From Gemmatimonadota bacterium (GTDB lineage: Bacteria; Gemmatimonadota; Gemmatimonadetes; Gemmatimonadales; GWC2-71-9), in NCBI GenBank assembly GCA_003222055.1, contig QHUT01000087.1:1-37094 (forward strand): 37,094 nt of DNA, written 5' to 3'. The stretch's first letter is position 1; every line of letters begins with the position of its first letter. The notes beneath the pieces were generated by a model. It saw only the letters and a program-made list of their open reading frames with translations, was not told the DNA's origin and ran no database searches. Positions 1 to 37,094 of the stretch are shown here, one piece after another. The position numbers and the translations under genes were made by a program.

Positions 1-2169
1 ACGCTCCGGAGCGAGCGCCACGGTGACACGCTGGTGGTGTACCCGGCGCGACCAGTCGCCTTTCACGACAGCGTGCGCTGCGTGATCGACTACCACGCGC
101 CGCTCGAGAACGGCAAGGGCCTGACGTTCATCCAACCTGAGGGTCAGTCGCACCGACCCCAGCAGATCTGGAGTCAGGGGGAGGACCACAACAATCACTA
201 CTGGTTCCCGACCTACGACTTCCCCAACGACAAGATGACCTGGGAGCTCGTCGCCACCGTACCCCCGGAGTACACGGTGGTCTCGAACGGCCGGCTGGTG
301 GGCGACCGCAAGCTGCCGGGCGGATCGCACAGCGTCACCTGGCGTCAGGATCTGCCGAGCTCCACGTATCTCGTGTCCCTGATCGTCGCGCCACTCGTGA
401 AGGTGCCGGACCGCTGGCACGGGATTCCGGTGGACTACTACGTCTATCACGCCGACTCCAGCCGCGCCCAGCGGCTGTTCGCCGTTACCCCGGACATGAT
501 CGACATGTACTCGCGCCTGACCGGGCTCCCGTATCCCTGGGCCAAGTACGCCCAGACCACGGTGGCGGACTTTTTCGGCGGGATGGAAAACGTCAGCGCG
601 ACGACCCTCGTCGACTGGCTCCCCGACGAGCGGGCGTACCTCGACCGGCCCTGGTATCAGTGGATCCTGATCCCGCACGAGCTCGCCCACCAGTGGTTCG
701 GCGACTACGTCACCACCGAGAACTGGGCGAACATGTGGCTGAATGAAGGATTCGCCGAGTTCATGCCGGGTCAGTACTGGGGCGCGAAGCTCGGCCGCCA
801 CGCGGCGGACGATTACTACCTCGACGAGTACCGCCAGTATCTCGAGATCGACGCCCGGCGCCGCATGCCGCTCGCCGCCCTCGGCTCGAACAACATCTAT
901 CCCAAGGGCGCGCTGGTGCTCCGCATGCTGCGCGACTACCTGGGCCCGGAGCGGTTCTGGGCCTCGCTGCATCTCTATCTCGCGCGCCACGCGCTCGGCA
1001 ACGCGACCAGCGACGATCTGCGCCAAGCCGTGCTGGACGCGACGGGCGAAAACCTCGACGGGTTCTGGAGCGAGTGGATCTATGGCGCGGGGCATCCCGC
1101 TTTCACCGTCACCGCGGCATACGACACGGCGGCCCGGACCCTCGCGCTCAGCGTGAAGCAGACCCAGGGCGACAGTGCGGCGCGCGACACCACGGGTCCG
1201 CGCTACCGGACGGCGGCGGTGTTCCACATGCCGCTGACCATCCGGGTCGGCACGTCCGCGAGTGACGTCGTGCGGAGTGTGCAGCTCACGGCGCGCGAGC
1301 AGACCGTCTCGTTTCCGGGGCTCGCCGGCCCGCCCACCATGGTCGTGTTCGACGACGGTAACACGATCCTGAAGGAGCTCACGTTCGATCAGCCCACGTC
1401 CTGGCTCGCGACCCAGCTCGAGCGCGACGCCGACTTGTGGAACCGCGAGTGGGTGATCGAGGAGCTCGCCAAGCGTCCGGCCGACGCCACCGCACTGGCC
1501 GCGCTCGCCCGGGCCGCCACGTCGGCCGACTACTTCCTCACCCGAGCCCAGGCTGCGGAGGCGCTGGCGCGATTCCCCGCGGCGGGCGCCGCGGCACCGC
1601 TCGCCACGGCCCTCCGCGATAGCTCCGCGCAGGTGCGGCGCGCCGCCATCACGGCGCTGGGCGGCGTCGGCGGGGCGCGCACGGCCGAGCTGGCGCGCAC
1701 GATATGGCGCACCGACACGAGCTACGAGACGCGGGCCGCCGCGCTCACCGCCCTCGTTGCCGCCGATTCGAGCGCGCGCGACAGCGCCGTGGCGTGGGGC
1801 CTCGGCGCGGCCTCGTACCAGAACGTGATCCAGCAAGCGGCGTATCGTGTGATCGCGCAAACGGGAGATACCGGCGCGATCCCGCAGCTCGAGACGCTAC
1901 TCGGCTCGGACCGCTTCCCCGCTCACGTGCTCGCCGCGCTCGCGGCACGCGGCAGCGCCCATGCGCTCAATCTGATCGCCGCGCACCTGGACGACGAGCG
2001 GCCCCAAGTGCGCCGCTGGACCGTGGAGGCGTTCCAATTCACGCTCCCGCGCGAGCTCGCCATCCCCCGTCTCAAGGCCGCCCTGGCCGCGCTGGTCCAC
2101 CGGGATGCGAAGCAGCGTGTACAAGCGGCGCTCCAGCGGCTCGAAAAGCCGGCGTCGGAGGAAGAGTAG
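1..2169 (+). CDS. M1 family zinc aminopeptidase, C-terminal HEAT-like repeats (5' truncated)
   Basis: The reading frame is open to the first base, so the N-terminus lies outside the window. The GTG at 34 is only the first possible start codon and not a credible start. Numbering from that codon, GGMEN (182-186) is the substrate-binding loop of M1 peptidases and HELAH (215-219), followed by NEGFAEF, is the zinc site HExxH-x18-E. The enzyme should remove N-terminal residues from peptides. After the catalytic part, residues about 470-705 form Ala/Leu/Arg-rich helical pairs that look like HEAT repeats, an arrangement seen in some bacterial M1 proteins. The neighbour at 2174 is convergent, only 4 nt away, with no visible terminator between them. 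Because the N-terminus is missing, a signal peptide cannot be judged, though export is likely by family. Confidence 0.93.
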   Translation, partial: TLRSERHGDTLVVYPARPVAFHDSVRCVIDYHAPLENGKGLTFIQPEGQSHRPQQIWSQGEDHNNHYWFPTYDFPNDKMTWELVATVPPEYTVVSNGRLVGDRKLPGGSHSVTWRQDLPSSTYLVSLIVAPLVKVPDRWHGIPVDYYVYHADSSRAQRLFAVTPDMIDMYSRLTGLPYPWAKYAQTTVADFFGGMENVSATTLVDWLPDERAYLDRPWYQWILIPHELAHQWFGDYVTTENWANMWLNEGFAEFMPGQYWGAKLGRHAADDYYLDEYRQYLEIDARRRMPLAALGSNNIYPKGALVLRMLRDYLGPERFWASLHLYLARHALGNATSDDLRQAVLDATGENLDGFWSEWIYGAGHPAFTVTAAYDTAARTLALSVKQTQGDSAARDTTGPRYRTAAVFHMPLTIRVGTSASDVVRSVQLTAREQTVSFPGLAGPPTMVVFDDGNTILKELTFDQPTSWLATQLERDADLWNREWVIEELAKRPADATALAALARAATSADYFLTRAQAAEALARFPAAGAAAPLATALRDSSAQVRRAAITALGGVGGARTAELARTIWRTDTSYETRAAALTALVAADSSARDSAVAWGLGAASYQNVIQQAAYRVIAQTGDTGAIPQLETLLGSDRFPAHVLAALAARGSAHALNLIAAHLDDERPQVRRWTVEAFQFTLPRELAIPRLKAALAALVHRDAKQRVQAALQRLEKPASEEE

Positions 2170-2173
2170 AGGG

Positions 2174-3523
2174 CTAGGAGGGGGCTGCTTCTCGGCGGGC
2201 CGCGCTGCCCCGCGACCAGTAGAGCGGCAGTCCGGCAAGAATCAGCACCGCGCTCATCGCGGCGTCTGCGGGCTGCTCGCGAGCCGTGTTGAACACCAGC
2301 CAGAGCGAAAACACAATGAAGACGATCGGGGTAACCGGGTAGCCCCAGGTCTTGTACGGCCGGGGCAGGTCCGGGGCACGGCGGCGCAGTCGGATCACCG
2401 CCCCGCAGGACATCGCGTAGAACACGAACTCCGCGAGCACCACGTAGGTGAACAGCCGGTTGTAGGAGTCCTTCCACGAGGGCTCGGTCGAGATGAGCGT
2501 CAGTGCGATCGAAATGACGCCCTGCACGACCAGTGACGGCACGGGCGTGAGAAATCGCGCGTGGACGCCGCCCAGCCAGCCGGGCAGCAGGCCGTCGCGG
2601 GCCATCGCGTACGGGACGCGCGCCGCCGTCAGGACGATCCCGTTGTTCGAGCCGATGGTGGCAATCATGATCGCCGCCGCGACCAGCCCCGCACCCGCAT
2701 GTCCCAGCGTCACCTGCGCCGCGTCCGAGGCGACGAGCGACGAGCCCGCCATCCTGGCGGGCGACAGTACATAGGCGAAAGACGCCGTGACCAGGCAGTA
2801 CAGCGCGGCGCCGATGAGCGTCGACAGCACGATGGACCGGGGCACGTTCCGTTCCGGGTCTTTCACCTCGCCCCCGACGTAGGTGACCTCGATCCAGCCG
2901 TCGTAGGCCCAGAGCACGGCCACGAGCGCGACCCCGAACGACGCGATCTGACGGCCCAGCGGGGCGTCGGACCAGAGCGGGGCCAGGTTCGCGACGCTCC
3001 CCCCCGGCAGCACGAATCCCACGACGATGAGGACGGCGAGTAGGCCCATCTTGGTCAGGGTGAGCACGTTCTGCGTGATGGCCCCGAGCCTGACCCCGAG
3101 CGAGTTGAGCACGGTGAGTCCGACGATCGACACGACGGCCACCGTCTTGATGCCGCCGTCGCCGAGCGGCACGAAGAACCCAAGGTACGTCGCGAACCCC
3201 AGCGCGATCGCGGCGATGGACGCCGGGTTGATCACCACGCCGCTGGTCCATCCGTAGAGAAATCCCCACACGGGCCCGTAGGCCTCGCGCAGGTACACGT
3301 AGATCCCGCCGGCCTTCGGCATCGCGGCGCCGAGCTCCGCCACCGACAGGGCGCCGAGCAGCGACACGCCGCCGCCCGCGACCCACACCAGAATACTGGG
3401 CAGCGAGGCGTGCAGTTCGAGGGCGATGGCGCTCGGGACGATGAAAATGGCCGACGCGATGATCGTCCCGACGTTGATCATGGTCGAGTCGAGCAGTCCG
3501 AGCTGTCGCTTGAGCTCGGGCAT
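2174..3523 (-). CDS. APC-superfamily amino acid permease
   Basis: A 449-residue hydrophobic protein with about 12 predicted membrane segments. It begins with the APC-type first helix (the GTIIASAIF region, corresponding to the unwound GxGIF segment that binds the substrate carboxylate and amine). The later PYxxARDGLLP and PRPYKTWGYP motifs are typical of the LAT/amino acid-polyamine-organocation branch. It should import or exchange amino acids or related amines across the inner membrane. The ATG at 3523 overlaps the TGA of the upstream Rieske oxygenase gene (ATGA), so the two are translationally coupled. Longer versions of this frame read through the neighbour's coding region and are not real. 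Substrate unknown; the Rieske and P1-peptidase partners suggest an unusual amino acid, peptide-derived amine or betaine. Confidence 0.92.
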   Translation of the reverse strand: MPELKRQLGLLDSTMINVGTIIASAIFIVPSAIALELHASLPSILVWVAGGGVSLLGALSVAELGAAMPKAGGIYVYLREAYGPVWGFLYGWTSGVVINPASIAAIALGFATYLGFFVPLGDGGIKTVAVVSIVGLTVLNSLGVRLGAITQNVLTLTKMGLLAVLIVVGFVLPGGSVANLAPLWSDAPLGRQIASFGVALVAVLWAYDGWIEVTYVGGEVKDPERNVPRSIVLSTLIGAALYCLVTASFAYVLSPARMAGSSLVASDAAQVTLGHAGAGLVAAAIMIATIGSNNGIVLTAARVPYAMARDGLLPGWLGGVHARFLTPVPSLVVQGVISIALTLISTEPSWKDSYNRLFTYVVLAEFVFYAMSCGAVIRLRRRAPDLPRPYKTWGYPVTPIVFIVFSLWLVFNTAREQPADAAMSAVLILAGLPLYWSRGSAARREAAPS

Positions 3524-4620
3524 CAGCGCTTGAGCCAAGCGCGGTAGGCGGTCTTCAGGAGCTTCTGGAAGTGGTAGACGCCCTCCTCGAACCGTACGGA
3601 GAACCGACCTTTGTCGTACGCGCGCGACGTGAGCCCGCGCTGCACCCGCTCGCAGATCTCGGCGTCTTCCTGTTGCACCTTGTCCGAAAAGGCGATGTCC
3701 GCCTCGATGCGCCGCTGTGCCGCGGGCGACGTCACGTCGTCGTAGTAATAGCGGAAAACCACCTTGCAGCGATCCGGCGCGACGGGGAGCACGACGTTCG
3801 ACTGCAGGCGGCCCGGCACCACGTTCAGCATCAGGTTGGGAAAGATCTGGTAGTACAAGGCATCGCCGCCGCCCGCCGTGTACACGTTGCGGTCGTCGGT
3901 GAGCGGACCGACCTGGACCGAGTACCAGTCGTGCACCTCGGTGACGTAGCCCTCGTAGTCGTACAGCGTGTACAGCTCGGGGTGGACGTAGGGCACGTGG
4001 TAGCCTTCGAGATAGTTGTCGACGTACACCTTCCAGTTGGCCCGCACGTCGTAATCGATCCGGCGCGCGAAGCGGAGGGCCCCGAGGCGCGTCGGCGCGA
4101 TGCGCTCGCGGATGCCCTTCAGGTGGCCCTCCAGCGGTTTCGGTCGCTCGGCCAGGCTCACGAACACGAGCCCCTCCCACTCCGCGAGGTGCACGGGCGT
4201 GAGCCCGTAGTTGCGCTTGTCGAACAGCTCCACCCGATTGAAATGCGGCACGCCGCGCAGCATCCCGTCCAGCCGATAGGTCCAGCCGTGATACTTGCAG
4301 ATGAGCATGTCGGCGTTGCCGTCTTTCATCGCGAGCGGCCCGCCGCGGTGGCGGCACACGTTGTAGAACGCCCGCAGCGCGCCGTCCGCGCCCCGTACCA
4401 CGATGATCGGCTGCTCCGCCACGTCCGTCACGATGTGATCGCCGGGGCGTGCCAGCTGGTGCGCGTCGGCCACGTACTGCCACGTGGTGGCGAACACCGC
4501 GTCACGGTCGAGCTCGTGCACGCGCGGGTCGGTATACCACGCCGAAGGAATCGTCTCGGCGCGCGCCAGGGGACGGACGCGCAGATCGGCCGGTCGGACC
4601 AGCGACCGCGCCGACGTCAC
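3523..4620 (-). CDS. Rieske [2Fe-2S] ring-hydroxylating-type oxygenase, alpha subunit
   Basis: A 365-residue protein of usual length for single-type alpha subunits. The Rieske centre is C89-x-H91 ... C108-xx-H111. The mononuclear iron site is H208 and H213 (in EGYHVPYVH), with D319 in QQEDAEICERVQRG as the likely third ligand. The residue three before H208, which bridges the two metal centres between subunits, is Glu205; most ring hydroxylases have Asp, while carnitine oxygenase CntA has Glu. The C-terminal pattern also resembles the CntA/choline monooxygenase/glycine betaine demethylase group, so N-demethylation or C-N cleavage of a quaternary amine is more likely than arene dioxygenation (inference). 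The GTG at 4620 overlaps the TGA of the upstream peptidase gene (GTGA). No reductase gene is in the window, so electrons must come from a partner encoded elsewhere. Confidence 0.9.
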   Translation of the reverse strand: MTSARSLVRPADLRVRPLARAETIPSAWYTDPRVHELDRDAVFATTWQYVADAHQLARPGDHIVTDVAEQPIIVVRGADGALRAFYNVCRHRGGPLAMKDGNADMLICKYHGWTYRLDGMLRGVPHFNRVELFDKRNYGLTPVHLAEWEGLVFVSLAERPKPLEGHLKGIRERIAPTRLGALRFARRIDYDVRANWKVYVDNYLEGYHVPYVHPELYTLYDYEGYVTEVHDWYSVQVGPLTDDRNVYTAGGGDALYYQIFPNLMLNVVPGRLQSNVVLPVAPDRCKVVFRYYYDDVTSPAAQRRIEADIAFSDKVQQEDAEICERVQRGLTSRAYDKGRFSVRFEEGVYHFQKLLKTAYRAWLKR

Positions 4621-5798
4621 GGATTCAGCCGGTTGTACTTGCGCAGCACCTCCCGCAGCCGGTCGTGCGGCAGCGCGAACACCGTGAGATCGTCGGCGCC
4701 GGTCATCGTCTCGGCGGCGAGCATCGCGTTGACGATCGCCTCCTCGGTCGCCTGCACGGTGGCCTCGAACAGCGGCGTGATGCGCTCGTCGGGAGCCATG
4801 ACGATGCGCGCCAGCCCGGAATCCCGGGAGGCGTGGGGGTTCGCGGTCGAGAACGCGATGAAGATGTCGCCCGACGAGTGCGCCGCGAGCCCTCCCATCC
4901 GACCCACGCCGAGGGCGGCGCGCTTGGCCATCCGCTTGAGCTGGTGCGGGAGCAGCGGGGCATCGGTCGCCACGACGATGATGATCGAGCCCACGTCGTC
5001 GGCGAGCCGCGCATCGCGCGCCGACCGTCCCCCGGCGCACGGCGCGCGGCATGGCATCAGGTCGGGGATCTCGCGGCCCACCGGCACGCCGGCGATGCGC
5101 AGCGGCGCACGGGCGCCGTAGTTGCACTGCACCAGGACCCCGACGGTATAGCCCTCGCCCGCGAGGCGCCGCGACGCGGTGCCGATCCCTCCCTTGAAGC
5201 GGTTGCAGACCATCCCCGTGCCGCCGCCTACGCTCCCTTCCGCCACCGGCCCGGCGCGCGCGCTGTCCATGGCCGCCCACGCGTCCTCTGTCGTGACGTG
5301 AAACCCGTTGATGTCGTTCAAGCCCCCGTCCCACGTCTCGGCCACCACCGGCAGCGACCACTCGTCGTGGAGCATGCGGCCCTGTCGCACCACCCATTGG
5401 ATCACGGCGTCACGCACCACGCCCACCGAGTGGGTATTGGTGATCATCACGGGTCCCCACAGGAACCCCGATTCCTCGACCCATGTGGTCCCGGTCATCT
5501 CGCCGTTGCCGTTCATGGCGAACCAGCCGGCGAATACGGGGTCGTCCGAAGCCTTGCCACGCGGGAAGATCGCGGTGACGCCCGTGCGCACGGGACCCTT
5601 GCCCACCACCAGCTTGCCCCCGCCGGCGATCAGCGTCCGGTGCCCGACCTCGACGCCGGCGACGTCGGTGATGGCGTCGAGGGGGCCGGGCGCTCCCTCG
5701 AAGGGGATGCCGAGGTCCCGGCCGCGCTCGCGACGCTGCGCCGGCGCTGCGGTGAGGGTCGCGGCACTGAGCGCGAGGAGCAGCGCGTGAACTTTCAT
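4617..5798 (-). CDS. P1 family (DmpA/BapA-type) self-processing aminopeptidase, secreted
   Basis: A 393-residue Ntn-hydrolase-like peptidase. It has the family's GGGTGM(V)CNRFKGGIGTASR region and the self-cleavage site DDVGS-III, where Gly270-Ser271 should be cut so that Ser271 becomes the N-terminal nucleophile of the small subunit; TDAPLLPHQL follows, as in DmpA. Family members release N-terminal D- or beta-amino acids or act on amides. I place the start at the ATG at 5798 because it opens a clear signal peptide (basic M-K-V-H, then a Leu/Ala core ending near APAQ). An upstream in-frame extension to 5852 would spoil this. It is the first gene of a coupled trio with the Rieske oxygenase and permease. 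Confidence 0.9.
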   Translation of the reverse strand: MKVHALLLALSAATLTAAPAQRRERGRDLGIPFEGAPGPLDAITDVAGVEVGHRTLIAGGGKLVVGKGPVRTGVTAIFPRGKASDDPVFAGWFAMNGNGEMTGTTWVEESGFLWGPVMITNTHSVGVVRDAVIQWVVRQGRMLHDEWSLPVVAETWDGGLNDINGFHVTTEDAWAAMDSARAGPVAEGSVGGGTGMVCNRFKGGIGTASRRLAGEGYTVGVLVQCNYGARAPLRIAGVPVGREIPDLMPCRAPCAGGRSARDARLADDVGSIIIVVATDAPLLPHQLKRMAKRAALGVGRMGGLAAHSSGDIFIAFSTANPHASRDSGLARIVMAPDERITPLFEATVQATEEAIVNAMLAAETMTGADDLTVFALPHDRLREVLRKYNRLNP

Positions 5799-5883
5799 CC
5801 GCCCGGTCCGTAAGGGTGGGCTAGGATAACCGGCCGTCCGAGAGCGCCGCAAGCCGCGCCACGAGCAGCGCCCCGACCAGCGA

Positions 5884-5891
5884 TAGATTTG
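5884..5891 (+). promoter_or_regulatory. TAnnTTTG promoter-like box upstream of CPBP protease
   Basis: TAGATTTG ends 8 nt before the ATG at 5900 and is an exact match to the -7 element TAnnTTTG known from Bacteroidota housekeeping promoters. I see no clear -33 TTTG partner. If real, the transcript would be almost leaderless. Confidence 0.4.
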
Positions 5892-5899
5892 TTGACCCT

Positions 5900-6643
5900 A
5901 TGACCGCGCCGTTCTCCGCTCCGAGCTCCTATTGGCAGGCGAGCCGGGCGCCCCGCTACAGCCTGTCGTTCGCGCTGCCGCTGCTGCTGTTCTATCAGGT
6001 GCTCGCCGTGCTGCTGGCGCACGGCACGCGCTCGGTCCGGAACGGCGCCGACGTCATCCTGCAGACCCTGTTCGTCGCGGTCGCGGGCTCCTGGGGCCCG
6101 CTCGTGTTCATGGTCTGCCTGATGGGCGTCGGGATGTGGTTGGTGACCCGCGATCTGCATAACGGCTCGCGGCTCCGGGCGCGCGTCTTCTGCGGTATGC
6201 TGGCCGAATCGCTGCTCTTGGCGCTGCTGTTCGGATTCCTGGTCGGCGGGGTCACGAGTGGGGTACTCGGCGGGTTGCAGATCCTGGCCCGCCCGGCTGG
6301 CGGCGACCTCGACCGCTGGACCCGCCTGATGTTGTCGTTGGGCGCGGGGATTTACGAGGAGCTGCTGTTCCGCGTGCTGCTCGTGGGTGCCCTCGCGGCG
6401 GGAGCGCGCGCCCTGCTCGGCTGGCGCCCCGTCCCGGCGGGCGCCGCGGCCACGCTGCTCGGCGCCGCGATCTTCTCGGCGTTTCACTACATCGGCCCGT
6501 ACGGCGACCGTCTTCAGCTCTATTCGTTCGTGTTTCGCATGGTGGCCGGGCTCTTCTTCTCGGCGTTGTACCTCACGCGCGGGTTCGGGATCACGGCGTG
6601 GACGCATGCATTGTATGACGTGTTCTTGCTGGTGATGCAATAG
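5900..6643 (+). CDS. CPBP (CAAX/Rce1-like) intramembrane metalloprotease
   Basis: A 247-residue membrane protein with about 6-7 hydrophobic helices. It carries the three CPBP/abortive-infection family motifs: EExxxR (E153, E154 and R158 in YEELLFR), FxxxH in FSAFHYIG, and a final HALYD. These residues form the glutamate/histidine active site of Rce1-type proteases. Bacterial members serve in membrane-protein processing, bacteriocin self-immunity or signalling, and the substrate cannot be read from the sequence. It stands alone: divergent from the P1 peptidase, convergent with the CoA ligase across the palindromic repeat at 6647-6746. A TAGATTTG box lies 8 nt upstream of the start. Confidence 0.88.
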   Translation: MTAPFSAPSSYWQASRAPRYSLSFALPLLLFYQVLAVLLAHGTRSVRNGADVILQTLFVAVAGSWGPLVFMVCLMGVGMWLVTRDLHNGSRLRARVFCGMLAESLLLALLFGFLVGGVTSGVLGGLQILARPAGGDLDRWTRLMLSLGAGIYEELLFRVLLVGALAAGARALLGWRPVPAGAAATLLGAAIFSAFHYIGPYGDRLQLYSFVFRMVAGLFFSALYLTRGFGITAWTHALYDVFLLVMQ

Positions 6644-6646
6644 GAT

Positions 6647-6746
6647 AGACGCACAGACGCACAGACGCACAGGGGTGAACAGGTGGTGGAGTCAGTAGGC
6701 CTTCCTCTTCCCCGACTCCTGTTCTCCCCTGTGCGTCTGTGCGTCT
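6647..6746. repeat. Inverted repeat built of AGACGCAC octamers between convergent genes
   Basis: Three tandem copies of AGACGCAC (6647-6670) plus AGGGG are mirrored by an inverted arm. Positions 6655-6675 and 6726-6746 are perfect 21-nt reverse complements. Pairing continues imperfectly inward (GAACAGG...GAGTC against GACTCCTGTTC). The transcript could form a very long hairpin with a roughly 30-nt loop. It sits exactly between two convergent genes, and the TAG stop of the CoA-ligase gene (6747-6745) lies at the end of the right arm. It probably acts as a bidirectional terminator or belongs to a dispersed intergenic repeat family. Confidence 0.75.
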
Positions 6747-8316
6747 AGTCGTGGCCCGTCCTGTCGGTCTGCTTCGCCATCTCTCGAAGTCTAAAGCGTT
6801 GGATCTTCCCGGTGGCCGTCTTCGGCAGCTCGTCGACGAACCGAATCCACCGCGGGTATTTGTAGTGGGCGAGGCGCTGCTTGACGAACGCCTGCAACTC
6901 GGCCTCGAGCGCGGCGCCGGGTGCGTGGCCCCGGGCGAGCACGACGAACGCCACCGGTTTGACGAGCTCGTCCTGGTCCGCGGCGCCGACCACCCCGGCT
7001 TCCACGACCGCCGGATGCTCCACGAGCGCGCCCTCCACCTCCGCCGGCGAGACCCACATCCCACCCGCCTTGATCATGTCGTCGCCCCGCCCGGCATACC
7101 AGAAATAGCCGTCCGCGTCCCGCGTGTACTTGTCGCCGGTGCGCACCCACTCGCCCTGGATCGTCTGCTTGGTGCGCTCGTGCTGGTTCCAGTAGCACGC
7201 GCAGGCGCTGTCGCCCCTCACGAGCAGGTTGCCGATCTCGCCCGCCGGTAGGTCGCGTCCCTCGTCGTCCACGATCCTCGCGTCGTATCCGGGTACGAGC
7301 GTCCCGCTCGACCCGGGACGAACGCGGCCCGGGCGGTTCGCGATGAACTGGTGACACAGCTCGGTCGAGCCGATGCCGTCGAGGATCTCGATCCCGAAGC
7401 GCTCGAGCCAGCGCTCGTAGATGGCCTTCGGCAGGGGCTCGCCCGCGGAGATGCACAGGCGCACCGAGCGCAGGTCGTAGGTCCGGTCGGCGTCCGGCAG
7501 CTGCAGCATGGCTGCGTACGCCGTTGGCACGGCGAAGAACAGCGTGGGACGCTCTCGCGTGATCACGTCGAACACTTTGGCGGGCTCGGGACGGCCCGGA
7601 AACAGCAGGGTCGTGGCCCCGACGTGGAACGGGAAGTACAGGGCGTTGCCCAGTCCATAGGCGAAGAACAGCTTCGCCACCGAGAACGTGCGGTCGTCCG
7701 GCCCGATCTCGAGCACGTGCCGGCCGAACGCTTCACAGCACACCTGCATGTCGTGATGCAGGTGCACCGCCGCTTTGGGGGTCCCGGTCGTACCGGACGT
7801 GTACAGCCAGAAGGCAACGTCGTCCTTGGTTGTCTCGGCCGGCGCGAGCTCCGGGCTCTCGGCACCCACGAGGTCGTCGTACGACAGCTCGCCCGCGGAC
7901 GCCCGACCGGCGACCACGACGTGCTGCAGCGCCGGCGCCCGCAACCGGGCCTCCGCGAGCGCCGGCGCCAGGGCCTCGCCCACGATCGCCACCTCCGCCC
8001 GGCTATCTCTCAGGATGTATTCGTAGTCGCGCGGCTTGAGCAGCGTGTTGGTGGGGATCGGGACGGCTCCGATCTTGAGCGTGCCCCAGAAACTCCAGAC
8101 AAACTGCGGTGAGTCGTGGAGCAGGAGCATGACCCGCTGCTCCCGTTGCACGCCGAGCCGCCGCAGCGCGTTGCCGAGCCGGTTGGCGCCCGCCGCCACG
8201 TCCCCGTAGGTGAGGCGGCGCCCCTCGTGGATCACGGCGAGCCGCGCGGCCCGGCCTTCGGCAATGTGGCGGTCGACGAACCATGTAGCAGCGTTGTATT
8301 CGCGGGGCATCTCCAC
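6745..8316 (-). CDS. Benzoate-CoA ligase family AMP-forming acyl-CoA synthetase
   Basis: A 523-residue ANL-superfamily enzyme. The P-loop-like YTSGTTGTPK is at 172-181. The TFSVAKLFFAYGLGN stretch is characteristic of benzoate-CoA ligases, followed by the GSTE motif, the GEWVRTGDKY hinge region and the C-terminal catalytic lysine K504 in TATGKIQRF. It should activate an aromatic or short-chain carboxylate to the CoA thioester through an acyl-adenylate. Start uncertain: the GTG at 8316 and the ATG at 8310 are two codons apart, and GGAG lies directly against the ATG, so neither has ideal spacing. No aromatic degradation genes are adjacent, so the substrate is open. The stop codon lies in the palindromic repeat. 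Confidence 0.9.
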   Translation of the reverse strand: MEMPREYNAATWFVDRHIAEGRAARLAVIHEGRRLTYGDVAAGANRLGNALRRLGVQREQRVMLLLHDSPQFVWSFWGTLKIGAVPIPTNTLLKPRDYEYILRDSRAEVAIVGEALAPALAEARLRAPALQHVVVAGRASAGELSYDDLVGAESPELAPAETTKDDVAFWLYTSGTTGTPKAAVHLHHDMQVCCEAFGRHVLEIGPDDRTFSVAKLFFAYGLGNALYFPFHVGATTLLFPGRPEPAKVFDVITRERPTLFFAVPTAYAAMLQLPDADRTYDLRSVRLCISAGEPLPKAIYERWLERFGIEILDGIGSTELCHQFIANRPGRVRPGSSGTLVPGYDARIVDDEGRDLPAGEIGNLLVRGDSACACYWNQHERTKQTIQGEWVRTGDKYTRDADGYFWYAGRGDDMIKAGGMWVSPAEVEGALVEHPAVVEAGVVGAADQDELVKPVAFVVLARGHAPGAALEAELQAFVKQRLAHYKYPRWIRFVDELPKTATGKIQRFRLREMAKQTDRTGHD

Positions 8317-8375
8317 GCGGCGATGTTAGCCGCGCGCACGGCCACGTCAAGCTCGCGCATGGGAAGCGGCCCTCG

Positions 8376-8383
8376 TAGCTTGC
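8376..8383 (+). promoter_or_regulatory. TAnnTT promoter-like box before GWxTD-like gene
   Basis: TAGCTTGC lies 11 nt before the ATG at 8395, with a GGGGA Shine-Dalgarno-like run in between. It belongs to the same class of box as those at 5884, 18561, 18631, 29275 and 30216. Confidence 0.3.
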
Positions 8384-8394
8384 ACGGGGACACC

Positions 8395-10056
8395 ATGATC
8401 TCGGTCCTGCTGGGCCTCGCCCTGCTGCAACAGCCCGACTCCGAGTCCACCCTCCGCAGCGCCCGACGTGCGGAGGCGAGTTTCGAAGCGTTCCGTCGGT
8501 ATCACCTCCCCGAAGCGAGCGATTTTTCCGGCCAGCCGTGTGACCTGAACATCGGCCGGTTCTGCTTCTGGTACGGCGATCAGACGAACGACTCGGTGCC
8601 GGAACCGGCGGCCATCCGCGACGCGCGGGCACGCCTCTTGGCCCGTTTAGGCGACGCCGCAGGACTGCTACCGGGAGACGAGTGGATCGCGGGCCAACGA
8701 GTGCGCTACTTGATCGAGGAAGGACAGCGCGCGGACGCCGTCGCGGTGGGCACGGAGTGTCGCGGCACGGCCTGGTGGTGCGCCGCTCTGGCCGGGCTCG
8801 CCCTGCACGCCGCAGGCGACTTCGCGCGGGCGGACTCCGCTTTCACCGCCGCGCTGCGGGCGATGCCCGACGAGGAGCGGTGCCGCTGGCACGACGTCTC
8901 CGTGCTGGTGCCGCGCGACCTGCGAACCCGCTACGATCGGATGAGCTGCGACGAGCGTGCCGAATTCGAGGCCCGCTGGTGGTGGCTCGCAGCCCCGCTG
9001 CTTTCGCGCCCCGGGAATGACCGCCGCACCGAGCACTTCGCGCGTCTCACGCTGGCACGCATCGAGCGCGACTCGCACACGCCGCGCGACGACCCGTGGG
9101 GCGACGATGTGCGAGAGTTGCTGCTACGCTTCGGACCGGAAGTGTCCTGGACTCGAAGACCCTCCTCCGTGCTTGCGCCGTCCGATCCTGTGATCACGGG
9201 GCACGAGCGCGTGCCCGCCTTTCACTTCGTCCCGACCGCGCACGCCTTCGACGACCCCGGGGGGGCGACTGCCGAGGATTGGACGCCGGCCGACCCACGT
9301 CCGAACGAGTGGTACGCACCCACGTACGCGGACCGGTTCGTACGGCTCGAGGCTCAAATCGCGGCGTTTCGCCGCGGCGACTCGTGTACCGTCGTCGCCG
9401 CATTCGACGTGTCTCGCGATGCGGCGCTGGGCCATCAGGCGGCGCGGGCGGCCCTCGTGCTCGCCCGCGACGAGCGGTCGCGCGTGGTCACGGCCCGCGA
9501 GACGCACCTCGATGGACCCGAGGTCCTCACCGCAACCGCGGGGTGCGAGCGGCAGCTCGTGGGTCTCGAGATCGCTGCCACCGACGCACGCTGGGTCGCG
9601 CGTACGCGGCGCGGCCTCGAACCCCCGGCGCGTGGCGACGTCTCCGACCTGCTGCTCCTCGACGCGACCGATGCGCTGGCGCTCGATCTCGCGTCCGTAC
9701 TGCCGCATGCGCTCCCCAGCGAGCAGGTGCCGGTCGGCGGTCACCTGCGACTCTTCTGGGAGGTGTCGGGACTCGCCCCCGCCGGCGAACCCGTCACCAC
9801 GTCGCTCAGCGTCAGGGCCCAAAGCCGCGCCTGGCTGGGACGCGCCGCCGAGTCCGTCGGCCTGGTCACCCGACGCCGCGCGGTTGAGCTGCAATGGGAC
9901 GAGGTGCTGCAGCCCGAAGGTGGGGTCGCACCCCGCGTGCTGGACGTCGACCTCTCCGGGCTCCCAGCCGGCCGCTACCGCGTGACCGTGGCCGTGAGCA
10001 TCGGTGGAGGCGTGCCGGTCACGGCGAGCCGGGAGATCGAGCTGGTGCGCCGTTGA
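8395..10056 (+). CDS. Exported hypothetical protein with a GWxTD-like domain
   Basis: A 553-residue protein. I chose the ATG at 8395 because it gives a short hydrophobic leader (ISVLLGLALL) and has GGGGA four bases upstream; the open frame further upstream is antisense to the CoA ligase gene. Residues about 75-160 look like TPR-type helices (ALAGLALHAAGDFARADSAF). Residues 191-250 (FEARWWWLAAPLLSRPGND...WGDDVRELLLRFGP) follow the layout of the GWxTD domain found in Acidobacteriota and Gemmatimonadota, except that the name-giving GWxTD is replaced by PWGDD. The remainder is beta-rich and ends with a domain containing LPAGRYRVTV. Function unknown. Its last 38 nt overlap the 3' end of the convergent metallohydrolase gene. 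Confidence 0.8.
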   Translation: MISVLLGLALLQQPDSESTLRSARRAEASFEAFRRYHLPEASDFSGQPCDLNIGRFCFWYGDQTNDSVPEPAAIRDARARLLARLGDAAGLLPGDEWIAGQRVRYLIEEGQRADAVAVGTECRGTAWWCAALAGLALHAAGDFARADSAFTAALRAMPDEERCRWHDVSVLVPRDLRTRYDRMSCDERAEFEARWWWLAAPLLSRPGNDRRTEHFARLTLARIERDSHTPRDDPWGDDVRELLLRFGPEVSWTRRPSSVLAPSDPVITGHERVPAFHFVPTAHAFDDPGGATAEDWTPADPRPNEWYAPTYADRFVRLEAQIAAFRRGDSCTVVAAFDVSRDAALGHQAARAALVLARDERSRVVTARETHLDGPEVLTATAGCERQLVGLEIAATDARWVARTRRGLEPPARGDVSDLLLLDATDALALDLASVLPHALPSEQVPVGGHLRLFWEVSGLAPAGEPVTTSLSVRAQSRAWLGRAAESVGLVTRRRAVELQWDEVLQPEGGVAPRVLDVDLSGLPAGRYRVTVAVSIGGGVPVTASREIELVRR

Positions 10057-12577
10057 CGGCCCGCGCCGCGTACACCCCCCGCGCTTCCGCCAGCAGCCGC
10101 AGTACGTGCTCGCGCTCCGCCGCCGCGTTCCACCCCTGGTGCGCCTGCGCCGCCTCGTCCAACCGGTCGATCCAGCGCACGAAGAATTCCGCGTCGCCCG
10201 GCGAGCGCACGGGCTCGTTCCCCACGGTCACGTACACCGGACTCGTCGAGCCGAACGGATAGCGATCGAGCACGGGCAGCTCGGCTCGATCCGCGTAGGC
10301 GCGCACCACGTACCATCCGCTGCCGGCGACGGCGATCGGAACCGTGGCGCTCGCCTGCGTGCGATCGCCCGTGAGCGGAATCACGGCCACCACCCGGCCG
10401 TTGCCGATGATCTCCAGGTGGTCGACCGGGACGCTCGACCGCAGACGCACCCGCGCCGTGAGCGTCGAGTCCCGCGGCAGCCGGATCTCGTCGCCGATCG
10501 GCCGGCCCTCGAGCGTGAACTCGAGCAACGGCGCGTTGCTGACGAACGTGCGACCCGCCTTGAGCCCCGCGAGAAACCCGCGGCGATCGAGTTTGGCGCC
10601 CGCCTGCACGAACACGCGCACCAGCCCGGGGGGCCCGCGCAGCGAGGCGAAGTTGGGGAAGGCGTCGGTTCCGGCGCCCGCGGGAAGCCGGAAGCCGCAG
10701 TTCAGCAGCCGGTACCAGATCTCCGACGTGACGAGATGATCCGAATATCCCATCACCTCGATGTAGTCGACCTTGCCGAGCGCCACATCCACCGGCAGCT
10801 CGTGGGTGAGCGGCTGGGTCGTATCGCCCGGATCGGGCCGCGAGTCGAAGGGGTGGACGTACCCGAACAGCGCGCCCTGGGCGTGCGCCAGGTCCGCCAC
10901 ATCGCTGTTCGCCGGATAGAGGCTGGCGGCGGCAGTGTTGGGATAGCCGGCATATTCGGGCAGGAGATAGTGGTCCGTCAACCCGAGCAGCGCAGTGTGG
11001 CCCCAGTAGCTCGTGTGAAACTCCTGGGCGTGCAGCAGCAGAAAACTCCTGCTCGACGCCGGGTCCGAGTCCGTGCGGAAGTAGGCGATGTCGGGGATCC
11101 GCTGCTCCTTGTTCACTACAAGATTCTCGATGACGTGCAGGTCCTCGGCGCGGCCCTGGAACACGAGATGCTCGGGCGTGTTGCGGTACGCCCCGCCATA
11201 GTTCATGTGCACGTGGAGATCCCCGCTCCACCAGCCCAGTGCCGGGAGATCCGCGAGTCGTTCCAGCACGATCCGTCGTAACACCGTGCCCCCCGCCCGC
11301 ACCGTCGCGCCGGCCCTCCCGACGCGGTATTCGGGGCCGTGCCAGACCGCCACCTGCACGGCACCCGCAGGCACCGTCAGCTCGGCGGAGCCGGCGGCCT
11401 GGAAGTAGCCGTATTCGAAGGCGCGCTCACCGCGGTCGAACGCCTCGTCGGCGTGGCGCCAAGCATCGTCGGGCGCGTACGCTCGCCCGTCGGCGCTGGA
11501 CACCGAGATCCGGGCGGGCAGCGGACGCCCGCCACGGTCGACGACCTCCACGCGCAGCCGCCCCACGGGCCCGTGGTAGCGGCGCCGGGTGGCGAGGATC
11601 CGCTGCCGCCGTCCCCCCGGCACGTCGATCACCCAGAGCGAGGTGTTACCACCTTCGTTCGAGACGTACGCGATCCGCCGGCCGTCGTGCGACCAGCGCG
11701 GCGCCGTGGCATCGAACTCCCCGTAGGTGAGCGGAAACACGTCGCCCCCCTCGCTCGTCATGAGCCACAGCTGATTCCACTGACGGCCCACATAGGAGCT
11801 GTAGACGACGCGGGTGCCGTCGGGGGACCAGTCGGGGTGGGCTTTCCACGTGGTTTCCTCGTAGCGGATCTCGCGCAACGGCGCACCGGGGGTCGCCGTC
11901 ATGCGCCAGAAGCCGCCGCTGCCGTGGATATGCCCGCGGTTGGAGACGAGGATCAGCTCCCTCCCGTCGGGCGACCAGGTGGGAGACAGATAGTGATCCC
12001 ACGTGCTGTAGTAATAGCGCGGCAGCTTGCTGTCGTTGTCCTCTGTGAGCCGGGTGGCTTCGCCGGGCGTGCCGCCATCCACCGGCGCCGCGAATATGTG
12101 CCAGCGGCCGTTGTACGCGGTGGAGACGAATGCGATGCGGTCGCCGTCGGGCGACCAGCGCGGCTCCACGTTCACCGCGCCGTTGGTCGTGACGGGCCGC
12201 ACCGCGCCCGTCGCCAGGTCCAGCAGCTGCAGCTCGACGGCGTCTTTCGCGTAGCGGGCGAAGACGACGAAGCGTCCGTCCGGCGACCAGTCGGGCTGAT
12301 AGTCGTACCCGGCGTCCCCGGTGACCTCGACCGTCACGCCCGAGCCGATCTGCTGGCGCCACAGCGAGCCCTGCATCGAGTAGATCAGATCGCGCCCGTC
12401 GGGCGACCACGTGACCGCGCTGGGACCGCTCGTCACCTGCGGCACGTACATCTCGCGCCAGTAGTAGGGGTGCGGCACGGCGACCTGCTTGAGCACGGGC
12501 TCCCGCTGGGCGACGGCGATCACCGGAATGAGTCCGATGCCCGAGGTGAGCGCCCACCGCAGCAGCCGGAGTGTCAT
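10019..12577 (-). CDS. Secreted TolB-like beta-propeller plus CehA/McbA PHP-type metallohydrolase
   Basis: An 852-residue two-domain protein. A signal peptide (LLRWALTSGIGLIPVIAVAQ) is followed by six W-S-P-D-G-type blades, as in TolB/DPP6-like propellers (residues about 45-370). A short beta linker leads to a PHP-type hydrolase domain whose GDLHVH motif has metal ligands H455 and H457; HAQEFH, GYVHPFD and GAGTDAF supply further probable ligands. CehA and McbA hydrolyse carbamate or amide bonds; the substrate here is unknown. The ATG at 12577 overlaps the TGA of the CoA-transferase B gene, making it the last gene of the amino-acid operon. A secreted hydrolase at the end of a cytosolic catabolic operon is unusual and may release the substrate. 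Confidence 0.88.
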   Translation of the reverse strand: MTLRLLRWALTSGIGLIPVIAVAQREPVLKQVAVPHPYYWREMYVPQVTSGPSAVTWSPDGRDLIYSMQGSLWRQQIGSGVTVEVTGDAGYDYQPDWSPDGRFVVFARYAKDAVELQLLDLATGAVRPVTTNGAVNVEPRWSPDGDRIAFVSTAYNGRWHIFAAPVDGGTPGEATRLTEDNDSKLPRYYYSTWDHYLSPTWSPDGRELILVSNRGHIHGSGGFWRMTATPGAPLREIRYEETTWKAHPDWSPDGTRVVYSSYVGRQWNQLWLMTSEGGDVFPLTYGEFDATAPRWSHDGRRIAYVSNEGGNTSLWVIDVPGGRRQRILATRRRYHGPVGRLRVEVVDRGGRPLPARISVSSADGRAYAPDDAWRHADEAFDRGERAFEYGYFQAAGSAELTVPAGAVQVAVWHGPEYRVGRAGATVRAGGTVLRRIVLERLADLPALGWWSGDLHVHMNYGGAYRNTPEHLVFQGRAEDLHVIENLVVNKEQRIPDIAYFRTDSDPASSRSFLLLHAQEFHTSYWGHTALLGLTDHYLLPEYAGYPNTAAASLYPANSDVADLAHAQGALFGYVHPFDSRPDPGDTTQPLTHELPVDVALGKVDYIEVMGYSDHLVTSEIWYRLLNCGFRLPAGAGTDAFPNFASLRGPPGLVRVFVQAGAKLDRRGFLAGLKAGRTFVSNAPLLEFTLEGRPIGDEIRLPRDSTLTARVRLRSSVPVDHLEIIGNGRVVAVIPLTGDRTQASATVPIAVAGSGWYVVRAYADRAELPVLDRYPFGSTSPVYVTVGNEPVRSPGDAEFFVRWIDRLDEAAQAHQGWNAAAEREHVLRLLAEARGVYAARAVNGAPARSPGSP

Positions 12578-13317
12578 TGTTTCAGGAACAGGCGCTTCGG
12601 ATCGAGCACATCCCGGAGCAACCGCAGCTCCTGGGGCGTGGGCGGCGCCACCGCGGCCAGCCCCGACCGGCAAGTGAGCGCCCACCCGACACCGGCCTGT
12701 ACGTCGGGGACGCTCACGCCCGGGTACAACGCCGCAAGCACTATCTCGCCCGTTGCCTCGTCCGCCTCGAGGATGGCCTTGTCGGTGATGACCTTCACGG
12801 GCCCGGCGCCCGGCATCCGCAGCTCGCGACGCAGCCGGCCCTGGGGCCTGAGTCCCGGGCTCGTGACGAAGTCCACGCGCTCGGGGAAGGCGCGTGGACC
12901 GAGCTTCGCCACGATCAGCGTCCGCCGGGCGTGGATCGCGATCTCCGTGGCTCCGCCCGACCCGGGCAAGCGGACCTTGGGCCGCGCATACGGACCGATG
13001 ACGGTGGTATTGATGTTGCCGTAGCGATCGACCTGCGCGCCTCCCAGGAACCCGACCTCGATGCGTCCGTTCTGCAGCATGCACTGGAATACGTCGGCCA
13101 TCCCGCACACCATGAGCGAGCCGGTAACGAGCGCCGGGTCGCCGATCGACACGGGGAGCCGCTCCGGCACCGCCCCCACGGCCCCCGATTCGTAGATCAG
13201 CACGAGACGCGGGGCATGGGTCGCGCGCGCCAGGTTGCAGGCGAGGTTGGGAAGCCCGATGCCGACGAACACGACCTCGCCGTTTCGCAGCTCGCGGGCG
13301 GCGACGGCGGCCATCAT
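12574..13317 (-). CDS. CoA-transferase subunit B (glutaconate CoA-transferase/IpdB type)
   Basis: A 247-residue family I CoA-transferase beta subunit. The catalytic glutamate is E43 in LIYESGAVG, matching beta-Glu54 of glutaconate CoA-transferase, and FLGGAQVDRYGNINTT is the usual following motif. With subunit A it would move CoA between acyl-CoA and a carboxylate (or, in IpdAB, hydrate and open a ring). The start is odd. Homologues usually begin with a Y-T-x-D-E-(M/L)-M-like stretch, and this frame encodes D-Y-T-P-D-E directly upstream of the ATG pair at 13317 without a normal start codon before an in-frame stop. GAGGA lies about 15 nt before the ATG. The gene overlaps the next one by ATGA. 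Confidence 0.88.
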   Translation of the reverse strand: MMAAVAARELRNGEVVFVGIGLPNLACNLARATHAPRLVLIYESGAVGAVPERLPVSIGDPALVTGSLMVCGMADVFQCMLQNGRIEVGFLGGAQVDRYGNINTTVIGPYARPKVRLPGSGGATEIAIHARRTLIVAKLGPRAFPERVDFVTSPGLRPQGRLRRELRMPGAGPVKVITDKAILEADEATGEIVLAALYPGVSVPDVQAGVGWALTCRSGLAAVAPPTPQELRLLRDVLDPKRLFLKQ

Positions 13318-13336
13318 TTCGTCGGGCGTGTAGTCC

Positions 13337-14251
13337 TCAGTACCCGTAGTTCACCCCCGCGCACACGCGTTCTTTCGCCTTGAGCCGTGTGACGTGCGGC
13401 TGTTTTTTCAAGTACGCCGCGCGATCCGGCACGCCATACACGAACTCGTCCAGGTAGCGCGTGAGGCGATCGGGAGATCGAGAAATGTCTTCCCACGCCA
13501 CATAGAAGTCGTTGTCACGGTCGTAGTAGCCCTGCGCGTACGAGGGGTGCGCGCCCCACGGCTCGACCACCACCGCGTCCACGATCATACCGGGGATCAC
13601 GGTCCGATTCGGATCCGACCGGATGGCCTGTTCGTCGACGAGCTCCTCCACCACGACGATGACGCGCGCCGAGGCGAACGCCGCCTCTCGTTGCACGCCG
13701 AGGAGCCCCCAGATCTGGGTGTTGCCGTCGGCGTCGGCGCGCTGCGCGTGGACGATCGTCACGTCGGGGTTCAGGGCTGGCACGGTGGCGAGGTCCTCCC
13801 CGGTGTAGGGGCACGTGACGGTCTTGATGCGGGGATTCACGCGGGGCAGGTCGGTGCCCATGTAGTCGCGCAGCGGCCAGAAGGGGAGCCGCGCGGCGCC
13901 CGCGGAAAACCGTGCGACCATGCCGAAGTGCGAATATTCTTCGATCTCGAGCGGCGCCGTGCCCGGCGCTTCCACGGCCCGCCGGAACGCGTGCAGCGAG
14001 CCCACGCCGGGATTCCCGGCCCACGAGAACACCAGCTTGCGGGCGCACCCCGCGCCGATCATCTGATCGTAGATCAGGTCCGGCGTGAGGCGCGCGAGCG
14101 TGAGGTCGCGCCGCCGCTGCCGGATGATCTCGTGGCCCGCGGCGAAGCAGATGAGGTGGGTGAACCCTTCGATGACGACAGTGTCGCCGTCGTGGACGAA
14201 GCGCGCGATCGCGTCGCGCATGGGCATGACCTTGGAGGCGTGATCGCTCAC
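13337..14251 (-). CDS. CoA-transferase subunit A (glutaconate CoA-transferase/IpdA type)
   Basis: About 304 residues. The fold and motifs (VVIEGFTHLICFAAGHEI, GAGCARKLVFSWAGNPGVGS, HAQRADADGNTQIWG) are those of the alpha subunit of glutaconate-type CoA-transferases. It carries no catalytic glutamate of its own and works as a heteromer with subunit B, encoded 19 nt downstream. I prefer the GTG at 14251, which lies 2 nt after the TAG of the aminotransferase gene and gives M-S-D-H-A-S-K. The ATG at 14278 would add nine residues read from within the neighbour. It is the fourth gene of a six-gene operon. Confidence 0.88.
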   Translation of the reverse strand: MSDHASKVMPMRDAIARFVHDGDTVVIEGFTHLICFAAGHEIIRQRRRDLTLARLTPDLIYDQMIGAGCARKLVFSWAGNPGVGSLHAFRRAVEAPGTAPLEIEEYSHFGMVARFSAGAARLPFWPLRDYMGTDLPRVNPRIKTVTCPYTGEDLATVPALNPDVTIVHAQRADADGNTQIWGLLGVQREAAFASARVIVVVEELVDEQAIRSDPNRTVIPGMIVDAVVVEPWGAHPSYAQGYYDRDNDFYVAWEDISRSPDRLTRYLDEFVYGVPDRAAYLKKQPHVTRLKAKERVCAGVNYGY

Positions 14252-14253
14252 GC

Positions 14254-15582
14254 CTAATCCGTCATCTCGCCCAGGCATTCATCGATGAGCCCCAGCGCCG
14301 TGTCGACGTCGGACTCGTCCACCACGAGCGGGGGAGCCAGCCGCAGCGCGCTCTTCCCCGCCCCGAGCAGCAGCAGGCCCTTGCGGAACGCCCGTGTGAC
14401 GAGTTCGTGCGGGACTTCAGGCGCGGGGTCGCGGGTGGCGCGGTCCTTCACGAACTCCACGCCGATCATCAGGCCGCGTCCACGGACGTCCCCGATCGAG
14501 CCGTACTTCTCCTGCAGCCGCTTGGCCCCGGCGACCAGCCGCTCGCCGAGGCGCGGGACCCGGGGGAGCAGCTCGCGCTCCACCACGTCGAGCGTCGCGA
14601 GCGCCGCCGCGCAGCACACCGGATTGCCGCCGAACGTGCTGCCGTGCGCCCCGGGCTGCCATTTCATGATCGCTTCCTTGGCGATGATCGCGCCGATCGG
14701 CATGCCGCTGCCCAGGCCCTTGGCGCTGAGCAGGATGTCGGGCTCGATCCCCTCGTATTCCGACGCCCACATCTTCCCGGTGCGTCCCACGCCGCACTGC
14801 ACCTCGTCGCACACCAGCAGGATGCCGTGGCGGTCGCACAGCTCGCGCAGCGCCTTCACGTAGCCGGGCGGCGGCACGACGTAGCCGCCTTCCCCCTGGA
14901 TCGGCTCCACGAAGATGGCCGCGGTGCTCTTGGGGTCGAGCCGCTTGGCGAACAGGTCGTCCTCGATCGACGACACGCACCGCATGCTGCAGGCGGCCTC
15001 GCCGCGGCAGAAGTCGCAGCGGTAGCGGTAGCCGTACGGGACGTGGTACACCTCGGGGAGGAACGGTGCGAACCCGGCACGCTGCCCCGCTTTGCTCGCC
15101 GTCAGACTCAAGCCACCGTAGGTGCGGCCGTGAAACGCCCCCGTGAAGGCGACGATGGCCGGCCGCCCGGTCGAGTGCCGCGCCAGCTTGATCGCTCCTT
15201 CCACCGCCTCGGTCCCCGAGTTCGAGAGGAACACGCGCTTCTTGCTCGGCCCCGGCGCGAGACGCGCCAGCCGCTCGCACAGCGCCGCGAAGCCCTCGAA
15301 GTAGAAATCGCTCCCGCAGATGTGAAGGAACCGCGCCGCCGCTTCCTGGATCGCCTGGACGACCTTGGGATGGCCGTACCCGGTGGACGCGACCGCGATG
15401 CCCGCCATGAAATCGAGGTAGCGGTTCCCGTCCACGTCCTCGACCATGGCCCCCGCGCCGCGGGCGATGACGAGCGGGTACTCCTTGGGGTAGGACGTCG
15501 AGGCCCAGCGGTCCTGGCACTCGACGATCGCCCGCGCCTTGGGCCCCGGCGGCGGCACCACGATCCGCGGGTAATCCTTCAT
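14254..15582 (-). CDS. Class III PLP aminotransferase (acetylornithine/4-aminobutyrate family) with Cys cluster
   Basis: A 442-residue fold-type I aminotransferase. The PLP lysine is K288 in LLSAKGLGSG, D259 in VCDEVQ contacts the pyridine nitrogen, and NSGTEAVEGAIKLAR and AFHGRTYGG are class III signatures. Such enzymes move the omega-amino group of ornithine, 4-aminobutyrate, 5-aminovalerate or lysine to 2-oxoglutarate, giving a semialdehyde. An insertion holds four cysteines, C189-xx-C192-x5-C198-xxx-C202, which looks metal-binding (inference). Start codon ATG 15582 overlaps the TGA of the aldehyde dehydrogenase gene. The neighbours suggest that its semialdehyde product is oxidised and then activated with CoA. 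Confidence 0.9.
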   Translation of the reverse strand: MKDYPRIVVPPPGPKARAIVECQDRWASTSYPKEYPLVIARGAGAMVEDVDGNRYLDFMAGIAVASTGYGHPKVVQAIQEAAARFLHICGSDFYFEGFAALCERLARLAPGPSKKRVFLSNSGTEAVEGAIKLARHSTGRPAIVAFTGAFHGRTYGGLSLTASKAGQRAGFAPFLPEVYHVPYGYRYRCDFCRGEAACSMRCVSSIEDDLFAKRLDPKSTAAIFVEPIQGEGGYVVPPPGYVKALRELCDRHGILLVCDEVQCGVGRTGKMWASEYEGIEPDILLSAKGLGSGMPIGAIIAKEAIMKWQPGAHGSTFGGNPVCCAAALATLDVVERELLPRVPRLGERLVAGAKRLQEKYGSIGDVRGRGLMIGVEFVKDRATRDPAPEVPHELVTRAFRKGLLLLGAGKSALRLAPPLVVDESDVDTALGLIDECLGEMTD

Positions 15583-17165
15583 CGCGACTCCTCGATCACG
15601 GTCCGGCTCTGCTCGCGCAGGAATTGCGCGACGTAATACGGCCCGCACCCGCCCTTGCCGGTCGAGCCCGATCCCTTCCACCCGCAAAACGGCTGCGCCC
15701 CGGGCCAGGCGCCGGTGGTGGCGCCGGTGCGCTTGTTCACGTAACACACCCCGGCGTCGATCTCGTCGAAGAAGCGCTCGATCTCCTCCGCCTTCTTGGA
15801 GAAGATGCCGGCGGTGAGGCCGTACTCGACCTTGTTCACTTCGGCGATCGCCTCCGCCAACCCCGACACCGCGCCCACGGCCAGGAGCGGGACGAACAGC
15901 TCCTCCCGGAAGAGCGACGAGGAGAGGGGTAGCTCGGCGATCGTGGGGGCGACGAAGTGCCCGTGGTCGAAAGGGTCCCCGCTGAGCTGCTGGCCGCCGA
16001 GCACGATCTTGCCCTCGCGGCGGGCCCGCGCCACCGCTCGCCGGAACCGCTCCACCGCCGCGGCGTTGATCACCGGCCCGAACACGACATCGCGCTCCGT
16101 CGGGTCCCCCAGCTTCAGGGCCTTGGTCCGCTCGACGAGCATCTCCACGAACGGCTGGGCCACGCGCTGGTGCACGTAGACGCGAGACGTCGCGCTGCAC
16201 TTCTGGTTCTGCAGGCCGAACGCCGACCGCGTCACCCCTTCCGCCGCCGCGTCCAGGTCCGCCGAGTCGAGCACGATGGCCGCGTTCTTGCCGCCCATCT
16301 CGAGGAGGCAGGGCTTGATCCAGTCTCGCGAGAGGCCCTGGAAGATGTGCATACCCACGGCCTTCGAGCCCGTGAAGACGACCCCGTCGACACCGGAATG
16401 ACGCCACAACGCCTCGCCCGCGACCTCGCCGGCTCCGGGGAGATAGTTGAACAAGCCCGCCGGCAGCCCGGCGTCGCGGTACACCTCGTACAGCTTGAGC
16501 CCGGTCCAGGGCGCTTCCTCGGCGGGCTTGTAGACGACCGCGTTTCCCGCGACCAGCGCCGCCGCCGACATCCCGGTCGAGAGCGCCAGCGGGAAATTGA
16601 ACGGCGCAATGCAGGCGAACACGCCGTAGGGCCGGAGCACGTCGGTATTGCGCTCGACTGGCGTGACCTTGGCCATCTGACGGACGAAGCCGTTGGCGTC
16701 CTCAACCTGCTGGCAATAGTAGTCGATCAGGTCGGCGGACTCCTCGGCGTCGCCCATCGACTCGAGCCGGCTCTTGCCTACCTCGAGGCTCATGATGGCG
16801 GCGAGCTCGAATTTGCGCTGGCGGATCAGGCCGGCGGTGCCGCGCAGCGTCGCGACGCGCGCGCGCCAGGGCGTGTGGGCCCACGCTCGCTGCGCCTCCT
16901 TGGCGCCCGTGACGGCGCGGTCGACGTGCTGCGCGGTGGCGGCGGCGAAGCGCCCCAGCACCACGCCCGTATCGATCGGCGACGTATCGACGATCGGTGC
17001 TGCCGGCGACGAGACCGCTTCGCCGGTGATGTAGAGGCTATGGTCCCGGCCCAGCTGGCCGCGCACGCCGGCGAGCGCCTCGTCGAACTGGCGATGGAAC
17101 GCCTCCCAGTCCACGTTGGCCGAAGTGTAGGTGACTTTGGACGCCGTCACGGCTGCAGTCGTCAT
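15579..17165 (-). CDS. Aldehyde dehydrogenase, L-glutamate-gamma-semialdehyde (P5C) dehydrogenase type
   Basis: A 528-residue NAD(P)-dependent aldehyde dehydrogenase. The general base is E289 in LEMGGKNA and the catalytic thiol is C323 in NQKCSATSRVYV, with the usual 34-residue spacing. PFNFPLALS, KPAEEAPWTG and the end motif PFCGWKGSGSTGKGG fit the P5C dehydrogenase branch (PruA/RocA-like), which oxidises glutamate-5-semialdehyde to glutamate. Being flanked by two omega-aminotransferases, it may instead take another omega-oxo acid such as glutarate or aminoadipate semialdehyde. It is coupled by ATGA overlaps on both sides (17162-17165 and 15579-15582). Confidence 0.9.
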   Translation of the reverse strand: MTTAAVTASKVTYTSANVDWEAFHRQFDEALAGVRGQLGRDHSLYITGEAVSSPAAPIVDTSPIDTGVVLGRFAAATAQHVDRAVTGAKEAQRAWAHTPWRARVATLRGTAGLIRQRKFELAAIMSLEVGKSRLESMGDAEESADLIDYYCQQVEDANGFVRQMAKVTPVERNTDVLRPYGVFACIAPFNFPLALSTGMSAAALVAGNAVVYKPAEEAPWTGLKLYEVYRDAGLPAGLFNYLPGAGEVAGEALWRHSGVDGVVFTGSKAVGMHIFQGLSRDWIKPCLLEMGGKNAAIVLDSADLDAAAEGVTRSAFGLQNQKCSATSRVYVHQRVAQPFVEMLVERTKALKLGDPTERDVVFGPVINAAAVERFRRAVARARREGKIVLGGQQLSGDPFDHGHFVAPTIAELPLSSSLFREELFVPLLAVGAVSGLAEAIAEVNKVEYGLTAGIFSKKAEEIERFFDEIDAGVCYVNKRTGATTGAWPGAQPFCGWKGSGSTGKGGCGPYYVAQFLREQSRTVIEESR

Positions 17166-18526
17166 GCGTCACCGTGCTTCCTCTTGACCGCCTTCAAAGC
17201 CGTCGCGTGCGCCGTCGTGAAGCGCGTAACGATCTGGTCGATCTCCTGTTCCGTGATAATGAATGGTGGCGCCACGACGACCAGGTCGCCGTTGACGCCG
17301 TCGGCGTGCCCCACGTTGGGCCAGACCACGAGCCCGGCCTCCAGAGCCGCTTCAGCGAACGCCTCGACGAACTTGACCGCCCGCGGGAACGGGGCCCGAG
17401 TGGCCTTGTCCTCCACGAACTCGATGCCGGCGAGCAGCCCCCGCCCGCGCACGTCGCCCACGTGGGGCAGCGTCCTGAGACCGGCGAGTCGCGCGTGCAG
17501 CACCCGCCCGAGCCTGGCGCTGCGCTCCACCAGCCGCTCGCGTTTGAGCAGCCGGACGGCGGCCAACCCGGCCGCGCACGCCACCGGGTGGAACGAGAAG
17601 GTCTGGGCATGCAGGAAGCTCCCCGAGCCGCGCGCGATGACGTCGACGATGCGCTCGGGCGCGGCGACCGCGGACAACGGGGCATAGCCCCCGGAGATCC
17701 CCTTCCCCAGCGTCATCAGGTCTGGAGCGACGCCGTACGGCTCGATCGCCCACCATGTGCCCGTGCGACCCGCACCGCACAGGATCTCATCGGCCACGAA
17801 CAGCACGTCGTGGCGGTCGCAGATCTCGCGGACCGTGCGGAAGTACTCCGGGCGCGGCGTGGCCGCGCCGGTGGAGGATCCGCCCACCGGCTCCGCGATG
17901 AACGCGGCCACCGTATCGGCCCCTGCCCGCCGGATCGCGGCCTCCAAGGCGGTGCCGCTGCAGGTCGGGCACGCCGTGTTTTCGCCGCCGCACTCGCACC
18001 GGTACGCGTAGGGAGCAGGAATGCGCGTCACGTCCACCAGCCACTCGCGGAACGGCACCTTGTACTGCTCGCGTGCCGACGCCGAGAGGGCCAGCAGGGT
18101 GTTGCCATGATACGAGGGCGCGAGCGCGATGATGCGGTGTTTCCCGGGCTTGCCGGCCTCGACCCAGTATTGCCGGGCGAGCTTCAGCGCGGCCTCGACC
18201 GCCTCCGATCCACTGGAAAGGAAGTAGAGCTTGTCGAGCCCGCCCGGGAGGGTCTGCGCCACCTCACGGGCGAGCTCTTCCACGGGACCGTGCGTGAAGG
18301 TGCTCGCCGAGAGGTAGCCGAACTGGCGCGCTTGCGCCGCCAGCGCGTCGGCCATTTCAGGATTCGAGTGGCCCAGGTTCGCGACGTACGCGCCGCCCAC
18401 CGCATCCAGGTAGTCCTTGCCCTGCTCGTCGTACAACCAGCAGCCCTCGCCCCGTACGATGCGCGGGTAGCCGCGGCCGAGCTTCCGGTAGAAGACGTTG
18501 CCCTCGGGATAGCGGTAGGCCGTCAC
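17162..18526 (-). CDS. Class III PLP aminotransferase (omega-amino acid type), first gene of operon
   Basis: A 454-residue class III aminotransferase. The PLP lysine is K275 in LMTLGKGISGGYAPLS, with FVADEILCGAGRTGTWWA and the SSGSEAVEAALKLARQY signature. This subgroup includes omega-amino acid:pyruvate and adenosylmethionine-type aminotransferases. Like its operon partner at 14254-15582, it carries a four-cysteine insertion (C177-x-C179-x6-C186-xx-C189) that could bind zinc. The start is a GTG at 18526 with a very strong but close purine run, GGGGGAGG. A TAGCTTTC box lies 34 nt upstream on the same strand. It is the promoter-proximal gene of the six-gene operon, divergent from the S9 peptidase. 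Confidence 0.9.
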   Translation of the reverse strand: MTAYRYPEGNVFYRKLGRGYPRIVRGEGCWLYDEQGKDYLDAVGGAYVANLGHSNPEMADALAAQARQFGYLSASTFTHGPVEELAREVAQTLPGGLDKLYFLSSGSEAVEAALKLARQYWVEAGKPGKHRIIALAPSYHGNTLLALSASAREQYKVPFREWLVDVTRIPAPYAYRCECGGENTACPTCSGTALEAAIRRAGADTVAAFIAEPVGGSSTGAATPRPEYFRTVREICDRHDVLFVADEILCGAGRTGTWWAIEPYGVAPDLMTLGKGISGGYAPLSAVAAPERIVDVIARGSGSFLHAQTFSFHPVACAAGLAAVRLLKRERLVERSARLGRVLHARLAGLRTLPHVGDVRGRGLLAGIEFVEDKATRAPFPRAVKFVEAFAEAALEAGLVVWPNVGHADGVNGDLVVVAPPFIITEQEIDQIVTRFTTAHATALKAVKRKHGDA

Positions 18527-18560
18527 TCCTCCCCCTGCGTTGCCGGTGCAGCTGTCCGCG

Positions 18561-18568
18561 GAAAGCTA
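18561..18568 (-). promoter_or_regulatory. TAnnTT promoter-like box of the aminotransferase/CoA-transferase operon
   Basis: Read on the minus strand this is TAGCTTTC, one mismatch from TAnnTTTG, ending 34 nt before the GTG start. It is paired back to back with TAGCTTAG (18631-18638) in the 140-nt divergent intergenic region. Confidence 0.35.
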
Positions 18569-18630
18569 CGATGCCGGGCGGCGCGCGGCGAGCGAGCCGG
18601 CCCCCGCTCGCGACCGCGACCTCGTTGCCG

Positions 18631-18638
18631 TAGCTTAG
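18631..18638 (+). promoter_or_regulatory. TAnnTT promoter-like box of the S9 peptidase gene
   Basis: TAGCTTAG lies 28 nt before the ATG at 18667 and differs from TAnnTTTG at one position. It is the plus-strand counterpart of the box at 18561-18568. No convincing -33 element is visible. Confidence 0.35.
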
Positions 18639-18666
18639 TCGGCCTCCTCGACCCACGAGATCCGGT

Positions 18667-20631
18667 ATGACGCGACTGACCCGCCTGCTGCTCCTCACGC
18701 TCGCCTTGCCCCTGCCCCTGCCCGGCCTCGCCCAAACTGGCGCCGCCGGCCCCGAGAACCTCGTGACCGATGGCGTCCCGCCGATCACGGCACGGATCGC
18801 CGACGCGGCGCGCCGCTATGGCGAGTTCCGGGCCGCCGACTTCTGGGACTGGCACCCGACCCGACGCGAAATGATCATCGGGACCCGGTTCGGCGACGCG
18901 CCGCAGCTGCATCGCGTGGCATTCCCGGGCGGGGCGCGGGCGCAGCTGACCTTCTTCCCCGATCCCGTCTCCGGCGCCTCGTACCAGCCCGTCAGCGGCC
19001 GCTACATCGTGTTCGCTAAGGACATCGGGGGTGCGGAGTTCTTCCAGAAGTACCGCTACGACGTCGCGACCGGAGCCATTACTCTGCTCACCGACGGCAA
19101 GGCGCGCAACGTGGGCGGCGCCTGGTCGCACAGGGGCGACCGCTACGCCTACATGTCCACGCGTCGAAACGGACGCGACCTGGATCTCTGGGTGATGGAT
19201 CCGTCCGATCCGGCGAGCGACCGCATGGTCGTCCAGCTGGAAGGCGGCGGGTATCAGCCCGCCGACTGGTCCCCTGATGGCCGCCAGATTGTCCTGTCGC
19301 AGGCGATCTCGGTCAACGAGGGCTACCTCTGGCTCGTGGACGTGGCGAGCGGGCGGAAAACGCTCCTCACGCCGAAGCAACCCGGTGACAGCGTCGCCTA
19401 TGGCGGAGCGCAGTTCAGCCGCGACGCCAAAGGCGTCTACGTCACGACCGACCGCGGCTCGGAGTTCCAGCGCCTCGCCTACTTGGACCTCGCCACCGGA
19501 CAGTATCGCTTCCTCACGAGCGCCATCCCGTGGGACGTGGACGAGTTCGACCTGTCGCCGGACGGACGCTCCATCGCCTTCATCACCAACGAAGCCGGGA
19601 TCAGCGTGCTGCACGTGATCGACGCCGCGAAGGGCGTCGAGCGCCGGCTGCCCAAGCTGCCCACGGGGCTGATCTCCGGCATTCGGTGGCGGCGGACCGG
19701 GGCCGAGCTGGGGTTCACGCTGAGCTCGGCGCGCGCACCCGCCGACGCGTACTCGCTCGACCTCGGCAAGGGCGCGCTCGTGCGTTGGACCGAGAGCGAG
19801 ACCGCGGGCCTCGACACGCGCGCCTTTACCGAGCCCGAGCTGGTGCGCTGGTCCAGCTTCGACGGCCGGGAGATTTCGGGCTTCCTGTACAAGCCGCCTG
19901 CGCGGTTCGCGGGGCGCCGGCCCGTGATCATCAACATCCACGGCGGGCCCGAGGGGCAGTCGCGGCCCGGATTCCTCGGCCGCAACAACTACTACCTCCA
20001 GGAGCTCGGGATCGCGCTCATTTATCCGAACATCCGGGGCTCGACCGGCTTCGGGAAGACGTTCGTGAAGCTCGACAACGGCGTGCTGCGAGAGGGCGCG
20101 TACCGGGACATCGGGGCCTTGCTCGAATGGATCCGCACCCGACCGGATCTCGACGGCGACCACGTCCTGGTGACGGGCGGCAGCTACGGGGGCCATATGA
20201 CGCTCGTCACCGCCACCCGCTACGACGGGCCGATCTGTTGCTCGGTGGACGTGGTGGGGATCTCGAACCTCGCCACTTTCCTGAAAAATACGTCGGGCTA
20301 TCGTCAGGACCTGCGGCGCGTCGAGTACGGCGACGAGCGCGACTCGACGATGCGGGCCTGGATGGAGCGCACCGCGCCTCTCAACAACGTGGACAAGGTC
20401 ACGAAGCCGCTGTTCATCATTCAGGGGATGAACGATCCCCGCGTCCCGCGGAGCGAGGCCGAGCAGATGGTGGCCGCTCTCAAGGGGCGCGGGGTCCCCG
20501 TGTGGTATCTGATGGCCAAGGACGAGGGTCACGGGTTCCGGAAGAAGGGCAATCAGGACTTCCAATTCTACGCGACGATTCTCTTCACCGAGCGGTACCT
20601 GCTCGGGCAGGAGGTGTCCGCGGCGCCGTAG
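18667..20631 (+). CDS. Secreted S9 family (prolyl oligopeptidase/acylaminoacyl peptidase-like) serine peptidase
   Basis: A 654-residue protein with a signal peptide (LLLLTLALPLPLPGLAQ). Residues about 40-400 form a beta-propeller with WSPDG/LSPDG blades, followed by an alpha/beta-hydrolase peptidase domain. The catalytic triad is S506 in GGSYGGH, D590 in NDPRVP and H622 in DEGHGF. HGGPEGQ upstream of the nucleophile forms the oxyanion region. S9 enzymes cleave short peptides or remove N-acylated residues, here probably in the periplasm. It is the first plus-strand gene of a divergent pair with the aminotransferase operon; the lipoprotein gene at 20773 follows after 141 nt. Confidence 0.93.
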   Translation: MTRLTRLLLLTLALPLPLPGLAQTGAAGPENLVTDGVPPITARIADAARRYGEFRAADFWDWHPTRREMIIGTRFGDAPQLHRVAFPGGARAQLTFFPDPVSGASYQPVSGRYIVFAKDIGGAEFFQKYRYDVATGAITLLTDGKARNVGGAWSHRGDRYAYMSTRRNGRDLDLWVMDPSDPASDRMVVQLEGGGYQPADWSPDGRQIVLSQAISVNEGYLWLVDVASGRKTLLTPKQPGDSVAYGGAQFSRDAKGVYVTTDRGSEFQRLAYLDLATGQYRFLTSAIPWDVDEFDLSPDGRSIAFITNEAGISVLHVIDAAKGVERRLPKLPTGLISGIRWRRTGAELGFTLSSARAPADAYSLDLGKGALVRWTESETAGLDTRAFTEPELVRWSSFDGREISGFLYKPPARFAGRRPVIINIHGGPEGQSRPGFLGRNNYYLQELGIALIYPNIRGSTGFGKTFVKLDNGVLREGAYRDIGALLEWIRTRPDLDGDHVLVTGGSYGGHMTLVTATRYDGPICCSVDVVGISNLATFLKNTSGYRQDLRRVEYGDERDSTMRAWMERTAPLNNVDKVTKPLFIIQGMNDPRVPRSEAEQMVAALKGRGVPVWYLMAKDEGHGFRKKGNQDFQFYATILFTERYLLGQEVSAAP

Positions 20632-20772
20632 CCTCACCGCCCGGACCCCGGGAGTCCGCCCGACACACCTGTTGCCTGGACTCTGCAGGGCGTGGCGCTC
20701 CAGACGCAGGCTGCTCGAATGGGCCCAGGCGCTCTGCCTCGGTGCGGCGTTTGCAGGCGGCGATGCAGAGCC

Positions 20773-22182
20773 ATGAAGACGTTGCGTATCCTCATGCTCG
20801 CCGCGCTGTTCGCGAGCTGTCACTTGGACGCGTTGTTCAAGGGCTCCGGGGGCGGGGGCGGGGGCTCGCCCCCTGGGGGCCCGAAGGCCCGGTTGACCTT
20901 CGCAGATCAGCCGAGCCAAGTGACCGCCGGCCAGGTGCTGCCTCCAGTGAGGGTCGCCGTACTCGACTCTGCCGGTCAGTCGCTTACCGATTATACGGGG
21001 ACGGTCACGATCGCACTCGCCAACGCCGGCGGTGCGACGCTGGCGGGAAGGCAGAGTGTCGACGTCGTAGGCGGTGTGGCCGCGTTCACCGACCTGAGCA
21101 TCGACAAGGCGGGGAGCTATGCGCTCCGCGCCACGGCGACCGGCGCCGCCACCGCGACGAGCGCGCCGATCCAAGTGATCCCTCCACCGCCGCCACCACC
21201 GGGTGCCACCCACCTCGGGTTCGTGCGACAGCCGCTGCCGACAACCGAGGCCGGGGCGGTGATGTCTCCGGTCCAGGTCGCGGCGCTCGATGCCTCCGAG
21301 AACGTGGTGACGGCGTTCAGCGACTCGATCACCGTCGCGCTCGTCACGGGCGCCGGTGGCGTGACGCTGGGCGGGACGCGGACGATACGGGCCGTGAACG
21401 GCGCCGCGACGTTCTCGGACTTGAGCATCGACCTGCCGGGGGTCGGCTACACACTGAAGGCCACCACGGCGTCGCTCCCGGCCATCACGAGCGAGTCGTT
21501 CGACGTCACGCCCGCGCCTCCGCCGACCGGCGGCGCGGCCTACCTCCGGTTCACCGACCAGCCGCAGACCACCCAGGCCGGGGCCACGATGCCAGCGGTC
21601 CGGGTTACTGCGTACGACGGCTCCGACAACCAAGTCCACAATTGGACGGGGAACGTCACGCTCACCATCGCCTCGAACCCGAGCAACGGTACGCTGACGG
21701 GGGGAGGCACGTTCGTCGTAGAGCCGGGGGAGGACGGCATCGCCGAGTACGACTACCTGCGCATCGATAACGCCGGCAATAGCTACACGTTCCGCGCCAC
21801 ATCTCCCGGACTGCGCCCCGGGATGAGCGACCCGTTCGATATCACGGCGGGGCCCCCGATCCCACTGAACGGAGCGACGGGGCTGGACTTCTTCCAGCAA
21901 CCGACCACAGTGCGGGCTGGCGACCTCATCGTGCCCGCGGTCCGGGTGGGGGCACACGACAACAATGGCAACCTCGTCAACTACAACGGCCCCATCTGGA
22001 TCTACATCTCCGCCAACCCGGGAGGCGGAACGCTGTCCGGGACGCTGCGCGTCCTCGCCGTGAACGGCATCGCGACGTTCTCCGACCTACGCATCAGCAG
22101 TCCCGGGAACGGCTACCGTCTGCGGACCACCGCGTGGCCGCTAGTGCCCAGGACCGGTCAGGCGTTCAACGTCACGCCGTGA
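20773..22182 (+). CDS. Putative surface lipoprotein with four tandem Ig-like repeats
   Basis: A 469-residue protein. I chose the ATG at 20773 because it starts a lipoprotein-type leader (KTLRILMLAALFASC, Cys16); the frame is open further upstream but offers no leader. A Gly-rich spacer (KGSGGGGGG) follows. Four related domains of 107-113 residues then begin near nucleotides 20887, 21208, 21538 and 21877. Each opens with L-x-F-x-x-QP, a T-x-AG turn and a P-x-x-V-x-x-x-D segment, and closes with G-x-A-x-F-x-D-L-x-I. The first two are followed by proline-rich linkers. This is an Ig/filamin- or Big-like architecture, usual for cell-surface or adhesive proteins. No catalytic motif; exact partner unknown. 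Confidence 0.8.
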   Translation: MKTLRILMLAALFASCHLDALFKGSGGGGGGSPPGGPKARLTFADQPSQVTAGQVLPPVRVAVLDSAGQSLTDYTGTVTIALANAGGATLAGRQSVDVVGGVAAFTDLSIDKAGSYALRATATGAATATSAPIQVIPPPPPPPGATHLGFVRQPLPTTEAGAVMSPVQVAALDASENVVTAFSDSITVALVTGAGGVTLGGTRTIRAVNGAATFSDLSIDLPGVGYTLKATTASLPAITSESFDVTPAPPPTGGAAYLRFTDQPQTTQAGATMPAVRVTAYDGSDNQVHNWTGNVTLTIASNPSNGTLTGGGTFVVEPGEDGIAEYDYLRIDNAGNSYTFRATSPGLRPGMSDPFDITAGPPIPLNGATGLDFFQQPTTVRAGDLIVPAVRVGAHDNNGNLVNYNGPIWIYISANPGGGTLSGTLRVLAVNGIATFSDLRISSPGNGYRLRTTAWPLVPRTGQAFNVTP

Positions 22183-22201
22183 TCGTCCCGCTGCCCTCGC
22201 C

Positions 22202-23188
<987 letters not shown>

Positions 23189-23267
23189 ATCACCTCGCTC
23201 ACGTGAGATCTCGGAGTCCGTTGAACGCCCGGGACAGGGACGAGGTTCCGCGCGCGTGCGCGCGACG

Positions 23268-23948
23268 TCAGTCGCGGTCCCGCAACAACCGCCACGTGAC
23301 GCCGCCCGGCGTCGAGTCGAGAACTACGAGGGTCTGCGCCTGGCCATCGCCTAGCATCAGGGCGCCGGTCGCGAGCAACGTATCGGTCGTCCCGGCGTCA
23401 GAGATCACCACGGACCAGCTCCCGGGCGCGCCGTCAAAGTATCGCGTCACGGCGCGGAAGTTGAGCGGCGCGGCGCTCACGAGCAGGCCCGCACTGTCCG
23501 GTTGCATGTGGCGTGCGTCCACCGCCGGCGCCGCGGCCGCGAAGCTGGCCAGGCGCAGCCGCGCGTGGCCCCCCGCCGGCATCGCGCCGGTGTCGGACAC
23601 GAATACGGGAAGAATGGTCACCGATCCGCCCACCATCGTGTCGATGGCGAAGACACTATAGTTCACGCCCTCGATCGTGTTGAAGAGCACGAGGAGGGAA
23701 GGCGTCGTGTCAGCGGGCTGAATGGCGAGGTCGTGCTCCCCCGGCGAGAGCGCAACGAGCCGGCTCGACTCCCCGAACGCGATCGTGTTCCCCCGCCCGC
23801 CGTCCACAAAGACGGTGAGCGACGGTCCGCCGCGAACGGTGTGGAGGACGCGCAGCTGCGACGCCTGTGGCGGCGGCGGGCCGCTACCGCTGTCACACGC
23901 CCCGAGCGCGAAAACGGCGACCACGGCGACGAGCAGGCGGCGGTTCAC
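23268..23948 (-). CDS. DUF4397 domain lipoprotein
   Basis: A 226-residue exported protein. The leader [16 protein letters not shown] ends in a good lipobox with Cys18, followed by a Ser/Gly/Pro spacer. The mature part starts with [20 protein letters not shown], which fits the DUF4397 pattern (L-R-V-x-H-x-x-P-x-x-x-V-D-V-x-V-D-G) found in cell-envelope proteins of unknown role. The start is a GTG at 23948 that overlaps the TGA of the SDR gene (GTGA), so it is translationally coupled to an enzyme with no obvious link. No catalytic residues are apparent. Confidence 0.82.
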
Positions 23949-24721
23949 GTGGATCCCCGGTCCACCACGTACACGTTGCGTTGCGCCGTCGGCACGATGA
24001 TCAGGTCTAGGATGTTCACGTGCTCCGGGAGGTTCACGATGTAGGCAATCGTGTCCGCCACGTCGTCCGCCGTGAGCGACTGAAATCCCTGGTAGACCGT
24101 CTTGGCGCGCTCCCGGTCGCCGTGGAACCGCACCTCGGAGAATTCCGTCTCCACCATGCCGGGGTCGACCGCGGAGACCCGGATCGGCGTGCCCGCCATG
24201 TCGAGATTCATTCCCTCCGTCAGCGCGCGCACGCCGAACTTGGTGGCGTTGTACACGTTTCCCATCGGATAGGTCTGGTGCCCCGCCACGCTGCCGATGT
24301 TCACGACGTGGCCCCGGCGCCGCGCCACCATGTGGGGCAGCACCGCCCGCGTCACGTTGAGCAGCCCTTTCAGGTTGGTGTCGATCATCCGGTCCCAATC
24401 GTCGGGATCACCTTCGTGGACCTTCGACAGGCCGCTCGCGAGACCGGCGTTGTTGATGAGAACGTCGGGCACCTGCCCGGCCGCGACCAGCGTCTCCGCC
24501 GCCCGGCTCACCGCGGCGCGATCGCGCACGTCCACCTCGGCGAGCCGCGCGGCCACGCCGTGCTGCGCCTCGAGCGCCCGGCCGAGCGATTCCAGCCGCA
24601 CGCGGCGCCGGGCCCACAGCGCGAGCTGCGCGCCTTCGGCCGCGAACCGGCGGGCGCACGCCTCTCCGATTCCCGAGCTCGCTCCCGTGATGAGAATCAG
24701 CTTTCCTTTGATGCGATTCAT
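23945..24721 (-). CDS. SDR family NAD(P)-dependent oxidoreductase (YdfG-like)
   Basis: A 258-residue classical short-chain dehydrogenase. TGASSGIG (12-19) binds the coenzyme, NNAG follows, and the catalytic Ser is in NIGSVAG with the YxxxK pair in VYNATKFG. ARRRVRLE after beta-2 suggests NADP(H). The closest recognisable relatives are YdfG-type 3-hydroxy acid dehydrogenases (serine/threonine or 3-hydroxypropionate), but the substrate cannot be fixed from the motifs. GGGGGTGGG precedes the ATG at 24721. The start lies next to a degenerate repeat (24727-24785) that separates it from the propeller lipoprotein gene. Confidence 0.92.
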   Translation of the reverse strand: MNRIKGKLILITGASSGIGEACARRFAAEGAQLALWARRRVRLESLGRALEAQHGVAARLAEVDVRDRAAVSRAAETLVAAGQVPDVLINNAGLASGLSKVHEGDPDDWDRMIDTNLKGLLNVTRAVLPHMVARRRGHVVNIGSVAGHQTYPMGNVYNATKFGVRALTEGMNLDMAGTPIRVSAVDPGMVETEFSEVRFHGDRERAKTVYQGFQSLTADDVADTIAYIVNLPEHVNILDLIIVPTAQRNVYVVDRGST

Positions 24722-24726
24722 CCCAC

Positions 24727-24785
24727 CCCCATACGTCTTTGTGTAACGCTTCTGCGCGTCGTCTCTGCGTGACGCCTCTCTTCCT
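24727..24785. repeat. Degenerate GACGCA(C/G)A-type intergenic repeat
   Basis: Read on the minus strand the segment is a run of imperfect octamers (GCGTCACGCAGAGACG, ACGCGCAGAAGCGTTACAC, AAAGACG). It resembles a decayed version of the AGACGCAC repeat at 6647-6746. It fills the whole gap between two same-strand genes. Confidence 0.4.
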
Positions 24786-25946
24786 TTATCTCATGTTCCC
24801 CGTATGCCCGAGCGAATATCTGCCCGGCTGCGGCCACACGCACAGTCCGTGCGGCTCGCGCCCCACCCTTATGCGGTGCGTCAGCTGTCCCGTCCCCGTG
24901 TCGAAAACGTAGACTTCTTCGTCGTACCGACCCGACACCCACAGCTCCTTCCCGTCGGCGGTCACGTTCCCCATATCCGGGCTGCCCCCGCCCGGCACCG
25001 GCCAGGTCGCGACGATCTGCTCGGTCCGCGGATCGAGCACGGTCACAGAGCCCGGGCCGCGGCGCCCACCCGCCGTGGTGTTCCAGCCGCGATTCGTGAT
25101 GTAGACCAGCCGGCCGTCTCGGCTCGGGTAGATTCCGTGCGTCCCCCGCCCGGTCGCGATGAACCCGATGCGTCGCAACGCCTCCGGGTCCACGAGAAAC
25201 ACGCCGTTCGCCTTCATGTCGGCGACGTAGAACACGCGGCCGTCCGGGGAAGACCGGATGTCCTGCGGCATCGCGGTGCTGTCCAGCCCGCCCGGATCGA
25301 GCGTCAGATACCCCGCCACGGCGCGCGCCCCGAGATCCACTTTGACGAGCTGACCCGAGAACTCGCACGTCGCGACGGCGAACCGACCGTCGGCGGTGAA
25401 CTCCATGTGGTCCACGCCCTTGCACTGCACGGGCAGCGACTGGACCAGCCTCATGGTCTTCGCATCGCGAAAGTCGAGCCGCCGCCGCCGCTCGGCCACC
25501 ACGATCGCGAACCGGCCGTCGGGGGTGAAGTACAGATTGTAGGGGTCATCTACGGGCACGCTCTCGCCCTCCTGCCCGGTGGCGGGGTCGATGGGAGTGA
25601 GCGTGCCGCCGAGGTTGTTCGCGACCCACAGGGTCGTGAGGTCGTAGGAGGGCACCACGTGCTGCGGCAGCGCGCCCGTGGGAAAGGTCCGCAGCACGCG
25701 GTAGCTGTGTGCGTCGATCACGGTCACCGTCCCGTCTTTCGAGTTCGGCACGTAGACCAGCGGGCGCGCCTGCGCCGCCCGCGGCGACAGGCGGTTCGCG
25801 CCAGCGGCCGCGTACAGGTTCACGGTATCGCTCCGCGCCGTCGTCTCGGGCGCCGCGACACGCCCGACGGCCGCTGACCGCCGTTCCCCCCGGCACGCGG
25901 CTGCGAGCGCCAGCGCGACGACGGCCGCGGCTAGTCGCGCGGCCAT
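24786..25946 (-). CDS. YVTN/YncE-like beta-propeller lipoprotein
   Basis: A 386-residue protein with an Ala-rich leader ending at Cys18 (ALALAAAC), suggesting a lipoprotein. Repeats of about 42-45 residues carry YVPNSKDGTVTVID, LWVANNLGGTLTPID, FYVADMKANGVFLVD, VYITNRGWNTT and LWVSGRYDEEVYVFD. These are YVTN-type seven-bladed propeller blades, as in YncE and surface-layer proteins. Such proteins bind ligands or DNA or sit near metal enzymes; no catalytic motif is seen. The ATG at 25946 lies inside the end of the oxidoreductase gene (16-nt overlap), so the two are probably co-translated. The true C-terminus ends with HTGNMR. Confidence 0.85.
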   Translation of the reverse strand: MAARLAAAVVALALAAACRGERRSAAVGRVAAPETTARSDTVNLYAAAGANRLSPRAAQARPLVYVPNSKDGTVTVIDAHSYRVLRTFPTGALPQHVVPSYDLTTLWVANNLGGTLTPIDPATGQEGESVPVDDPYNLYFTPDGRFAIVVAERRRRLDFRDAKTMRLVQSLPVQCKGVDHMEFTADGRFAVATCEFSGQLVKVDLGARAVAGYLTLDPGGLDSTAMPQDIRSSPDGRVFYVADMKANGVFLVDPEALRRIGFIATGRGTHGIYPSRDGRLVYITNRGWNTTAGGRRGPGSVTVLDPRTEQIVATWPVPGGGSPDMGNVTADGKELWVSGRYDEEVYVFDTGTGQLTHRIRVGREPHGLCVWPQPGRYSLGHTGNMR

Positions 25947-26899
25947 GCGATCAGGATCTTGCCGACGTTGCGATTCTCCCGCATCCGCTGGAACGCCTCG
26001 GCCGCCCGGTGAGCGGGAAACACCGAGTCCACCGGCACCCGCAGCTCGCCCGACGTGAACCCGGCAAGGATCTCCCGCCGGAACCGGGCCACAATCGCAC
26101 TCTTCTCCGCACGGCTCCGCGCGCGCAGCGTCGAGGCCAGCAACCGGGCCCGCTTCCGCATCAGCAGCGCGAGATCGAGCTCGGCGCGAGCGCCCGCCAT
26201 CGTGGCGATGACGACGACCCGCCCGCCGGTCGCCAGAACGCGCATATTTGCGGACAGGCTCGGCGCGCCGATCGGATCGAGCACGACATCCACCACGTCG
26301 GGCCCCCAGCGCTCCTCGATCTGCTCGGCGAAGTCGTGCCGCCCGGCCCGCCCCGCGTGGATCGCCAGATCCGCTCCCGCACCTTCCAGGGCCGCTACCT
26401 TTTCGGACGTCCGCGTCGTGGCGGCCACGCGGGCGCCCATTCGCTTGCCGAGCTGGATGGCCGCCAGCCCGACGCCGGAGGCGCCCGCGTGCACGAGCAG
26501 CGTCTCCCCCCGGGCGAGGCCTCCTTCCACCACCAGAGTGAGGAACGCGGTGAGGAAGGCCTCGGGAATCCCCGCGGCGGCGACGAGGTCCAGACCCGCC
26601 GGCGCGGGGAACACCTGTCCCACTGGGGCCGCCACGTACTCGGCGTGGCCGCCCCCCGCGACCAGCGCGCACACCGCTTCCCCGGTCTCGTCCGTCGTAC
26701 CGGACAGCTCGAGCCCGATGCTGTCCGGCTCACCCGGCGGCGACGGGTATCGGCCCGCGATCTGCAGCAGATCGGCGCGGTTCACGCCCGAGGCCGCGAC
26801 GCGCACCAGGACCTCTCCCTCGCGGGGCACCGGCCGCTCGGTCTCCGTGAGGGACGCGACGTAGCGACCCTCGAGCTCGGTGACCTGGAGGAATCTCAT
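25931..26899 (-). CDS. NAD(P)H:quinone oxidoreductase, zinc-independent MDR family (PIG3-like)
   Basis: A 322-residue medium-chain reductase. The N-terminal GroES-like half contains SGVNRADLLQIAGRYPSPPG, typical of quinone oxidoreductases and the p53-inducible PIG3 branch. The Rossmann half contains VHAGASGVGLAAIQLGK for NADPH. The zinc-binding cysteines of alcohol dehydrogenases are missing, as expected for this subfamily. It reduces quinones or enones by hydride transfer. I chose the ATG at 26899 (M-R-F-L-Q-V) as the standard family start, although the frame extends to 26950. It is divergent from tag with 49 nt between the starts. Confidence 0.9.
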   Translation of the reverse strand: MRFLQVTELEGRYVASLTETERPVPREGEVLVRVAASGVNRADLLQIAGRYPSPPGEPDSIGLELSGTTDETGEAVCALVAGGGHAEYVAAPVGQVFPAPAGLDLVAAAGIPEAFLTAFLTLVVEGGLARGETLLVHAGASGVGLAAIQLGKRMGARVAATTRTSEKVAALEGAGADLAIHAGRAGRHDFAEQIEERWGPDVVDVVLDPIGAPSLSANMRVLATGGRVVVIATMAGARAELDLALLMRKRARLLASTLRARSRAEKSAIVARFRREILAGFTSGELRVPVDSVFPAHRAAEAFQRMRENRNVGKILIAWPRD

Positions 26900-26948
26900 G
26901 GCGCGAATACTAGCCGGAGGGCCTGAGTCCATGCAAAATTCGGGCGCC

Positions 26949-27560
26949 ATGAAACGACGCTGCTGGACCGGCGATGACGCCGAGCCGTTGATGCTCGCCT
27001 ACCACGACGAGGAGTGGGGGGTCCCGCTGCACGGCGATCGGGAGCTGTTCGCCAAGCTCGTGCTCGACGGCTTCCAGGCCGGCCTCTCGTGGCGGGTGAT
27101 TCTCAACAAGCGGGCGCGCTTCCTCGAAGCGTTCGAAGGGTTCGATCCAGAGCGCATGGCGCGCTACGACCGCAAGAAAATCGGCCAGCTGCTCAGGGAT
27201 CCAGGCATCGTGCGCAACCGTCAGAAGGTCGCGGCCGCGGTGTCCAACGCGCGGGCGTTTCTCGCGTTCGAGGAGCGGGAGGGCCGCTTCGGCGTGTTCC
27301 TCTGGACCTTCGTGGGAGGCGTACCCAAGCAGAACCGGCGCCGTAGCCTGCGCGAGCTGCCCGCGCGCACGCGCGAATCCGACGCCATGAGCGACGCCCT
27401 GGTCGAGCGCGGCTTCCGCTTCGTCGGTCCGACGATCTGCTATGCGTTCATGCAGGCCGTCGGCATGGTGAACGACCACCTCATCACGTGTTTTCGTCGC
27501 GCGGAAGTCGGGCGGCTGGGCGTTCCCCCTCTCCCGAAGGGAGAGGGGGCCAGGGGGTGA
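26949..27560 (+). CDS. tag: DNA-3-methyladenine glycosylase I
   Basis: A 203-residue base-excision repair glycosylase that removes 3-methyladenine from alkylated DNA. The zinc ligands match E. coli Tag: C5 and H19 near the N-terminus and H177 and C181 in NDHLITCF. YHDEEWG, LDGFQAGLSW and GFRFVGPTICYAFMQA are family signatures. The start M-K-R-R-C-W is the family start. The last eleven residues (from about 193, P-P-L-P-K-G-E-G-A-R-G) are encoded by a hairpin repeat at 27525 onward that has replaced the natural end of the gene. It stands alone, convergent with the amidase gene. Confidence 0.95.
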   Translation: MKRRCWTGDDAEPLMLAYHDEEWGVPLHGDRELFAKLVLDGFQAGLSWRVILNKRARFLEAFEGFDPERMARYDRKKIGQLLRDPGIVRNRQKVAAAVSNARAFLAFEEREGRFGVFLWTFVGGVPKQNRRRSLRELPARTRESDAMSDALVERGFRFVGPTICYAFMQAVGMVNDHLITCFRRAEVGRLGVPPLPKGEGARG

Positions 27561-27600
27561 GGACCCTCTCCCGAAGGAAGAGGGGGTCAGGGGGTGAGGA
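27527..27600. repeat. Tandem 37-nt hairpin repeat (two copies) between tag and amidase
   Basis: Copy 1 (27527-27563) and copy 2 (27564-27600) match at 35 of 37 positions. Copy 1 contains a perfect 11-bp stem, CCCCCTCTCCC (27525-27535) and GGGAGAGGGGG (27539-27549), with a GAA loop. Copy 2 keeps the stem with one mismatch. Similar CCCTCTCCC-hairpin-GGGGTGAGG elements are widespread intergenic repeats in G+C-rich bacteria. The tag TGA (27558-27560) lies in copy 1 and the amidase TGA (27589-27587) in copy 2. It probably also ends transcription in both directions. Confidence 0.85.
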
Positions 27601-29233
27601 CCGCGGTAGCCAGGAACCGGGGCGGTCGCCGTAGCTTCGTCGCCTGCTCGAAGGCATACGCGAACTTGATCAGCCCGGCCTCGCTCCACGGGCGCCCCAC
27701 GAACGACAGCCCCACCGGCAAGCCCGCCACGTAACCCATCGGCACCGTCACATGGGGGTAGCCGGCCACGGCCGCCGGGCTGGAAAAGCTGCCGCCACCC
27801 CCCGGGTCCCCGTTCACCAGGTCGATGAGCGAGGGCGGGCCGCCCGTGGGCGCGATCAGCGCGTCGAGCTGGTGCTCGGCCATCACCGCGTCGATTCCCT
27901 GGGTGCGCGCCAGCAGGTGGTTCTTGTCGAGCGCCCGCAGGTAGTCCTGATCGGTGAGCGGACCTTTGGCCTGAGCCTGCGTGAAGATCTCCTGCCCGAA
28001 GTAGGGCATCTCCTGTCCCCTGTTGCGGTCGTTGAACGCGATCAGGTCCGCCAGCGTCTTCGCGCTCGCGCCCGGCGCCCACTCCGCGAGGTACCGGTTC
28101 AGATCCGCCTTGAATTCGTAGAGCAGCACGGCGAATTCACTGTCGTCGAACTGGCCCGCGGTGGCGATGTCGGCCGGATCGACAATCACCGCTCCGAGCC
28201 GCTTGAGCGCATCGATGGCGCTCTCCATCAGGGCGTCGGCGCCGGGGCTGTAGCCCATGAAGTGCGAGCGGCACACGCCGAGCCGCGCGCCCTTGAGCCC
28301 GGCGGGGTCGAGCGACGCGGAATAGTCCGAAGCGGAGTGGCCAGCGCTCGCCGCCGTCGCCTCGTCGCGGGGATCCACGCCTGTGAGCGCCCCGAGGAGC
28401 ACCGCCGCGTCCGCGACGGTGCGGGCCATGGGACCAGCCGTGTCCTGATTGTGTGCGATGGGGATGACCCCGGCCCGGCTCACCAGGCCCAGCGTGGGCT
28501 TGATCCCCACGATCGAGCAGCAGGTGGAGGGTGACACGATGGAACCGTCGGTCTCCGTGCCGATGGCGGCCGCGCACAGACTCGCCGCTACGGCGACCGC
28601 GGACCCCGAGCTCGACCCGGACGGCGTGCGATCGAGGGCGTAGGGGTTGCGGCATTGGCCCCCGCGCCCGCTCCAGCCGCTCGACGAGTGTGTCGAGCGG
28701 AAGTTGGCCCACTCGGACAGATTCGCTTTCCCCAGCAGCACCGCGCCCGCCCCGCGCAGCCGCTCCACCAGGAACGCGTCGCGTGGCGGCGACACGCCGA
28801 CGAGCGCGAGCGAGCCCGCCGTGCTCTGCATGCGATCCCGAGTCGCCACGTTGTCCTTCACCAGAATCGGGATGCCGTGCAACGGCCCCCGCGGTCCCTT
28901 GGCCTTGCGTTCCGCGTCGAGCGCCGCGGCCTGCGCGAGCGCGTCAGGGTTGGTCTCGAGCACCGAGCGGAGCCCGGGTCCCTTCTTGTCCATCGCCTCG
29001 ATGCGCTGCAGGTACACCACGGTGATCGAGCGGGACGTGTACTTCCCCGATGCCATCCCCGCCTGCAGCTCCGCGATGGTCGCGTCCTCGAGCTCGGGAA
29101 GGGCGGCAGGACTCACCCCGGGCGCAAGCCCGGGGATCAGCAGGCCGCCACTGACCCCGCGCGCGAGCGCGGGGATCGCGCTCATCCCGGCGTACCCCAG
29201 AAACGTCCGGCGATCGATACTCGGTCGGCTCAT
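27587..29233 (-). CDS. Amidase signature family hydrolase with Tat-type leader
   Basis: A 548-residue amidase. The N-terminus has a twin-arginine-like D-R-R-T-F-L-G followed by an Ala/Gly-rich stretch, suggesting export in folded form. The Ser-cisSer-Lys triad is K126 in ILVKDN, S208 within the GSSSGS loop (205-211) and nucleophile S231 in TETDGSI. The family cleaves linear amides, including indoleacetamide, peptide amides and nylon oligomers, and the substrate here is unknown. AGAGAGG before the ATG supports the start. The last three residues and the stop codon are encoded by the second copy of the hairpin repeat shared with tag. Confidence 0.92.
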   Translation of the reverse strand: MSRPSIDRRTFLGYAGMSAIPALARGVSGGLLIPGLAPGVSPAALPELEDATIAELQAGMASGKYTSRSITVVYLQRIEAMDKKGPGLRSVLETNPDALAQAAALDAERKAKGPRGPLHGIPILVKDNVATRDRMQSTAGSLALVGVSPPRDAFLVERLRGAGAVLLGKANLSEWANFRSTHSSSGWSGRGGQCRNPYALDRTPSGSSSGSAVAVAASLCAAAIGTETDGSIVSPSTCCSIVGIKPTLGLVSRAGVIPIAHNQDTAGPMARTVADAAVLLGALTGVDPRDEATAASAGHSASDYSASLDPAGLKGARLGVCRSHFMGYSPGADALMESAIDALKRLGAVIVDPADIATAGQFDDSEFAVLLYEFKADLNRYLAEWAPGASAKTLADLIAFNDRNRGQEMPYFGQEIFTQAQAKGPLTDQDYLRALDKNHLLARTQGIDAVMAEHQLDALIAPTGGPPSLIDLVNGDPGGGGSFSSPAAVAGYPHVTVPMGYVAGLPVGLSFVGRPWSEAGLIKFAYAFEQATKLRRPPRFLATAVLTP

Positions 29234-29274
29234 GGGCCCTCTCTCGCGTGAATGACAGGAGCTTGGCAGGCGGC

Positions 29275-29282
29275 TAAACTTG
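29275..29282 (+). promoter_or_regulatory. TAnnTTTG-like box before the DDAH-like gene
   Basis: TAAACTTG lies 28 nt upstream of the ATG at 29311, with one mismatch to TAnnTTTG. It sits in the short divergent region shared with the amidase gene. Confidence 0.3.
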
Positions 29283-29310
29283 CTGCCACCTTTGCGCGAC
29301 GGCCAGCACG

Positions 29311-30192
29311 ATGCGGGTGGGAGGACAGTCAGAGGTCGGGAGGCTCATCTCGGTCGCGGTCAAGCGCGCCGGCGACGCGTTCGGGAGCGAGGTCGAAGTC
29401 GATCGCCAATGGCGCGACCTGGGCTACACGGCACGGCCCGAGCTCGCTGCCGCCACGCCCGAGTACCAGCGGTTTCTCGCGCTCCTCGGCGCCACGGGCG
29501 TCGAGGTGCTGTGCTTCCCACCCGACGAGAGTGTCGGTCTCGACTCGCTGTACGTCCGGGACGCGTCGATCGTGTGCGACGGCGGCATGATCATCTGCAA
29601 CATGGGGAAGCCGCAGCGTCGCACCGAGCCGGCCGCGCAGGAGGCGGCGCTCCGCGCCGCCGGCGTGCCGATTCACGGCCGGATCACCGGCGACGGCCGC
29701 CTGGAGGGGGGAGACGTCTGCTGGATCGACCAGCGCACGCTGGCGGTCGGCCGCGGCTACCGGACCAACGACGCCGGCATCCGCCAGCTGCGTGACCTGG
29801 TGGCGCCGTACGTGGACGAGGTCATCGTCGTGGCGCTGCCCCATTGGCACGGGCCGGACGACGTGTTTCATCTCATGTCGATCGTGAGTCCCATCGACCA
29901 CGATCTCTTCCTCGTCTACGCACCGCTCCTCCCGGTGCCGTTCCGCCAGGCCCTGCTCGCGCGGGGCATCGAGCTGCTGGAGGTGCCGACCCCCGAGTTC
30001 GAGACGCTGGGCTGCAACGTGCTCGCGATCGCCGGGCGCGAGGTCATGATGCTCGCCGAGAACCCGGTGACCCGGGCCCGGCTGGAACGCGCGGGCGTGA
30101 CGGTGCACGAGTTTGCCGGGCGTGAGATCTGCCTCAAGGGGGGCGGCGGCCCGACCTGCCTCACCCGGCCGCTGGCGCGGCAGGCCAGGTAA
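29311..30192 (+). CDS. Dimethylarginine dimethylaminohydrolase / arginine deiminase-like enzyme
   Basis: A 293-residue guanidine-modifying enzyme of the pentein fold. Visible active-site residues are D84 in YVRD, E132-G-G-D135, H187 in DDVFHLMS and nucleophile C283 in GGGGPTCLTRPL. GGQSEVGRL at the N-terminus is also typical. Members hydrolyse arginine or N-methylated arginines to citrulline through a covalent S-alkylthiouronium intermediate; related amidinotransferases pass the amidino group on. The length and compact C-terminus fit DDAH/citrullinase types better than full arginine deiminase (inference). It is divergent from the amidase. A small lipoprotein gene follows 56 nt later. Confidence 0.88.
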   Translation: MRVGGQSEVGRLISVAVKRAGDAFGSEVEVDRQWRDLGYTARPELAAATPEYQRFLALLGATGVEVLCFPPDESVGLDSLYVRDASIVCDGGMIICNMGKPQRRTEPAAQEAALRAAGVPIHGRITGDGRLEGGDVCWIDQRTLAVGRGYRTNDAGIRQLRDLVAPYVDEVIVVALPHWHGPDDVFHLMSIVSPIDHDLFLVYAPLLPVPFRQALLARGIELLEVPTPEFETLGCNVLAIAGREVMMLAENPVTRARLERAGVTVHEFAGREICLKGGGGPTCLTRPLARQAR

Positions 30193-30215
30193 CCCCACGG
30201 CACCGCCGCCGGCCT

Positions 30216-30223
30216 TATATTGG
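30216..30223 (+). promoter_or_regulatory. TAnnTTGG promoter-like box before the small lipoprotein gene
   Basis: TATATTGG is an A/T-rich island in a G+C-rich gap, 25 nt before the ATG at 30249. A good Shine-Dalgarno site, GGAGG, lies at 30239-30243. Confidence 0.35.
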
Positions 30224-30248
30224 CACAACCCCGCTCTCGGAGGCCCGC

Positions 30249-30446
30249 ATGACGAGGACCATCCTGGCAGCCGTAGGGTTGATCGGGCTGGCCGCCTGTG
30301 GCGGTGGCAGCCACCAGACCACGAAGACCAGGGCGGCAACGCCGCCGAAGACCGAGTCCCGGGCGGCTACGGCGACCTCGCAGAAGCGCAAGGGTGCCGC
30401 CCGACGCGACACCACCACGCAGCGGAACCCCCTCACCAACCGCTAG
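30249..30446 (+). CDS. Small lipoprotein (65 aa), Thr/Arg/Lys-rich
   Basis: A very short but convincing gene. GGAGG lies five bases before the ATG and an A/T-rich promoter-like box lies further upstream. The leader ILAAVGLIGLAAC ends in a textbook lipobox with Cys17. The mature part, about 49 residues, is a hydrophilic, low-complexity tail rich in Thr, Lys, Arg and Ala (for example TKTRAATPPKTESRAAT). It would be anchored to a membrane as a flexible basic tail. No domain is recognised. It is convergent with the TPR gene of the stressosome operon, with 10 nt between the stop codons. Confidence 0.75.
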   Translation: MTRTILAAVGLIGLAACGGGSHQTTKTRAATPPKTESRAATATSQKRKGAARRDTTTQRNPLTNR

Positions 30447-30456
30447 CGGGCGACGC

Positions 30457-31748
30457 TCAAGCGGACATCGCCCGCAGCTCCGCGTCGACGCGCTCCCGCT
30501 CGACTGCTTCGCCCAGCGAGTCAAACAGCTCGCGGGCGCGCTCGAGGTAGGCGCGAGCTTCTTCTTGCTGGCCGAGCCGGCTGCGGAACAGCCCGTAAGC
30601 GTGGTACACCTGCGCTTCCGCGGCCGGTGAGCGCTCCACCGCACGGGCGAGCTCGATCGCCTGCTCGAAAAAGACGAACCCGGTCTCGTCCTGCTGAGCG
30701 CCGCGCAGCTTCCCCATCAGCGTATACGTCTGGGCCAGCCGGCCGGCCAGATTCGCCGCGATCGCCACCTGCTCCGCCCGCCGCAACTCCCCTTCGGCGT
30801 CGAGCCAATGCTCCATCTCGAGATCGAGCTCCGCGAGGTTCAAGCGGATCGCCAGTTCCAGCCCCGGGGCCCGGGGCGCTCGCTGCGCCCAGGCCAGCGC
30901 CTCCCGGTACGCGGCGGCGGCGGCGCTGTGCCTCCCCAACTGGGCGTCGAGCCGTCCCTGGGCGTCCAGCACGCGCGCCATCTCGTCGGCGCGTCCCGAC
31001 GCCTCGAACCGCTCGCGCGCGCGCCGGAGATAATCGCCGGCGCTCGCGAGATCGCCCTGCTTCCGAGCCAGCACGCCGAGCCGGCGCTCCAACCGCCCCA
31101 TTTGCCCCTCGTCACCCGACGCCTCGGCGAGGCGCAGCCCGCGGCTGTACCATGCCTGGGCGCCCCCCCACTCGCCCTGCGCGCGCGCCACATCCCCCAA
31201 TCCCTCGCATGCGGCGATCGTGCCCGCTTGATCGAACTCCGCCTCGGCCAAGGCGAACGCGCGCTGGAACTGACGCGCGCCCTCGACATACTGCCCGAGT
31301 CGGAGACACAGATACCCGAGGGCGCGCAGCGCTTCCACTTCGGGACGGCGATCCTGGAGCGCTTCCGCCACGCTGAGCGCCAGCTCATACCACGCCCGCG
31401 CCTGCGCCAACCGGCCCACCTCTTCCTCGAGCCGGCCGCCCCGGACGAGCGCGCCCACCACGCCCGCGGAGTCGCCGCGTTGCCGGGCTTCCAGTGCCTC
31501 CACGTACGTCTTGCACAGCACGTGCACGTGCTCGGCGATGCGATGCAACGCCTGCGGCAGACGGCGCCGCAGCTCGTCGGGGTCGACGCCGCGCTTGCCC
31601 AGCGTGAGGTATGGGCCGGAGCTCGACCACAAGGCCCGCTCGTCGGGGCGCGCAATGGAGATCAACAGCGCGCGCAGCGGGGCCAGGGCCTCGAGCTCGG
31701 GCATGAGCTCCAGCGCTTTTTCGACGCGCACCGGAGGGAGCGGGGAGC

Positions 31749-31752
<4 letters not shown>
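30457..31752 (-). CDS. TPR-repeat protein, last gene of stressosome/sigma-54 operon
   Basis: A 431-residue all-helical soluble protein. After an N-terminal region of about 100 residues with no recognised fold, it contains consecutive tetratricopeptide-like helix pairs (for example [32 protein letters not shown] and [19 protein letters not shown]). TPR arrays bind partner proteins. The GTG at 31752 overlaps the TGA of the enhancer-binding protein gene (GTGA), so the two are made together. I infer that it binds and modulates that activator or RsbT. No signal peptide or enzymatic motif. It resembles the TPR sensor halves found fused to regulators in some bacteria, but here the parts are separate. 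Confidence 0.85.
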
Positions 31753-33163
<1,411 letters not shown>

Positions 33164-33167
<4 letters not shown>

Positions 33168-33805
33168 CCCCTCGTCCGGGTGCCGCCCCGATAGCGAGCG
33201 ACCAGCACGAGGGCATCATCCGTGCCCTTGCCATGTCGGCTCAAGATCTGCTCGGCGAGTTGTTGCGGTGGTGTCTCGAACTGCAGCCCGTCGCTGAACC
33301 CTTCGCGGATCCCGTCGGTGGCGAAGATCAGCACGTCGCCGGCGGCGAGCGGCACGACCTGGGCGCGGACCTGTGGCAACTCGGAGCCGACGATGCCGCC
33401 GCGCGTGACGAGGCCGACGCGCGTCGGATTGGCCGACGGCGCCCCATCGCCGCGGAACAGCATGCACTCCACGTTGCCGACGCCGGCCCACGTCAGCGCG
33501 TTCTGCTGCCCGTTGGCGAACGCGAGACTCATCACCACGCCCCGCGAGCCCTTGAGCGCCCAGTGGCAACGCTGCAGCAGCGCCAGCACCGATTCGGACG
33601 CGTGCTCGTCGAGCGTGGTCACGGCCTTGCGCGCCGCGGTGGCCGCGTCCGCGCCGTGGCCGAGTCCATCCACGACCGCGATCAGCACGCCGGTGGACAC
33701 GGGCTTGACCAGGTGCAGGTCCCCGGACTGAGTCTGGCCGGGGAGCGCCGACGATGCGACACCCCAGGCGATCAGCGTCGACGCGTCCACGGACGCCTCA
33801 GGCAT
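33164..33805 (-). CDS. rsbX: RsbX-like PP2C/SpoIIE-type serine phosphatase
   Basis: A 213-residue SpoIIE/PP2C phosphatase with no sensory or RsbT-binding N-terminal region. It is therefore like RsbX, which resets the stressosome by dephosphorylating RsbR and RsbS, and unlike RsbU. Metal-binding aspartates are D46 in VVDGLGHG, D164 in [10 protein letters not shown] and D196/D197 in [12 protein letters not shown]. The start ATG at 33805 overlaps the end of rsbT by 8 nt (ATGCCTGA), and its stop overlaps the start of the enhancer-binding protein gene (ATGA). The gene order R-S-T-X matches known stressosome modules. The assignment to RsbX rests on size and position. Confidence 0.88.
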
Positions 33806-34208
33806 TCATGCGCCGCCATTTCTTCATCGTCACGGTGGTGCCCTTCCCCGCGTCGGAGACCACGTCGAAGTCGTCCATCAGGCGGCGGGCGCCGGGCAAC
33901 CCGAGACCCAGGCCCCCGGATGTGGAGTAGCCGTCCTGCATGGCGCGGGGGACGTCGCGGATCCCGGGCCCCTGGTCGCGCGCCACGACGACGACGCCTT
34001 GACGGTCGCCGTTCGCCACGACGCTGAGGGCGATTTCGCCCCGCTTGGCGTACATCAGGATGTTGCGCGCGATCTCGGAAATGGCGGCCGCGATCACCGT
34101 CTGGTCGCCGCTCGAGAATCCCGCCTCGGCGGCCAAGTCGCGCCCGCGCTGCCGCGCGGTTACGACGTCGACATCGGCGGTGATGGGGATGAGCAAGTCG
34201 TCAGCCAC
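33798..34208 (-). CDS. rsbT: RsbT-type anti-sigma/switch serine kinase
   Basis: About 136 residues, close to RsbT of Bacillus subtilis (133). The GHKL ATPase motifs are the N-box SEIARNI (E45, N49), the G1 box DQGPGI (78-83) and the G2 box GGLGLGL (98-104). In stressosomes RsbT phosphorylates RsbS and RsbR and is then released to bind a downstream target. I prefer the GTG at 34208, which overlaps the rsbS stop by 8 nt (GTGGCTGA), the same style as the next junction. The ATG at 34256 would add 16 residues and a 56-nt overlap. No RsbU-like partner is encoded nearby, so its target is open. Confidence 0.92.
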   Translation of the reverse strand: MADDLLIPITADVDVVTARQRGRDLAAEAGFSSGDQTVIAAAISEIARNILMYAKRGEIALSVVANGDRQGVVVVARDQGPGIRDVPRAMQDGYSTSGGLGLGLPGARRLMDDFDVVSDAGKGTTVTMKKWRRMNA

Positions 34209-34593
34209 GGTCGAGGCGTCCCGGTCCGCGGTCGATTCGGAGCTGGGTCTGGACATTGAGGAACGCCAGGCCTTCTTCCAGGTCGAGGGCGGTCGACACG
34301 CCCTTGAGCGTCAGCCCGAGCTGCACCATCGCGAACGCCACCTCGGGCTGGATTCCCACGATCACCGTCTCCGCCCCGCGCAGCCGGGCCATATGCGCGA
34401 TGTCCCGCAGGGTGCGGACGGCGAAGGAATCCATGACGTCGAGCGCCGTGACGTCGACGATGACGCCCCGTGCCCGAAACCGCCCCACGCGCTCGATCAA
34501 CGCCTCGCGCAGCTGCGACAGATCGGCATCGGTGAGCGCGGACTGGATGGACGCGATCAGGTAGTGACCCTGCTTCAGAATGGGAACTTCCAC
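34201..34593 (-). CDS. rsbS: RsbS-type stressosome STAS protein
   Basis: A 130-residue single STAS domain. The phosphorylation site is S56 in DVMDSFAVRTLRDIA, corresponding to Ser59 of B. subtilis RsbS. It forms the stressosome core with RsbR and holds RsbT until phosphorylated. It lies 31 nt after the rsbR stop and overlaps rsbT. The C-terminal tail beyond residue about 115 (RIDRGPGRLDRG) is longer than usual and lies over the possible upstream start of rsbT. Confidence 0.92.
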   Translation of the reverse strand: MEVPILKQGHYLIASIQSALTDADLSQLREALIERVGRFRARGVIVDVTALDVMDSFAVRTLRDIAHMARLRGAETVIVGIQPEVAFAMVQLGLTLKGVSTALDLEEGLAFLNVQTQLRIDRGPGRLDRG

Positions 34594-34624
34594 GCGCCCT
34601 CCGTCGACGGAGTGGGGTGCCGAC

Positions 34625-35533
34625 TCACGCCTTCGGGGTCAGCTCTTCCAGTGGCACAACCTTGTACCCCAGCAGCCGCTCTGCCTCCTCGATGCCTCCC
34701 TGGAGATCGCCCACCGTCGCCATCTCGCTCAAGTCGACCCCGATCGTCACGAGCGTCTGGGCGATTTCCGGCGAGAGACCCGTCACGATGACCGTCGCGC
34801 CCAACAGCCGCGACGCTTCGACCGTCTGCACCAGGTGGTTGGCGACGTTCGAGTCCATCGCCGCGACACCCGTGATGTCGATGACGACGACTTTGGCGCG
34901 GTTGGTCCGGATGGCCCGCAACAGCTGCTCGGTGAGCTGCCGCGCGCGCTGCGGATCGATGACGCCGATGATCGGCAAGATGAGCAGCCGCTCGCGCACC
35001 TGCAACACCGGCGTCGACAGCTCGCGGATCGCCTCCTGTTGCTGGCGAATGATGCGCTCGCGCTCCTGTACGAAGCCCACCGCCACCGTGTTCGCGATCC
35101 GGTTGGCGGCCGGCTCGTAGGCGTCGAGGATGCGGTTGAGCTTGTCGAAATCTTCGTGGTACTTGCCGAACAGGGAGCGGGCGAGCACGTCGCGCAACAG
35201 CAGCACGATCCCGACCACTTCGTGGGTCTCGACCCCTCGCGGGATGATGCGCTCGGACAGGTTGCGCGCGTAGGCCTGCAGGGCTTCGAACGTCCCCGTC
35301 TCCAGCGCTTCGACGTAGTTGTCGTACACCGAGGTCGCTTCGGCGAAGATTTCCTCCTCAGTCATCGCCGTGAGCAGTTGGGCGCGCGTGATGCGCCGCG
35401 CCCATTCCTCGCGCAACTGGGTTCGGTTCTGCCGGAGGTGCGCCACCAGCTCGCGCAGCAGCGCCGCGGTGGATTCCGTCTGTGCTTGGGGGTCGGGCAG
35501 CGGCGACTGTGCGTCTTTCCCTTTGGTGGCCAT
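34625..35533 (-). CDS. rsbR: RsbR-type stressosome sensor protein (N-terminal helical sensor + STAS)
   Basis: A 302-residue protein. The N-terminal half (about 20-165) is helical, like the sensory domain of RsbR paralogues, followed by a linker helix. The C-terminal STAS domain (about 175-290) starts with STPVLQVRERLLILPIIG. The two phosphosites of B. subtilis RsbRA, Thr171 and Thr205, correspond to S228 in AAMDSNVANHL and T260 in SPEIAQTLVTIGV. I see no haem or flavin signature, so the sensed stress is unknown. It is the first gene of the R-S-T-X-activator-TPR operon. GAGGAG lies 8 nt before the ATG, and a -24/-12 sigma-54 promoter lies 42 nt upstream. Confidence 0.93.
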   Translation of the reverse strand: MATKGKDAQSPLPDPQAQTESTAALLRELVAHLRQNRTQLREEWARRITRAQLLTAMTEEEIFAEATSVYDNYVEALETGTFEALQAYARNLSERIIPRGVETHEVVGIVLLLRDVLARSLFGKYHEDFDKLNRILDAYEPAANRIANTVAVGFVQERERIIRQQQEAIRELSTPVLQVRERLLILPIIGVIDPQRARQLTEQLLRAIRTNRAKVVVIDITGVAAMDSNVANHLVQTVEASRLLGATVIVTGLSPEIAQTLVTIGVDLSEMATVGDLQGGIEEAERLLGYKVVPLEELTPKA

Positions 35534-35575
35534 GGCTGGCGCTCCTCGCCCGGTCGAATGTTGCTGCGGCGCAAC

Positions 35576-35592
35576 AGCAAGGCTAGTGCCAA
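35576..35592 (-). promoter_or_regulatory. Sigma-54 (-24/-12) promoter of the stressosome operon
   Basis: Read on the minus strand the site is TTGGCAC-TAGCC-TTGCT: the invariant GG and GC are exactly 10 nt apart, and both half-sites match the consensus TTGGCAC-N5-TTGC(A/T). The start of transcription would be about 12 nt downstream, giving a leader of about 32 nt with GAGGAG at 35547-35542 before the rsbR ATG. The operon encodes its own sigma-54 activator, which suggests autoregulation. The large upstream region leaves room for enhancer sites. Confidence 0.75.
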
Positions 35593-35797
35593 CTTGTTGG
35601 AGCGGCTTGACTACTGTAACTAGTGCTGCTGAAATGCCTTACAAAGCGACTCACCGTACGAGGATGGCGTCCGTGCAACAGTTCAGGGCGCGCGGTTTCA
35701 GCATAATGCACAAAAAAAAGGCGCAGGGGAGCGAGCCACCACCGGGGCCCACTCGCCGCCGGCGCGGCGCAGTGGACGCAATCCGCGAATGGTCAGC

Positions 35798-36070
35798 TCA
35801 GTTGGCCCGCTTCCCCGCGTGCATGTCCGTGTCACGTCGTGGCGCGCCGTGTTGCGGCACCCACGCTGCCATGGGTCCCATCGCAAGACGGATGCCGCGC
35901 GCATTGACCGATCTGTGTTGTGTCGAGCGCGACGCGGCGAGCGGAATGTGGTCGGAATGCAGCATCATGCGGCATCGGCAGTACGGTGCGGTCGCACCCA
36001 CGCCACGAAGAGGAGAGCGCCGCGGGGAGCGGCGTGCGGTCCGCTCCCCGGCATGCGCTGCATCAGTCAT
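35798..36070 (-). CDS. Possible small Arg-rich protein (90 aa), doubtful
   Basis: A perfect AGGAGG (36083-36078) sits 7 nt before the ATG at 36070, the best ribosome-binding site in the window. The frame runs 90 codons and ends 265 nt upstream of rsbR. The product is rich in Arg, Ala and His, with no hydrophobic segment or known domain. Third-position G+C is clearly lower than in neighbouring genes by eye, which argues against a long-conserved gene. It begins 66 nt after the epimerase stop codon and could be a small co-transcribed gene, a leader peptide or chance. Confidence 0.28.
   Translation of the reverse strand: MTDAAHAGERTARRSPRRSPLRGVGATAPYCRCRMMLHSDHIPLAASRSTQHRSVNARGIRLAMGPMAAWVPQHGAPRRDTDMHAGKRAN
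36023..36050. terminator. 10-bp perfect hairpin, possible factor-dependent terminator
   Basis: CGGGGAGCGG (36023-36032) and CCGCTCCCCG (36041-36050) form a perfect 10-bp G+C-rich stem with an 8-nt loop. It lies about 90 nt after the epimerase stop on the minus strand. There is no T-run directly behind it, so it is not a classical intrinsic terminator. It also overlaps the doubtful small frame. Confidence 0.35.
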
Positions 36071-36136
36071 TCCCTGACCTCCTGGTTAGCACACTGTTGC
36101 GACGGCTCACCTTGCTGACTTGGGCGGCGCCGGACT

Positions 36137-37094
36137 CTAGCCCGCGCCGAGTGGTTGCGGAATCGCGATCGCGCGTCGCGGCGCATGTGGCGGCGTCGCC
36201 GCCAACGGGCCGTCGACGTCGAACCGCTCGTCCGCGCAGACGACACGGGCGATCCGCTCGGCGGCGCGCCCGTCCCACCGCTCGATGACCGGTCGCGCGG
36301 GCGAGCGCTGAGCCAGGGCCCGCTCCGCCCCCGCGAGGATCGCGTCGCGTTTGGGAAGCACCAGCCGGTTCGTGCCGTGGGTGCAGGTGATCGGACGCTC
36401 GGTGCTGGGCCGCACCGTGAGACACGGCACGCCGAGAAACGACGTCTCCTCCTGGAGCCCGCCCGAGTCGGTCAGGACCAACGCGGCGCCCGCCACGAGG
36501 CTGAGCATCTCCAGATAGCCGAGTGGCTCGAGTATGCGCAGCCCGTCGGCGTCCGGGACCCGGAGTCCCTGCGACTCGATGCGCTGCCGTGTCCGGGGGT
36601 GCATCGGGAACAGCACGGCCACGCGCTGCGCCAGCCGCTTGAGCGCCTGCACTAGCTCCCGGAGCACCACAGGATCGTCGACATTGGCCGGTCGGTGGAG
36701 CGTCACTACCGCAAACTGGTCACCGCTCACGCCGTGGCGCGCCGGCGCCTCGAGGGCGATCGCCTGCGGCAAGGCCCAGGCGAGCGTGTCGATCATGACA
36801 TTCCCGACGAAGTGCATCCGCTCAAGCGCGATCCCCTCACCCGCGAGGTTGACGGCGGCGTCGCGCGACGGCAGGAACAGCAGGTCCGACAGCCGGTCCG
36901 TGACCACGCGGTTGATCTCCTCGGGCATCGTCCAGTCGCCGCTGCGCAAGCCGGCTTCCACGTGACCGACGCGCACACCGAGTTTGGCCGCCACGAGCGC
37001 GGCGGCGAGCGTGGAGTTCACATCGCCGTAGACCAGGAGCAGGTCCGGCCGGAGCTCGACCAGGATGGGCTCGAGTCGCTGCATCACGTCGGCG
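36137..37094 (-). CDS. wecB: UDP-N-acetylglucosamine 2-epimerase, non-hydrolysing (5' truncated)
   Basis: The frame is open to the right edge of the window, so about 80 N-terminal residues are missing. The visible GTG/ATG at 37087 and 37084 lie inside the protein (before QRLEPILVELRPDLLLVYGDVNS). Family motifs are GHVEAGLRS, PEEINRVVTDRLSDLLF, VTLHRPANVD, TDSGGLQEE and RPSTERPIT-x-x-x-GTNRLV, which build the UDP-GlcNAc site. The enzyme makes UDP-ManNAc for surface polysaccharides. The 311 or so visible residues include the whole C-terminal Rossmann domain. It is transcribed toward the stressosome operon but separated from it by about 600 nt. Confidence 0.93.
   Translation of the reverse strand, partial: ADVMQRLEPILVELRPDLLLVYGDVNSTLAAALVAAKLGVRVGHVEAGLRSGDWTMPEEINRVVTDRLSDLLFLPSRDAAVNLAGEGIALERMHFVGNVMIDTLAWALPQAIALEAPARHGVSGDQFAVVTLHRPANVDDPVVLRELVQALKRLAQRVAVLFPMHPRTRQRIESQGLRVPDADGLRILEPLGYLEMLSLVAGAALVLTDSGGLQEETSFLGVPCLTVRPSTERPITCTHGTNRLVLPKRDAILAGAERALAQRSPARPVIERWDGRAAERIARVVCADERFDVDGPLAATPPHAPRRAIAIPQPLGAG

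Follow-up and report, generated by a model that had tools for sequence, protein, structure and literature searches.

The rsbRSTX stressosome operon of a Gemmatimonadota bacterium is very likely transcribed from a sigma-54 promoter. Taken as a whole, it is a probable case of an autoregulated operon, served by an NtrC-type activator from its own genes whose activity would be set by the stressosome. The analysed window, 37,094 nucleotides in length, makes up one complete contig in a draft genome of 3.69 Mb, the close relatives of which are soil Gemmatimonadota assemblies.

The rsbR operon and its promoter

All genes of the operon lie on the minus strand. The first one encodes an rsbR-like stressosome protein of 302 aa (34625–35533) with a GAGGAG ribosome site before the ATG, a STAS domain and a weak RsbRD_N domain, the match to the latter being just under the cut-off. 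It is followed by genes for an rsbS-like single-STAS protein (34201–34593), an rsbT-like HATPase serine kinase (33798–34256, exact start uncertain), a SpoIIE/PP2C phosphatase in the rsbX position (33164–33805), a sigma-54 activator (bEBP) of 472 aa (31749–33167), and, as the last cistron, a TPR protein (30457–31752) whose gene overlaps the activator stop codon. The gap between rsbR and rsbS is 31 nt, and from rsbS on the listed reading frames overlap; upstream of rsbR, a UDP-GlcNAc 2-epimerase gene in the same direction ends about 600 bp before it. RsbR (N-domain plus STAS), RsbS, RsbT, and RsbX, the gene set of an RsbRSTX stressosome, are thus encoded in one operon, and the activator, counted as the fourth cistron in the original prediction, is actually the fifth, after the SpoIIE/RsbX-type phosphatase. 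The genes rsbU, rsbV, rsbW, and sigB of a sigma-B-type module are not found downstream; the activator and TPR genes are there instead.

The -24/-12 element TTGGCACTAGCCTTGCT was located on the minus strand at 35592–35576, with GG at 35590–35589 (-24), GC at 35578–35577 (-12), and ten bases between them. Both the exact GG-N10-GC spacing and the distance of 42 nt from the last base of the motif (35576) to the rsbR ATG (35533) were read again and agree with the original prediction; the predicted transcription start of the operon is A at 35565. The element agrees at each specified position with the published sigma-54 consensus YTGGCACGRNNNTTGCW, as quoted in PMC5874634, the sole exception being G after CAC. 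The zero-mismatch pattern TGGCAC-N5-TTGC has a single match in the window, at rsbR, the expectation from base composition being about 0.07 per window and about 1e-4 per given 100-nt upstream stretch. No sigma-70-like promoter was found in 35520–36140, and no Rfam RNA matched at the rsbR promoter.

In the genome-wide scan, the motif was not over-represented: ten exact matches were observed (nine of them outside predicted coding sequence, according to heuristic ORF calls) versus about seven expected from composition, and the count was also below that of the reversed control. Being that close to chance, the number proves nothing and was dropped as evidence, so that the position and the conservation of the element carry the case.

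A single copy of rpoN (PF04552, E=1.7e-63) is encoded in the genome, and each of the 70 relatives with a completeness of 90% or more has the gene; hence, the objection that sigma-54 itself could be absent fails. There is also a second version of the locus, contig C77 of the same assembly (G000 C77:1-7281, locus L177), syntenic with positions 28750–36030 of the window at 88% identity (blast). It was considered as a paralogous second rsb locus and rejected: given the synteny and the single copy in a related genome, the assembly appears to mix two close populations, and C77, instead of stemming from a gene duplication, is most likely an allele from the related population that ended up in a mixed bin.

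The element is present in 17 out of 17 Gemmatimonadota loci with rsbRSTX and the activator in one operon, as the pattern GG-CAyTA-N3-TT-GC 54–135 nt before rsbR, mostly 54–68 nt (135 nt in L044/L180). In the alignment GG, CA, TA, TT, and GC are invariant and the flanks have mostly diverged; in L044, where the spacer is TACGT instead of TAGCC, the GG, TT, and GC are retained. Otherwise the TAGCC spacer hardly varies, a conservation beyond the needs of sigma-54 that hints at an extra constraint; the conserved block runs on into the palindrome described below. The exact promoter 15-mer occurs in 14 out of 101 relatives, always at rsbR, plus one extra match.

The canonical element is absent from 64 rsbR loci of other lineages. 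The rsbR loci without an in-operon activator, from Acidobacteria, Ignavibacteria, Rokubacteria, Nitrospirae, Proteobacteria, and other Gemmatimonadota, have no canonical element at protein identities of 83–92%; a degenerate match in L082 is of the kind that chance gives in a set this large. The sole counter-example is the planctomycete locus L050, an operon with an activator and a pair of sites spaced by 32 bp and no good -24/-12 element. Since the promoter carriers form one family, their co-occurrence with the activator does not represent many independent events.

Several side observations were made in the course of this comparison. RsbR proteins of this type (L032–L111) are 83–92% identical between soil and groundwater genomes of many phyla; so high a value is unusual in a sensor protein and suggests strong constraint or wide transfer. 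Sigma-54-like promoters were seen before orthologous membrane-protein genes in L194 (G007 C59), where the promoter is the exact rsbR 15-mer, and L006 (G000 C83), the next gene in both resembling, as judged by eye, uracil-DNA glycosylase. An identical sigma-54-like TGGCACCGCTCTTGC is found at three separate places (L002, L007, L009 on contigs C8, C84, C94), and two of the copies precede paralogous small-protein genes that share the conserved stretch ALVLSEQARRYL...FMGCMIG.

The activator and the sequences around the promoter

The activator consists of a pseudo-receiver, an AAA+ domain with GAFTGA, and a Fis-type HTH domain. The GAFTGA and Walker motifs are near-invariant in 18 orthologs, as is the HTH domain, and this make-up is that of an NtrC-type enhancer-binding protein. 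The recognition helix HRNTLTRK belongs to the Fis/NtrC class, and none of the genome's other activators with a readable C-terminus showed RNTLTRK (two were unreadable).

For the N-terminal domain, a receiver fold is predicted (mean pLDDT 80), with matches to receivers and CpaE-type receiver-like domains and a Pfam Response_reg score under the cut-off. The acidic pair, the acceptor Asp, the Thr/Ser, and the Lys of phosphorylated receivers are all replaced, and thus, judging from these residues, switching of the activator by receiver phosphorylation is unlikely. No RsbU-N-like domain was detected in the two N-terminal stretches scanned, those of the TPR protein and the activator. In G008 (L173/L041), the activator frame extends to 837 aa, which suggests either a frameshift or that the activator and TPR genes are fused.

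Two 17-bp enhancer-like sites of the form YGC-N11-GCR lie upstream of the promoter on the minus strand: site 1, CGCCTTTTTTTTGTGCA, at 35707–35723 (centre about -150) and site 2, CGCCCTGAACTGTTGCA, at 35674–35690 (centre about -117). Their centres are 33 bp apart, that is, about three helical turns, and they match the 17-bp NtrC box TGCACCAnnnTGGTGCA (PMC8743547) in length and outer triplets. In the orthologs, the centres fall at -149 to -152 and -116 to -120, respectively, although some copies miss one specified letter and one member is too short for the outer site; when other centres were tried in these upstream regions, the fit was clearly poorer. Such a pair at fixed spacing looks as expected for an enhancer. 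The strict pattern of the pair has 18 matches in ten genomes of the genus, and only at rsbR promoters is it followed by TGGCAY...TTGC 83–85 nt further on. In this genome, the combined pattern of sites and -24/-12 element is found only at the two rsbR alleles, and its matches in other genomes are near the reversed-pattern control; other targets of the activator may bear weaker or single sites.

A palindrome, TGTTGC-GCCGCA-GCAACA (35559–35576), spans -11 to +7 and hence overlaps the promoter stretch that must melt. Its arms are conserved in the orthologs and its middle is variable; in L044, the arms are changed with the pairing retained. In this genome, only the two rsbR alleles bear the palindrome in its exact form. 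The simplest guess for this candidate operator is that it serves as a repressor site. A 5'-leader hairpin was considered and rejected, since with the start at 35565 the left arm would lie outside the transcript.

Just upstream of the enhancer-like sites, a GC-rich imperfect hairpin followed by a T-run (35726–35816, core 35776–35796, minus strand) is conserved, not in all orthologs: the version with the invariant TGACCATNCGNGGATTGCGT core is present in nine out of 17 loci. RNAalifold shows compensatory changes in six base pairs, Rfam has no matching family, and a search of 61 genomes gave the core at no locus other than that of rsbR.

A proposed circuit and its alternatives

With rpoN in the genome, the promoter and the activator gene conserved together, and two NtrC-type sites upstream, we consider sigma-54 control of the stressosome operon, as originally predicted, to be well supported. 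That the operon-encoded activator works at this promoter is probable, the co-conservation, the sites, and the distinctive recognition helix all being in its favor. In the proposed circuit, the sigma-54 promoter would transcribe rsbR-rsbS-rsbT-rsbX-activator-TPR; the activator, acting as an NtrC-type enhancer-binding protein, would bind the two sites (about -150 and -117), loop to the sigma-54 polymerase at -24/-12 and open the promoter with ATP. The operon would then be autoregulated, and we favor, with moderate confidence, the positive sign of the feedback.

The activity of the activator would be set by the stressosome and not by receiver phosphorylation. At rest, RsbT would be held by RsbR/RsbS; under stress, it would phosphorylate RsbR/RsbS, go free, and act on the pseudo-receiver or on the TPR protein, either of which would occupy the place of RsbU, and the SpoIIE-type phosphatase would reset the system. 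That RsbT is the signal to the activator seems somewhat likely. G057 and G379 carry a stand-alone unit that consists of an rsbT-like gene, the activator, and the TPR gene and adjoins an ftsK-like gene (L181, 8680–12026; L182, 598–3971). The genes rsbR, rsbS, and rsbX are missing from it, an arrangement suggesting that RsbT is what the activator/TPR pair works with. These units have no -24/-12 promoter, and G057 additionally holds a separate rsbRSTX. In the other phyla read, the genes after rsbX encode, as judged by eye from the reading frames, a protein resembling a kinase and a regulator of the receiver type. In its strongest form, the proposal is that the stressosome controls sigma-54 directly, freed RsbT switching a phosphorylation-blind activator, which would have its own operon as the main high-affinity target; we regard this self-amplifying switch as a tentative possibility. 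If true, it would yield a self-amplifying, possibly bistable stress switch in place of the sigma-B cascade as well as of the two-component output.

The most serious alternative retains sigma-54 and reverses or doubles the sign of regulation: the activator or another protein could shut the promoter by binding the -11/+7 palindrome, so that the operon would behave as a homeostat. The palindrome is conserved over the melting region, and nowhere but at the rsbR locus does the genome have it in exact form; however, the activator-type sites and the -24/-12 element are both maintained, and the palindrome half-sites are oriented opposite to the upstream sites, making it unlikely that one HTH dimer binds both. 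We consider negative or two-way autoregulation possible and rather unlikely. It is less probable still that the rsbR promoter is sigma-54-dependent and driven by some other enhancer-binding protein, the activator of the operon serving other targets only. About 13 further Sigma54_activat proteins, allelic copy included, are encoded in the genome and could do so, but the promoter co-occurs with this particular activator gene, and the NtrC-like pair suits the RNTLTRK helix, missing from the other activators read (the two unreadable ones aside).

Explanations that dispense with sigma-54 fare worse. The nearly invariant TAGCC spacer and the continuity of the block with the palindrome might be expected of an operator or a 5'-leader element that only resembles -24/-12, yet the spacing and the consensus are exact, rpoN and a linked activator are present, the enhancer-like sites lie at the right distances, and with the spacer of L044 changed to TACGT the GG, TT, and GC are kept; this reading is very improbable. 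We regard as negligible the possibility that so short a motif arose by chance in a GC-rich window of 37 kb: about seven exact matches per genome are indeed expected, but the element recurs at the corresponding position of 17 upstream regions that have diverged, and the expectation for any given 100-nt upstream stretch is about 1e-4. The reading of a sigma-54 promoter served by the activator of its own operon is the one that we consider most probable.

Comparison with known systems

Known stressosome outputs are sigma-B, c-di-GMP, or two-component systems. To our knowledge, little is settled about the role of RsbT where sigma-B is missing, and the operon offers a concrete candidate for its output: a sigma-54 activator from the same operon, lacking the phosphorylation residues, with likely binding sites in front. 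The circuit would connect two main switches of bacterial transcription that are controlled by partners or by ATP, and, being small and self-contained, is suited to rebuilding in a laboratory host. We found no description of a stressosome operon linked to sigma-54 in the open literature; two key output-module reviews (cited in PMC9237108) are outside that coverage, and the priority of the circuit is accordingly not certain.

The rsbRSTX modules of Bacillus (sigma-B) and Vibrio have the same order of rsbR, rsbS, rsbT, and the PP2C phosphatase gene, followed by a linked output gene. In Bacillus, RsbT leaves the stressosome and activates RsbU through binding (PMC12143880), and in Vibrio, the output consists of two-component proteins (PMC9237108). 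In contrast, the operon described here has no RsbU, RsbV, RsbW, or SigB and no histidine kinase; its output slot holds the sigma-54 activator and the TPR protein, and the operon has a sigma-54-type promoter.

An unusual output of a stressosome RsbT has a parallel in Moorella, where, as far as the work is cited in PMC4976288 and PMC12143880, RsbT controls a diguanylate cyclase. According to these citing accounts, the output there is c-di-GMP synthesis via an RsbU-type N-terminal domain, whereas none was found here in the two N-terminal stretches scanned.

On the side of transcription, the operon resembles the NtrC family and the glnA-type enhancers: an AAA+ domain with GAFTGA, a Fis HTH domain, and two 17-bp YGC-N11-GCR sites upstream of -24/-12. 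Unlike in that family, the phosphorylation residues of the retained receiver fold are lost, and the partner of the activator would be RsbT rather than a sensor kinase.
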